Shown: piece by piece, positions 1-64,000 of the stretch
Numbering within the stretch: position 1 is the first letter of the stretch
How the letters are laid out: the number at the start of each line of letters is the position of its first letter
NCBI GenBank assembly: GCA_020912385.1
Contig: CP087207.1
Coordinates: forward strand, 558,001-622,000
From: Neofusicoccum parvum
Taxonomy: Eukaryota; Ascomycota; Dothideomycetes; Botryosphaeriales; Botryosphaeriaceae
Length of the DNA: 64,000 nucleotides
Direction: 5' to 3'
The notes under the pieces: model-generated
What the model saw: only the letters and a program-made list of their open reading frames with translations
Database searches by the model: none
Told to the model about the DNA's origin: nothing
Translations under genes and position numbers: made by a program

Positions 1-2006
1 CTGACTCCGCAGTGGCCGCAGAGCGACAGATTTTGAAGGGAGAGGAACTCCTTACAAATCCGCTTCTGTGGAAGTACGCCGCCCTCTTCATGCGCTCTTC
101 GCGTGGCGAAAGGAGTGAAGTGTAGAATCCGAAGCGAAGACTTAAGGCGTTGGGCGAAGCAGTTGGGCTTCCCACCAAGGCTTGATTTGAAAGCCTAGGC
201 GCTGGCAAGGCTCGCCACCCAGCCACTTGAAGTCCAAGCGGAGTTGCTCACTGCATGATTGAATTGCTTTTGGCGTTTGTAGCTCGTCAAAAAGAAGAGA
301 TCGGATAGAGTCGTTCCGTGCCGTGGCATTGTGCTCGGTTTCATGCGCATCGAATGGACAACAGCCAACTGAGGGATCAATCTAGCCCCGCAAACAGCTT
401 TCACAGCTGCAAGCTGAACCAGCGCCTTCGGAGGGGTAGTGAGAGCATTGCAACGTAGGCCCATTCGCGACCCAACAACGTGCAGCAGTCTCCAGCCAAA
501 CGGTCTTTTAGGGGTTGTGTTGCGATGCTTTACAAGCTCATGAGCCGCGATTCAAGCGCACTGGCAGTCACTGGAGGTTTCCGTAGTCCATCTTGCCTCG
601 CATCTCATTGCACTAGGGGCAGGATTGTTGGATCACTCCAGACGCTGGCTTGCTTGAGCTGAGCAGAGCAGTCCAACAGGCGTGATTGTCTCCCGGCAGC
701 ACGCAAAACTAATCGACATTGGCATTGCCTTCTTTCTGCTCTAAGCGAAGTAGATCTCTCCTCCAATTTGCTCGAGTGTTGCATGGACCCATTCCTACAG
801 CCGCCAAGAACTGATCAGTGTTGTGGCTGTCTCTTCTCTTGACGCCACGGCCCGATCCGGTGTTATCCGATCCAGCAAACACCACAACACTCCTGAATCA
901 AACAAAACCGGCAATCCGTTCGCTCCGCCTGTCCAGGAAGTCGTGTGCTCGTTTTCTCGTGCAGGCTCGGGTTCTATCGCCGGGAGTCTCGGATGTTCGA
1001 CCAAGACGCTTCCAAGACCCCGACAAACAAGCAAACACCAATGGATAACCGATGAGTGCTTTAGCCTACAAGGCTCAGAAGACCACAAGACAGAAACTCA
1101 AGACAGCCCGAAGATTCCGCGAGTGGCACGCCTTATCGACGGTTAGATACCCCGCACTATCCGAGATTCCTTGGTTCGCCGCACGATGCACGTCTTTACG
1201 ATAGCCTCTTGGCTTATTCTGGTGCTCTTTCAACGACTCATGGAATCAGGGTTCAGGCTGAAGAGCCGGGACTTAAAACCCGGGCAACCCTATCCAACAG
1301 CAAATAATTGCCGCAATCTACTACTTTCCTGGTCAAAAGGAATCTCAAGCGCCCTATCGCTGTGCCTCATAAAGGCCGCCGGCGTCATCCGGGGCTTCCG
1401 ACACACGTGTGCTGGACCCTGACAAGTATCCCCATGATTAGAGCCGACGTTCGTGTTGGAGATGAAATGCATTGACAAGTCGGATAGTGGGTTGCGCGTC
1501 CCAGGCCCGGATCACAGCTGCTAGGCCTTATCAGGGACTCCGTGCCTCCGGAAATGAGAAACATACTTTCGACGTCCGTTGAAAGATTCGGCGCCTCCCT
1601 CCCTCGCGACCAGGGACCAGGGAAGCTTACGGCTGGGTTGGTCACAGCGACCTGCATGAGCTCGGTGTAATAAGGTTTGCAAATTGAGGCACGTATCCGT
1701 GCACTACCAGAACTAGCTGCGGAGCCAGCGTTTCGCTGCTATTTTATCTTTGTTAACCCGTCCTGGTAGCGAATGGGGCCCAGATTCCAGCATGACAAAC
1801 CATCAATAATAGTGTTGGTAGGTTGGGGCGGCTGCTTTACTATCCGCTCTTTGTCAACACCAAACGTTGTGTTGGCCGCGGTATCAGGCCAGGCGGTCAA
1901 GCTTGGGATGGAATGCAGCCGTCAGTTCCGGAACTTCGTGTAGCACAAGTAACCCCCCTCGGTTGAGTGCGAGTACGACGGTATCCAATGTTCCAGTTTT
2001 TCAGCA
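1..2006. other. No supportable gene (left end)
   Basis: About 2 kb at the left edge. Only short, mutually overlapping open frames occur on both strands. None has a recognisable motif, a coherent intron structure or coding-like composition. A gene entering from the left edge cannot be excluded. Confidence 0.5.
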
Positions 2007-2705
2007 ATGGAAGCTAGGACACTACGGAATAGATTTGCAATAAGAAGATGCTGTTTGAGCCTTCTCAGGCTGTCTCGGAGAAATCTTCATAGTTGTCTAC
2101 TTCTTATTCCAATACATGTCACAGGTCCAAACACCACTGAAAGCACCTACTACTATTTTTTCACATGTGATTGGTCAGAGGTATGCATTGACACGCACTA
2201 TACCGTTGGTCTAGAGTTACCGAAAATGGGTATCCCACTGGGGGCAGATTGCGTATATATCCCTGGCTCAGCCTTACGTTTCGATTTCAAAGAACTTAAT
2301 GATACGACTGAGCTTTCTGAATATATCCTCGTATTTCCTGCCCATTTTAACTTTTATTCCCACCTGTTAGAACCTCAATCGCCGTTTCTAGGACTGTTAA
2401 TGGTATCATACTTCCTCCTCATACTTTTGGACGGCCTGATCAGTAAACACCCTCGTCTGCTTGTCTTGGACAAGCTCCCCCGTTCAAGTGGCCTCAACTA
2501 TAACGCACCAGGCTTTAAATTTCAAGCATATGGCCAGAAAAACACCCATTTTGATTTTTCCGGCCCGGAATTGGACCTGCTGAGCCGAGCTGCCGAGTGT
2601 GGAGCAAATTTCGTAGCCGAAACGCGACAAACTGGCATCTTTTCATGCAGAGTCTGGCCCATTGAGCTTAGTTCGAAGTTTCTATCCACTTCATCTGACA
2701 CGTGA
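2007..2705 (+). CDS. Uncharacterised ORF, possibly a decayed gene
   Basis: A 232-codon frame opens with ATG at 2007 and closes at 2705. I do not recognise the product. The N-terminus is basic and rich in Arg, Leu and Cys. A hydrophobic stretch around residues 128-146 (LLMVSYFLLILLDGL) could span a membrane. The rest is polar with scattered Cys. The surrounding DNA is more AT-rich than the rest of the window. A second open frame in another phase follows at 2787-3248. That pattern would suit an old coding region broken by mutations, or simply chance. No splice sites that would join the two frames were found. Confidence 0.2.
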   Translation: MEARTLRNRFAIRRCCLSLLRLSRRNLHSCLLLIPIHVTGPNTTESTYYYFFTCDWSEVCIDTHYTVGLELPKMGIPLGADCVYIPGSALRFDFKELNDTTELSEYILVFPAHFNFYSHLLEPQSPFLGLLMVSYFLLILLDGLISKHPRLLVLDKLPRSSGLNYNAPGFKFQAYGQKNTHFDFSGPELDLLSRAAECGANFVAETRQTGIFSCRVWPIELSSKFLSTSSDT

Positions 2706-5130
2706 AGCTGTCATTGAATATCGTAGAATTTGTGATGCGATCGTTTCCTTACCGCATGTCCTTCACCTCGAGCTACACACAGGTACTTGGATCTCAAACC
2801 TTTGAAGAATCTTGGCATTTTTCGTAATCTTAACTTTTGCCTTCAAAATCACAGTGCCACTGGTGCTCGGCGATCACTGTACAACAGCGTTAAATGCGAG
2901 ATGCAGCATTATGTACTCCAGAATAGCCACCAGAATAGATCAAACCGGCTAACGAAGCGAGATAAACGGCCGCATACATCTCCCTGTGCCTGTGAACTGA
3001 CATTGGGAAGGCTCACCATCATAGTCAGGGTTACTTGCCTTGATGTCCGACGCAAAATCATGATTCGACGTTATGGTCCATCTCGTGAGAACGCCTCTGC
3101 TCTGAAAGTCTTGCAACGTCTCCGCTTCTCAACCAAGATCAAAGACACAGGGCTCTGTATCAGCCATACCGAGATATACATGTACATAGAGATGCTCTTG
3201 TCCATCTTCACTTCTGCTGGAGGAAGCTCGTGTTTAATAATTGCATAGAACCGCGACGATGACCATCAAATTCTGTTCCAGCGTTATGCCATCAACGCAC
3301 CATCACGACACGACCGAAGCGGCGTTGAAACTATAGCTAAATCAATGTGCAATTGAATGCACCCCGAACGACAATTGCAAAGCAGCAGCGCTTGTAACTG
3401 CAGTGACGTCACATCCACCTTCCTCCAATTACCTCTTTTGGAAATTGTCTTGAAACGCCTACATTGCTACAACATACCTAAACAAAGCAAGTAAAGAGAG
3501 CCTGAGGCATGTAGAGACGCAAACAACACGACTAAAAGCAAGCCGTCGGGGTGAGCGGCTCACTTCGATTTCAGAGTCTCCCGTGGCACCCCCAAGCAAG
3601 GCACACGCAGGGAGATCAACGGACCACCATCGGACACAAGGCAGGCCAGCAGCCCGGCAGACCACGTGCTCCTGGCTCGAAGCACTGGAACGACGTCAGA
3701 GTGGCCGATGCTCTGCCTCGACCATGCACGGCCGCTCCAAGCAGAATAACGGACAGGGTGCGCGAGGCAGGCGACGCGGCCGCAACGTCAGTCACGAGAG
3801 CAGAGCACTACGGCGGGGTGGGCAACCAGAGCAGCTAGAACGGCCAGCAACGGCCCAATTGTTCTCTACGGCTTAGTGCATTGACAATGCGGAGAGCCCG
3901 AAATGACGAGCGGCGATCAGCAGAATGCATGAGCCGGGGAACGGGGATGTGATGGGGTCCGTTGCGCGTTCTCCCCAGGGACCGGGGACAGAGATGCGGC
4001 GATAAGAACGCCGTGCTGAAAACGGTAATTGGGGAGGTTGGTGTGTGCGCGAGCAGCAAAAAAGCCCCGGCGTCGTCATGCTTGCGCGGTTTCGCTGCGT
4101 CGGAATAATCCTCGTCGGCGGGCATGCAGGAACAGGGGATGTTGTTGGTGCCCAGGTTGGGAGTCACGCAAGGCAGAGAGCACGGTGCACCGCATACCAC
4201 GAGACCGGGAGGAGGAACCAACATGTCGACGAATCAAGGTGGTTGCGATGGAAGAGCATCAGCCTTGGCGGATGCTTGACAACAGCCAGCTTTTGCGCCC
4301 AAAAACCGGGGAAAGCTTTTGGAGACGAGTCATTCGTCGACGACAGGCTGGTATTGCCTAGGTTGCCCAAACTAGCAGGCCTCGACTGCATGTCTTTGAC
4401 CTTAAATTTCCCCGGAGCTGGTCACGAAACACAAAAGGTCAGGTTTCCTCAAACGTGCTCTTTACGCACTTCCAGACACGACTCCTGTTTCAAATCGGGA
4501 AATATGTACGGCTGAGCCGGGCTGACTGTTGGAAAGGGAGCCCTTTCTGACGGGACTAGCCGCGGCGGAGCAATCAGGTTTCACCTGAGCTATTTATGCG
4601 AAAAATCGGTCGGAACGTGCTGCCAAATTTAGATCATATGCGGGACGTTGGATTAATATCCCGGCGGAATGTGCTTTAAGATGAATGACGTGTTTTGTAC
4701 AACAAGGGCTCCCGGCAGAGTAGGGTTTACAAGCGACAAGGCAAGCTGAAGGGTCAAGGTACATATGTTGCTGAAGCTGGATTGAGTTTTTGTCGCGTAG
4801 TAGTTTCGTTGCTCATGCTCCACACTCGTCAAGTGGGTTGAGGGTTCCAGAGACTGTGCTGGGTGCAATTGCTTGGGTATTTTTTCTTGCATTCCTACTG
4901 CCGACTTAGTGCTGTCAACATTGATCTTCCACAGAGACACGGCGAGACGAGCAGACGTGAGGACGTGAACTGTATTGCCGTGTAAATGCCTGACCCTATG
5001 TCGCAATACCGGCAAAGAAACTCAGCCCATCTCCCTCAATCGCCCCTTGATCCGAGAATTTTTGAGAGCAGGCAACCGTTTCGAAAAAAGCAACACCGAG
5101 CACCTTCCTCATCCCGACTCCAGTCCCATT
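2706..5130. other. No supportable gene
   Basis: This stretch lies between the uncharacterised ORF and the 3' end of the L24 gene. It holds short overlapping frames only, including 2787-3248 (+) and 4045-4515 (+). None has a recognised motif. The last few hundred bases should contain the L24 3' UTR. Confidence 0.45.
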
Positions 5131-5873
5131 TTAACGGGTCTTAGCCTGGACCTTGGGCGCCGAACCCTTGGCACCCTGCTTGCTCTGGATCCTCTGGGTC
5201 TGGCCACGGGCGGCGGCGGCGGAAGACTTGGCCTTCTCAGCCTTCTTCTTGCTCTCGGCAGCGGTCTTCTTGTCCTTGGCGTCCTTGATGGCCTGCTGGC
5301 GGGCGGCGGCGCGGGCCTCGGGGCGCTGGGAACGGCGCTCCTTGATCACATCGAGGGAGGCACCGACGATGGCACGCTGGGACTTGACGGTGCGGCGAGA
5401 GCGCTTCTTGGCAACCTCCTGTAGTGAGACGATCTCGCATTAGCCCCTGCCCGGATATGTTCTCCTGCGCAGCCCATCGAGGCTTCGTCGCCAACCACAA
5501 TGCTCCTTCTCGAATACGATGCGAATCCGGTGTCGACTAACCTCAGAGATACCCTTCTTGTGCTGTCTCCTGTAAAGGGTGGTCCAGGCAATACGGCGGG
5601 GGTTCTTGCGCTGGAGGAACAGGCTCTCGGACTTGCCGCTCTGGAAGCGGAAGATCTTGGAGTCGCCGCGGACGTAGAGCTTGCCCTGTGGATCGCAAAA
5701 GCGCAGCGTCAGCTAACATGTCCTGCTGCACTGGGTGGGGGTGCCGCCGCCACTGGGCGTCCCTGGGCACGGTGGGAGTGTCGCGGACGGTCGACGCAGT
5801 GGTTCGGGAGCTGGAGACGCACCTTGCCCGGGTAGATCTTCTGGCCGCTGAAAGTGTCGTCGTAGGTCCGCAT
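5131..5873 (-). CDS. RPL24: 60S ribosomal protein L24 (eL24)
   Basis: Large-subunit ribosomal protein. Three exons on the minus strand: 5823-5873, 5542-5685 and 5131-5418, separated by introns of 137 and 123 nt with GT donors and AG acceptors. They splice to 160 aa, close to the usual fungal length of about 155-160. The N-terminus [18 protein letters not shown] is the family signature. It is followed by [19 protein letters not shown] and the basic segment [16 protein letters not shown]. The C-terminal third is a Lys/Ala-rich helix, typical of eukaryotic L24, ending in KVQAKTR. The ATG at 5871-5873 is fixed by the conserved start. Placing the first intron after codon 17 is common for ribosomal protein genes. 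The family assignment is certain; both introns restore the frame exactly. Confidence 0.96.
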
Positions 5874-6428
5874 GTTGACGGTTGTGCGTTGATGCGGTAC
5901 CCGTGGAGTCGCTGTGTCGTTAGTTCTCGATGTCGTCGGCGACCTGGAGTGCTAGAATTTGGGTAAGCGGACGTTTGTGCGGCGGAGGAACATCGGCCCG
6001 CCACCTGATTGGCGCGCCTTCCGCACTGCTCTCGCGAGGGCTTGGCGGCCGATCGCCAACCTCACCTCCAAGTCTCCCGGCACCGCGTCAAGCCCGTCCT
6101 TTGCGGTGTCGAGATGTCCACATTCCTCCACTGGCTCTTTTAGACAATCGCTTGATCTCGGATGCTTGAAAATCAAATTCTCTCTTCAGACACGACGCCG
6201 CATCGTCAAATTCATGGCACGTTCCTACTTTGCATTGACGCCATTGCGTGTGTATAGGCTCGCAATTTCCATATCATCTACTTTGTTTTTTTTTTTGGCC
6301 TGTTATGGGCCTGATTTCTCCAAAAGCTGCTTTTCGCCAGATGCCCTCAGTCAGAGTATCAGCTTCCCTTAGAAGAGCAACTGCATGCAGAAGAGTTCCA
6401 ACTCTCAGTTCACGCGCTCCCAGCCCAC
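5874..6428. other. Intergenic, upstream of RPL24
   Basis: About 555 bp between the L24 start and the predicted end of the Cys-rich gene. It should hold the L24 promoter and the 3' UTR of its upstream neighbour. It contains a T-rich tract near 6284-6296. No specific ribosomal-protein promoter element was recognised. Confidence 0.4.
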
Positions 6429-7215
6429 TCATAGATTCTCAATCAGATCGAGAGCAGATTGCTCCACCAGGTGGCCGTGGAAAGCTGCCGCAACATATCA
6501 GCCACTAGCACATGGGTTAATGCGCGGACAAGTACTTACACGACACGGGAATCGCCCTAAGCTCCCTGAGATGCGGCGTGCAGATGTTGACCCCCAACCT
6601 CGTCTGGCACCGAACACAACCCTCGACGACGCACCAATCCTCGCCCCTGCACCTGCTGCCACAATCTGCGCACAAGACGAATCCGCAGTCCTCGCAGATG
6701 ACGTCGTTGCGCTCGCAGCAGCCCCGAAGGTCCTCGTCGCGTGACTTCCCGGGCCGCCAGCATTTGGGTACGTCGGTCTTCGTCGAGTAGTTCTTCTCGC
6801 GCAGCCGCACGTGCTGGTTGCAGAATGCAGGGTGCTCGTCGAGGCTGGGAGCCATCGCCCCGGCCTCTTTGGCGATGAGCTGGCGTGCCTTTTCGCGGAG
6901 GAAGGGGCGGCGGCTCCAGTTGTTGCGTGCCAGGTCGTCTTTCTCCAACAACTCCTTCCTCAAGGCTCGCTTTGATGGACTGTCTTGCGGGGTCTTTTCC
7001 AGCACACTTTTCTTCCAGTTTTCGAACTCCGATAGCTTGCTTTCCATGAAGCTGTCACTGGAGGTTCTGGTGTCAGATCGGCCGCGTGAGGCGAATCCAT
7101 GTGGCAAGTCTGGTAGTGGTGATTGGTGTGGCGGCGAAGGTGAGGGCGAGGAGGGGGTCGACACCGACGACTCCGATGCCGACGAGCTGGCGAATGAGAT
7201 ACCGAGCCCGTCCAT
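6429..7215 (-). CDS. Cys-rich putative zinc-binding protein, unknown function
   Basis: ATG is at 7213-7215. The N-terminal half (residues 1-55) is Ser/Pro-rich and looks disordered. A charged helical segment follows (FENWKKSVLEK, then RKELLEKDDLARNNWSRR). The C-terminal 100 residues hold about 14 Cys in paired arrangements, including GCCERND, CEDCGFVLCADCGSRC and CVRCQTR, plus His residues. This looks like a multi-zinc module, but I cannot assign it to a named finger family. Unspliced, the frame stops at 6517. A strong donor (GTAAGT) begins at 6539, and a 55-nt intron (6485-6539) with a GCTGAT branch-like site and a CAG acceptor gives a 243-aa product ending at 6429. That ending is my preferred inference; the 232-aa unspliced end is the alternative. 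Confidence 0.6.
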
Positions 7216-8131
7216 GAGGGTAGACTATTGTGGTTGCTGTTCCCTGGGATGTCTATGCGAGAGAATGCCGACGTGTCGACGTGTAGACGTGTCGACCTGG
7301 AGTCGCGCAGTTGTTCAGAGGTGGTGTCGTAAAAGAAGGTGCGAAATCTGAAAAGCTCTTGCTGTGCTCGTCAAGAAGTAAGGAGCGATGTGAATGGCAA
7401 TTCATCAGAGAATGCGACCAGTACCCGAATCAAGCGTGATTGCATGTTTCGGTGTACCTTTGGCTCGTTTGGCCATAAAAAAAAAACTCTTCGCTGGTTC
7501 AGCAAACACATAATCCAAGTGCATGCACAAGTCACGAGTGCATTTTAGGGAGCCTACACTCCGTTGTGACAGGACCGGTGCCGCCGAGCCTTCCCAACCC
7601 CAACTTAAACAATGTCAAGCGCGTCGGGGTCTGTGCAGGGTTCAAAGAAAGGAAGCTCATCAATTGACCAATGCTAATCTCTGCCTAATGTCAGATATCC
7701 CATCCTCTCACTTACCGCGTCGCCACTCTTTTTGCTCTGTTGTTTTCTTTTCTTTTCCCTCTAAGGTCCGTTCGTACGTAGACATGAGTGTGTCATCAGT
7801 TGCAAATGAAATGGATCTTGATTTGTGACCCCCAATCAAAGCCGTCGCGTAGCATCTGGAAGATATGCTCAGCTTCCTTCCTGGATGTACGTACGCGTTT
7901 CTCATCTATCAAGGAGCAGCAGTATGCTGCAAGGAAATCTCAGTCGAGAGTACCATACCCGCAACGCCTGTATAGCCTACCGGGAAGTGGATGCATCTAT
8001 ACCGTGGTTCAGCATTCAACCGTTATCCATCACTCATCATCAACATCGCTACCCGACAACCACGCTTGTTTCAACTTCTCCTTTCTGCTCCCAGCACTCG
8101 CTCCGACACTGGGCTCCTGATTGTAGCGTAC
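7216..8131. other. No supportable gene
   Basis: This spans the promoter side of the Cys-rich gene and the 3' side of UBC13. It contains only short overlapping frames with no recognised motif. Confidence 0.45.
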
Positions 8132-8842
8132 TCATTGTGACGGCTGGGCGTAGGTCTGGGTCCATTCGCGGGCGGTGGCGATGGCGGCGTTCTGGTCCTC
8201 CTTCCAGCGCTGGGCGACGTCGTTGGCTAGCGGATCATCAGGGTTGGGGGCACCAAGGAGGGCCTGGATAGAGAGGAGGATGGTGCGAATCTGAAGGGCC
8301 GGAGACCAGTTGCCTGTGCCTGCTTTAGCACTATCGCGATAGCACCTGTGCGAACGAGGAGGGAAACTTACTCTTCAGGACGTCAAGGCAGATGCGGCCC
8401 AGCTTGTCGATGTTGGGGTGGTAGATCTTGGTCAAGAAGCGCACCTTGGGCGGCGTCATGGGGTAGTCGTCAGGCAGGAACAGCTCGAGCTTGAACACTC
8501 CGCCTGGCGCGCACGCGATCAGCTTGTGTTGCTTTTCCAGAGAGTCGTATGTACCCGCTCCAGGCAGAATTCCCTCGTCCTCCCGGGGTCCTGAACCCTC
8601 TCGCATGTCCACTCCACTCCGTCGAAGCTGCTGGGAAACGTACCTTCATACGGCGACTGCGAAGGGCCGTGGACGGTCACGTCGAAGTAGCGCAGGTTGT
8701 CCTCGTGCGGGACAGCGCTGATGCCCGGGACTCTGTTTGGGCGGTGGGTCAGCAGCGTGCATGCATCGAATCCTTCTAGACGTTCTTACGGCTCGGCCAT
8801 CAGGCGCTCCGTCTCCTTGATAATACGCTTGGGAAGCGCCAT
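8132..8842 (-). CDS. UBC13: Ubiquitin-conjugating enzyme E2 Ubc13
   Basis: E2 enzyme that, with a Mms2/Uev partner, builds Lys63-linked ubiquitin chains, for example on PCNA in DNA-damage tolerance. Four exons on the minus strand (8790-8842, 8644-8732, 8372-8503, 8132-8313) splice to 151 aa, the usual Ubc13 size of about 150. The whole UBC fold is present. It starts [15 protein letters not shown] and carries the HPN motif (residues 76-78) and the catalytic Cys86 in GRICLDVLK. It ends [13 protein letters not shown]. The [18 protein letters not shown] core and the C-terminal WKEDQNAA segment distinguish it from Ubc4/5-type E2s. All introns keep phase. The start lies about 400 bp from the divergent SEA-complex gene. 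Confidence 0.96.
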
Positions 8843-9246
8843 GGCGAACGGTCAAGCTGCGATCTGCGAGGGTGGTGGGTGCTGGTGCGGCGGGCAACGG
8901 ATGGCAGACGGGCGGTAGGCGCGCTGCAGCGAGCGTCTTGTCGGGCGGATGGTGCGCAAAAGGAAACGGTGGGTGCGTGTGGACGTCGAGGCTGGATGAG
9001 GGGCTCTTGGGCGTTTGCTGCTCTGCAAGCAGAGAGTGCAGGCTCCGGCTCGTCATCAACCGCCCCCCCACGTCGCGCGCGGCACTTCCCGCCTCTTGCA
9101 TCACCCGCGTCCCAAGCCGCAGAGCTCATCCTCCGCGCCATCACCGCACATCTCCCGTCCTCCCGCCGCTCCCACCGCCCGAGCATCGTCTCTCCCTATG
9201 CTCCAGCCCGCGGCGCAACCTCAACTGGGCCAAGGGGCGCCTCGCC
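8843..9246. promoter_or_regulatory. Divergent promoter between UBC13 and the WDR59/Mtc5 gene
   Basis: About 404 bp separate the two start codons, which point away from each other, so both genes should be driven from this interval. The plus-strand frame is open through it back to 8872, but translation more likely begins at the ATG at 9247. The open stretch is then 5' UTR. No specific binding site was identified. Confidence 0.5.
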
Positions 9247-12200
9247 ATGCACCCGCACGGCGATAGCTCGCCCTTCGACAGCCCTACCTTTGGCCGCGAT
9301 GCTTCGATCCGTGTCGATGAGCCCGTTGGCTCGGCCTCCATCTCGCCCAGCAGCCGCGACATCGTGCTCGCATCGCGGGAGGGCTTGCACATCATAGACC
9401 TTGACAACCCCTACTCGCCGCCGCGCCATCTTGCCCATCGCACCCTGTGGGAGGTCGCCGACGTGCAGTGGTCGCCCTTTGCCAGCCACGACGGCCTTGT
9501 CGCGAGCACCTCGAACCAGAAAGCCCTGATCTGGGATCTGAACCATGGCAACCAGCCGCCGCTCACCCTGCACGCCCACTCGCGCGCCATCACCGACATC
9601 AACCTCTCGGCCCATCACCCGGACATCCTCGCGACCTGCGCCGTCGACACCTTCGTCCACAAGTGGGACCTGCGCACTGCTGACAAGCCTGTCTTCTCGT
9701 ATGCGCAGTGGGATGGAGGCGCTGCCCAGGTCAAGTGGAACAGGCAGGATCCGCATATCCTGGCCTCGGCTCACGACAGATTCCTCTGCATCTGGGACGA
9801 ACGCAAAGGTGTGCAGCCTCTGCGCACCATCGAGGCCCACAGGAGCAAGATTTATGGCGTGGATTGGAACCGCACGCGCCAGGGTGGAATATTGACATGC
9901 TCGTTGGATGGCTCCATAAAGTTCTGGGACTACACTCGCGAGGAAGATTCGATGCTGGAGCGCGTCATTAGGACGCCATTTGGCGTCTGGCGAGCACGGC
10001 ACACGCCTTTCGGGTGGGGCGCGCTTGCTATGCCCCAGCGTGGAGACTTTGACTTGCACCTCTACGACAGGCGTTTGCGTGACGGTGTCAAACGGGATGC
10101 CAAAGTGCCGGCAGTCCATACTTTCAAAGGCCACAACGATCAGGTCAAGGAGTTTCTTTGGAGAACGCGCGGTGACGTTACGGATGAAGGCTACGATGAG
10201 CGTGAATTCCAACTTGTTTCGTGGGGCAGTGATCGTCAGCTGAATCTCTATCGCATCGACTCATCCATGCTCGGTTCCGTTGGCTACAAAAAGGGTGAGC
10301 AGGTGCGCAGGAGATTCCACATGACGCGCCAGGGAGCCTTGTACAAGACCTTCCACGATGAAATGCCCACCTCGATCCCGCAGGCCAAGGCCCCGGAGCA
10401 GCACCAGGTCCATACTTTTACTGCCGCTCCAAGCCAACTCAGTGCCCTGTTCCAGTCTGCCGGTATGAGCAAGCCCAGCCTCCCGTATGCTCAAGCAGCC
10501 TTCCAAGGACCTGGTGCCAGCGCCCGCGACCGTGGCCTTACGACGATGCAAGCCCGCACGCGAGAGAAGAAGACTGTGGACAAGCTCACGTGGATGCAGG
10601 GGGTCAGGATTGGTGGTCGCAGCGGCGGCCGATTCGACCGCCACGGCTCCAGGCCAGATGTACTCTCGCCAGACCAAGCGCTATTATGGGACTCGCCTGA
10701 AAGTCTGGGTGACGAGATAACACATGTCGGCAGCAAATTCAAGAAAGTCAAGTTCGAAGAGGTTGAGATACCCCGTCGAACGGCAACCGTCACCTTGAAC
10801 GGTCCGTGGGGCGAGAACGAGAGCCAGGTCTTCATGAGAATCAGCATTCGGTTCCCACCGGATTATCCTCTTTCCGCAACACCTCACTGCAGCCTCGAGA
10901 AGACTACGTCATACATCTCTGAGGCTACAATCTCCAAGTTGGATAGCGAGATCAAAGCACTCGCGGAAGTCTACAAAAATCGCAAACGAGGCTCTCTGGA
11001 TGCGATCATTAGCTACCTACTTGGGGAACGTGGTCTCGAAGAAAGTATCAGCTGGCTTTCGGACGGGGCTATCACAGACAGTGGAATCACGCAAGACGAA
11101 GATAGTTCCAGCGACGAGGAAGACGAAGTCGGTGCTGACTTCGCAACCCCGGCTATGGAGATGAGCGGCACTGACATCCTTGGGCCATTCAATGCCAACG
11201 CCAACGTGCCTCTTCCTCGACACTGTGGCGCTGTTTGGTCGGCAGACGGCCGCCTCGTCACCTTCTTCCCACCCAAGCCGGAGCCTAAGCCAATGTTCTC
11301 GAACCTGGCGACACTGACTAATGACAGTCGAACATACAAGAGCAAGAGGATTTTCGAAGTGCTTGGTCAGCTGAACAAGGAATCACCAGATCCCAGCCGG
11401 AAACTCTCCTCAGCAGTGGAGAATCCCGACGATAGCGACTCCCAAGGTTCTTGGGAGACTTCGTCGAGCTCGTCTTCAGGCTCGCCAGTTCGTGGGGGAG
11501 GTCTGTCTGGGATTGCACCGCCAGTCGCGTGGCGTGGTGGTCCATTGAAGTTCCAGAGATCATCACAGCAATCTAGTGCTGGCTATGAAGTGAAAGCGAT
11601 TGCCCCGAAGCCGAAGTCTGTCATCACCATACGCAATCTGGCAAACTTACTTCCGGCGAAGAGAGAACTTGCCGAGAACTATGAAATCTTTGGAGAAGGT
11701 TCTGAAGTTTGCGCGCACAATGCCGCCGTTGCGAGAGATTGTGGCTACACTGAGCTGGCCGACATTTGGAATCTAATCGGCCTGATTCTCGCAGACCAAG
11801 TTCCCTTGGAGATCATGCAGCAGAATTACCGCCGTGAGCCTATCTTAGTGGTCGCAAAGCGGACCGCGGTACAGATAAGGAAGAAAGACAGTGGTCTCGA
11901 TCTCAGTTTCGACGAGCCCGAAGCCATCGCCAAACCCAAGCTCAAGAGCCGTGTTAAGTGGGGAAATCATCCATTTGCCAGAGTGCTAGTACAAAGGCTA
12001 TTCAATCACTTCGAAAAACTTGCAGACAGCCAGATGCTGGCTATGTTGTCCTGCATGTTCCATGAACCGGCAGCGAGCGAGGGTGTCACCACTGGCATGA
12101 TGATGCGCAATCCTCACGCGGACCTACACCTTTCTATGAGGACCCCCGCCTTTTCCTTAGATTACTTTCCGTCCAAAGAGGTTGCTGCCAGCCTTTTTCA

Positions 12201-13744
12201 ACCGCTAGTGTCCATCACGGATCAGTCCAACGGTATACACTTTCGTCCACCAATGGGTACGGACATGGGCATGTCCAAATATGATAAACGATTGAACACC
12301 TTCGGCTCCGCAGGGTCCTCAAATGGGCCGTGGAGCGGCGACATGATGCCCAGCGGACCAACGACGCCGCATTCCACGGGCAACACACCACCACCTACTT
12401 TCTCACGTTCTTCAACTTTCCGTTCAGCCTCGAGTGCGCACGCTAGCATTGCGTCGTCTCCGGAACGTAACAAGCGTAGCTCCACACCATTTACTAATGC
12501 CTTGACGTCTTTCTCGCGACCTTTCACCAACGTAAATTCATCCCCGCCCGTTAGCCACCAGCGCTCTCGCACATTTGATGGCGACCTCTCCACCTCCGCA
12601 CCGGAAAAGAGCAGCGTAACCTGGGGACCAAACACCGTCTATGGCGGCGCTTCCACTGGCTCTAATGCCTCCTCATCGCACCGCTCCAACAGCTACAAGC
12701 GCAGCCGTACCGGGATACAGACAACCACTGAGCAGCAGCAACAACAGCAACAGCAGCGCTTTGTGTCTTTCGATAGCATTGACGAGGACGGCGTTGACGA
12801 CCCTGGCTTCTCCGACGATGAGGACTTTTACCCCAACTTCGACGATGACAAGACGGATGTCGCACCCGTGGATCGCAGTGCAGGCGGCAACGTAATCCAC
12901 GTGACGCTTAAAAACCAGGACCAGTTCGACGATGATGGACACCTGTCAGTAGCGCTGTTGGACCAAGAGCAGCAGTGGATGTACGCCGCGTACCGTGCGA
13001 GCTACGCCAACAATGAGCTAGCCGGCTGGGGACTACAAGTCAAGCGGAGCGAAGTCCTCAAATACAACGGGCTGACCAGCTACTGGGTCAAAGACGAAGC
13101 CGACGAGAACCACGGGGAGGATCTGGCCGTCGGCCGCAGCCAGGAGAGCATCGGCGCTAGAGTAAGTCCTCTCCCACACTTATATCCTCCAGCCACGCTA
13201 CGTGCTAACCACTCTAAAGTCCTCCACGATCGCCCCAGACGACCTCATCCTCTGCCCCCTCCCCCTCCACCTCATCTCCACACCCACCACCTCCGGGCCC
13301 AACACCACTTCCACTACAGCCCGCAGCTCCGCCACCCACACCCGCACCCATACTCCTGACCCGCATACCCTCCTAAACGCCTCCGCCGCCGCCTTCGCCC
13401 CCAACGCAAACCACTACCACCCTCTCACCCACCACCCCTCCACCACCCTCTACGCCACCAACCCAACCCCAACACCTGCCCCGACCCGTCCCCCCTCCAC
13501 CAAAAGCGCCAGCCCGCCCAACGAAAAGACGCCCCCAGAGGAGGACGACGATGTCAGTATCGGCGGCGCCAACGGGGTGGCACAGGGTGCCGCCGCCCGC
13601 ACCAGGACGTGCATGGTTTGCTGGCTGCAGCTGGACGGGCTGTACCGGACGTGCGCGGAGTGCGGGCATGCGGTGCACGCGGAGTGCGGGGGTGGCCGGG
13701 GGGATGGGCTGATAGGTGGGGAGTGTTGGTATTGCGGGGGATGA
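9247..13744 (+). CDS. WD40-RWD-RING protein, WDR59/Mtc5 (SEACAT/GATOR2 subunit)
   Basis: Predicted subunit of the vacuole-associated SEA complex (GATOR2 in animals), which relays amino-acid status to TORC1. Two exons, 9247-13161 and 13220-13744, with a 58-nt phase-0 intron, give 1479 aa. An N-terminal WD40 propeller (about residues 30-340) has blades ending KALIWDLN, FVHKWDLR, FLCIWDER and IKFWDYT. An RWD domain follows (about 487-600), with PPDYPLSATPHCSLE. A long Ser-rich, acidic linker comes next, with a short polyQ run near 12733-12756. The C-terminus is a RING-like zinc module (about 1436-1479) with CMVCW, CAECGHAVHAEC and CWYCGG. This WD40-RWD-RING order is diagnostic of the WDR59/Mtc5 family. 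Missing the small intron would remove the zinc module. I favour the ATG at 9247 because the propeller begins soon after it. Confidence 0.92.
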
Positions 13745-15041
13745 ACAGATGTTTATGATTTGATGAGCCGGCTTTTTTCACTTGTGTTGTTTTTTGTAAT
13801 AAAGGAATATGGGATGGAGGTTACCCACCGTTATCTGCTGGAGATGGGATGAGATGATCAATGAGATAGATACCCGTCACTCTCTTCTCGCTTCATAGGT
13901 ATGTTCTACTGTTGTCACAGAAACGACTGAGGTACAAGAAGTGCATCAGAGTGCTTTGAAGTGATATAGTTTGTTGTGTGCAGATCGCGACCACTGAATA
14001 TTCCTGTCACATATCCGCAGAGCGCACGTGGGATGGGTGGCGAAAGTGGTTGACAAATATAAGCAGGAAGCTGGTCTGAACTCGAGTTTTTAATCTTTAG
14101 GCAAGAATGTTTTCAATGCTCACTTCCAACGCTGGCAACCGTGGAAATATCAAACTTTCGTAACCTGATTTGGTGGTCAGAGGGCTCGATGTTAGATATC
14201 CTTGCGGTAGTCCGGTGTGAATGGCCAAATAAGTACGCATTGTCGGGATTGCGATGCTCGATAGAAGCGGATTGCAAGACATGAATGAGTTGATCATCCC
14301 GATGCAAGACTCTTTAGTAGAATGCCTTGAACATGAGGACTTTTAGAAAATAGCTTCAGAGCCAATGAGGGATTTGGTTGTGGAGTATGAGACACTCGCG
14401 GTGTAGGCAGAACATGTGAGCTCAAGCATTTACCTGTGCGCGGAGGGCGAGAAGTGCGGGGTTGCTGTCTCCAACACTATAGCAGTGTGAAGGCTAATAT
14501 CTCGGTTTTACAGGCGGGAATATCGAGGACGGAGTCGGAAACAAGACAGTCACATCACCAGCCTTAGCAAACTGACCGCGTTTTGAAGCAAGCAACAAGC
14601 ATTGGATTTGCTAGCCGTGCAAGGAATACGCGAAAGCCCACCCGCAAAAGCCAAGCAGATTGAAACACGAGTTGCGCCTTTGATATGCCCCTTTCCTTCC
14701 AGAATCAAAAGCCCGGGGAACATCATCTCATTCAGGTCCTCGAACGGAAAAGTTGAAGATGTCGCCATCTTCAACGGACCCCATTCTCATGACGAGAGAA
14801 TATGCCGTTGGCCCTCCATCTTCTGATCCAGAGTCATATTCGCGATGTTGTCGTTGCCGGAAGAGAAGAAAATCCCATTTGCATTTGCAAGAATTCGAAG
14901 AGCAGATCGTGAAGTTGCCCGTTCGTTTGAATCCCGTTTTTTTCGTAAACCACAAGAAGCCAAACCCTTCCCTTCAGAGCTCCTCCATTATCCCAGAAGT
15001 CGCTCCCTCATGTCGCCATCGCGAGGATTCGGTCGGGTTGT
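13745..15041. other. No supportable gene
   Basis: About 1.3 kb between the converging 3' ends of the WDR59/Mtc5 and S30 genes. It contains a perfect 10-bp inverted repeat at 14752-14775 and short frames without recognisable motifs. Confidence 0.45.
14752..14775. repeat. Perfect inverted repeat, 10-bp arms with 4-nt loop
   Basis: The arms GTTGAAGATG (14752-14761) and CATCTTCAAC (14766-14775) are exact reverse complements around TCGC. In RNA this would form a compact hairpin on either strand. It lies downstream of the S30 stop codon on the minus strand. A role in 3' processing is conceivable but not shown. Confidence 0.6.
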
Positions 15042-15444
15042 TTACGCAGTGGGGTTGGGGTTCATCTGCATCAAATGAGTCCATGCCGCGAGTCTAGATT
15101 GTGGCGCGTGGCGAAACTCACCTTCCTCTTGCCGCCGGTCATGGTGACGTTGACGAAGCGGCGGGTGTACTTTATCCTCTTGAGGGCACGGCCCTTAGGC
15201 TGCTTCTTCTTCTCCTGGGGCTCGACCTGTAGCGCGCAGTATCCATCAGCATCCATGTATTGGGGTCCTTCCGACTGCATCCGTTCTGCGCTCTCCTGAG
15301 CCGCCCGGTGGCGACTCCTGTCCCTTCCCTCTCCGGCTGCGCATTTCCTGGTTCCCATGTCGGAGTATTCGGGGTGTATCGTACCTTGGGGGTCTGAGAC
15401 TTGACCTTTCCGGCACGGGCGAGAGAACCGTGAACCTTACCCAT
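15042..15444 (-). CDS. RPS30: 40S ribosomal protein S30 (eS30)
   Basis: Small-subunit ribosomal protein. Three minus-strand exons (15385-15444, 15122-15226, 15042-15065) splice to 62 aa, the normal size for the stand-alone fungal form. There is no ubiquitin-like fusion of the animal FAU type. Exon 1 gives [20 protein letters not shown]. Exon 2 gives [20 protein letters not shown] and on to TGGKRK. The tiny 24-nt last exon gives MNPNPTA. All are family signatures, and each intron is phase 0. Because exons 1 and 3 are so short, simple ORF finding misses this gene. It is divergent from the CREG-like gene. Confidence 0.95.
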
Positions 15445-16149
15445 GTTGGCGGCTGTTGGGTGTTGCTAACGACGTCGGGTTGTCTGCTCAGGAAAAGGGT
15501 GGCGAGTCAGCTTCGGCGGCGCTGGAAGGCTCTGGCGAGCGTCGGAGCAGCGGCGGCGGTGTGGCAGCGGCGCAGCAGGACGGCAGCGACGGGTCTGTGA
15601 TGCGGCGGGCGGACTTACAGATGGGCGCGTTGGCGGAGTCGTCGGGTGAGTGGTGTCGTCGTTGGCGGGCGTACGTCGAAATTGGCGCTGTGGATGAGGA
15701 GCCCTCGCTTACTCGGCAAAACAGCGGCGCTACGCCCGATGCGGCAGCCACGCAGCCTGGGGCAGACACTGTGCTTCCCACACAGTTGCGCAATAATGTA
15801 AGCAGGCGTGCGTTAAGCTTATCGGGGAGTATAAGTTGGAATATGGCGCCTCCACTCGCAGCTGTCCCGCGGTCTCCGAGTTCCTCGCCGCCGTCGCGAT
15901 GCAGCACTGCGCACGCAAGAAATTACGCCGTCGCCGTCGCTGCTGCCGCGCCGCGCCGCTGGGCATCAGGTGCCTGTCCAAATCCATCAGTCTTAGCTCC
16001 GTTATCGCCAGTAATCAGATCATCGATCATATCACCGATCATGCGCGAGCTCCCGCCGCTCTCCAACCCCGACTGCACCACACCTCCTCGCCCATACTGC
16101 TTTGTCTCTCTCCGTAGTCATTGCTAGCTGATCCCAGTATTCTTCCACC
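15445..16149. promoter_or_regulatory. Divergent promoter between RPS30 and the CREG-like gene
   Basis: About 705 bp between two start codons that point away from each other. The interval is GC-rich on the S30 side, with repeated GGCGG and GCCGCC stretches. Open frames within it (for example 15456-16127) overlap on both strands and have no motif. It probably serves both genes; no specific element was recognised. Confidence 0.45.
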
Positions 16150-16899
16150 ATGTACTTTCCCCACGCTCTCGCCGCCACCGTCGCAGCCGGCCTCGCCAGC
16201 GCCTCGCTGGTTCCCCCGCCACAGAGCATCTTCGCCAACCCCGAGGCCGGCGATGTCTCGAGCTACCGCATCCCGACCGTGCACGAGTCGGCCGTGATGG
16301 CGCGACGCATCCTGCACCTGAACGGGCTGGGCACGCTCTCGACCATCTTCCCGGGCGCCAGCGCGCAGGAGAACCGGCCGTCGGGCGTGGCCGGCACGCC
16401 CATCGGGCTGGTCGACTACATCGCCGACTGCGAGCACTCGACGGGCAACCCGACGATCCTGGCCATCGACATCGCCACCTCGTTCAAGAACGTCGCCGCC
16501 GGCTCCAACATCTCGCTCGGCCTCAACTGGGTTCCGCCCACCGGCCAGGTGCGCTCGCCCGCCAGCCTGCCGCGCTACTCGCTGCAGGGCTACCTCGAGC
16601 CCCTCTCCGCCCAGGACCTCGTCCAGCACGCCATCCCCGCCTGCTTCGCAAAGTACCACCCGGACTCGGTCGCCTGGTACCCTGGCAGCCCCATCCACTC
16701 GAGCCACTGGGTCCGCTTTGTCGTGCAGGACGTCTACTGGATCGGCGGTTTCGGCGACCGCGCGTATATTGGTTGGATCCCGGTCGAGGAGTGGAGGAAT
16801 GTTACCAGGCAGGAGGTGCGCGACTGCGTGCTCCCGGGAGAGGAGAAGAGGGGTGGCTGGAGGGAGTGGCTGGGTTTTGGAAGGAGTTGGGAGCTCTGA
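16150..16899 (+). CDS. CREG-like secreted protein (FMN-binding split-barrel fold)
   Basis: Single-exon gene of 249 aa, with ATG at 16150 after a CCACC-like context. Residues 1-19 (MYFPHALAATVAAGLASAS) look like a cleavable signal peptide, so secretion or a vacuolar route is likely. The segment HESAVMARRILHLNGLGT (about 45-62), then GVAGTPIGLVDYIADC and the late WVRFVVQDVYWIGGFGDRA, are typical of the CREG / pyridoxamine 5'-phosphate oxidase-like split barrel. Members of this branch often have no known enzymatic activity, so I assign the fold and not a reaction. Possible N-glycosylation sites are NIS and NVT. The tail is rich in Gly, Trp and Arg. Confidence 0.88.
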   Translation: MYFPHALAATVAAGLASASLVPPPQSIFANPEAGDVSSYRIPTVHESAVMARRILHLNGLGTLSTIFPGASAQENRPSGVAGTPIGLVDYIADCEHSTGNPTILAIDIATSFKNVAAGSNISLGLNWVPPTGQVRSPASLPRYSLQGYLEPLSAQDLVQHAIPACFAKYHPDSVAWYPGSPIHSSHWVRFVVQDVYWIGGFGDRAYIGWIPVEEWRNVTRQEVRDCVLPGEEKRGGWREWLGFGRSWEL

Positions 16900-18551
16900 A
16901 GAATTACCGGCGCTTGATCGGTAAGCTTATGTCTATGAGTGATGGATGTGATGAAGCCGATGTATTGTTGAGCAGAGCTGTGGGTGAAGGGTAGGTGTGA
17001 AGCTGTCGTTCTCTGTCATGAAAACAGGAGTTGGATCGTTCATTTGAGGTATACGCTGGGTCTGGATGGAGTTTTTCGAGCAGAGTGTTTTTCAAGACTG
17101 ACTTTGTCCTTTCACTAAACAACCCCAACGCGTTCTGTTGTGCATAGAACCCTCATCTTGAAGTTGCTCGCCCGAGTAGCTGTAGGGATTGGATTTCCAA
17201 TACTGAAGTTTTCCTTTACCTCTCACGAGTAATCGTGCAGGCAAGCATAGTCGCCTTTCGTCACGCCAAAATACTTGAGATAGCAAAATCTCTACTACAA
17301 AGCTTTCCAAGTCAATATAGCCACCTTTGCCTCTACCGCAGGAGGCAGACGATGCTCTATTCGATAGGTTTGAAAAAGTTCGCCATATGGCGCACAAGTG
17401 TAGATGGCTGTCGGTCCCATCTACCATGTCGAAGTAAGCTGCTTGCAGGAGAAAGCAAGCATTGCCGCCAGATTCTCCGAGCTTCTTGAGAAGTAGTAGA
17501 GCTACATTGTGGTGTGTATTATACTTCGACCTCGACTATCTGATTACCCAAGGCGGAGGCTGTCCACATGAACCATTGTCGGTGTCAACGCACACGAGAA
17601 GGCTATGCTACTCCTTTAGGACCACAACACGTTTGTTCATGTCAACGTCACTGGGACACCGGGCCAACTTACAGTGCGTGTAGGCTAGATCATTTTTGGG
17701 TTACAAGTGAAAAGTTTGCTCTCACAATCTCATAATATATACCTCAAGGTAAGAACGTAGGCTATAAAGAAGCGTGTGATGTATCATGGAGCAGATCAGC
17801 TAGCATGGCATGGGAAACAGTTATCCACACCTTCAGCAAATACATGGATGAAGCCAGGCAGCTATCATGGAACATACTGAGCCGAAGGGGACAAAGTAGC
17901 TCAGCTTGCAATCGCACTTGAGGAGAGGTCATCTCGCTTATACCATTTCAGACCGGATAAGACCTACCTCTCGACTGATCTATGCCATTCCACATGCAAG
18001 CAGAGAGAAAAAGAAGAGACCGCCAAAAAGCCACACCACGGACTTCTCGCCCATTTGCGCGAATCCTACATCAATATCTCATACTCCCTCCCAGCAGCAC
18101 CATAACTCCAACTCCTTAACCAGTCATGCACTCGCACCCTTCTCTCCACTTTCCCACCCCCCCTGCCTGTCTCCTCCCACGTCCTCCCTCCCTGCCAGCC
18201 GCATCCTCCTCCATCCAGGATCCTCAGCTCCTGCCCGTCGGGCCCGCTTCCGAGCACCACGTCGACCACGTCAGCCCAGACCGCTCCCGAGCCCAACCCA
18301 GCTGAGCGCGCGTTCCCTGTGTCAGCCACCTACCGAGCTTTCCCCCACGACTAATCATCGCCCCCTCCCCCAACCTCCTTCTCCGTGTGCCACGACGGCG
18401 AAAACGCGGCTCCCGGTACCGTGGGAACACCGCTCCCGCAACTCCAGATCTCCCGGACGCCTAGGTGCGGGCGCCGGGCACAGTGCAATCCGAGTGGACG
18501 GGACGGGCAGGATCTCACGCGCGATAACTCGAGAGACGGGGAACCCGGGTT

Positions 18552-18593
<42 letters not shown>

Positions 18594-21500
18594 ATTACAT
18601 TGCGCTTGATTTAAGTTTTGTTTTTCCCTCCCTCGGAGGGTTGTATCTCATAAGACTACACTTTTCTGTGTTCTAGCGATAAATGTGATTTGAGCGCAAG
18701 AACGGGAAAGGAGCAAAACGGGGCTCGGAGTCATGCTGGTTGCTCAGTAATTGTTTATTCTGAGATTGGTGAAGAAGGCGCGTGCAATGCTAGCAGATCT
18801 CTACTCTGGAGGTTCGGGTTGTGGGGGCGAGTTTCGGTTGTACGTGTGTTTGGGTTTGGGGAATGTCTGAGGCGTGATGTGGGTGAGATGGGGCAAGCCT
18901 TCCTTTTGCTGTTCCCTGATGCTTGTGCAACGGTCGGTTGAGTGTGCCGAAACGCGTGCGCGTGTCTTGCTTTTGAACATTCCTTCCGCTTATACCGTCC
19001 CGCTGGGTTCGAAGCACGGACGGACGAGACGAGCGAAGTGAGAGGAGGATCTTGATGTCGGTTGTCTGAAACGGGAGCAAAAAGCAACCAACCAAATCAA
19101 TTTGACTTTATCTTTGGAACCCAGGAGGGGCGACGGATGGTGCAAGGAGTGAAGGGCGGACGACACGCACGCGTGGCAAACGGCCACCGCATACATGTGT
19201 GGTGATTATGCGAGGGTGGCTGAAAGCGGAAAGGAGCCGGAGATACCAGAGCTGGATCATGGGACGAGGTTAAAGCATTGCTTTGGAACAGAGACATCAG
19301 AGACAACACGTTACCGTCGGCGCGGTTCGGCCCTGCAGATCCACCACCCATCCGGCTTCCGGGTGTGGTCACCCAGTGCCGTCGTTGGTGGCCTGCATGT
19401 AGTTTGTTTTAAGGCAGCATGAATGACGAGATGGAAGGCAGAAAGCATCTAGGCCGTCATGCGAGGACGGGACGGTGTCGGTTGCATCCGAAGGTCTGGA
19501 CTGGGTGGCGTAGACTTTGCAGGCGCGCCAGAAGAAGAAATGGGAATGTGCTGGAACCGGCAAGATACGCCGGGGTGGCGGCGACGGTGTTGGTGTATGG
19601 CCATGCTCAGGGCGTCGTGGCCGATCGTCTGAGAACCTCGAGAGCAAGTGGAAAGAGCGGTGAAGGGGCATTTTGCGACGGAGGTCAACTTGAGACGAGG
19701 CGATTGACACACGTGTATACTGTGGAGAGGAGCAGGCCAGCAACAGGATTTTGCTTGGCGGGCTGCCCATGGTGTGCAGATTGGTGGCGATACGTAACCT
19801 GCGATGACGAAAGAGCCCGTTGGCGACTATGTGACCTCATTCTCCGCTGGCGGTCCAATAGCTCAGCTGCTATAGCCGGTCCACATGTTGCTTCATGCGC
19901 GATACGAATGAGCTTGGGAGGAGCGCGTGTACGCGAAATGAAATGCTCCTGGCTTTGATGAGCCGGCCGGACAGCAATACACGGCAGCAGGGCAGTCGTG
20001 GTCAAGCAGATTGTCGCAAATGCCGAATTTCCGCATTAGGCAAGCTGCCAGAAACAGTGCCAAACTAGGTTAATGCCAGCAGGGCGCTGCGCGAGGCGGC
20101 GAGACGTGTCTCGCCCGCGGGCTGGACAGGAGATCTGGCGGGCGCTCAGACGGCTGTCAAACTTTGGCCAACGGCTGTCATGACCCAGAGCAGCCTCGCT
20201 GCCTCCACGCCGTCGACTAGCGCGCGCTTCTTCCGCCGCGTCGTCGACCAATTTACGCAAGACGCGAGCGCACCGACGTGCGGTTAGCGAAGATCAAACA
20301 ACCAGCGCCCCGTAGCGCAACAGCTAGACAGCGAGCAAGCCCGTGTTTGCGCAGTCCTCCGCGAGCTAGAAGAGCCGCACCAGAGGGCGCCCTTGCTAAC
20401 TCCGCGGGCCAACGTCGACCCTGACTCTGGCGCCGGGTGCTGGTGCCGGAGCAGTCCGCTTCCGCGCGTGGTGGTGATGGCGATGGGCACGCCTCGTGGC
20501 TGGGAGCAGCGCAGGCAGGGCAGATCACACGGACGACGCGCTCGAAAAAGGAACGGCCGGGCGGGAATAGGGCGGGACGACAGCAGATCCAGCGCATCAT
20601 TGATATTTTCTTTTTGGCGGTGGACGGGTGACCTGCTGGCGCGCGGCGGCTCGGGACATTGGCAGAACAGGAGCCTGCAGCGCGCTCCTGCGACAGCTCG
20701 CGTCCCTGGTGCGCTGGGCTGCTGGCTGCTGGCTGCTGGAGCTTGCCGGGCGAGCGAGCGGCCGCCCGTGCCTGGTGCCTGCCCGGCGACGTCGTCGTCC
20801 ATCCCGCCCCCACCATCGCCGGTCAGAGGGCGATGCGTCCCATCTCCGCCCGGGTTCCTGGGTGTGTCGGGGGGCGGCGCCGGGCCACGCAGGGCAGTTG
20901 GGGCGCGCAGGGCCGGCGACCAGGGGCGCGCTGGATGTGCTCGCGCCGGCGCTCACCGCTTCGGCGACGGATGCCTCGTCAAGCGAGCAGGAACCTGGCA
21001 AGCGGGACGGCGGCGGCTCTGGCAGCGGCCTTCTGCTGGGCGCTGGCGCGCATCGCGTGTGGGCGGCCGCCAATCTTGACCCGAGTCGCTCCCGACGCCG
21101 CGTGCCGGCCGCGGGCTGGGCCAGCTGGGGCGCGCGCCGGCCGTGCCTGAGGCAGCGCAGCCGCGAGGCAGATTTCAGGGGAGCGCGAGGGCGGGCGGCG
21201 GAAGAATTGGCGGTTGCGTGTCGCGGCGGAGCGCGCAGCGTGGCCGGGCGGCCGCGAGAAGCGAACCGGCCCAGGGTCCAGCGGTGCAGGCGCAGGCGCA
21301 CTGGAAGCGGCGGCGAACAATTTTCGGTGCGCAGCGCTGGCGCGTAGCGGAGCGACGAAGAGTGGGGAGGCGCCGCTGCAGGCCGGTGATCGCGCGCAAA
21401 TCACGTATGTCATGATGGCCAGCGAATCCCACAGCACCGCCCGCCGCGCGGCGGTGAAGAACGCAGACGATGCAACCACAGCCCACCGCGTGCTGGCGCC

Positions 21501-22347
21501 GCTAGCACCAATCCACCGCCTGCTGCAGCTTCCCCAGATTAGTCTGCGTCCGCCGTCGCCATTAGGTAACACGCACGATACACTGAGGCGCCGCCAACGA
21601 CTGCAATTCCGAGCTCTACGGGTGAAGCCTGGCCTGTACTATACAATAAACGATCGGTATATGGTGGTGGAACAGTAGGAAACAAAGCTATACGCGCGCT
21701 TGGAACAGCGATGCGACCCGTCGCAAGCCCGGGTCTATCCAAGACCCGGCCTGGCGAGCGGCGGGATCAATCGGCGGAGCCCGTGTGCTCCGTCGATGAA
21801 GGGTGGTGGTGAGAAAACAAGCCGCGAAGAAAATTCAGCTACAACATCGACCGCTCCTTAGTGGCAACGCCGGTCCAATGCAAATGATGTGGGGAAAACA
21901 AAGCGAAAGAATCGAACAACATTGATAGCAGCAACCTCCGCTAGAACGCCCATATCGAGGAAAATTAAAACGCCGGGGGAATGATGCAAGTGGTATAAAG
22001 CGTGGATGAGGAAATCGCTCAGTCGAGCAGCCGCCGTGTCGGGTTCGGTGAGTCCATTGCTGTCCATTGCCACCGAAGAGAGCCTCGAAGCTCTCGCCCT
22101 GCCCGCCCAACACGGCCCTGGTGGTCTTGCGAGGCATGACCTGGGTATTCGCCCAACGCCGCCGTTCTCACTCCGTGACCGGAAGACTCTTGGCCGTGAC
22201 CAATGCCCCTGAAAGCCCCTCTTCTATTCCTTTTTTTACTTTTCGCGCACGTTTCGTCGAGAAATCCGTCCGTTGCCGTACATGTACAGTCCTCATTGCC
22301 GCGTCGAGTCCTGCTGCGCCGAGAAGAAGTCGTCATCGCGATCATGA
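16900..22347. other. 5.4-kb gene-poor interval
   Basis: No frame in this interval has a recognisable motif or a coherent exon chain. It includes a 39-nt poly-G run and a GC-rich part from about 20.1 kb on. In that part long frames overlap on both strands (for example 20393-21079 + and 20597-21301 -) as a consequence of GC content. The right end must contain the C2H2 gene 3' UTR. Confidence 0.5.
18554..18592. repeat. 39-nt poly-G homopolymer
   Basis: An uninterrupted run of 39 G on the plus strand. It follows an unusually C-rich stretch (about 18150-18450) and is followed abruptly by A/T-richer sequence. Such tracts can form G-quadruplexes. They also mark places where sequence length or contig joins are unreliable. 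Confidence 0.95.
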
Positions 22348-23668
22348 TCATGATCCGTGCACCGACGGGCCGGCCGTGGCGTGGCAGCCGCGCTCGTGGC
22401 GCTTCATGTTGCTGCGGACGCTGAAGGCCTTGCCGCAGCCGGCGTGGGGGCACTTGAACGGCTTCTCGCCCGTGTGGCTGTGGCTGTGGATGCGCAGGCT
22501 GCTGGGGCGCGAGAAGGCCTTGTTGCACGTCTGGCAGATGTAGCGGTCCTGGGACTGGGGGAACGCGGCCGCCGACGACGCGCTGATGTAGTGGTGGTGC
22601 TGCCACGGGTTGGGGTTGCCGGGCGTCGTCACGGGCACCGACACCGGGACCGGCGGCGGCGGGAAGTTGGAGGGCAGCGGCCGCTGGGCGTACATGCCGG
22701 GGGAGGAGTAGACTTGGTTCTCAGGAGAGTAGTACGAGCCCACGGACGCGGCGCCAGGAGAGGATCCGTAGGGGGAGGGCGCGTAAGGCGAGGTCGTGTA
22801 GGGAGAGGTGGCGGGCTGCGACGGGACTGAGGGCCGCTGGCGCATGGGAGCAGTGGGGGGCATCTGCTGGCGCTGCTGGTGCGGCTCCATGTTGTTCAGC
22901 GATTGGCCCAGGTAGTAGGGCGTCTGCTGCGGAACAGACGATTGCGAGGAGGTGGAGGGAGACTGGTGCCCGTCAATGACGGAGTCCGGCCGCATGGGAG
23001 GCGTGGGCGGCAAAGTCATTCTGGGGTGGCTCACGATCGTAGGGGCGAAAGCTTGCTGAGCCTGGTCGGGTCGGTGGTCTGGCGGCAGGACCGGCTGGTG
23101 CTGCACCTGCTGCGGCGGCGGCTGGTGCGGTGTTTGTTGTTGTTGTTGCTGCTGCTGCTGGTGGTGGTGTTGCAGCTGCTGCGCCTGCACCGTCTGCTGC
23201 TGCTGGCTCGGCGACGCCTGCTGCGACTGCGACCCTGGAGGAGCGTTAATTTCCCGTGCTGGCTGAGGCTGCGCAGCGAGGCGAGCGAGCCGGTCGGTGC
23301 TCGCTCGTCTCGCATGCGGAATGGCCGGAAGTCGGCGGTGCAGGACTTCACTCACCAGGCTCTTGACTGGGGCGCTCGCCGTCGGCGATGCCCAGCAGGC
23401 TCGATATGGACGGCAGCGAGGGCTTGTTCGCCAGCTCTTCCACGGGCGGCGACGGCGGCGACTGCGGGGCGCCGGGGTAGTGCTGCGGGTGCTTGAACTG
23501 CTGCTGCTGCTGCTGGTACAGCTGGTGGTACTGGGCGACGTCCTGCGGGTGGTGCTGGACGCGCTGCTGGCTCTGGTAGAGGTGGTGCTGGTGTTGCTGG
23601 CGGTAGTACTCGTGCGCCTCTTGACGGCTGTCCCTCCCAGTGCCGTGGACCATACTCGACAGCTGCAT
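22348..23668 (-). CDS. Q-rich C2H2 zinc-finger transcription factor
   Basis: Probable DNA-binding regulator of about 407 aa. ATG is at 23666-23668. Exon 1 (23356-23668) is Gln/His-rich and ends after LPSISSLLGIADGE, a short motif of a kind seen near the start of fungal C2H2 regulators. A 97-nt intron (23259-23355; GTGAGT donor, CCAG acceptor) restores the frame; the acceptor choice is inference. Exon 2 (22348-23258) carries polyQ/polyH, then Pro/Ser-rich sequence. Two fingers lie at the very C-terminus: C346, C349, H362, H366 (YICQTCNKAFSRPSSL) and C374, C379, H392, H397 (FKCPHAGCGKAFSVRSN), joined by a TGEKP linker. The pair resembles those of fungal conidiation-type C2H2 factors such as FlbC, but I do not assert orthology. 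It stands alone between long gene-free stretches. Confidence 0.85.
23134..23160. repeat. CAA/CAG triplet repeat encoding polyQ in the C2H2 gene
   Basis: On the plus strand this reads as TTG repeats followed by CTG repeats, giving a Gln run on the coding minus strand. A second short run lies at 23499-23514 in exon 1. Both are candidate length-variable sites. Confidence 0.8.
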
Positions 23669-26493
23669 CGCTCACCCTTGGGCGACGATGGAATAAGAGG
23701 CGGTGGTGAGGGGAACGGAATGGAAGTTTATAGAGCGGCGGCGGACAGCGCGTGTCCAGCAGATGCCGTGTGTCGGTGGGCTACCTGGGCTGAACCGGTG
23801 CGGCTTGGGCCAGGGCGGGCATTCAAGTACGTCGTCGCGCTGCGGTGACCGTCGCCAACGGGGTGGGTCACTTGTGCTGAGACCAGCGGGACCCTGGCTT
23901 GGGCGAAGGGATCCACCGTTGAAGAGGCGGGCCGTTATTATCTGGAGAGCGCCTGTGCCCACTTCTTCACAACGGTAATGCAGATGATAGTCGTGCTTTG
24001 TAGCCCATGCGGCAACGAGGCCCTGCCGGGCGCTGCGACTCGGAGCAGCGACAGGGATCCACTCGCGCCGGCCAGGGCCCCCCTGCGTGTCAAAGGCGCG
24101 CCCACCAGCGCCGGCTATCGAACCGTTCGGGGAATGAGGCGGCCAGGACAGGCCCTGCTGCACTGCAGATCGGCTGCACTCAGGCCACTGCCTCCCACGA
24201 GTCCAGCGTGACGGATAAATTCCTCGGCTGCGCTTGACGGCTCGACAGGAATGCGTGATGTGCGCCGGGCTGCCCACGATCTTGCGGCAGAGCGGCCAAG
24301 TGCTCGAGCTCCGCCTGCAAGGGACCTGGTTGGCCGGCTCCCCCACAATCGCGCCCGTCATGCGCCGCGCCTGCCGTATATTGCGTGTGCGACGGCCTGA
24401 TGAAGGGAGCGCTGTTTATGGCCGCCAGGAACGCGAGCGGTCGGAGATGCGCAGTGCGTGCGGGCGTGCCTCCAGCGCGGGCGGGCAGATCGCTACCGCT
24501 TCGATGGTGGAACGGCCCCAGGGTCCTGGGTGCCGCCAGGTCACCGCCAGCCAGCAGCAACACAGCAAAGCCTCACGATGCGAGACGGGCCGAGTCGAGT
24601 GTCAGGTGCGGGCGCGGCCTGCGACGCTGCGCCTGCTGGCCTTCACCGCAGCAGCACTACCATTTGCCAGCGCCAGCGCCAGCGCCGGCCAGCGCCAGCA
24701 GTGCCCGCTCCACCCATTAGGGCGCGCCAGCCCGGCGGGCAAGCGCGGAAGGCGAAAATCGGCTGGTGAATCGCATCGCGCGGCCTGCTCCGCGCGACGC
24801 CAGCGCCATCCGCCGCGGCGGGAGGTGAGGTCGCGCTGGCCGTGGCAGTGGCCGTTGGCCCGCCGCGGGCACAGGAGGAGTGGTCGCGCTGATCAGCCGC
24901 CCGCTCGCTCATCATCTGCAGCTAACCTTGAAGCCACGTTCGTTGCCTCACCACGCCAACGACGCCCTCTCCGCGCGCGCAGCCGAGCGCTGCTGCGTAA
25001 GCCAGCGGTCCAGGTCGCCGCGCTCGCTTGCGCCGCCGAGTTGCACCGCATGCTGGAGCTGGTCGCGCGAGCGCGGCCGCGCTCAATTAAACATACGACC
25101 ACGCGCCGCTGCAACCCATCCGACGCAGCCCTGCCGCCAGATCGCCCATCGACTCGGCACTGCCGCCCGCGACAATAGCCGGCCGCTTAAAATTTGAAGC
25201 TGCCTGCTGCTGCTCCGCACGCTAGCACGCTCGCCCTGCAATCATAATTCCGCACGCCGTCCTCCGCACCGCGAGCGCTGTCTTATGCCCACGCCGCCAT
25301 GGCGGCGCCAGCCACGGTGGACCCTGATCACCAGCAGACGAGCGTGCAGCCCATCGCGCGTCCCAATCCGGCACGGAAAGCTGCGCGGCCGTGGGATCCC
25401 CCGCCGAGCGTGACGGACCGTCGTTTGACGATGCTTGCTGCCCAATGAGCAAGGCAGCGCCGCAACCAAACGCTGAGTCGCTCGCGGTGGTGGCTTCTCT
25501 AGCTGCATGACGCTGATGACGATGCTAGGCCGCCAGGAGAGCACATCTCCGAGCGGGCTATATCAGTACCAACAGCGCAGCGCAGCATCCCATCCAGGCG
25601 GCACAGCGAAGGATCGCAGGCGACATGGGACGCAAGCCATGTCCCAAGGCGCCGGGAAATTGACGCTGGAGAGGCGCGCGCGATCGCCTGCAGCGCTACG
25701 CAGGTGGAGGATCAGAATCAGATCATGTCGAGATCAACCAGCTCCGCCGCCGACCTCATGAGGGCGATGCTGGCACACGATGCTGCACGCGCGGCCCGGC
25801 ATCTCGTTGCCGTCATCATCTGCGCCTGCCGCTGGGATCGGAGCGCGTTAGTGCGTGATCCTCCCGGGGCGCGAGGGTGGGATGAGGTTGGCGGCGGCCA
25901 GGGATGGCTCCCAGCAGCCAGCGCGGGCGGGCGGTTGCACGTCGATCGCAGCACGGATCAGTGGAAGCTTCGCCGGGCGCCCTGGAAGGCGTCGAAAATT
26001 CGTCCCACGTTCTGAGCGAGGCGCATCCCGGGCGCAGGCGACACGACTCTCCTGAGCGGCGTGCAGCACCAAGGGACGCCGACGCCGTGGTCGCTGCTCT
26101 TCATCAAAGGCTCGCGGGGCCATGCATGCACGCTGACCGATCACCACGCGAGCAGCGCCCAGGATGGCATCGCTGCCGCTCCCGACGCCGTGACGGGCCC
26201 GGCGAGCGCTGTTGCCTCGGCGGTGCGCGGCCTCGTACCGCTCTTCGAGAAGGCGTCTAGCGCGGCCGCGCTGATTGGGCTTGACTCGGCAGGCCAGGCT
26301 CTCCAGCTGCAGCTGCAGGCCGAACACGCGGGGCCTGTGGCCGCGCTCCTCTTGCACCTCACGCCTCCGGGCAACCACCAGCCGGCGCGTTGCTTGTTCG
26401 GCGCGTGCAACCAGCGCCGCCCGCCTGCCGCCGGCCGACGCGCCGCTTTTGCTGCTCACGACAGCGCCCGCCCCGCCCCCAGCCCCCGGCACC

Positions 26494-26530
26494 CAGCACC
26501 AGCACCAGCACCAGCACCAGCACCAGCACC
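26494..26530. repeat. AGCACC hexamer tandem repeat
   Basis: About six nearly perfect copies of a 6-bp unit (AGCACC) in tandem. They are followed by related CAGCAG-type sequence to about 26555. It would read as alternating residues in any frame and inflates the spurious ORFs here. Confidence 0.8.
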
Positions 26531-29500
26531 GCGACCGCAGCAGCACCAGCAGCAGCAGGCCTGCGCCGCCTGCCAGGCCTCCCGGCGCACGCGTGCTGTG
26601 CATTTGGGCGACATTTGGCCGCCGCCGCGTCCATTGCAAGCGACGCTGCGCTGCACGGAGTCAGGGCTGCCAGGGCGCCGCCTTGCACCCAGGTGGAGCC
26701 GCGACTCGCGATCACCGCGTCCGCCGCGGGCGTCTCGCTTGCTGCCTCGCATCACCCACCGCCCTGCGCTGCCCGCCTGCTGCCCGCCGTCCTTGGTCAC
26801 GTCTGGTCTGCTCGACGCTCTTTCCCCTTTGGCGCGCGTTTATCTGTGTTTCTCGCTTGTCAGGAGGATTTGCAATCGCCCGCCGCACCCACTCCGCCTG
26901 CTAGTCATGAATTGGGACCTACAGCCGGGATGCCCGATCTCCATCCAGGAATATCGGCCGCCGGAGTCTCTTCCCTCTTGGCGTGCCGGGTGCGACGTCC
27001 TCTGCGCCAACCTCACCTCCAGCCTATCTGCGCCGGCCCCTCCAGCGCCCTGGCTGCGCTGCGCTGCGCGTGCTCATCGGCCTCGGCCAGATCGTGGGTG
27101 CCAGCGGGAGGCGGCGCGTAAGCAGCCTGCGTTCCGAGCGTCCCCAAACACTGCACCACACGCGCGGCGCACGGCTCGTCCGCTGGAGGCCCCCCAACGC
27201 GGCGGTTCGGATCAGGGGGCAATTCCTCGGCTGATCTGCAGCACACAAGATTATCGCGCACAAAACCTGGGAGATTCACCGGGGACCGGGGTCCTCTGCG
27301 AGATGGCGGTGACCTTGACACATTGCAGAGGCGATTCGGTCCTAAATGAATCGCCCCTCGTCGCGCCCACGGCGCGCGTGATGCCGGGACAGGATGGCAC
27401 TACGCCACTTTAATTGCTGCTGTCTGGAGACCAATCTGGCAACACGCTGCGATCTTCACAATCCCTGCCTCGCCGCGGTCTTGGTCTGCTGCGATCTCGT
27501 CAAATCAGACGGGCTCGTATCAGGTCCAGCATCTGCTCCGGCGATTAGCGCACGCGAAGGCCCGTCCGGAATGGCTGATGATGTCGGCCGCGGGACGCCA
27601 ATGTCTGCCCTCCAGCCTGCATCGTCGGTGCGGAGGGCCAATTGATTCGACCTCGCGCGCTAGCCGGCGGTTACGGTGAGCGGCCGCATGCAACAGGGGC
27701 CACCACCTCAACGCCTTCGTGTGTCCGCATGTAGCGAAGCTTCGAAACTGCTCCGTGCTTGCCGCGTCGTGCCGGTAAGCGTGGCTTGGGATGGATCACC
27801 CTTGATGGGGGCCACATACCTAAATCGCCATTGACGTGCCAACGCAAGTCATCCATCAATATTGATGCAGCAAGCAGCTGACCGCAGCCCCTACAACTGC
27901 AGCGTCGCATCTGCTTATCCGTCAGCCTGAGGTTGGAACAGGCAACTGCGCAGCCCTCGATGATGCTTCCCGGTCGCCTGGGGTCCCGGAAACGGATCGG
28001 GTCTGGACAAGCATGTCCTGAAAGCCGGACTAAAGCTACCGCGAGAGTGGCAAGGGGCCTTCTCCTTTCGGGAAGTTGACCGGGCTGTCACAAATTTGCG
28101 CAGCGCATGGCTCAGACAGCGGCTGACGTAGATCCTTTCGTCAGCCCGTCAGGAGCAACCACAACCGGCGCATCCCACACATCCCTGCGCTCTGGCAGGC
28201 ATCGCGCCCACGCTGCTGCGCCAAGTCGAGATCCCAACGGAGCGTCCTTGCAAACTCCGCTCCCCTTCGGGCAACGTCCCAAATCCAATCTGTCCCACAG
28301 AGAGCACGCTCCTGGAGACTGGGTTCTGGCGCCGGCACGGTCCTCCGGTGAGTCTCGCTGGACCGCCGCTTGGTACGGTAGCTTCCGAAGGCACACAGGC
28401 AGATCCTCGCCCGAAAAGACGCAATGGGCGACCGCTTGGGTTTTGGGGTTGCCGCGTGTCCACGCTGCAAACCGATTGGCGGCTCGATGGGCGACTAAAG
28501 CGGCCCGCCCTAAATCGTTCGCCTTGTACTCTAAACGTACGTTCTTCGATCTCTGCTGCCATGGAGAACCTTTTCTTGATCGCTTCCTCTACAGCCCACC
28601 CTTGAGTTGGCCTTGCCGCAATATCCTCGCCGAGCGCCCAAGCGATCTTCTCCAGGACGGCTTGCTGTGATTTACCCACCCCTGAGACGGTCGCTAGTCT
28701 TATTGGCCGTGCTGGACACCGCCCCTGCGCGTTCTGCACGTGTCCCTGATGCTTGTTGGGCGGGTCTGAGCAATGAATTGTCACAGAATTTCCTGCCATC
28801 ATCATATCAGACGCCAGCATTTTCTGAGCCTCGATGGCAGAGGCGCTCAAGCCCCCGCATGACTGGTCAAATTTCCTGCGCAGTGGAATTGGATTGGCTC
28901 GAGACCATGCATCTTCCCTCTAGTCAGTGTCATAGACCTGACTGATTCAGCAGTGTTCCCCGGCCACATAGTTCATGACTATCATCCAGATCTCCGCGAT
29001 ACAACCGTCCAGGACCCGGCTGCTTCCCTTCGCTTCATCGCGACCAAAATGCCTTCGCATTCGGCCCGCCCCTTGGGTGGAGCTGCGGTACAGCCTCAGC
29101 CATGACATGGCGGCCATCGCGGTACTCCAGCATTGCATGCCCAGAGCAATGTCGTACGACGTCGTCTGCACCTCCGGAAAATCTCCAGCCTCCTGTCGCA
29201 TCTTGCGTAAGGATCTGCAGGCGCTCGCAGACTGAGCATAACGGGTCATCTCCGAGACAAGCGTGGCGCTGATCGCAGAGAGGAGGGCATTCCCAAAGCG
29301 AGTTGACATGCTTCCCCGAGCGGACGGCCCCTCCACCGTCGCCTTTCCTCAAACAGCTCGCGAGCGGCTCGCTCGGTGGATGAAACCGAGGTGTCTTGCG
29401 TTTATGGCCGAAGGTAGCCCTTGCGGACAGCGGACGATACGAACAATTAGATCCACGCACCGCGGGCGGGCTTACGCCCTCGTTCGGGGCCTCCTCCCTG

Positions 29501-31874
29501 CTTGGCTTACCCTCTGCCGACGTATGTCATAGTACCCTTCCGGCATGCAGCCCGCGGGAGGGCTGCGTAGGATGCGAGCGGATTCCCATCGATCATCGAA
29601 GATCACAGCATAATGTCGTCTGCAATATGGACATCCCCCATTCGTCCCCCACGCGGAACGTCTGCCCAGGGTCCCGTCAGGCGAGCGCAACGGCAACGTT
29701 TCATCATTCATGCGCTGGAAGCGACCAGCTCTCTCGCCAAGGCGACGCAGTCAAGCGAACCACTTCTTCACCGTCTTTCCATGCGGCGCGCCGTTTGCCG
29801 TTTGCGCTAATGCAGAGGTATGGCACGGGGCGCGTGAATCCCTGAAGGGGAATTGATGATCTTCGATTTGGCAGTCTGCGGTGCCCCGGTCCATCATGCC
29901 AAAGCTTGAGTCAGCCTACGAGTCCCCCTTCGCGAAGGCTAAGGAAACCAAGAAATGCGGTGAGCTACGCCGTTTGATCGCTGTGCCTGCCCGCTGCGGC
30001 CCTGGATGATCATAGCTCGTTTCCCTATGGGGCGGCCTCTGGACACCCACAGCTCATGCAACACCGCATGCACCACCAGGTCCGCTTTCGGCAGTTTGGA
30101 CGCGCTTCTTCCAGCAGACAGGAGAGGCGCCTTGATCATATAAGACCCCTTCCTCCTCCCATCCACTCTCGCGGCAGTGGCCAGCGCAGAGGGGAGGCGG
30201 ATCGCATCCGACGGCACGCGCAGACATCAGCCCGCTGACCCAATCAGCGGAATCTGGAACATCCAATTAACGCAAAGATGAGGATTTGCGTCGGCGGAGC
30301 GCCCATCCATCGGTGTGATTTTCCGGCGATTCTCCCGAGCGCCGTGGAATGGTGGCCCTGTCCAACAATCAGACGAAGCACACGGCGGCAGCTAGGCTCA
30401 ACGCGTCCCTCCCGCCGCCTTCGAATGCTGTGCTCCCCACCCAGGCGTCGCAGCAAGTGCCGTCGTTTATCGACGTCATTGTGGGCACTCCAAGGGGCGG
30501 GACCTGGGAACCCTGATCGATGCTGCGCCCACGTGCCCGGAACATGGCGAGTTCGGCAGAGCTCCCTCCATCAGAGCCGCCGGTGGGCTGGAAGGCGCCG
30601 AAGCCGTCCGTGATTTGCTTTGCGTTGACTCCCACCGCCAGAGTGGTCCTGCGCCTTCCCTGCGCCGGGCGAGGAGTACGTGTAGCGGACTGCCGCTCTG
30701 CCTCAACACGCGCCGTCGGAGCGGCCATGACGCTTGCCGATAGTGCGGCCTCTGCTGCGCCCCCATGGCGGAAAGCTTGAGACGCGCAAGCTGCGAGTGC
30801 GGCCAAAAGCAGCAACGGAAGCACGCCATTAGGTGCGACGACAAGCAGCTCCGGCAGCCAATCTTAGCTGACCTGGATGATGGTGCTGGGCTGCAAGTAT
30901 GGCCGACCGACGACGGGAAGGCCCTTGGCTGCGGAGATTGGTGCGCGTCAAGGCACAGTCGAGCAGGGATTGGCCGAGTAGGCTTTCTGGGTGTGTCAGG
31001 CATCGCGTAAGTATACTCCGGTAGGTTTAGAGTCGCACCATGCTCTCGGTGCCTCGCCGCGCTGCGTTGTTTTCTACTTTTACGTGTGTGTTTGTGCCGG
31101 ACTTCAACCCTAAACCTGGGCCAGCGCGGGAGCGTGAGGGGCGGCGCCGCGGCTGCCTCCTCCCGCAGGCGCGGTGGTGGCAAAGCTCACGATGCCGGCC
31201 GGCGGCATGTCCCTCGGATTCCAAATCGAAGTGCTTCCGTTGGGCCTGTTTCGGCGGCGCTATGCACCGGCAATCCACACGTCACCTCGCAGCCAAAAAG
31301 AAGGTGCGCACCAGCAGGGTAGAGCCAGATCTTAGCCTATTCATAGGCCAACCAGAATAGCTCCCCAAACACCACGGCCTCCCCGAGCTGCAGCAGCTGC
31401 CAGAGGCGCACCCAGCGCGGCGGAAACGGCGGGAAAATTGGCGCCCGTCACCACCACCCGTCACACCTCACCTCCCCTTCCTCATAGCAGGCAATCAAGA
31501 CGGATGCCAGGCCAATTTCCGCCTGCGGAGACCTCCGCGCTGGACAAGCTTCCCCCCGCCAACGTCAGTCGATCTCGCGATTCCAAACACCAGGGCCAGG
31601 CATTGGTTGGGCAACGAGGCAGAATCCCGCGCTCATGGATCTCGACCAGCAAGTATCCCCAATTAAAGGGCTGTGAGGCCCTTCCCGGTCGCAGCGGGAA
31701 GAGCGCATGGGAGGGCATGGGGATGGGAGCCAAGTTCAGCCCAGCTTTCCGTCTCATCTCATGATCATCTTTCCACGGGCGTTCGACGCCCCGCCGGTAG
31801 GTTAAGATTAAGCTTGCGGATTGGTTTAGATTGTTCCTCGGGCGGCTGCTATTTGCTGTACCCAAAAAACGCCC

Positions 31875-32186
31875 ATGGAAATCATCTCCCGAGCGCTGGG
31901 GATGCTGCTCATCACCATCTCTATCATCACCACCACCGCCGCCTTTTCAGTTGTCGGGACCACGCTTCGTCTCTTTTTGGCAATAATGTTGCCTCTATCC
32001 TCATTTCTTCCTGAACCCCCAAGATTGCTCCTCCGCTCGTATTCCGCCGCTCATTTCCAAGGCCCCTTAACCTTCTCTGCGGCACGACGGAGCAACGCAG
32101 TTCTCCCGCGGCGAGAGCTAGTGAGGTGCAGCACCAGCAAGCAGCAGCAGCCCACGCGCGCCGTGCCGTACGGCAGCGCAGGGTAA
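31875..32186 (+). CDS. Doubtful small ORF with hydrophobic N-terminus
   Basis: A 103-codon frame starts with ATG at 31875. Residues 8-45 are strongly hydrophobic (LGMLLITISIITTTAAFSVV and on), so the frame could encode a signal peptide or a one- to two-pass membrane peptide. The C-terminal half is Arg/Ser-rich without motifs. It lies in the gene-poor interval and has no neighbour suggesting a role. It may be chance; it is listed because it is the most protein-like short frame there. Confidence 0.12.
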   Translation: MEIISRALGMLLITISIITTTAAFSVVGTTLRLFLAIMLPLSSFLPEPPRLLLRSYSAAHFQGPLTFSAARRSNAVLPRRELVRCSTSKQQQPTRAVPYGSAG

Positions 32187-34862
32187 GCCGAGCGAGCCAA
32201 GGCAAGACATGACGAGTGGACGCCTAACCAGCCCATTTGCGCAGTCTCTGGGCCCTGGGTAGCGGGCGGTGCCCGTCTGCATGGGGCAGCGGAAGTGCGC
32301 GGCTCAGGAACCCTACCAGCATGACGCCGACCCCCATGGCAAATGGCATCGCAGTGTTCCTTATCCGAACCCAGGCGATTGGGTAGTCGGATATGTTCAA
32401 CCATCAGGCCGGCTGGAGGATCGTGTCTGAGGTACCTGGCTTAGCACGTAGCAGCCGCGGGCACGGCAGTCTCGGTGGCCCACGGCTGCTAGGTGTTTTA
32501 CAGGCGGTTTTGGGTACGGCGGGCGACGACAATGGCCCCTCCAAGGCGCCCCGTCAAGACACAAGATCTAGGTACACGTAAAGCCGATGCGTCGGGGAGT
32601 CCGCACGTACACAGCACGGCGGCACGACGCAAGTCAAGCCACGGCAACAACCGTCACCGCAGCCTTTCTAGGACCCCGGTCACGCGCGGCGGCTGCTGAT
32701 CTCCCTTTGGCCCTGCTCCCACCTGACCAATTGCCACATCTGGCCGCCATGCACGCCCTCACACACACTCGCTCAACCACGACACAGCCGTCCAGAGCCA
32801 TCCCAGCCCCAGGAGATCCGCCCGCTTCGGGGAACGTCAAACGAATACGATGCCGATGAGAGGGGGATTTGCCGTACCCCCATGTCAAGGCAAACCGGGG
32901 GGCGGGCAGAGGGAAGGTGCACGCCTCTACCGGGTCGCGTACGCACCAAGGCCGGCTCTAGCGCTATACTTCGTGACCTGAGGTGTAGTAGGTTGCACTA
33001 GAAGGCCGGCCTGAATGGCGCTCGCTGGCAGGCGGCCCTGGCTGGCCCTACAAGGCGAACGCCCTACGGCACCACTCCAAAGCGCACCGGCAACGGCCCC
33101 GAGCTCTTCGACCTCTCTCGCGCCGCGCTCTTTCCTGCATTGATTGCAATGCGAAGGCCGCCCCTCTTGAAACTCACTTCGGCGAGTTGCTCTGCTGGCA
33201 CAAGCGTCTGAGACAGCCAGAGGGACTGACTCTGCCGTGGCAATAGCGGCGGGGGACTATTACTTGCAGGCGGCTTGCCTCTGCGCGGTTGACCGACTCG
33301 ACGCACTGGGGCACTGGGCTGGCCGGGGAAGCGGCCGCGGGCCTCGCTGCGTCACATGACCGGCCCAGATCCGCGGACCCAACGACAACACACGAGCGCA
33401 CGAGCATCGCCCTTCGCCCTCCGCCTCTCGCTCGCCGTTCGCGCTGGCGCCGCCAGCCCGCGCGTGTCGCCGGCGGCGCGGAGGGACAGCCAGGCCGTTG
33501 CCAAGAGATGCGGCCAGCCGCCGTCTGCTCATTCTGGCCTGCCTGTGCCCGCCGGCCAGGCTGCCACTAGCTGCAAACGACGCATCATGATCACCGTTAA
33601 GATTTCTCCGGCACGCCCGCGTCTCGGCGGATTGCCAGGCGCCAGATGCGGCCACCGCGTCGGCCAAGCTGCCGGCGCCGCACCATGCTCTGCACCACGA
33701 AATGCAAGGCCGGAAGACCACCAGCACGCGCGCGCGTGCGTGCGCGCGTCGCGGGGCGGCCAAGGCCGTCCATCTGCCGCTCGGCCACGGCCCTCTACCG
33801 CAGTCGTTCTTTGGGCAAGAGGAGCAGCGAGGAGACCGCACACAAAAGAAGCTTTTGCACAGCACACCGCGCGCTTCCTGACTCGGCATGCAGCACCCGC
33901 CAGCAGCCCGCCCGCCGGCCAGCTAAGGTTCAGTCGAGCACCGCCGGAGAGGCCAGCAGCAAGCAGCAGCCCGTGGATTGATGACGATGGGGATCCCGAA
34001 AGTGGAGATGTGCGTGGTTTGTTGTGTGTGCGCTGCCTTCTAGCGCTGCTGCTGCGACGCACGCACGCAGCGCACGCGCGCAGCAGAGAGCACGCGCATC
34101 GTGCCCAGCAATCAAACTCAGCGGCGCAGAGATCGCGGTCATCCAGAGAGCGGAAGCAAGGACCTCCCCTTCTTCAAATCACAGCCCTCCCTTTTTGCTG
34201 GGTGGCCCTCCCGTGCACTCGTTCCCTCCTAATGACCCTATGGAAACCTCCGCGAAAATCGTACGTGTTCGCACCGTGCGGCGGCCTTCTGTTGAATGAT
34301 GGACGGTGATCAGAGCGGAAAAAGAAGGTTGGTGGGGCTCCTGATGTGACGACGAGTGAGTTTTTGGAATCAATCCACGACGCGGACAGCGAATCAGACG
34401 GGCACAAAGGGAAAAAAAAGGCCAAGTGAGGGGGGAAAGAGAGAAGGGAAAAGGCCCGCAGCAGAACCGCGACTCAATCGGCAGGAAGACTCGCGCGCCG
34501 GACGATGATCATCGACGCGGCGACGACACACACGCCCCCCGAGCCCGCCCGTCTGTCTTGTCCCTCCTTCTCTTGCCCTGCCTCTCTGAGGATCCCTTCA
34601 CCGCCGCGCGCCCATCACGGCTTTCCGAATCCGGGGCACCCGCCCGGGAGAGGGGGAGGGAGCGAGTGAGATTGGGGGTGACCACGCACACGCACTCCCC
34701 CTATCACCATGCCCGGCATACCGTTCTCCCTCCCTCCCTCTCCCTCCGTCACTCCTTTCGCCGCCCCGGTGATCACTGGGCGAATCCGCCCCGGCTGTGT
34801 GAATCAGTTGTCGTCAGTCGGCGCCAGTGCCGGCGCCACCGGCACCTCACTCGCGCCCAATT

Positions 34863-34883
34863 GTCCCACGTCCCACGTCCCAC
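34863..34883. repeat. Three tandem GTCCCAC heptamers
   Basis: Three exact 7-bp copies back to back, in a C/T-rich stretch within the gene-poor interval. Each copy, with the next G, contains CCACG. This could be a clustered protein-binding site or a simple slippage product. Confidence 0.7.
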
Positions 34884-36886
34884 GTTCCTTCCTGTCCTCT
34901 CCCGCGGCTCGCTGCTTGGCCAGCTTCGCGGCCGCGGGGGCGGCAAGACAGACAGGGCGTACACTGACTTGGCTTTGACCTCGACCTTGATTTACTGACC
35001 GGCCGCCACCGCAAATCATCATTAACCACGCACAGGGCCCAAGCCAACATGCCAATAACTCCTTTCGTGGCATCAGCCAGTCAGTCAGTAGTAAGACACT
35101 CAGACACGGCACCCGCCATCAGCATCGCCGCTAAGTATCGTCGTCGTCACAAATCATCCACGTCCATCACGATCAGCATCGACGCAGCGCATGGCACACA
35201 CGGACTACGGCAAAAAAGCGCACGTACGTGATGGTTTACGCACGCATCGACCCGAATGCGGAGGGCGTCGTCGTCGTTTAGCACGATCACCGAGACAAAT
35301 ACAAATCATATACGGGTGATTGACGGGCAAAGAGACATGCCGCTACCACGCAGGGAAGAGGGGAAGTGGGGAGAGAGGAGACTCAGACAAGACAGAGACA
35401 GAGGCAGACAAAGAGCAAGACGAAATCGAAATGGAAGAAGCCGCCGGAGCTCTGATTCCTTGGGAGCCTCCCCAATCCGGCTTCACCGTATCTTCTGTTG
35501 ACGCGCGCGTTCGATGAACGTCCTCTTTCCCCCCTCCGATACGCGCGCTGCCTGACACAAACGGTGGGTGATGATGATTGACCGCGGCCCGGTGTCGACG
35601 ACTCCGACTCGTAGCTCCGTCCAAGTGGGACGACTTTTCGAGAGCAGCACAAATGGAGAGGAAGCAAAAGCCGCCGAAGCACGACGGCGGACGACACGCG
35701 CTGCTGGCCGGTTGACGTGTGCGGCCAACATTGGCATCGCCCGCACACGTGCTCGCTCGCTGGCGGACATGCAGAGACTCCAATGCCCGGGAGGGGCCCA
35801 TTCTTTTTTTTTTTTTTCCTTCACCCACCCCCCTTCTGTCGTGCATATCGCCTGCCTTGACCTCCCTCCTTACCGGCCCTCCGGGTTTGGCTGACGATTC
35901 CCACTCACCCTAACCCCTCCCCTCCCCTCGCCGCGTTCGCCCGCGATGTGCGCCGCACCGCACGCACGCACGCTCGACACGACCACGGAGATGCGGGCCT
36001 TCTCGGCCGCCGCGCCGGCCGGTCGGTGCAACGCCGCCCCAAAAGGCACCCACGCGCATGCATGACGATGGAGCCTCGGCCGCCCTCTGTCTGCCATCCT
36101 TCGCATCACGGGTTCGCCCACGCGGCGGCGCGCGGCCGTCGCTTGGAACCTTCTTTTGCGTGTGCGTGTGGGGCGGGGGCCGGCGCGTATCAGTGGCAGG
36201 CCGCGGGGCCTGCTGGGGCGCTGGCGTAGCTTAGTGATGATGACAAGTAAGTACGTAGATTGGTAGAGACCACCGCGCGCGCACGCCTTTCGGCATGGCA
36301 TTGCTTTCTCACTCTCTGTCTCACCTGCTGCGGATTGTGTCTGCCTTCGAGGCTGAACGTTGCTTACCGTGTGCTGCCCGCTCCACAACAGGTACATGGG
36401 CGTTCCGGCGTCAGGCTGCGCGCGGCCACGATGCGATGCGGTCCGTTGCGCTTTCGCCGTGTGAGGCGAGACATGCGCCGCAGCGGCGGCGGAGATATCA
36501 CCGGCGACTTGGCCCCCCGGCCTCCTCTCGGGCGGCGGTGTGTGTAGATTCGATATGTGTGGCCTCCCATTACGAGGCAGCGGCTCTCGTTGGCTGCTGT
36601 GGCACGGCACCGCGTCGCGTGGATGCTGGGCCTGGCGGTGCAGGCGGGCGGGCGGCGGCGTCGGCGGCTGCGGCTGCGGCGCGAGCCCAGGGAAACCACC
36701 GAACTGCAAGGAACACACGGACAGGAACGAACGACGACGTGCCCGCCCCTCCCCAACGGCGAGAACAGACCCGATGATGGAGGAGGAGCAGCAGCAGCAG
36801 CGAAGCAGCGCGCCCGCCAGGGCGATTGCCGAAGAAACGGCGGGAACGGAAGTGGGCTGGGGAGGAATGATGGACAATGCAGAGCG

Positions 36887-36904
36887 TGCATGCATGCATG
36901 CATG
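36887..36904. repeat. TGCA tetranucleotide repeat
   Basis: Four and a half copies of the self-complementary TGCA unit. Slippage-prone simple repeat; no coding context. Confidence 0.8.
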
Positions 36905-39259
36905 GTGCGGGTGCGGTCCTTCTTTGCGCACATCAATACCCGTTTCTTTGCCTTCCATCGGTCGTGTTCGCTGGCATGGGGCACCGCACCACCCTGCTGC
37001 GCCGCGTTGTTCCGCCGTCCGTTCTTCGGAGAGGCTGTGCTGTGCTGTTCGTGCTGTTCTGCCGGGCGGCCTTGACGTGGGTTTAGTGCCGCAGTGGGGG
37101 CCGAGGGAGTGACGAGGGGGATGTGTTGCATGTTCCCACCTCGCCAACCAGTCATTCCTCGCGGAATGACAGAACGCAAAAAGGGACAGGGGTGGTGGGA
37201 AGAGAAGAGGAGCGTCCCGTCTCCATTCGCCTGCGGACAGCGCGCGCAAATGGGCACGGAGAATCCGCACGCATTCCTCCCGTCGCCTTTCTCTCTGCCT
37301 GTTCCCCTCTCATCTCGTCTTCTGGCTGCCTCTGTTTCCATCCCTTGTTGTGTGTCGCGGTGGACCCCCAGCGGCGGAAAAGGGTCCGGGTATGGAGTTG
37401 CTTGCTGGAGGGTGGGGGCCGGATGTTCCCTGTGACAACGCGAGGATTTTCAGCCAGGCGATTGATGCTCGGTTCGTCTCGCCTACGCGCCGCCGCTCGC
37501 TGCTGTCAGACGGTCCGCGCCGTTCTCGCTTGCCCTTAGAGCTTCGCATTCGCGTCATGTTGATGAACGAATGGTGGGCTCTGGCGTTTCGAGCTCCGTT
37601 GGCTGCTGCGCTGGCCCGCCTCGTATGGTGCCGTGGGGTCGAAAGGCGGTAAGTAGAAGCGTCCTTTGTGAGCGCTCACCACAACCTTCGCTGCCCGCGG
37701 CAGGGGAGCGGGGCAGCCCACCAGGGCGCGCCATCAATCGTCGCGAGGTGAGGCGGAGGAGCGCCGTTCATGCAAGGCTAATCGCCGTGTCGGCCCAGCC
37801 GCTAAAGCATTCGTCACCGCGATCGGTAGGCAGCTCCGCCGAGAGGGGACCCTCTCGTCGTTCCTTCCGCTGCGTTGGTTTGCGTGGTCGCCAGTCTTTT
37901 GCTTCGCTGTCCGCACTGGCCAGCCGAGGTGGGGGAGGGGCCCGGACGCATCGTGAAAGGCGGTCTGCGCTGCGCGTCCCTCCGCTTTCGGCTGGCGCGG
38001 CAAAAGGGAGGTGAGGCAGAATTTCCTCGTGCCAGCGGAGAGACGACAGCAGCAGGTGCCCACTGTCACCAGACGCCCCTCTCGCCCGCCGGCGCTGCTT
38101 TCCTGGTTCGTCCTGAGGGTGGCCATGGTAGCGCGTGCGGCCGTTTGGTCTTCTCTTCTGCTGTTACTTGCGTTTACGGTGGCTGACGGATGGTTTCTCA
38201 TGTAGTCCGTAGTAAAGGTCGTCTGTGTCTCGCGTCGCCTCAACATGCGCCGGAGAATAATGGCCGCTCTGCTCGACGCCGGTGCGAGATCCAATGGACG
38301 TGGAGAAGTCCTCCGGTGCCGAAGGCCAGGTCGCTCGTCCATCGGAGGCACCCGCCACCCTTATATCGTCCTGCCTCCGCTACTTCACGCTACACACACA
38401 GCCTCCATCTGCATCGTCGATCGATCGAAAAAGCGGCAGCATCACACGACCCCGCTTCGCTCCGCCGGCGGGTGGCGATGGACTGGTATCCCACCCCAAC
38501 CTCGAGTGCCCGTCTCGTGGCACAATGCCCAAGGCCTCGACTATCTGCTGTGGCGCTCTTGGAAGACGATCGATGGAGACGTGGTGGAGTAAGAGAAACT
38601 GGTCTGTACGCTCGAGGGCGTGCCGGTGCAGGTCATTTGGGCGCAAGAACCACGCCGGAAGATCATCGCGACCCATCAAGTCCCACTCGAAATGTCGGTC
38701 GGGGCGGTCGACTAGGACGCTGCGCTGCTCGCAATCTGCTGAGATACGGACGCGGCGTTTTTGTGCCAGGAGTCGGAGAGGCAACTGTGCGCTGGTGGAC
38801 GTCAGAGATGGTGTTTGCGCAGCGGCCGTTCTTCCACGCAAAAGGAGCGCCCGAGATCTGCTGGTGTCATGAGAGAGGGGATATGCCTCCTGAATCTGTG
38901 CCGTCATTGCTGTCTGCTGTGCGCTTTGTTTCTGTTCTTGAAATGCCTTTCTCGGTGCGGCCTTCGAGGATTACATCCTTTGGATCGAGACGCATCGAGA
39001 CGACCACCTGCCGGTGTCGCTTACTCGAGGTCAGTATTTTCTTGCAGAGGCTACTAGCTCCCATGTGACTCGGCTGCGTCATCATTCTGTCCTCTCTCCT
39101 GCGAGAAGTGTCAGCAACCCAGTATTGCCCGTGCCACGGAGCTGTCAGGAAAACAATGATTGAATTCCACTTTTATCCGTCGTTATGTGATCTTGTTCCA
39201 CAGTCTCTGCCGCAATATCACCCCTAGCTACCCACTCCGCCGAATATTATTTTCTGTTT

Positions 39260-42200
39260 CTAGACCGCTTCCAAGCCATCATCCACGAGCTCAACCCGTC
39301 CGAGCACGGGTGTCATAATTCCCTTAGCATTCAGTGCCATACCAGTCTCTTCCACCAAGAGTCCCATGTAGTACATGGTGCCGTAGGTTCGGACAACACC
39401 GCGGTAAAGTATCCGTCCGTTGTAAAGGCTGTGGCGCTTCGATGCTCAGTTCTCGAGGACGAGTCTATCATTTAGAAACTTTGGTGTATCAGTGGCTTCG
39501 TAGATCTGAGATTGGCTTAAGACTTACCAGAAGCTCCTTTCTTTCCTTTGCCGTACGACTTGACCTTCTTCGGCTGCTTTTTCTTGTCGCCCTTCGGACG
39601 AGCCATGGGGTGGATCGAGCCAGTATCATGAGGCATGGACTTCTCCAAAGGATCCGTAACCGCAGAGTCCTCCACTTTGACTTTGTCCGTCTTCTCCGCA
39701 ACCTTATCCATTTCAGACTTGTTCTCCAAAGGGGTGCTAAATTCTTCAGGTGTTGCGGACCCATCCGCCCAGTTCGACTTACCGGCAGGTGCCGGCGTTG
39801 CCATAGCCTCACGGGCAGCAGCCTGTTCCTTCAGTGAACCAGGCCCAGTAGGTGTGTCCGGAGACTCAAGAATTGACTCAACCGCCTCTGCGGTCTGTAC
39901 GTCAGATCTCACCACAAGACTTTCGTGCTTTTCGAATCCTTTCTTGGCTGATGAGGGCTCTTCCTGGACAGTGACGAAGCTGTCATCCTTTTCGGGTGTC
40001 TCCTCAGTCTTTCTGGTAGTGACGATGGCCGGAGTGCCTGGCGCCACCGTCTTCTCAGATTTGCTGGATGGCGACGTGGGGCTGTCCATAGGAGTGAAGT
40101 ACCTGCTCTTGAGATCACGCATCTCAGAGTGCTCTGGCGCTGGAGACTTTGCTGCAGCAGGTGCACTCAGCATCGGTATGGATGACTTAGCCGACGCGGC
40201 AGCTTGTGCATAGCTAAAACGCCCAGTGGAGGATACAGTTGAAGCGGCGCTCGGCTTCTCCTTACGGCTGTGGATGCTGATATCCGGAACCGGAACCTGA
40301 GCCCTACCCAGCTTGTGAGCAGGCTTCTCAGCCTTTCCGGACTGCGACTGCACATCAGCCGCCATGAGAGGTTCGTTTTGTGATCCTTCAGCATTATCTG
40401 ATAGCTGTTTCGATGAAGCAGCATATCCCTGAGCGCCCTCCTGCTTTAGCTTAGTGGAAAGGGTGGAATCCACCTGCAACGGCTTGTAAGAAACCTCCAG
40501 CTCCGATCCTTTCTCCTCTGCAGTCTTCTCAGTCTTACCACCCTTTTTTGACTTCTTGTTCTTCTTCTTTCCGTTCGCAGCTTTCGCCGAGGCCAGCTTA
40601 GCCGAGCTCTCCTTGTCCGGAGAGACCCTCTCATCTGGCTGATCTTGCTCATGACTTTCGGGGATAGTCGTGATCGTCTTGTCCACCATTCCATCATTGC
40701 CACCCTGACCGGTCACATCGAGACTGTCCGGAGTCTGCTTTCCAGAGGTAGTGGTGCGATCTACGGAACTGGAAGTGGAAGGCTCCGGGGTTGAAGTACT
40801 ACTTCTGGATTTGTCCCTTCCGCCTGGACCTCGGCGCTTCTTGCGCTTAGTAGGAGATGCGGTAGATGAGCCGCGTGACTCAGGACGCTGCTCAAAATCC
40901 TGGACAGGTGCGTCTGCAGTATTGAGCAAAATCTCATGAGGTGCTGCCGTCTGAGGAACGTTCGCTGCGGTCGTGCTTGCTCCCTCAATCGGCTGAATAC
41001 GGCGCACGTCCTGAGGGGAGTAGGACATGGGATCATTAGCCTTAGCTTCGTACGTGCGGGAGGGTCCACGACTACGCTGAATACTTGCTGTAGTCGATGC
41101 GTGACGCTCCGATGTTGAAGACTGGCGATTGTTTACGGCCGACGCCATGCTGTTTGACTCATGAGTAGCGTAAGGCAACATCTGCTGGCTCGCTGGGAAT
41201 TGGCCGTACTGAAGTCCGAGCTGTGGAGGAATGTAAGGCTGTGAGCCCGCGGTCTTGTCGCGAGCCATATGCATCTGTGCAGGAATGTGGTTCTTGTTCT
41301 TCAACGTCTCTTCAAGCTGACGTTCCTCGTCAGTGAGGTACTTCAATGGGACCTTCACAACCAACAGCTGGCCCTGGAACTCAGAGTGGTGAAGACTCAA
41401 GGCCTCGTTTGCGTCATGATTGTTGCTAAACTCAACATAGGCATAAAGCCGTTGGTTCTTGTCGCAGTTAATGGTGACATCCAGTACTGGCTTATTGAGA
41501 AGTGATTCGAAGTGGTTCTTGAGTTCCTCGGAGGTGCGGGGGGTTCCCATGTCTTTGATATTGTGAACCCAGACTGAGCACATTTCCTCCCGATTTTCCG
41601 TAGGCTTGGATTGGAAGCTGGACCTTCTAGGGTCTTCAGCTAGCGGCATGAAGGGCGGGAACGGCTCCATGTTAGGCATAGGAAGCGAATGTTGGAAGTG
41701 CGGGCTTCCACGGAAACTAGGCTGACCAGCGTTTGGAGTAGCGGAGTTGGCCCCGTTGTAGTTGCCTCGAATCGAGTTGCGACGGCCGCCGCGAGAAGGC
41801 TTTCCAAATGGCTTGTGCGGGGGCCGGGAATGGAAATCCTGGCGGGGTCCTGAGACTCGGCGTTGTTGCCTCATGTTTTGCATTGATCCCCCGTGTTGAA
41901 CATTGGTCATGTTGGCCAGACCAGGCTGCGCCATGTGAGTTGAAGTGTAGGTAGGCATGGGCATATAACCCGCCGCAGACACAGGCGCTCCGCCAACCTG
42001 TGCGGCTGTTATCCGTGGCGTAGTCTGTGGAGATGGGCATAGCTGTGTCTGGTTGCTGGGCATGTCTGGATAACTCGAATATACCCCAGGAAACCCCGGG
42101 TAGACCTGGAGCTGATCTGGATTGCACCGGTCTTGTCAGCACTATAATTTTCTCAAGAGGTTCTTTCATGAAAGGCTGAGAACTTACTGAGATCTCTCGA

Positions 42201-43436
42201 CATTGAGCTGGGATCGAGTACGTGCGGACCACCCTGTATGGAGCCATGCATGAAAGGCATGGAAGGAGAGTACAGCTGCGCAGGAGGATCTTGCGGAGTA
42301 ACAGCCTGAGAAGGCGGGCCGTGTAGAGAAGAACTGGGACCAGGATGACCGGGAGGGATTTGAGGGGTGAAGCCGGGCGCCATTGCGCTCATCCTAGGCA
42401 TGCTGTTGATCCTCTGGGGAGTCGGTACATTTGCCGAACCAACGGGGTTGTACGACTGAATCCGAGGTACGCCCTTGGATGAGTTCAACTTCTTAGGCAG
42501 TCGGGGCGAATCCTTGGCCTGATAAGTCGAGGTGTTGTGAGCTTCCCTCTGAGACAAGGTTGGAGTGGCTGGGTTTGAAGTACTCGCTTGGCTGCCTTTA
42601 CGGAAGCGATTATTGGTTTCCGTCCTTGGTCCTGCGGGAATAGTAACGGTGGAAGCCGAGCTAGCTTGCTGTGGCAAAGCGATCTGAGGCTGGCGGATTC
42701 CAACGCGATACAGCCCCATGGGCATTTTAGCGACCTGCGGGCGTTCGAAGCGCGGCTTCCCAGGTCCAGAAATGCCCTGCTTATTTTTCGTGCTCTCATT
42801 CAGCATGGTGTCCGGGCCAGAAGCTTCCTTCACATGACCGACCTCGGCACGAGCCTGCTGCCTTCGACCGGTCCGCTCAAGGGACCTACGAATGAGGTTG
42901 ACGGCGTGGATGAAGAACAAGACACCGCGCTCCCTTATCTCGTCCTCACTGAAGAAATCTCCGAGGTCGAAGGGATAGCACATCTTCTCCACGGCCTGGC
43001 GATTGTTCGCGCTCCATTGATAGGTGAAGTTCGCGACAGCCTCGCTGTTCGGCGCGGCGATGCGTTCAAGCACACCGTTGAGATACTTCTCGCCAAGACG
43101 AGCAATGTCAGAAGGGTCGAAGTAGTCGTGAATCGTGTAGAAGCCCAGGTAGATGTTCCTACATTGGTCGGGGAATTCTTCGCACAGCTGCTCGGCGAAT
43201 CGGTCGATCTGCTGCGAGATAGCCCGATTGATGCTGTTAGGAGCGCGCGCGATCACCGGGTCGGGTGGATCAAGTACCGGACGAAGGGCAAACTGGCCAA
43301 GCTTGGTCGAGAACAGAGCCTTGCCAGCGGCGCGTGTCATGGTGTCTCCGCCGGGCGGTTGAGGATAGTGAGGGTTAGATGCGTGAGGGAGGAAGGTGGG
43401 TAATGATTGCGGAAGAGGAGCGCCTGCGCTCGCCAT
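39260..43436 (-). CDS. RRM-domain RNA-binding protein, 1340 aa
   Basis: Three minus-strand exons (42188-43436, 39528-42116, 39260-39444) join in frame. ATG is at 43434-43436. Residues about 60-185 form a conserved-looking helical region of unknown family (RAISQQIDRFAEQLCEEFPD, FTYQWSANNRQ). The middle is Ser/Pro/Gln-rich. One RRM lies at about 595-685, with VWVHNIKDMG as RNP2-like and LYAYVEFSNNHDANEAL as RNP1-like sequence. A long Lys/Glu/Ser-rich tail follows, including KKKNKKSKKGGK. Without splicing the frame would stop at 39517. The last intron (39445-39527; GTAAGT donor, GAG acceptor) adds a clearly coding 61-residue end with GRILYRGVVRTYGTMYYMG. Involvement in mRNA metabolism is inference from the RRM. 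The role of the N-terminal region is unknown. Confidence 0.82.
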
Positions 43437-44313
43437 GGCCCTTCAAGGCTGCGCGTGGACAGCAAGGAGGAGCAAGGTCGAGCGGTGGGCCAAACGCAAG
43501 CCAACGAGAGGTGTCAAACGAGGATGATCTGGTGCAAACGCAGAGCGGGAAGCGACGTCCGTAGGAGGGATGGAGGGTCGCGGAAAGGTGAAAGGCGCGC
43601 AAAAACATCATCCGCCCAAGCGGGTAGCCGCAGAAAACGGAAGGCGCGCCCGTAGGGGTTTGCGTCGCGTGCGGGCCAGTCGGACGCGTAGCTTTGGCCT
43701 CATTCTGTCGGCTGCCCACGCTTCGCACGGCACGACCACCTGTGCTTTGCGCTCATCCTGAGCCACACATGGCATGGCCTTCACTTTGCGACCTGCGCTT
43801 GTCACTAGAACTTCCCTTGGGAGCTCCATATCCGCCCTACATCGCCTATTTCTCTCAAAATCAATGGGCTTCTCTGCTGTGGCTTACCCACAGAGAGCAC
43901 TACTAACCTGCTGGTTGACGTGACGCCGTTACATATAGCAACCCAATACGATATACATCCTCAGCATCGCCGTCTCAGATGAGACACTGGTTGCGATATG
44001 TGAAGTCATGGAGCTGTTGTGGTGTTGATCAACTCTCGAATACACGTTTCGTCCTCGAAAGTCATGTGGGCATTCGGTATATCTGAAAGCTGCTGATAGT
44101 AGTTTTGAAGGCCTTTCAAGCGAACGCACTGATGAAAGCGTACCCAGGAGCATCCGAAGCCATACCTTTCCAAATTTGAGAGGCGTCTTACTTGACGAGC
44201 CCGGGTTTGTCCATTGCACTATCATACACCCATCTCACATGGAGATTCCTTCCATCAAACTTTCTATATTTCGAGTGAATTCCGGGCTTGCGATCGGAGA
44301 ATTATGGGGATTA
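43437..44313. other. Intergenic, no gene seen
   Basis: About 880 bp upstream of the RRM gene and downstream of the Fmp46-like gene. It holds only short overlapping frames. It should contain the RRM gene promoter. Confidence 0.5.
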
Positions 44314-44937
44314 CTAGGAGCGCGACTCCTTCACCAGACGCAAGATCTCCGACTGGTTGTCGCCAACAACAACCTTGCCCGCGTTCCAGTCCACAACCTG
44401 AAAGAGAGTTAGCAATCCGTAGGCAAATCGCATGATGCACAGTATTTTGAAATTTTGGCGAAGCGGATGTGTGGATAGGGTGACGTACCAACGGCTTGAT
44501 GAAGCTGTTCGCATTGAGCTTGAACTTCCTTACCGCCTCCTCCTGATTCGTCGCGCCCTCCACAACCTTGCTTGCGTTGTCCGCACCCAGGTACGCCAGG
44601 ATTGTCTCCACCTGGTCGCTGGTGGGCGGCTGCTCCTGCACCTCGAGATCGAACTCCTGCTGCTCGGCCTTCGGTTGGTCCGTGCTCGAGGCCTGGTCTA
44701 TGGTGGTGGTGGTCGAGGAGTTGGCTTGCGCCTGCTTGAGCAGGTTGACGACGCGGACGGACGACGCGGATGCGGGCTCGTGGAAGATGGTTACGACGTT
44801 CTTGACGCCGGCCTGCGGGGAAAGCTTCGCGTCAGTCTGCGGCACGTCGAAGGGGTAATTGCGCGCGGGCCGATGGCGGAGCTTACCTCGCCGAAAAGCC
44901 TGGAGAATATGGACATCCTGCTCAGTGTTGGCAACAT
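44314..44937 (-). CDS. Fmp46-like mitochondrial redox-fold protein (DUF1687)
   Basis: Three minus-strand exons (44887-44937, 44489-44812, 44314-44397), all phase 0, give 152 aa. The start MLPTLSRMSIFSRLFGE is basic and amphipathic, like a mitochondrial presequence; an internal ATG at 44916 is an alternative. The body has VVTIFHEPASASSVRVVNLL, then QPPTSDQVETILAYLG and LVVDWNAGKVVVGDN. This pattern matches the fungal Fmp46/DUF1687 thioredoxin-like family. No Cys is present in the predicted product, so a classical dithiol redox role is unlikely. Read through its introns the locus shows a longer 245-codon frame, which is an artefact. It sits about 460 bp from the 3' end of the MFS gene, on the same strand. 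Confidence 0.85.
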
Positions 44938-45397
44938 CTTGGATTGTGTGTGTCGAGGTTAATTGGCGATGGGATGGAGAGAGAAGTTGCCTCAGAGTCA
45001 TGGGATGACGTCGAAGAGAAAAGCTCGCGCAGGGGCCTTCCGATGCACCCCGGTCAAGCCGCCTTGGCGATCTCGCACATCTTACTCACCCTGCTGAAGC
45101 CCCCCCCCCGGAGTGCTGTACTTTCGAATTGTACGCGCATGAGTAACCGAGTGGTGAAGTAAATTATCTACACTAATGTCATCAGTCGTTCCGAACGAAA
45201 GACGCAACCGTTATGTATGTAACAAACTGCCACCCAGCCTGAAGGATGCCGATCCAATCCGCCTTTTGAAAGGCCACAACCTTATCTACCACTCCTGTTC
45301 GTCCTAGTCTAAACGCCTTGCTGGAACAATAAGCCGCCATATTATATAAATACCGCCACTCTGTTACTCTCATAACAAACAGGAATAGAAACACGGA
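44938..45397. other. Intergenic, no gene seen
   Basis: About 460 bp between the Fmp46-like start and the MFS transporter stop. It should contain the Fmp46-like promoter and the MFS 3' UTR. No motif was recognised. Confidence 0.5.
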
Positions 45398-47239
45398 TCA
45401 CTTCCGACCGAGGAGTTCCGTTCTTTCGTTCGAGATGGAATCTTGTTCTTCATCTTCATCATCTGCATCTTCGTCTGCTTCACTACCTTCTTCCTCATCG
45501 AAACCTTCAGACTCGAGACTGGCACCTCGGATGCCAAAGCTCAGTAGGAAACCAACAAAGGTGATGCCACCAAAGACACCAAAAGCCATAGCCTCTCCTT
45601 TCGGTCTCAGACGCGTTGCAGCGGAGAACAAACTGCCGGACACGAAAGGGCCAACTGCACGACCAGCTGCGGATAGAGTCTGAGCCAAGCCATTGAGCGT
45701 GCCGAGGACGGCGTGGTCGGGCGCAGAGTTCGTGATCTGAGACAAGGTTAGCTGGCCATCGCCTTCAAGAGTGTGTCGCGCAGCACGACAGCCTGAGAGT
45801 ATACGAACCAAGAGCAACGCTGAGGTCAAACCTCCGACAGCAGCGACCGTCTTGACTATGAGTACGAACCCCAGCTCGATCCACATCACCGTCTTTCCAC
45901 GCCCCAGGCCTGATCCCGTGTTCCCACCGTCCTTGTAGCCAACCCACGGCATCAGCAGGAATGCAACCACAAAAGCAGCCAAGCTAACTCTATATGTGCT
46001 CTTGTTTCCCATTTTCTCACGAAGTTTGCCGTAAATGCCAATCTGGAACAAGATTGTAATTGCTCCAGCAAAAGCCAACGAAACACCGATCTCCTCTGTG
46101 CTCAAGCTGCGACCAGTAGGCGGAGGAGCTTGCGCGAAGATAGGGTAGAGCGAGTTATAGGAGATGTTGGCGAACTGAAAGATGAGAAAAGTAAGGAGAA
46201 GGAGAAGCGTGTCGCGGTTGAGAACTTCCCGCCTACTCAGGTTCTCGCCGTTGGACACGTTTGGTAGGAGGGTAGGAGCAGAGTCTTGAGAAACGTCAGA
46301 GGCATCGTCGGCGCCCTCGCTATGGCTGCGCGTGCTGGAGCTGCTGGTGCGACGGTGTTTGCCCACCATGCGGCGGATATACGTTGGACTCCTGCTGGGG
46401 CTCGTGAACTGCCAAAGCCACGAGAAGAGATTCTCCATCCTCTTCCCAAGCGGCGGCAGGTCCCTGGCCTCCTCCAAACTCTCCTCCAGGAACAACATGG
46501 TGAGAACCATGTCGACAAACAGAATGGCCGCCGCGAACAAGTTCGGCGCTAGGTAAGGATAGCGAGTCTCATTCCCAGTGAACGGGTTCTTCTTGAAGAC
46601 GAGCAGTCCACCTACGATGGGACCCGTGATGCCTCCGATGCCGTAGACGACAGGCAGGTAGGTGAAGGCGCGGCTTTGGTTACTCCGATCGGTGATCTCA
46701 CCCAAGCACGTCGAGATGACGCCCTGGTTGCCATTCACAAGACCCATGAAGATTTGCACGACTATGGCTTGCCACAGCGTCTTGCAGAACCCGAAGGCTA
46801 TGAAACACGCAGTTGTGAGCAGTGTCCCCGTCAGCACGACCGGCTTGCGGCCTATCCGATCCGACAGCCAGCCCCAGAAAAAGTTTGTCCCAAACTGCGC
46901 CAGCGCGAACGATGACGCTATCAAGCCCACGTATATTCCTACTTTGTCCTCCGTCACGCCCGGGAAGGTGGTGGTCATCTCGGGCAGATACGGGCTGATG
47001 GAGTTGAGAGCCGTCTGCTCGGCCAGCGCTATCACGGCCAGCATGGCCAGCTGGGCCTTCGGCAGCGGTGATTCATGGTGTTGAGCCGAGGCGTCGGAGT
47101 CGCCGCGGCGGTGGCCCAAGGACGGCTCAGGCGAGGGCGGGGCACCGCGCGACGTGGGAGGTTTGGTCGGGAAGGTCTGGTAGTGCAGCGTGGACGACTT
47201 GCGGCGAGGCTCCAGGTCGGGCCTGCTGGAGCGCTTCAT
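45398..47239 (-). CDS. MFS transporter (DHA-like, YCR023C/ZIFL-like)
   Basis: Twelve-helix major facilitator. ATG is at 47237-47239. The cytoplasmic N-terminus (about 60 residues) is basic and Ser/Pro-rich. TM1 follows (LAMLAVIALAEQTALNSISP), with a proline-bearing segment YLPEM. Loop 2-3 has the MFS motif A (GWLSDRIGRKPVV), and TM5 carries GPIVGG. A central cytoplasmic Ser-rich loop contains HRRTSSSSTRSHSEG. The tail is very acidic (EEGSEADEDADDEDEE). The frame is open for 613 codons. A 72-nt segment (45737-45808) with a GTTCGT donor, GCTAAC branch and CTCAG acceptor interrupts an otherwise normal helix. Removing it joins SALLL to ITNSAPDH and gives 589 aa, which I prefer. The substrate is not deducible. 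Confidence 0.9.
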   Translation of the reverse strand: MKRSSRPDLEPRRKSSTLHYQTFPTKPPTSRGAPPSPEPSLGHRRGDSDASAQHHESPLPKAQLAMLAVIALAEQTALNSISPYLPEMTTTFPGVTEDKVGIYVGLIASSFALAQFGTNFFWGWLSDRIGRKPVVLTGTLLTTACFIAFGFCKTLWQAIVVQIFMGLVNGNQGVISTCLGEITDRSNQSRAFTYLPVVYGIGGITGPIVGGLLVFKKNPFTGNETRYPYLAPNLFAAAILFVDMVLTMLFLEESLEEARDLPPLGKRMENLFSWLWQFTSPSRSPTYIRRMVGKHRRTSSSSTRSHSEGADDASDVSQDSAPTLLPNVSNGENLSRREVLNRDTLLLLLTFLIFQFANISYNSLYPIFAQAPPPTGRSLSTEEIGVSLAFAGAITILFQIGIYGKLREKMGNKSTYRVSLAAFVVAFLLMPWVGYKDGGNTGSGLGRGKTVMWIELGFVLIVKTVAAVGGLTSALLLVRILSGCRAARHTLEGDGQLTLSQITNSAPDHAVLGTLNGLAQTLSAAGRAVGPFVSGSLFSAATRLRPKGEAMAFGVFGGITFVGFLLSFGIRGASLESEGFDEEEGSEADEDADDEDEEQDSISNERTELLGRK

Positions 47240-49249
47240 GGCAGAGGAAGAGTGGGAGGCCTGCGCAGCGGCGGGCGGGCGCAGGCGTGGGCGCGGCGAC
47301 GGCAGCGGAGCGGCGACGCGCTATCCCAGGCAGGCCGCGCGTGGTCGGCGGGTGAGATGCTGGGGGGCCGGGGCCGAGGCGCATATGCACAGGGAAGGCA
47401 CAGAGGGTCTCCAGACGGTGGTCGGCGAGTGTTGTCTGGCGGGACGCTGGCCATCGCCGCCAGATGAGCCCGTCATACGGCAGCTCTCTGCGTCAGCGCG
47501 GGTCCAAGCTAGCGCCCGCCTTGATTGTCGACGCCGGCTTTTCTCGCACGCGCCATTGGCCCGCCTGCGGAGCCTGCCTGTGCCCCTGCCGCCCGCAACT
47601 CCTCCATTCCGCGCGCTCCTCCACTGCGGTGTTGCCGTCGGCCAGCAGACGTCGGCCGCCTTTATTCCTTCTCGTATCGCGCATCCCGCCCGGCTGCGGC
47701 GCGCCTGCAGCTAGAGACATCAATAAAGCTTCCCGCCGCGGGGGACAGCCATCGCCTTACGTACAAGAGCTGCTGGCGAGGTCGTATTCAAGTAATGTCG
47801 AAGCCAAAATCCCTCCGTCGTCCATGTTTCCTCCGCAGATCCCCCGCATTCTCAGCTCCGTCTATTTTTACCTTTCGCTTGGACATATCGTCCTGCGCCA
47901 TTGCGATGTCTGCACGGCGGCGATGGCTGCGACTTCCCGTGCCGGTTGCGCCTCTCGCCAGCTCGCACCGCGGGCGCGTCGACGGGCGCTGAGGGTGGCG
48001 CCGCGCTGGCGAAGGCGTTTGCTCCGAGCTGTCGCACGGGAGTATTGATCCCACGACATCGATGCACTATGTCGCGCCTTCTGCCTTACCACCTGCGTCT
48101 GAGACCGCGAAGCGTGCCCTCCGACTTGCGGTGTGCTCACCTGCACGTGGACCGAACGAGACTCTCGCACAGGGATCTTTCCGTGCTCTGCTCTGGCTCC
48201 CGGATGGTGGCTCGGGGCGTCCGCGGAGAGCGAGCGCGAGCGCGAGCACGAGACCCAGAGCCATCACGAGCAGCAGGACAGGAGGCGGCTGATGGCCCTC
48301 CGGAGGCTATGCAGCATCGTTTCCCACGGATTAAGCTCAGGTAGCGCCAGATCCGACCGCGGCCGATCAGTGTCGAACCCCCTATCCTGGATGCGGCTCC
48401 TCTGCGCAAGGCCAACCACCACGCCGGTGTGTCAGCTCACTAGGCCCTGAGCAGCGTTTCCCCGGCTCGTGCCTGGCCATTCAGGTGACTAGCTCCAGCC
48501 TGGACATGCCGACTGGTGCGCCCCGAACCAACCCGCCGCTCTGGTTTAGGATCCAGACCTACAGCTGGAAGCTGAACAGGCCCTCCTGTTGGCTCCAACC
48601 TGCTTCCACGGCTTCCAGCGCGCTTCCAACGTCTCCAACGCTTCCAAGCTCCCACGAACCTCACCAGACTAGCGGTCAACCGCTACCCAGTGTTACGGGA
48701 CGCAAACTTCCGCGGCCTTGCTTGACGAAAAGTTCCGTCGCACATATCGAGTCGGAGAAGCACAGTTACATCTTCACAGTGTGCTCGTATCTACAGTAGT
48801 GGTGACCGACGGGCGCCCGGCGTCCGGCGCGAGCGCTTCAGAACAAAGAGCACTTGCGCTTATAGGAAGAGATCCTCTGAACATTTGGAAGAAGAACCGC
48901 CCGAGTCTGACCAGGGCCCTCGTTGGCTCGTTTCCGTCCCGTCTTCCGTTCCACGGTTCAGCTTCGCGTGACGCCCCGTTACCCAACAAGGCCACGTTCT
49001 AATCCAAGGCAGACAGAATGCTGACATCTTGGCACACAAGGTTCTGGTGCCTGCAACGAAGATGCAGAGGCGATCCTATCCGGCCCAAAATAGCTGCCCG
49101 AGTAGCCTGCACGGCCTCCAGTCCAACATACTTTAAAAATGCTTGCCCGTCACGCTTGATTTCCCAGCATCAACACATCCTCGCCTCTCACTTAGTCTCT
49201 CGCTCCATTCTGCTCCTCACCCTCCATCTCTCCGTCAATCGCTTTAGCC
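47240..49249. other. 2-kb interval between divergent MFS and tyrosinase genes
   Basis: The MFS and tyrosinase start codons face away from each other across about 2 kb, so both promoters lie here. Frames within it overlap on both strands in GC-rich sequence and lack motifs. The last 100 bp before 49250 is C/T-rich, as often seen just before fungal start codons. Confidence 0.5.
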
Positions 49250-51120
49250 ATGCGGTTCTTTGAGGTTTCTCTGGCACTTGGTGCCCTTCTATCACTTGGA
49301 GCCAATGCCTCTCCTATCGATGTTGACCTCGTAGAGAGGCAGAATACCTTTTTTGCCATCACTGGTCCTACCGGCACCTCCGCTGGCGTGGCACCACGTC
49401 TGGAAGTCCGTGACTTGGCCAACAATGCGGATCAGTGGAATCTCTTCGTTCTTGCTATGAGCCGTTTCCAGTCCAAGGCTCAAGACGGCAAGCTGTCGTG
49501 GTACCAAGTTGCCGGTAAGCTGCATATCCTCAGGTGGCGCGAGTCAGCCACGGAAGCTAACTTCATCATTCTATAGGCATTCACGGAAGGCCCTACGTCA
49601 ACTGGGACGGAGTTGGGCCGTATCAGTCCAGCCCTTGGTGGCCTGGCTACTGCCCTCACAGCTCCAACCTTTTCGGCTCCTGGCACAGGCCTTACATCCT
49701 GCTCTTCGAGGTAAGCAGCCCCACTGCAATTGAAGATCATGCCCCCACAGAGACCTGATGGATGCGTCCGGATTGTTTGGCCTCCGATTTGGAGCTTTTG
49801 CATCTGGACGCAGTCTTCAACTTGGTTGTTTAACTCTACGAGTGTGTGCTTATTCTCTTTTAGCAACTCTTGATCCAGTATGCCAACGAAGTCATCAATG
49901 AGATCCCTGCCGGCGCCACAAAGACTCGGTACCAGACTGCCGTGAAAACCCTGCGTTTCCCCTACTGGGATTGGGCCAAGAAGACAACCGGCGGGATCAT
50001 GCCGACAACCGCTACGCAAGCCCAGATCAGTGTAACGTTCCCTCAGAACGGTACTACTGCTAGCATCCCGAACCCGTTGTACAGCTATCGTCAGAAGGTC
50101 CTTCCTAACAGGGACTTCGACTCCAATTACGCCAACCAGCAGCAAACCACCCGCCTGGCCGATGCCGAGGCAAGGCTCAATGCTGCCTACACCAGCCGTC
50201 GCAACAACCTTTTGACCCTTTTCAGTCTCAACCAGAAGTTCAACAACTTCACTACCGATGCGAACGGCAACACCTCTCCCAACGTGGAAGCTATCCACAA
50301 CGGCATTCACGTCGATGTTGGCGGCTGGATGCAACAGATTGCTTACTCTGCGTTCGATCCCATTTTCGCCATGCATCACTGCAATGTCGACAGGGTCGTT
50401 GCTATTTGGCAGAAGCTGTACCCCAACAGCTGGGTTGAGTCGGCGGCTCAAGGCGCGGGTACCAGGACCATGGCCCCCTCCAGCATCCAGGGCCCCGACT
50501 CTCCGCTCACTCCCTTCCACAGCAACACCGGCGGTTCCTTCTGGACCTCCAACACTGTCAGGGATATTAACACTCTGGGCTACACCTACCCCGACCTCCA
50601 GAATATTGCTTCCAACCAGGTCCTCATCTCCAACCTCAACAGGCTGTACGGCAACTCGGCTACCAACACGGCCCTGAAAGCCAGCGTCAACGGCAACTCT
50701 CCCCAGACCACGTACGACTACCTTGCCCAGATCACCCTGGACAAGACCGCCCTAGGCGGCCAGTCATACGCCATCGAGTTCTCCCTGGAGGGCGCCTACA
50801 TCGGCTCGTACGCCGCCCTCGCGCTCCCTACGCCGCCCGGCGCCCCCGGCCAGAGCGGTCCCGTCACCAGCTCCGGCACTATGATGTTCACGGATGCGCT
50901 CGCGCAGAAGGGCGTCGACACGTCTGACCAGGATGCGACCATCGATTACCTGAGCAAGAACCTGCAGTGGAAGGTTGTCCAGAACGGCGCCACCGTCAAC
51001 AACGTCAAGAACCTCAATGTCACGGTCTGCAGCCTGGAGGTCAAGCCCGCTAAGGCTACCAACCAGTTCCCCACGTGGGTCTCTCCGCCCGAGGCGATTG
51101 CGAACAGCACTTCCTCGTAA
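49250..51120 (+). CDS. Secreted tyrosinase (type 3 copper oxidase)
   Basis: Oxidises phenols to quinones, typically toward melanin-like pigment. Three exons (49250-49514, 49577-49710, 49864-51120) give 551 aa. Residues 1-20 (MRFFEVSLALGALLSLGANA) look like a signal peptide. The CuA ligands are H91 (GIHGRPYVNWDG), H116 and H125 (GYCPHSSNLFGSWHRPY); C114 is placed to form the Cys-His thioether known in fungal tyrosinases. CuB has H278 and H282 (IHNGIHVDVGG) and H304/H305 (FAMHHCNVDRVV). The C-terminal roughly 160 residues match the extension that keeps fungal long-form tyrosinases latent until cleavage. The introns are 62 and 153 nt. The gene is next to no pigment genes that I recognise. Confidence 0.95.
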
Positions 51121-52163
51121 ATACGATAAATATCTCTAAGCGCTCTTTTATTTAAAATTGACGCAGCATCGGCATTGCGAAGGAGTTGGAATTTGGCACT
51201 CAGGATTTTCCCCTCGAAGTGCTTGTTTATATCTAGCTGTATATATCCTTTTTGTTCCTTTCTCTGAATGATAATTTCTATTGGTACAACTTCTTGTTTG
51301 CTGCTCCGTGTGACAAAGGAAAACCGTGGTTCTCCGACCTGCGGTAGTAATTATTTGACCATCCAAAAACATTGAATACGCGTAGAAATCTGGAAGCTGC
51401 TCTTTTGCACCTGGCGCGGCGCAGGTCCGAGCGCGAGAGAGCCGCGAGAGAGCCGGCCGGTACTATGGAAGTGCCGGCTCATACTGTTTGATCGCATGAT
51501 ACTCATCTTCTCGGAAAGCATCATCGGCTGTGGTCACTCCGCATTGGGGCCAGAGCTCTCTGATAAAGTTCATCTTTTCCGAAGTAGGCAAAGCCTGTAT
51601 CCCGTTGGCGGCGTCTTCGCTAAAGAACGATGTGCGGAAGCCGGAAGCGAACTCCACAGCTGCTGCGAAAGAAAGTTCGCAGGTGGCTCTGCAGTCGCGT
51701 GCCTCGCCGAGGGGATTTGTACATATCGGACCATGGTGGGGTGCATGGTAAGATGGATCTCCTCCGCGTCAGTGATGGAACGTGCGCGCAGACTAGCTGC
51801 TTTGGCTCAAGAGAAACAGTGCTGCGTTGGCGCATGCAGGCGGTCACCGTCTGTGCTACCATCCGGGCGCTTGCCCGCCTTGCTCAGCCCTGTCTACCGG
51901 TCAACTCAACCCAGAGTCCCCCAAACTCAACCTCTCCAATGGAACCCCCGTTCCCCCATCCCTGAAACACGAACGCCTTCTTTCCTCTCTTCGCGATACA
52001 CATTTCTTCCACTGGAATCGGGGATCCTTTCATGCCCAGTCTTTTGGCCAAGCAGCATTTCGTCCAATGACCGGAAGCGGCCGGCTCGTTAATTCCCCTG
52101 GACAGACCTGCAGCAACAGGAGTCAGCGTTGTGGACCCAACGGAGGATCTCCGGACAGAGAAG
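51121..52163. other. Intergenic with a coding-like remnant on the minus strand
   Basis: About 1 kb between the tyrosinase stop and the NLR start. The only coding-looking sequence is the minus-strand stretch at 51463-51800, described separately. The right part should hold the NLR promoter. Confidence 0.4.
51463..51800 (-). pseudogene. Possible fragment of an unidentified gene
   Basis: Two minus-strand stretches have coding-like composition in different phases. One, near 51730-51800, reads SITDAEEIHLTMHPTMVRY and runs up to a GT donor-like site. The other, 51463 to about 51735, ends TSEKMNFIRELWPQCGV and on to YEPALP and a stop. I could not find an intron that joins them in phase. The piece may be a decayed gene, or a real gene whose exons I have not resolved. 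The product is not recognised. Confidence 0.25.
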
Positions 52164-55100
52164 ATGCCATTTGAGCGCTCAACTGTGACAACCACCGAGG
52201 CTGTTCCTAAGGTCGCAAATTTCCTCCATCCCGACATTTCGCAATCTGGCCTTCCACCCACCCCGACAAGGCGCTCGACCATAGCCCAGGATGTACCGCT
52301 TCAGTCTCCCACGCATGCAGGCGACGGCGCCGTCCATGCGAAAGGCCGTACCTCGACAATTTCTCACCCTCCCCGGTCCCGCAGCCGTCGCCAAGTCGTG
52401 GGTGTCGCATTGACCTCTCAGGACATTTACTGCCGCCATGAGGCCGAGAGACTCTACGCCGGCAAGCTCAAGCAAATGCCGCCGCCGGAAGACCTCGAGA
52501 AAGAGTGGAGAGAGCACGTTAGGCCTCGCCTAGCCGTAGATGTCCTCACAGTCATCGAAAAGCTGCCGAAAAAGCTGACGCGTAACGAGACCGTTGTCGA
52601 GCTTGAGCTTTGCATGGCCGGGTACGCCAAGGAAAATGACCTAAAGGTGGATCTTCGCCCCACGGTATGGCTGCGGTGTGGGAGCAAGAAGTGCCGAAAG
52701 GCGGTGCGCTCCGCTGTCCAATCTCTGGCCTATTTGAACGACTTTGTCAACAAGCGTATTGAAATACGGTGTCGTGGACCGTACCCGGCGGCCTTTGTCC
52801 CGATAGAGCCCACCCAGCCCGGTATCCGCGTGGTTGATGATAACTGCGTCATCCATCTTCACGTAGAGACGGCCGACAGCCAACAGTCCTCCGCTTGCGG
52901 CACGAGATTGCTGGTTACGGTCTGCCGTGAGGAAGAAATTGTTGCCCAACAAAGCTCTACCATTGGAGGCATGATAAGCCTTCCTACCCGGAAAACCACT
53001 TCAGAGGATAGCACAGCAACCGTTCCGGACCACAAGAGCATCCTCCACGGGCTCACAACTGGCCATGGCCTTGTCGATCTTTACACGGATGCCTTGAAGA
53101 GCAAGAGCAATGTTCCTGGTACTGACGAGTCTACATCGCAGTCCGAGACAGACTCGAACGACGCGGCTTTGGAAGATGACTCGGAGGAGGAGTCCGAAGA
53201 AGGTGACTCGGATGAAAGCGTTGCATCTGCAGAATGTCCACCGGACCTGTGCGAAGATGAACTCAAGCTTGTTTCCTGGACCAGAGTTGAGGGTCTCGGC
53301 TTGTCCAGTTATTGCGGAACCAGCTTACGAAATAGTGATTCTGTGTTCGATTCTACACTGGAATCTAACGCTAATGCAGACTTCGCACTTGTTAAGCTGG
53401 GATCTTATTCCAGCACCAAGAATCCTAACACATATCTGAGTCCGGATTCCGGGCATATCTGCTATGTGAGAACGGTTTGCCCGGAAAAGAGGATTACTCC
53501 TGGGTCTGTACTCATCCTCGCCCAAAGAGGGAGCGCATTTCGAGGACATTTGCTCGCAAACACCTCACAAATCATTTCTCGAGACCGCGATCCTACATTC
53601 CGAACCAGGAAGATACAAATTGACCACCCCTTGCGTGAGTCCCTCTGCAAGCGCCATAGGTACAGTTTGCTGACATCGGCGCAGCACTTGGCTCGTCAGG
53701 AAGTTGGGTCGTCAGAGGGTCTAGTCTACTTGGGGTCATAGTGGCAAGCTACAAACATGACCCATACGTGCACATGATACCTGCGGAGAAGATCTTTGCG
53801 GATATAAATGGCCTCTACGGTCCCGAAGCCAATCCAATCGGCGTTACACTTCCGTGCCCGGAGACAGCTGAGGAACAGCAAGCGGGATTCGTTTGGAACG
53901 TTCCGAGAAAGCCGATCAGTTTCTTTACCGGTCGCGTAGAAGTGTTGAATGAGATTCAACGGCTTCTTGAGACCACGGAGAGCAAAATTCAAAAGATAAT
54001 CGTCATAACTGGCATTGGTGGCATGGGAAAGAGTGAGATATGCTTGAAATTCGTTCAAGAGAGGCGTATTGAGTAAGTCGTCTTTGTCCCTGTTTGAGAA
54101 CAAAGTCACTGATCTTGTTAGTTTCGCCGGCATTGTCTGGGTCGACGTCAGCAACCCCTCAAAAGCCACTAGAGACTTGATTAAAACCGCAGCGAAATTG
54201 GGCTCATCCGTTCAGAATCTGGAAGAAGCTATACAAGTGCTCAGCAGCGTCACAACACGCTCTCTTATTGTCCTGGATAACGCGGATGATCCGAGAGAGG
54301 ACTACCGGAAGTACTTTCCCACTGGTACTAATTGGTCTATCCTCTTCACTTCCAGGAACCCCAAATGCGCGAATCAAAGTACTTTCTTCTCCATCAAGTT
54401 GGGCCCCATGAGCTCTCCTGAATCCGTATCTCTCCTTCTTCGAACTATTGGACACCCTGAAACCCCATCCAATGAGAGCTCTGCGAAACCGGTTGCTGAA
54501 GTCCTCGGATACCATCCTCTCGCCTTGGTTCAAGCTGGTACCTATATCGCGGAAGGACACTGTAGCCTAGCGGGTTACCCCATAGAGTACGAGCAGCGGT
54601 ACCATCCACTTCTTCATTTCAAGACACCCAAGGCCCAATCAAGATACACCAACTTGTACACGACGTTCGAAGCATCTGCTCTTGAGCTTCAGCGTTTCGG
54701 TGATCCGATGGCTCAAGAGGCGCTTTTCTTACTGGAAACTTTATCACTTTTTCACTTTTCAAAGTTTCCAATGGAGGTCCTCAAGGAAGCATGGGCAAGC
54801 GCCCTTCAAGCCATGAACGCTCGGGCTAAAGACCAGGATGAGCTGGACGTAGATGGTCTATCCGGAGATCATGCGGAGATTCTCTCAAAAGCCCTTCCAG
54901 TGTCATCCTACCAATGGGAGTCTTCCCGGCTCCGAAGAACGCTTCGACTCCTCAAATCCTATTCTTTGATCACTACTGATGACAAGAAGAATATTTCAAT
55001 GAACTCATTGATCCAAGCTTGGGCAAGATACCGGCAGACGCCGTTCAAGAGCGCAGAACTGGCCGGATCGATTATCGCGCTCTCCTATCACTCATCAACA

Positions 55101-56207
55101 GTGTGGACAGACCTGGAGACGCAAATGCGACCCCACATCGAAGCTTTCTTGAACAACGGAGCAAAACTACTCAGGTCAAGAGCGGACATTCCCTCGGAGG
55201 TTCAAGTCGGATTCTGTTGTGCAAAGATACTTCTCCAGATGCGGGAAGATGGGATGCTTCACGACTACCTCAGCCACATCTTCGAGAAACTTGGGAAAGA
55301 TCCTCGGAGACCGACGGTGTACCTTCTACCCCTATATAAGATCGCTGCTCTAAACCTCCTCGACATCGGAAACGCAACGGACTCAGTAGAAATGTGGCTC
55401 CAAATTCAGAGCATTGAGAAAGTATCGCTGCTTAGAAAACATCCGAACATACCACCGGAGACGCACCCAAGCATGCTGGCAACACTCCACGAGCTCGCAG
55501 GTGCTTACCAAGCAACCGGCATGGTCCAAGAAGCCGTGGACATGCACGAACACACCGTCCGCATCAAGATCCAGACACTCCCGGAAGAACACCCCAGCCT
55601 GCTCGCCTCGCAGCACCAGCTGTCTCGCGCCTACCAGGCCACCGGACACACGGACGAGGCCATCCAGCTGCTCGAACACGTCGTGCGGGTGCAGGCCAAG
55701 ACGCTGGCGGAGGCGCACCCGAAGCGGCTGGCGTCGGAGCACCAGCTCGCGCACCTGTACCAGAACTCCGGGCACAACGAGAAGGCCGCCGCACTGCTCG
55801 AACACGTCGTCCGCGTGCAGCAGGGCGCGCTCGCGGAGACGCACCCGGACCGGCTGGCGTCGGAGCACGAGCTCGCGTGCGCGTACAAGGCAGCCGGCCG
55901 CACGGGCGAGGCCGTGCAGCTGCTGGAGCACGTCGTCACGGTGCAGAGGAAGACGCTGCCGGAGGCGCATCCGGACCGCCGCTTGTCGGAGGACGCGCTC
56001 GATGTGTTCCGCCAGAGGAGCCGGTTGGCGAGGATAAAGGGGCTGCGTTCGCACAGGAAGGGGGGAAGTGTGGACGTGGGCAGGAAACCTGTCAGTGATG
56101 CTGCCTTCAATCAGGCCCAAATCGCCAACAGCAAACGGGTTGCGTTTGCGCAGTCAGGCTCGTCAGCCCAGCGGGTCCCGGGCAAGCGGGACCAAGATTT
56201 CGCTTAG
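52164..56207 (+). CDS. NLR/STAND receptor: trypsin-like protease - NB-ARC - TPR
   Basis: Three exons, 52164-53634, 53685-54072 and 54122-56207, with introns of 50 and 49 nt, give 1314 aa. The N-terminal half is a trypsin-like module: H301 in HGLTTGHGL, D406 in ADFALVKL, and S495 in LGSSGSWVV, which exists only after splicing. An acidic loop (about 325-355) separates H and D. The protease part ends VHMIPAEKIFADI. The NTPase follows, with Walker A GIGGMGKS (600-607) and Walker B SLIVLDNADD (D672). Then comes a helical region, and from residue 1068 four 42-aa TPRs and a partial fifth, each beginning HP. The tail is basic. The architecture implies a ligand-triggered switch controlling proteolysis, as in fungal non-self NLRs; that role is inference. 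An in-frame GTG opens the frame at 52131, but the first ATG is at 52164. Confidence 0.88.
55464..55967 (+). repeat. Four tandem 126-bp units encoding TPRs
   Basis: Units at 55464-55589, 55590-55715, 55716-55841 and 55842-55967 each encode 42 residues starting HP. A partial unit follows from 55968. Units 2-4 share long stretches such as LASEHQLA and LLEHVVRVQ and are clearly more GC-rich than the rest of the gene. This suggests recent duplication or gene conversion in the ligand-sensing part. Confidence 0.85.
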
Positions 56208-56671
56208 CCAATGGGTGTGTCAGGCTGTGCGGAGAGCTTCCCCGGCTGTTTGTGTCGGCTGTTGGTCTTGTTGGTTGTATGGTAGCTGCATGTACGCATT
56301 TTTGTTACTGTTATTAACATTAGAGACGCGGGCTTGGGGCATGTAAATAGTAGAATGTTCTTCAAAATCTCATTGAGTTGTATTGTGTACTTTTCGAACT
56401 CTCGAACGCTGCTTTTTGGTCGATTTCACAACCGTCTACCGTAATGAGGTTGCAGAAAATGACATAACAAGGGCAAGATGCCTCTTGAAATAATCCTTAA
56501 GAACAAATAGTGTAATCTCCAGCTTCTCGCATCCGCTGAACCGTGAAGCTCGAAGTGCAAACGAAGACAATGAGAATCAGACCGTCTATGGTCTTGTACA
56601 GGCGGGCGAATTGGTCCCATGGGAAGATTAATTATATTACCCCTTCATGATCGGTCAATTTCAAGTGAAAA
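56208..56671. other. Intergenic between convergent genes
   Basis: About 460 bp containing the 3' ends of the NLR gene and of the three-TM protein gene, which point toward each other. A/T-rich, with several AATAAA-like and TTATTA stretches suited to 3' ends. No gene seen. Confidence 0.5.
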
Positions 56672-58080
56672 TTATGAGCTTTGCGTGCCTGGACTGCCCT
56701 TGTCCTCTAATTGACGGTTAAGGCGAGTTTGCCCGATCTACAAGGCCATGCATGATTAGAATCCCGAATGAAAATCTTGGACAGAGGATATACGTACTTG
56801 GATGACGACCAGCCAGATACCAATTCCAGTTAGCATGGCTAATTAGACAGGACGACATTAGCGTGTGGTCATCACTCAATATGTTGTCCACCTATGTTTT
56901 CGGGGTCTCCGTGTCGTGTTGGTAGTCCAATTTCGGCTGTGCAAAGTTCCATAGTACCGCAAGCTTCAATCTGCAAGGATATTCAATCTGGAGGCTTACC
57001 AGCAACCACATCTCGATGAGTGCCGCCCAAAACTTTCACAACCCAGCTGAGAAGGCTGCTCGAAATCAACGACCAGAAGATGGCTATCCAGAAAAAGTAT
57101 TGCTCGAAGGTGGGAGAGAACTCGCTGTTGGTTGCAATGATGCCTACTCCATAGAAGCACACAAGAGCAGCAACAGCGAGGTAGAGAGTGAGCTTCCAGG
57201 CACGGGCAACCCGGTAGCGAAGCTCCGTTTCTCCACTCACTTGGTATCTCAAAGACCCCTTCTGCCGCTCCTCCGCTGTCTTTGTACGCCGCGTCCACGT
57301 ATGGAGATCGAGAAGGTCGGCACCCATAAATGCCTGATATTGTGTGAATTCAAAACCGTTGACGACACGGCCAAGAGTAAATTACCTGTATCTGCTCCAG
57401 GTGGTACTTTGACAACACTCTCTCATGGCGTTTGTTGACATCGACAGGCTCGACAATATTGCTTGTACTGTGTCCCCATTTCTTGCTGAGCATCAGCCAG
57501 TTGCCCCGTCGCGTCGCAGCAGCCTGGTTCTTTGGTTCGAAGTGCACAATGCTCAGGCCGCGCGATGCCGCATATTCGGGATCTTCCAAGCGAAGGCGCT
57601 TCGCTTCGCTTTCGACCATTGTATCTACCGAATTTCCTCGGTAAGCAGGTGGTTGGATTTTGTGGTCGGTTGCTACTGACCCATATCTCTCAGGAGCCCA
57701 ATTGCCCTGTCTACCTTGTCCTTGTCTTGATGCATAGACTGCATCTCCCTCTCCAGTTGCAGCAGAGACGAGCTGACATGATCGAAGCATTTTCTCCGCA
57801 GCTCTACGAGGCTGGGAATGAAGATGGGTGGATTGGCGTTTTGGTCAAGCCGAGAGATCTCATTGAAAACCTCTGCATAGTCGTTGGTGTAATGGCCGAA
57901 TAAAGGTGTGCCACTCAGCGGTGCTGCAAGGCCGTTGCCTATCTGGTGCGTTGCTACTCAAATAAGTAGGCAGCTGGCTATGTTGGGTGTTGATCGCATA
58001 AACGTACCAGTCTCATTGATGGGAGTGAGTGGGATCTCGTCATCTATGTGCCCATGGCTTCGGCGGAACCGACTTGCCAT
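56672..58080 (-). CDS. Six-exon membrane protein with coiled coil and three C-terminal TMs
   Basis: Exons on the minus strand: 58008-58080, 57681-57938, 57386-57624, 57000-57333, 56798-56838 and 56672-56737. All join in phase to 336 aa. ATG is at 58078-58080 (MASRFRRSHGHIDDEIPLTP). The N-terminal half is charged and helical (LVELRRKCFDHVSSSLLQLE, then ESEAKRLRLEDPEYAASRG). Three hydrophobic helices follow: LTLYLAVAALVCFYGVG, FFWIAIFWSLISSSLLSWVV and, from the 41-nt exon, MLTGIGIWLVVIQ. The layout of helical cytosolic part plus late TM cluster resembles fungal DUF6594-type proteins, but that link is tentative. Function unknown. It converges on the NLR gene, so a shared role is possible but unsupported. 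The 161-nt fourth intron is the least certain. Confidence 0.72.
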
Positions 58081-58608
58081 TCCTCAGGCCAGAGAGGCTC
58101 TGGATGTAATGTATAACTCACTAGTGTCCTGTAGAGTCTGAGCTCCGCTTCGCAAATAAAAGACGGAATGGACCAAGGCGGGTGTGTAGGGGATTGGGAA
58201 TGGCGGCAATTCCCTACCTATGCGGCATCTCTGCCACGAGCTGGCCTTCCGACCCCCACATTAGTTTCAGCCTCATCGGAAAGAGGAGGTGTGGGAGAGT
58301 AAGCCGCCACCAGGGCTCGAGTGCAACAGAACAGGAAGCGATGCGCCAACAAGGATGCACGCCGCTCAGGTGATAAAAGCTGCGAGATACGTGATTCGCC
58401 CTTTAAGTAGCCGCCGACGTGCCTATCTGCCGTGTACCCCGAGTCCATCAACAAATCCAACATCACGCAAGAAACTGAGCAACCTTACAAAGCCGCATTT
58501 TCACGCACAACCACAGCCTTGCCAACACATCCTCGAAAGGTGACGCGCAACAACCATCGGCACCCCGCATCTCTGTCTGCATGTTCTTGTGACCATTCGA
58601 GTAACAAG
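58081..58608. promoter_or_regulatory. Divergent promoter between the three-TM gene and the P450
   Basis: About 530 bp between start codons that point away from each other. Both genes are probably driven from here. No specific element was recognised. Confidence 0.4.
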
Positions 58609-60578
58609 ATGTGGCCTCTTCACTACTATTTTTTGGTCGGACTCGTTGTCTGGCTGTGTGTCCGTCGTGCGAACGCGTCGCGCGAGGAGGCTGTAGGACC
58701 CCACCCACCATCCAGAATGCTCATCAATCTTACCAATTGAACAGGAGGAAGTCACATTTGGCGCTGGAAGGGGATGTTCCAGCCCGAAGAAACTTCGCTC
58801 AGCTTGGCCCCTTGGCCTCGACCTGATTTTGAACGCCTTTCGAGCTGCCAAACAGGGGTACATACTGCAATTCTTTGATGCGCTCGTCAGTCGAACAGGC
58901 GGAACTTTCGAGCAACGGCTTTTAGGAGCTTCAGGGATCGACACCATAGATCCCGAGAATGTTGAGGCTGTCTTATCTACTCAGTTCAAAGGTACGTTGA
59001 TCTCCAAAATCCTGCCAATTTCCTGCAGGTCCTGCTGGCCCGGGCTGAGATATCCTGCGTGACTTCTCCATTTGGCGGGGTGGCACCCCCCATTTTTACG
59101 CATCGAGCCTAGCAGTCTGACATTTGCCTAGAATTTGGGCTTGGAGTGCGCCGCGCCACCTTCTTCCCCCTCCTCGGCGACGGCATCTTCACGCAGGATG
59201 GACGCGCATGGAAGCACTCGCGCGAGCTCCTCCGCCCGCAGTTTACGGCAAACCGCGCGGAGAACTTTGCACAGATACAAGAAGCCGTGGAGAACCTTGT
59301 GAGCCTCATCCCGGAAGGCCGCCCGGTGGATCTGCAGCCACTGTTCTTCCGCTTCACTCTGGACACGACTACCTTCCTCCTTTTCGGGGAATCGATTGGA
59401 TCCCTGCACCCGAAGAGTGCAGAGCTTACCGCGTCTAAAGAGTCAGACTTTGCGGAGGCTTTCACGGTCGCACAAGACTACCTCGCCCAACGGGGCCGCC
59501 TCGGGGACCTGTATTGGCTCATTGGCGGCCCCAGGTTTTGGAAAGCGTGTAACACAGTACATACCTTCGTTGATTCGATGGTGCGGGAGCGCCTACAGGA
59601 CTCGGAGCTCGAGCGGTCTTTTGGGAAATACGTGTTCCTTGACGCACTGTTGGAGCAGACGCGGGACGTCTTCACGCTCCGTTCTCAGCTCCTCAACGTG
59701 CTCCTCGCTGGTAGAGACACTACTGCTTGCTGTCTATCCTGGGCCTTGTAAGTGATATCCCGTATATCTTTCGGTCTCCGTGTAGATACTGATCATCCGC
59801 CATTTTCAAAGTCGTCTGCTGTCCCGCCATCCAGATGTTCTCGCAAAGCTACGTGCAGAGATCGACCATGAGGTGGGCTCAGATCCACCACAACACAACG
59901 ACATCAAACGGATGACGTATTTAAGTCACGTTCTCAAAGAAGTTAAGTCATCATGATTTGGTATTTGCTGCGAAGTCAAACTCATTTCTTCCGCAGTGCT
60001 CCGCCTTTATCCTTCTGTCCCAGTAAATTCACGCACAGCTCTCTGCACGACAACTCTCCCCAAAGGCGGTGGTGAAGATGGTCTTTCGCCCATCCTCATC
60101 CGGCGTGGAACGGCCGTGGGTTATTGTCCATACTTGATGCACCGCCGCAAAGACCTGTATGGGGAAGATGCACATCTATTTAGACCAGAGAGATGGGAAA
60201 ATGGACTGGAACGGAAGGTAGGATGGGGCTACGTACCTTTTAACGGAGGACCAAGAGTGTGCCTGGGTCGTAAGTATGCTCCTTTTGACATGTTACCAAA
60301 ATATCTGTTGGCGAAAGATGAGTACTTATTGTTCTGTTCCCTTATCAGAAGACTTCGCTCTGTTGGAAGCGTCCTATGCAATCGTTCGCCTCCTTCAATC
60401 GTTTCCGCACATTGCCCCCCGCGGTGTCGAGGACGCTTCATTCGGGACAGCCGCTGCTTCTGCTCTGGATACAGGCCATAGTGAAAAGCACCAAGAGCTT
60501 CCGGGGAGCGAGAGACAGCTCCTGACGCTCGTACTTTCCTGCGCAGATGGCTGTTGGATAAAGGCCTCCCGGAGTTGA
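58609..60578 (+). pseudogene. Cytochrome P450 monooxygenase, frame broken at an intron
   Basis: Microsomal-type P450 of about 526 residues. Exons: 58609-58692 (N-terminal anchor HYYFLVGLVVWLCV), 58745-58991, 59132-59747, 59812-59941, 59997-60269 and 60349-60578. Motifs are in order: helix C region DGRAWKHSRELLRPQF, I-helix LLAGRDTTACC, the ExxR region LKE/VLRLYPSVPVNSR, FRPERWENG, and heme loop PFNGGPRVCLG (Cys ligand) continuing QDFALLE. It resembles CYP52/CYP539-like fungal alkane or fatty-acid hydroxylases; substrate unknown. At the ExxR intron the only GT...AG pair (59942-59996) leaves the frame one base short, so the next exon would soon hit a stop. Either a 1-bp deletion, a sequence error or a non-canonical splice is involved. 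All other junctions are clean, so the lesion is probably recent. Confidence 0.85.
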
Positions 60579-60933
60579 CCCAAGAGGTGCTTTGACTTCG
60601 CACCTTGCATGGTGTATTTGCAAAATAAAAGCCGGAACACTTCGGTTGGGAAATAAAAAGCAGGAGGTGAAACGAGTAGCAATGAGCGCAGAATATGAAG
60701 GTGCAACGAGGACACTCTACCCCCCTCAATTATTCAATGTTCCTCTGCATGCTCATTATATGGCAGAAAAACAGGCCTCTCGGAATCGACCCACTAGAAA
60801 TATGCATCTCAGTCCAATGAACGTCATTCCCTGCTGTGGTGATTTTGCAGCATCTCATCGCTATTTCGTCATGCGGATGTCTTTTCTCAATAGCGCCAGA
60901 GTACAAGCAGTCCTTGCAGCGCTATTGCATCAA
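60579..60933. other. Intergenic between convergent genes
   Basis: About 355 bp holding the P450 3' end and the Pmp3-like 3' end. No gene seen. Confidence 0.5.
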
Positions 60934-61338
60934 TCATACATGTGACTCCGGTTCCTTCGGTTCCTCCGTATGTGATATGATGTAGTAAGCGTCTGCGGAG
61001 TGAGATCAGGAGCGTTGTTCACTTCTCGCCGTAATTGGAATCGGCGGCAGGACTTACGAATGACGCCTGGGAGCCAACCGAGAAGGCAGAGGCCAAGATT
61101 GATAAGAAAATCAGCGCCGCAGCCACGCTTCATGACCACAGGCAAGGGTGGCAAAAAGAAGCCCAGAAAGTATGCGCAGAAGTTGCCCTGCACAAGACCT
61201 GACTCAGTCCGAGCATCTTTGAAACGGGGCCTGCGGTTATCCGCGCGGGCACTCACCATGATGTAAACGTGTCTTGATGGTCTCAGCTGGGGTTCCTTGA
61301 TGAAAGTCGATGCGGCCACTGTCGACGATCTTCATCAT
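60934..61338 (-). CDS. Pmp3/UPF0057-type small membrane protein
   Basis: Exons 61257-61338 (possibly longer), 61058-61198 and 60934-60992 on the minus strand. The core FCAYFLGFFLPPLPVVMK and RGCGADFLINLGLCLLGW, followed after the last splice by LPGVIHAYYIIS, is the Pmp3/Sna family signature: two TM helices joined by a polar turn. Family members modulate plasma-membrane potential and salt tolerance. The short tail HTEEPKEPESHV is acidic. With ATG at 61336-61338 the product is 93 aa, longer than the usual roughly 55. The frame is open upstream to another ATG at 61555-61557, which would give 166 aa with an unknown N-terminal extension. The start is therefore unresolved, while the two introns and the core are clear. 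Confidence 0.78.
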
Positions 61339-61794
61339 TAGTGACTGAAAGAGTTGTCCATGATAGTCTGGGATGAACGCGCCTTCAAATGGGGTTTCAG
61401 CGGCAGAAGTGCTGTTCGGAATGTCCGGAGACTCTCTGTGGCTCGTCGGGTGTGGGTTGCTGGACAATTTAAAGGAAATCGGCGGTCTAAGAATGCTTGT
61501 CGGCACTACGATCCCTTTAATGTTCATCTGTGGGGCAAGGTGGCTGTGCTGCGGCATGCAGTTCAGGACCCTCAACTCGGCTCACGGCAGGCTCGAACGC
61601 TTGGGCCGGAAGCCTCGACACGCATACGGAAACCGACCGAGAATGGAATGGCGCTACACGGGGTAACGCTGGCGGCCGTGGCCTGTTCTAACCATCTTCT
61701 GGCAGTGGCTGAGCTGCGACATCTGTCTATACAGTCAAGGCTCGCTGTCCGCGTCCCTTGATGCGGTAGTATTCCGTTTCCTCACTTGCCTCAG

Positions 61795-62562
61795 ATGGAT
61801 CTTCAAACGCCCCCACCGCGGTCGGCACAGCCTTCCGAGCATCACAAACACTTGAGGCGATCACATGGAAAATCCCGTACTCGATGCGGAAACTGCAAGA
61901 AACGGAGAATCAAAGTAGAAGCCCCCCCAGGAAGAGCGGTCAGAACGCGGCTAACACGGCAGTGCGACGAAACAAAACCGGGCTGCAACAACTGCCGTGC
62001 TTTCGGTGCAAAGCTTGACTATGTGAAGGGTACAGAGACCCTTCAAGATGGCCTTCTGGGCCGTTCGACATTCCTGAACACGCAAGGGCCTCGACCACGT
62101 GGAAAGCGTGGCAGGCCCAGAACGAGATGGAACACGGAGCAGTCGGCAACCCCTTCGATACACGGCCCATCCTCTTCCCGGACAGACTCTACTCCACTAT
62201 CGTCAGCGTCTGTGTCTGGATCTGCGATACCTGATCCCTCTAATTCTCCAGGGTATGCTGATGAGATACGGCTGCTCCATCAATACCTCACGCGGGAATC
62301 CGAAGGCTCCGACAATGAGCCACCCACCTGTGATGCTCTTCGCTTACAGGCGCCTACATTGAGATTCATGTATCCATTTGTCTTTCATCTTGTCTACGAG
62401 TTTCCCGCCTTGGATTTGGCCCGCCCGCAGCCTCTGGGAAGACGACAGCATTATTGCTCAATGGCGGCGCACCACTCGACACTCGATTTGAGCGGATTTA
62501 GTGCAATAATATCATTAAGGGAGTTCGGAGATTTCTCGATGATCAACATCAAGGTTGGCTGA
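61795..62562 (+). pseudogene. Zn(II)2Cys6 regulator, cluster incomplete and C-terminus truncated
   Basis: Fungal binuclear-cluster transcription factor. ATG is at 61795. A 48-nt in-frame intron (61915-61962; GCTAAC branch, GGCAG acceptor) must be removed to form RCGNCKKRRIKCDE. After splicing the product is 239 aa. Five cluster cysteines are present (CGNC, KCDE, GCNNC), but the expected sixth, in the FGxxCDY position, is Leu (FGAKLDY). A basic segment PRGKRGRPRTRW follows, then a Ser-rich linker and the start of a fungal regulatory domain (HQYLTRES, FVFHLVYEFPALDLARP). The frame ends soon after, far short of the usual 400-700 aa. Two independent defects argue for a non-functional copy. It may once have controlled the adjacent P450. 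Confidence 0.7.
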
Positions 62563-64000
62563 AGTGGCTAATGGAGCAGGCTAAAGGGATCAAGGCTGAA
62601 CATAAGGTTCTCAGACAGGGCAGTTGTGGAGCAACATCCTATTAGCGGCGGCTGTGCCCAAAGAAATAAGTAAATATTCGTATCCGGGTTCCGAGTCCCG
62701 GTAAAGTCTGACCGAAGGCCTCCAGCGACCGGACACAAATATTGGAAAATTCCTTCTTGTTGATGAGCTAGAGACGCTGACGTCTCACTCAAAGGCAGAG
62801 CAACAATAATACCTGGCCTCCTCAGTGTTGCCATTTTCCGGGTCAAATTCAACCGCTGCGTTCATATGTGTGTGTAAAAAACCCTTTTAAACCTATCTCT
62901 TAAAAAGAAAAATACAATGGCAGCTTACTTTATACTAGAACGCCATGTGTATGATCTAAAAAAAGTACTTGCAACTAATTGCTTGTTCCAGTGACTTATA
63001 TAATCCTCTATGCGCACATAATAGGCACCATGTCGTCCTGCTGCTGATTGTGCTATGTAAGAACGAGGATTGAACAGTACATATTTGAGACTTTTAATTC
63101 TTCAACCATTTCATTAAACAGCTCTTAACTTCATCACCACGGCTCTAACCAAAGGCTCGGCCTATTTTCTGCATGTCTCGCCAATGGAGCTGGAAGGTTG
63201 TCTGACTTTAGACACCAGAATGAAGGACGAGATGGTGGAAGGCCCAGCTAATTGGATTATTTAGGCCAAGAGACAACCCCTCAGGATTTAGGATTCTCCA
63301 GAAGCAAAGCCCGATCCTTACGAGGTCTTCATCGGGATTGATGCTATTCCTGTCGTCGTACGCGGCATCTGTTCGTATTCAGGATGGCGGAACGGTTCGT
63401 ACCGCATCATCGCGGGTATGATCTACCGGACCAAGCGATGATCCGCCAATCATTCGAAGTGAATGAATCAGCACCAACGCCACCGGGCCTGGAGATCCCA
63501 TTGTCCCTCGCGGAGGATTGACCTTCGATGCATTTGCATTGCTTCTCTATGGGTAATGAATGAAAATAGGTCGTCGCGGGGTTTCATCTTTACGGAAGAG
63601 AAGTGCTCGTGGGCTGGCTGGTGGCAGACGCGCATCGGCGGGTAGTCAGCACTTGTTACGTCCTATCCGTACTTCCACTTGCGTGAGGGGACACATATCA
63701 GCTGCGAAGGACCACATACCTTAGCTGGTCGCTATTCCCAGAGCCTGTAGCCCGACTGTGGCTTCATTGGTTGGTGATACGAAATGGCTTGGCGATTAGC
63801 GACTGTTGGAATGTTGATGAACAACGATGATCCATTGATGATTGGCATGAAGAGGAAGAGGGTGGGTGACCCGCTTGCCTCTTATACGAGTGATTGTGGC
63901 TAAGCTATGTGGTGTGATATAAGGAGACCTTGAAACACGTGATATCCAACAGCGACGTACCCCGGGCCCACATGGCGCGGCACTAACAACAGTCCCCCAT
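62563..64000. other. AT-rich right end without a clear gene
   Basis: About 1.4 kb. 62860-63130 is distinctly AT-rich. A coding-like stretch at 63280-63452 (+) reads KPDPYEVFIGIDAIPVVVRG and ends at a TGA; it is preceded by a TTTAG acceptor-like site, but no upstream exon was found. It may be the end of an unresolved or decayed gene. The last 500 bp shows nothing recognisable. Confidence 0.4.

Follow-up and report, generated by a model that had tools for sequence, protein, structure and literature searches.

A Neofusicoccum parvum NB-ARC-TPR receptor gene with a predicted N-terminal trypsin-like protease module

Gene structure at the locus

The 64,000-nt stretch of Neofusicoccum parvum DNA that we analysed (the window), from a host assembly of 44 Mb in 18 contigs, carries on its forward strand a gene that begins with an ATG at 52164, ends with a stop codon at 56207 and comprises three exons, which upon splicing form an uninterrupted reading frame of 3,945 nt for 1,314 residues (Table 1). 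An earlier note on this DNA had proposed that three seemingly separate open reading frames (ORFs) join in phase through two short introns; the spliced translation bears this out, and it places H301, D406, S495 and the P-loop where that note had them. The closest protein found, P0001 (SLS56_003157 of Neofusicoccum ribis, 1,224 residues), is 97% and 99% identical to the window protein.

Table 1. Features of the gene, with positions in the window and residue numbers of the spliced translation.
Feature	Position	Strand	Residues	Remarks
Exon 1	52164..53634	+	1-490 plus one base of codon 491	Low-complexity start; alpha/beta domain near the N-terminus; first of the two beta-barrels, which carries H301 and D406; beginning of the second
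N-terminal alpha/beta domain	52401..52778	+	80-205	Family motif PTVWLRCGSKKCRK at residues 166-179
Predicted PA-clan (chymotrypsin-fold) serine protease domain	52881..53821	+	about 240-536	Split by intron 1; fold from relative P0002
Predicted catalytic His	53064..53066	+	H301	GLTTGH
Acidic Ser-rich insert	53091..53261	+	310-366	Between His and Asp strands
Alternative donor	53308..53313	+		GTTATT; matches the P0001 junction; drops residues 383-491, including D406, in frame
Predicted catalytic Asp	53379..53381	+	D406	DFALVK
Intron 1	53635..53684	+		50 nt, phase 1, GTGAGT...GCTGAC...CAG
Exon 2	53685..54072	+		Ser motif, end of protease, linker, NB-ARC P-loop
Predicted catalytic Ser	53696..53698	+	S495	GSSGSWVV
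NB-ARC nucleotide switch	53891..55037	+	about 560-925	Split by intron 2
P-loop			600-607	GIGGMGKS
Intron 2	54073..54121	+		49 nt, phase 2, GTAAGT...TTAG
Exon 3	54122..56207	+		Remaining NB-ARC, middle region, TPRs, stop
Walker B-like segment			666-675	RSLIVLDNAD
Tandem TPRs	55455..55997	+	about 1065-1245

A chance test of intron 1 considered 726 GT-AG pairs around the first junction (donors 53064-53741, spacing 40-420 nt): 93 of them restore the frame, neither the Asp nor the Ser motif is lost with nine of these 93, and a single one of the nine, that of intron 1, has a GTRAGT donor. Stronger and independent support comes from introns shared with paralogues: a protease paralogue on contig C3 has a phase-1 intron in the same codon as intron 1, just before GxSGSW, and an NB-ARC-TPR gene on contig C13 has a phase-2 intron in the same Asp codon (DFAGI) as intron 2. 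One intron is thus common to a protease gene and the other to an NLR gene, which is the pattern expected from fusing both. S495, in the GSSGSWVV motif to which the earlier note had pointed, is encoded just after intron 1. Protein models of several relatives are broken at this place: the match to the window ends at residues 485-490 in five of them (P0023-P0027), and P0028 and P0029 start a short way ahead of the Ser motif, at most about 25 residues, which is what gene calls that ignore the intron would be expected to give, judging from the protein models.

A Pfam scan of ten neighbouring ORFs identified an MFS transporter, a tyrosinase, a P450, an RRM protein and a DUF1687 protein, while five gave no match; none of the ten was recognised as a nuclease, a gasdermin or a pro-effector partner, or as an MBL nuclease gene of the Avs1 type. 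The Pfam Gasdermin model (PF04598), which may miss fungal gasdermins, had 0 matches in the genome. Downstream, at 56983-57957 of the window on the reverse strand, lies a multi-exon gene with hydrophobic stretches, two scanned ORFs of which had no Pfam match.

The predicted protease module and its relatives

The front of the protein consists of two domains, an alpha/beta domain, for which structure prediction gave block pLDDT values of 93-98 over residues 80-199, and a predicted serine protease domain. The earlier note had called for a structure prediction of residues 60-580; the protease fold comes from P0002, a relative 27% identical to the window protein over the module, for which structure prediction and structure alignment indicated a double beta-barrel of chymotrypsin-like fold. 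Strand order and motif positions in this predicted model fit a putative triad, and pLDDT falls below 50 in the stretch equivalent to the acidic insert (344-387). No Pfam trypsin match was obtained in exon 1 of the window gene, in exon 1 of the C3 paralogue or in the 19 of 29 relatives scanned, and NCBIfam scans of five relatives gave no protease match; the prediction that the module is a trypsin-like (PA-clan) protease therefore rests on motifs, conservation and the fold of P0002.

Relatives of the module number at least 29 proteins (20, then 9 more), the organisms named for them being ascomycete fungi; the counts are lower bounds, the candidates scored being those sharing most words. Adding the window protein and the C3 paralogue gives a comparison set of 31. 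By pattern, all 23 proteins with a complete module contain His, Asp and GxSG[STA]W (left out are P0001, whose model skips the Asp, P0023-P0027, which end before the Ser, and P0028-P0029, which begin after the Asp), and H301 and D406 are invariant in a 13-row alignment, in agreement with the His-Asp-Ser triad that the earlier note had assigned. The position before the catalytic Ser, occupied by Asp194 in chymotrypsin, is Ser in the window and S, V, W, L, M, A, I or T across the family.

The loop between His and Asp is 59-125 residues long across the family, the shortest being that of P0025, in which the pattern may have picked another Asp. Of the 28 proteins in which this loop could be measured, 24 have a raw content of Asp, Glu and Ser of 28-44% in it, the window protein reaching 0.44; the exceptions are four Alternaria proteins (P0009, P0011, P0012 and P0017; 0.18-0.19). 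It is possible that the acidic insert is a regulatory loop.

Structure alignment to the P0002 model brought up rice NARROW LEAF 1 (NAL1; PDB 7y77, 8pmi, 8pn2), of which 7y77_A covers model residues 108-572 and thus both domains; for the fungal N-terminal domain alone, NAL1 was not among the matches listed. NAL1 is a plant trypsin-like serine protease that degrades TOPLESS-type corepressors.

A search with two query proteins found two loci with the module in the N. parvum genome, the second being the paralogue on contig C3, in which the module stands alone. Adjoining that paralogue (L013:4743-8621, reverse strand) is a 1,292-residue ORF that by eye has the look of a LINE-type retrotransposon protein, with endonuclease and reverse transcriptase. 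Among the relatives, 27 (P0002-P0009 and P0011-P0029) have no recognised STAND domain, 17 of the 27 having been scanned and found to hold neither NB-ARC nor NACHT; the module is complete in 20 of the 27, each of which has the His, the Asp and the GxSG[STA]W motif. Behind the module, Pfam recognised a protein kinase in P0007, a Nudix domain in P0004 and, barely over the cut-off, a C2H2 finger in P0003; P0014 has a weak CorA-like membrane region there, below the cut-off. P0010 (Diaporthe batatas KVR01_004081) combines NACHT and module in one predicted protein; it differs from the window protein in having NACHT and not NB-ARC and in carrying the module at its C-terminus (about residues 1045-1926), and could be either a second STAND fusion or a gene model joining two neighbours. 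The search for fusions in other fungi that the earlier note had recommended thus gave NB-ARC in the near relative P0001 and NACHT in the possibly joined P0010, but no other NB-ARC fusion. P0021 (Lepidopterella palustris, partial) ends behind the module in KKELGKKHPDTLTSMANLAS (about residues 507-526), which by eye resembles the start of a TPR and was left unconfirmed as such by Pfam and a short BLAST; if this tail is real, P0021 would be a protease-TPR fusion without NB-ARC.

The NB-ARC switch and the TPR array

Behind the protease the earlier note had placed an NB-ARC and tandem TPRs, and we recover both. In addition to the P-loop and the Walker B-like segment, the window NB-ARC has an ILFTSR motif; when the exons were scanned one by one with Pfam, no single window exon passed the NB-ARC cut-off, and P0001 exceeded it (32.7 bits vs. 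a cut-off of 23.5). The bacterial FxSxx_TPR model of NCBIfam matched P0001 with an E value of 1.1e-65 and 222.6 bits, below its cut-off of 300. At the MHD position (residues 913-922) the window reads MNSLIQAWAR, compared to MHPLAHSWAK in the C13 NLR, with Asn in place of His. Pfam matches in exon 3 include TPR_10 (E 1.4e-25) and TPR_12 (E 7.6e-23), and the best PDB match of the TPR array is 4y6c, named 'anserina putative kinesin light chain' (E 3.1e-67). At the DNA level the array contains 3.0 copies of a 126-bp repeat with 73% matches (55601-55978), a repetition that resembles the high-identity repeats of fungal receptors.

Exon 3 shares 36% identity with the C13 locus across 646 aligned positions and also matches loci on contigs C4, C6 and C18. 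A PNP_UDP_1 domain lies directly upstream of the C18 locus on the same strand; the C13 locus has a GVVFLGTP stretch, as in sesB-like lipases, without a Pfam match; and the upstream ORFs scanned at the C4 and C6 loci gave no family. Judging from the different upstream domains at related loci, one common chassis seems to carry varying front domains. The genome has a rich STAND repertoire, with at least 47 NACHT and at least 9 NB-ARC matches at E <= 0.001.

Proposed function, known counterparts and alternative readings

The continuous frame, the family-conserved triad, the predicted fold of a homologue and the introns shared with paralogues support the earlier reading of the gene as a sensor, switch and protease in one protein. 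We consider it probable that the gene encodes a fungal NLR (NB-ARC and TPR) with a predicted chymotrypsin-fold serine protease as its N-terminal effector, silent until triggered; the product would likely be a self-contained alarm that starts to cut proteins in the cell upon triggering of its sensor. Such a gene may have originated when a stand-alone protease gene (C3-like) was joined to an NB-ARC-TPR chassis (C13-like). In the proposed mechanism, the TPRs would detect a ligand, whereupon the NB-ARC would exchange nucleotide and oligomerise; this nucleotide-driven assembly would cluster the protease modules, which could be activated by proximity or by a shift of the acidic loop and the N-terminal domain; and the active protease may then cut a cytosolic pro-protein, e.g. 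a pore former or a pro-enzyme, with a cell-death or non-self response as the outcome. Beyond the domain assignment, we infer every step from fungal S8 and CHAT NLRs (PMC12881547), for which such a response has been proposed, and from Avs1 (PMC12799240), for which it has been shown in bacteria. Several observations speak against this reading: no Pfam trypsin family matches the module, the residue in front of the catalytic Ser is variable, the MHD-type motif has Asn for His, the P0001 model is devoid of the Asp, no pro-effector partner came to light among the ten ORFs scanned, and a single further NB-ARC fusion was found, in a near relative.

Fungal NLRs with S8 or CHAT protease effectors and bacterial STAND proteins with trypsin-like effectors are already known, at least from the available portions of the papers concerned: a survey of fungal NLRs names S8 as a protease effector (Dyrka 2014, PMC4986451), and a review adds CHAT and reports S8 and CHAT NLRs adjoining gasdermin genes (PMC12881547). 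Like the window protein, these NLRs combine a nucleotide switch, superstructure repeats and an N-terminal protease; however, S8 is subtilisin-like and CHAT is caspase-like, whereas the window module is predicted to be of the PA clan with a second N-terminal domain, and at the window gene no gasdermin neighbour was recognised by what is an insensitive test. In bacteria, trypsin-like effectors are found on or beside STAND proteins (PMC12799240, PMC7159879, PMC8195603), and the trypsin-like protease of Avs1 cleaves and thereby activates a pro-nuclease (PMC12799240). Avs1-type proteins and the window protein both hold a protease and a STAND NTPase in one chain, and the analogy to bacterial STAND-protease defence proteins drawn in the earlier note holds at this level, that of layout only; unlike Avs1, the window protein is fungal and built on an NB-ARC-TPR chassis. 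PADLOC reported no Avs1 match in five relatives, the sole Avs row being Avs4 with an E value of 0.08 in the ATPase part of P0001.

In the literature searched, no fungal NLR with an effector of the PA clan came up, in keeping with the earlier remark that a trypsin-like effector on such receptors is little described. If our reading is correct, the PA clan would provide a third protease fold on fungal NLRs, after the S8 and CHAT folds named in the above sources, and a eukaryotic parallel to the bacterial trypsin-like protease on a STAND switch that activates a pro-effector. With all three parts on a single polypeptide and with the active-site residues individually predicted, a single catalytic mutant could test whether oligomerisation of an NLR directly switches on a serine protease in a fungus. 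Given that no Pfam family was found for the module and that one NCBI model is probably mis-spliced, profile-based NLR surveys likely miss the module.

A broader reading, whose parts we advance jointly and which is tentative and, taken as a whole, doubtful, would see in the Pezizomycotina an undescribed family of cytosolic PA-clan proteases, built of two domains and resembling NAL1 in their overall shape, which would be exchanged between proteins as a killing cassette: the module would occur by itself, attached to kinases and, in no fewer than two cases, attached to a STAND switch (with NB-ARC in Neofusicoccum and with NACHT in Diaporthe); in this view the window gene would be the fungal counterpart of bacterial trypsin-STAND immunity; and the widespread acidic loop would act as a safety catch, while an in-frame alternative splice could give a protease-dead receptor.

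Other readings of the gene have to be weighed against an N-terminal protease effector. It is unlikely, in our judgement, that the module is an integrated decoy, i.e. a bait copy of a stand-alone protease (that of C3) attacked by a parasite, through which the NLR would sense that attack, with its own cutting dispensable. The same genome does contain the stand-alone paralogue, and integrated decoys have been suggested for fungal NLRs with a kinase domain similar to the PRD-4 orthogroup (PMC12258605); however, His, Asp and Ser are all retained in the window module, which moreover is N-terminal, where fungal effectors sit, whereas the kinase is C-terminal in 9 of the 12 kinase-bearing NLRs of the same source.

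Also quite unlikely is a regulatory protease that degrades a regulator and controls development or transcription in the manner of plant NAL1, with no role in immunity or cell death. In searches of PDB sequences, the family profiles retrieved no NAL1 chain. To our knowledge, NAL1 is not an NLR and has neither an NB-ARC nor a TPR half, whereas the back half of the window protein is an NLR chassis, the C18 relative of which has a different upstream domain.

The NCBI model of P0001 has the junction that would result from splicing the window from donor 53308 to the acceptor of intron 1. A mis-predicted intron is the simplest reading of the 109 codons missing from P0001, and an annotation error is probable; the absent stretch (window residues 384-491) matches the C3 paralogue at 33% (E 3.9e-6, set search space) and reaches an E value of 0.01 in 7 of 30 compared proteins, the C3 paralogue included. 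Since the reading frame survives the skip, a genuine second isoform is conceivable, and we regard as improbable the proposal that donor 53308 gives rise to a true alternative isoform lacking D406, a protease-dead receptor, such that splicing would govern how much active and how much inactive receptor is made: exactly this junction appears in P0001, and with 109 codons skipped both forms read through; however, GTTATT departs from the GTRAGT consensus, with a GTGAGT located 327 nt farther downstream, the omitted stretch is conserved across the protease family and present in the 12 other rows of the family alignment, and no sign was found that the P0001 model is backed by transcripts.

Finally, it is highly improbable that the gene is a recent, functionless chimera of two genes kept by chance, as might be argued from P0001, a very close relative, being the only other NB-ARC fusion found; the frame of 1,314 codons is intact, and the same fusion is present in the N. 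ribis protein at 97% and 99% identity.
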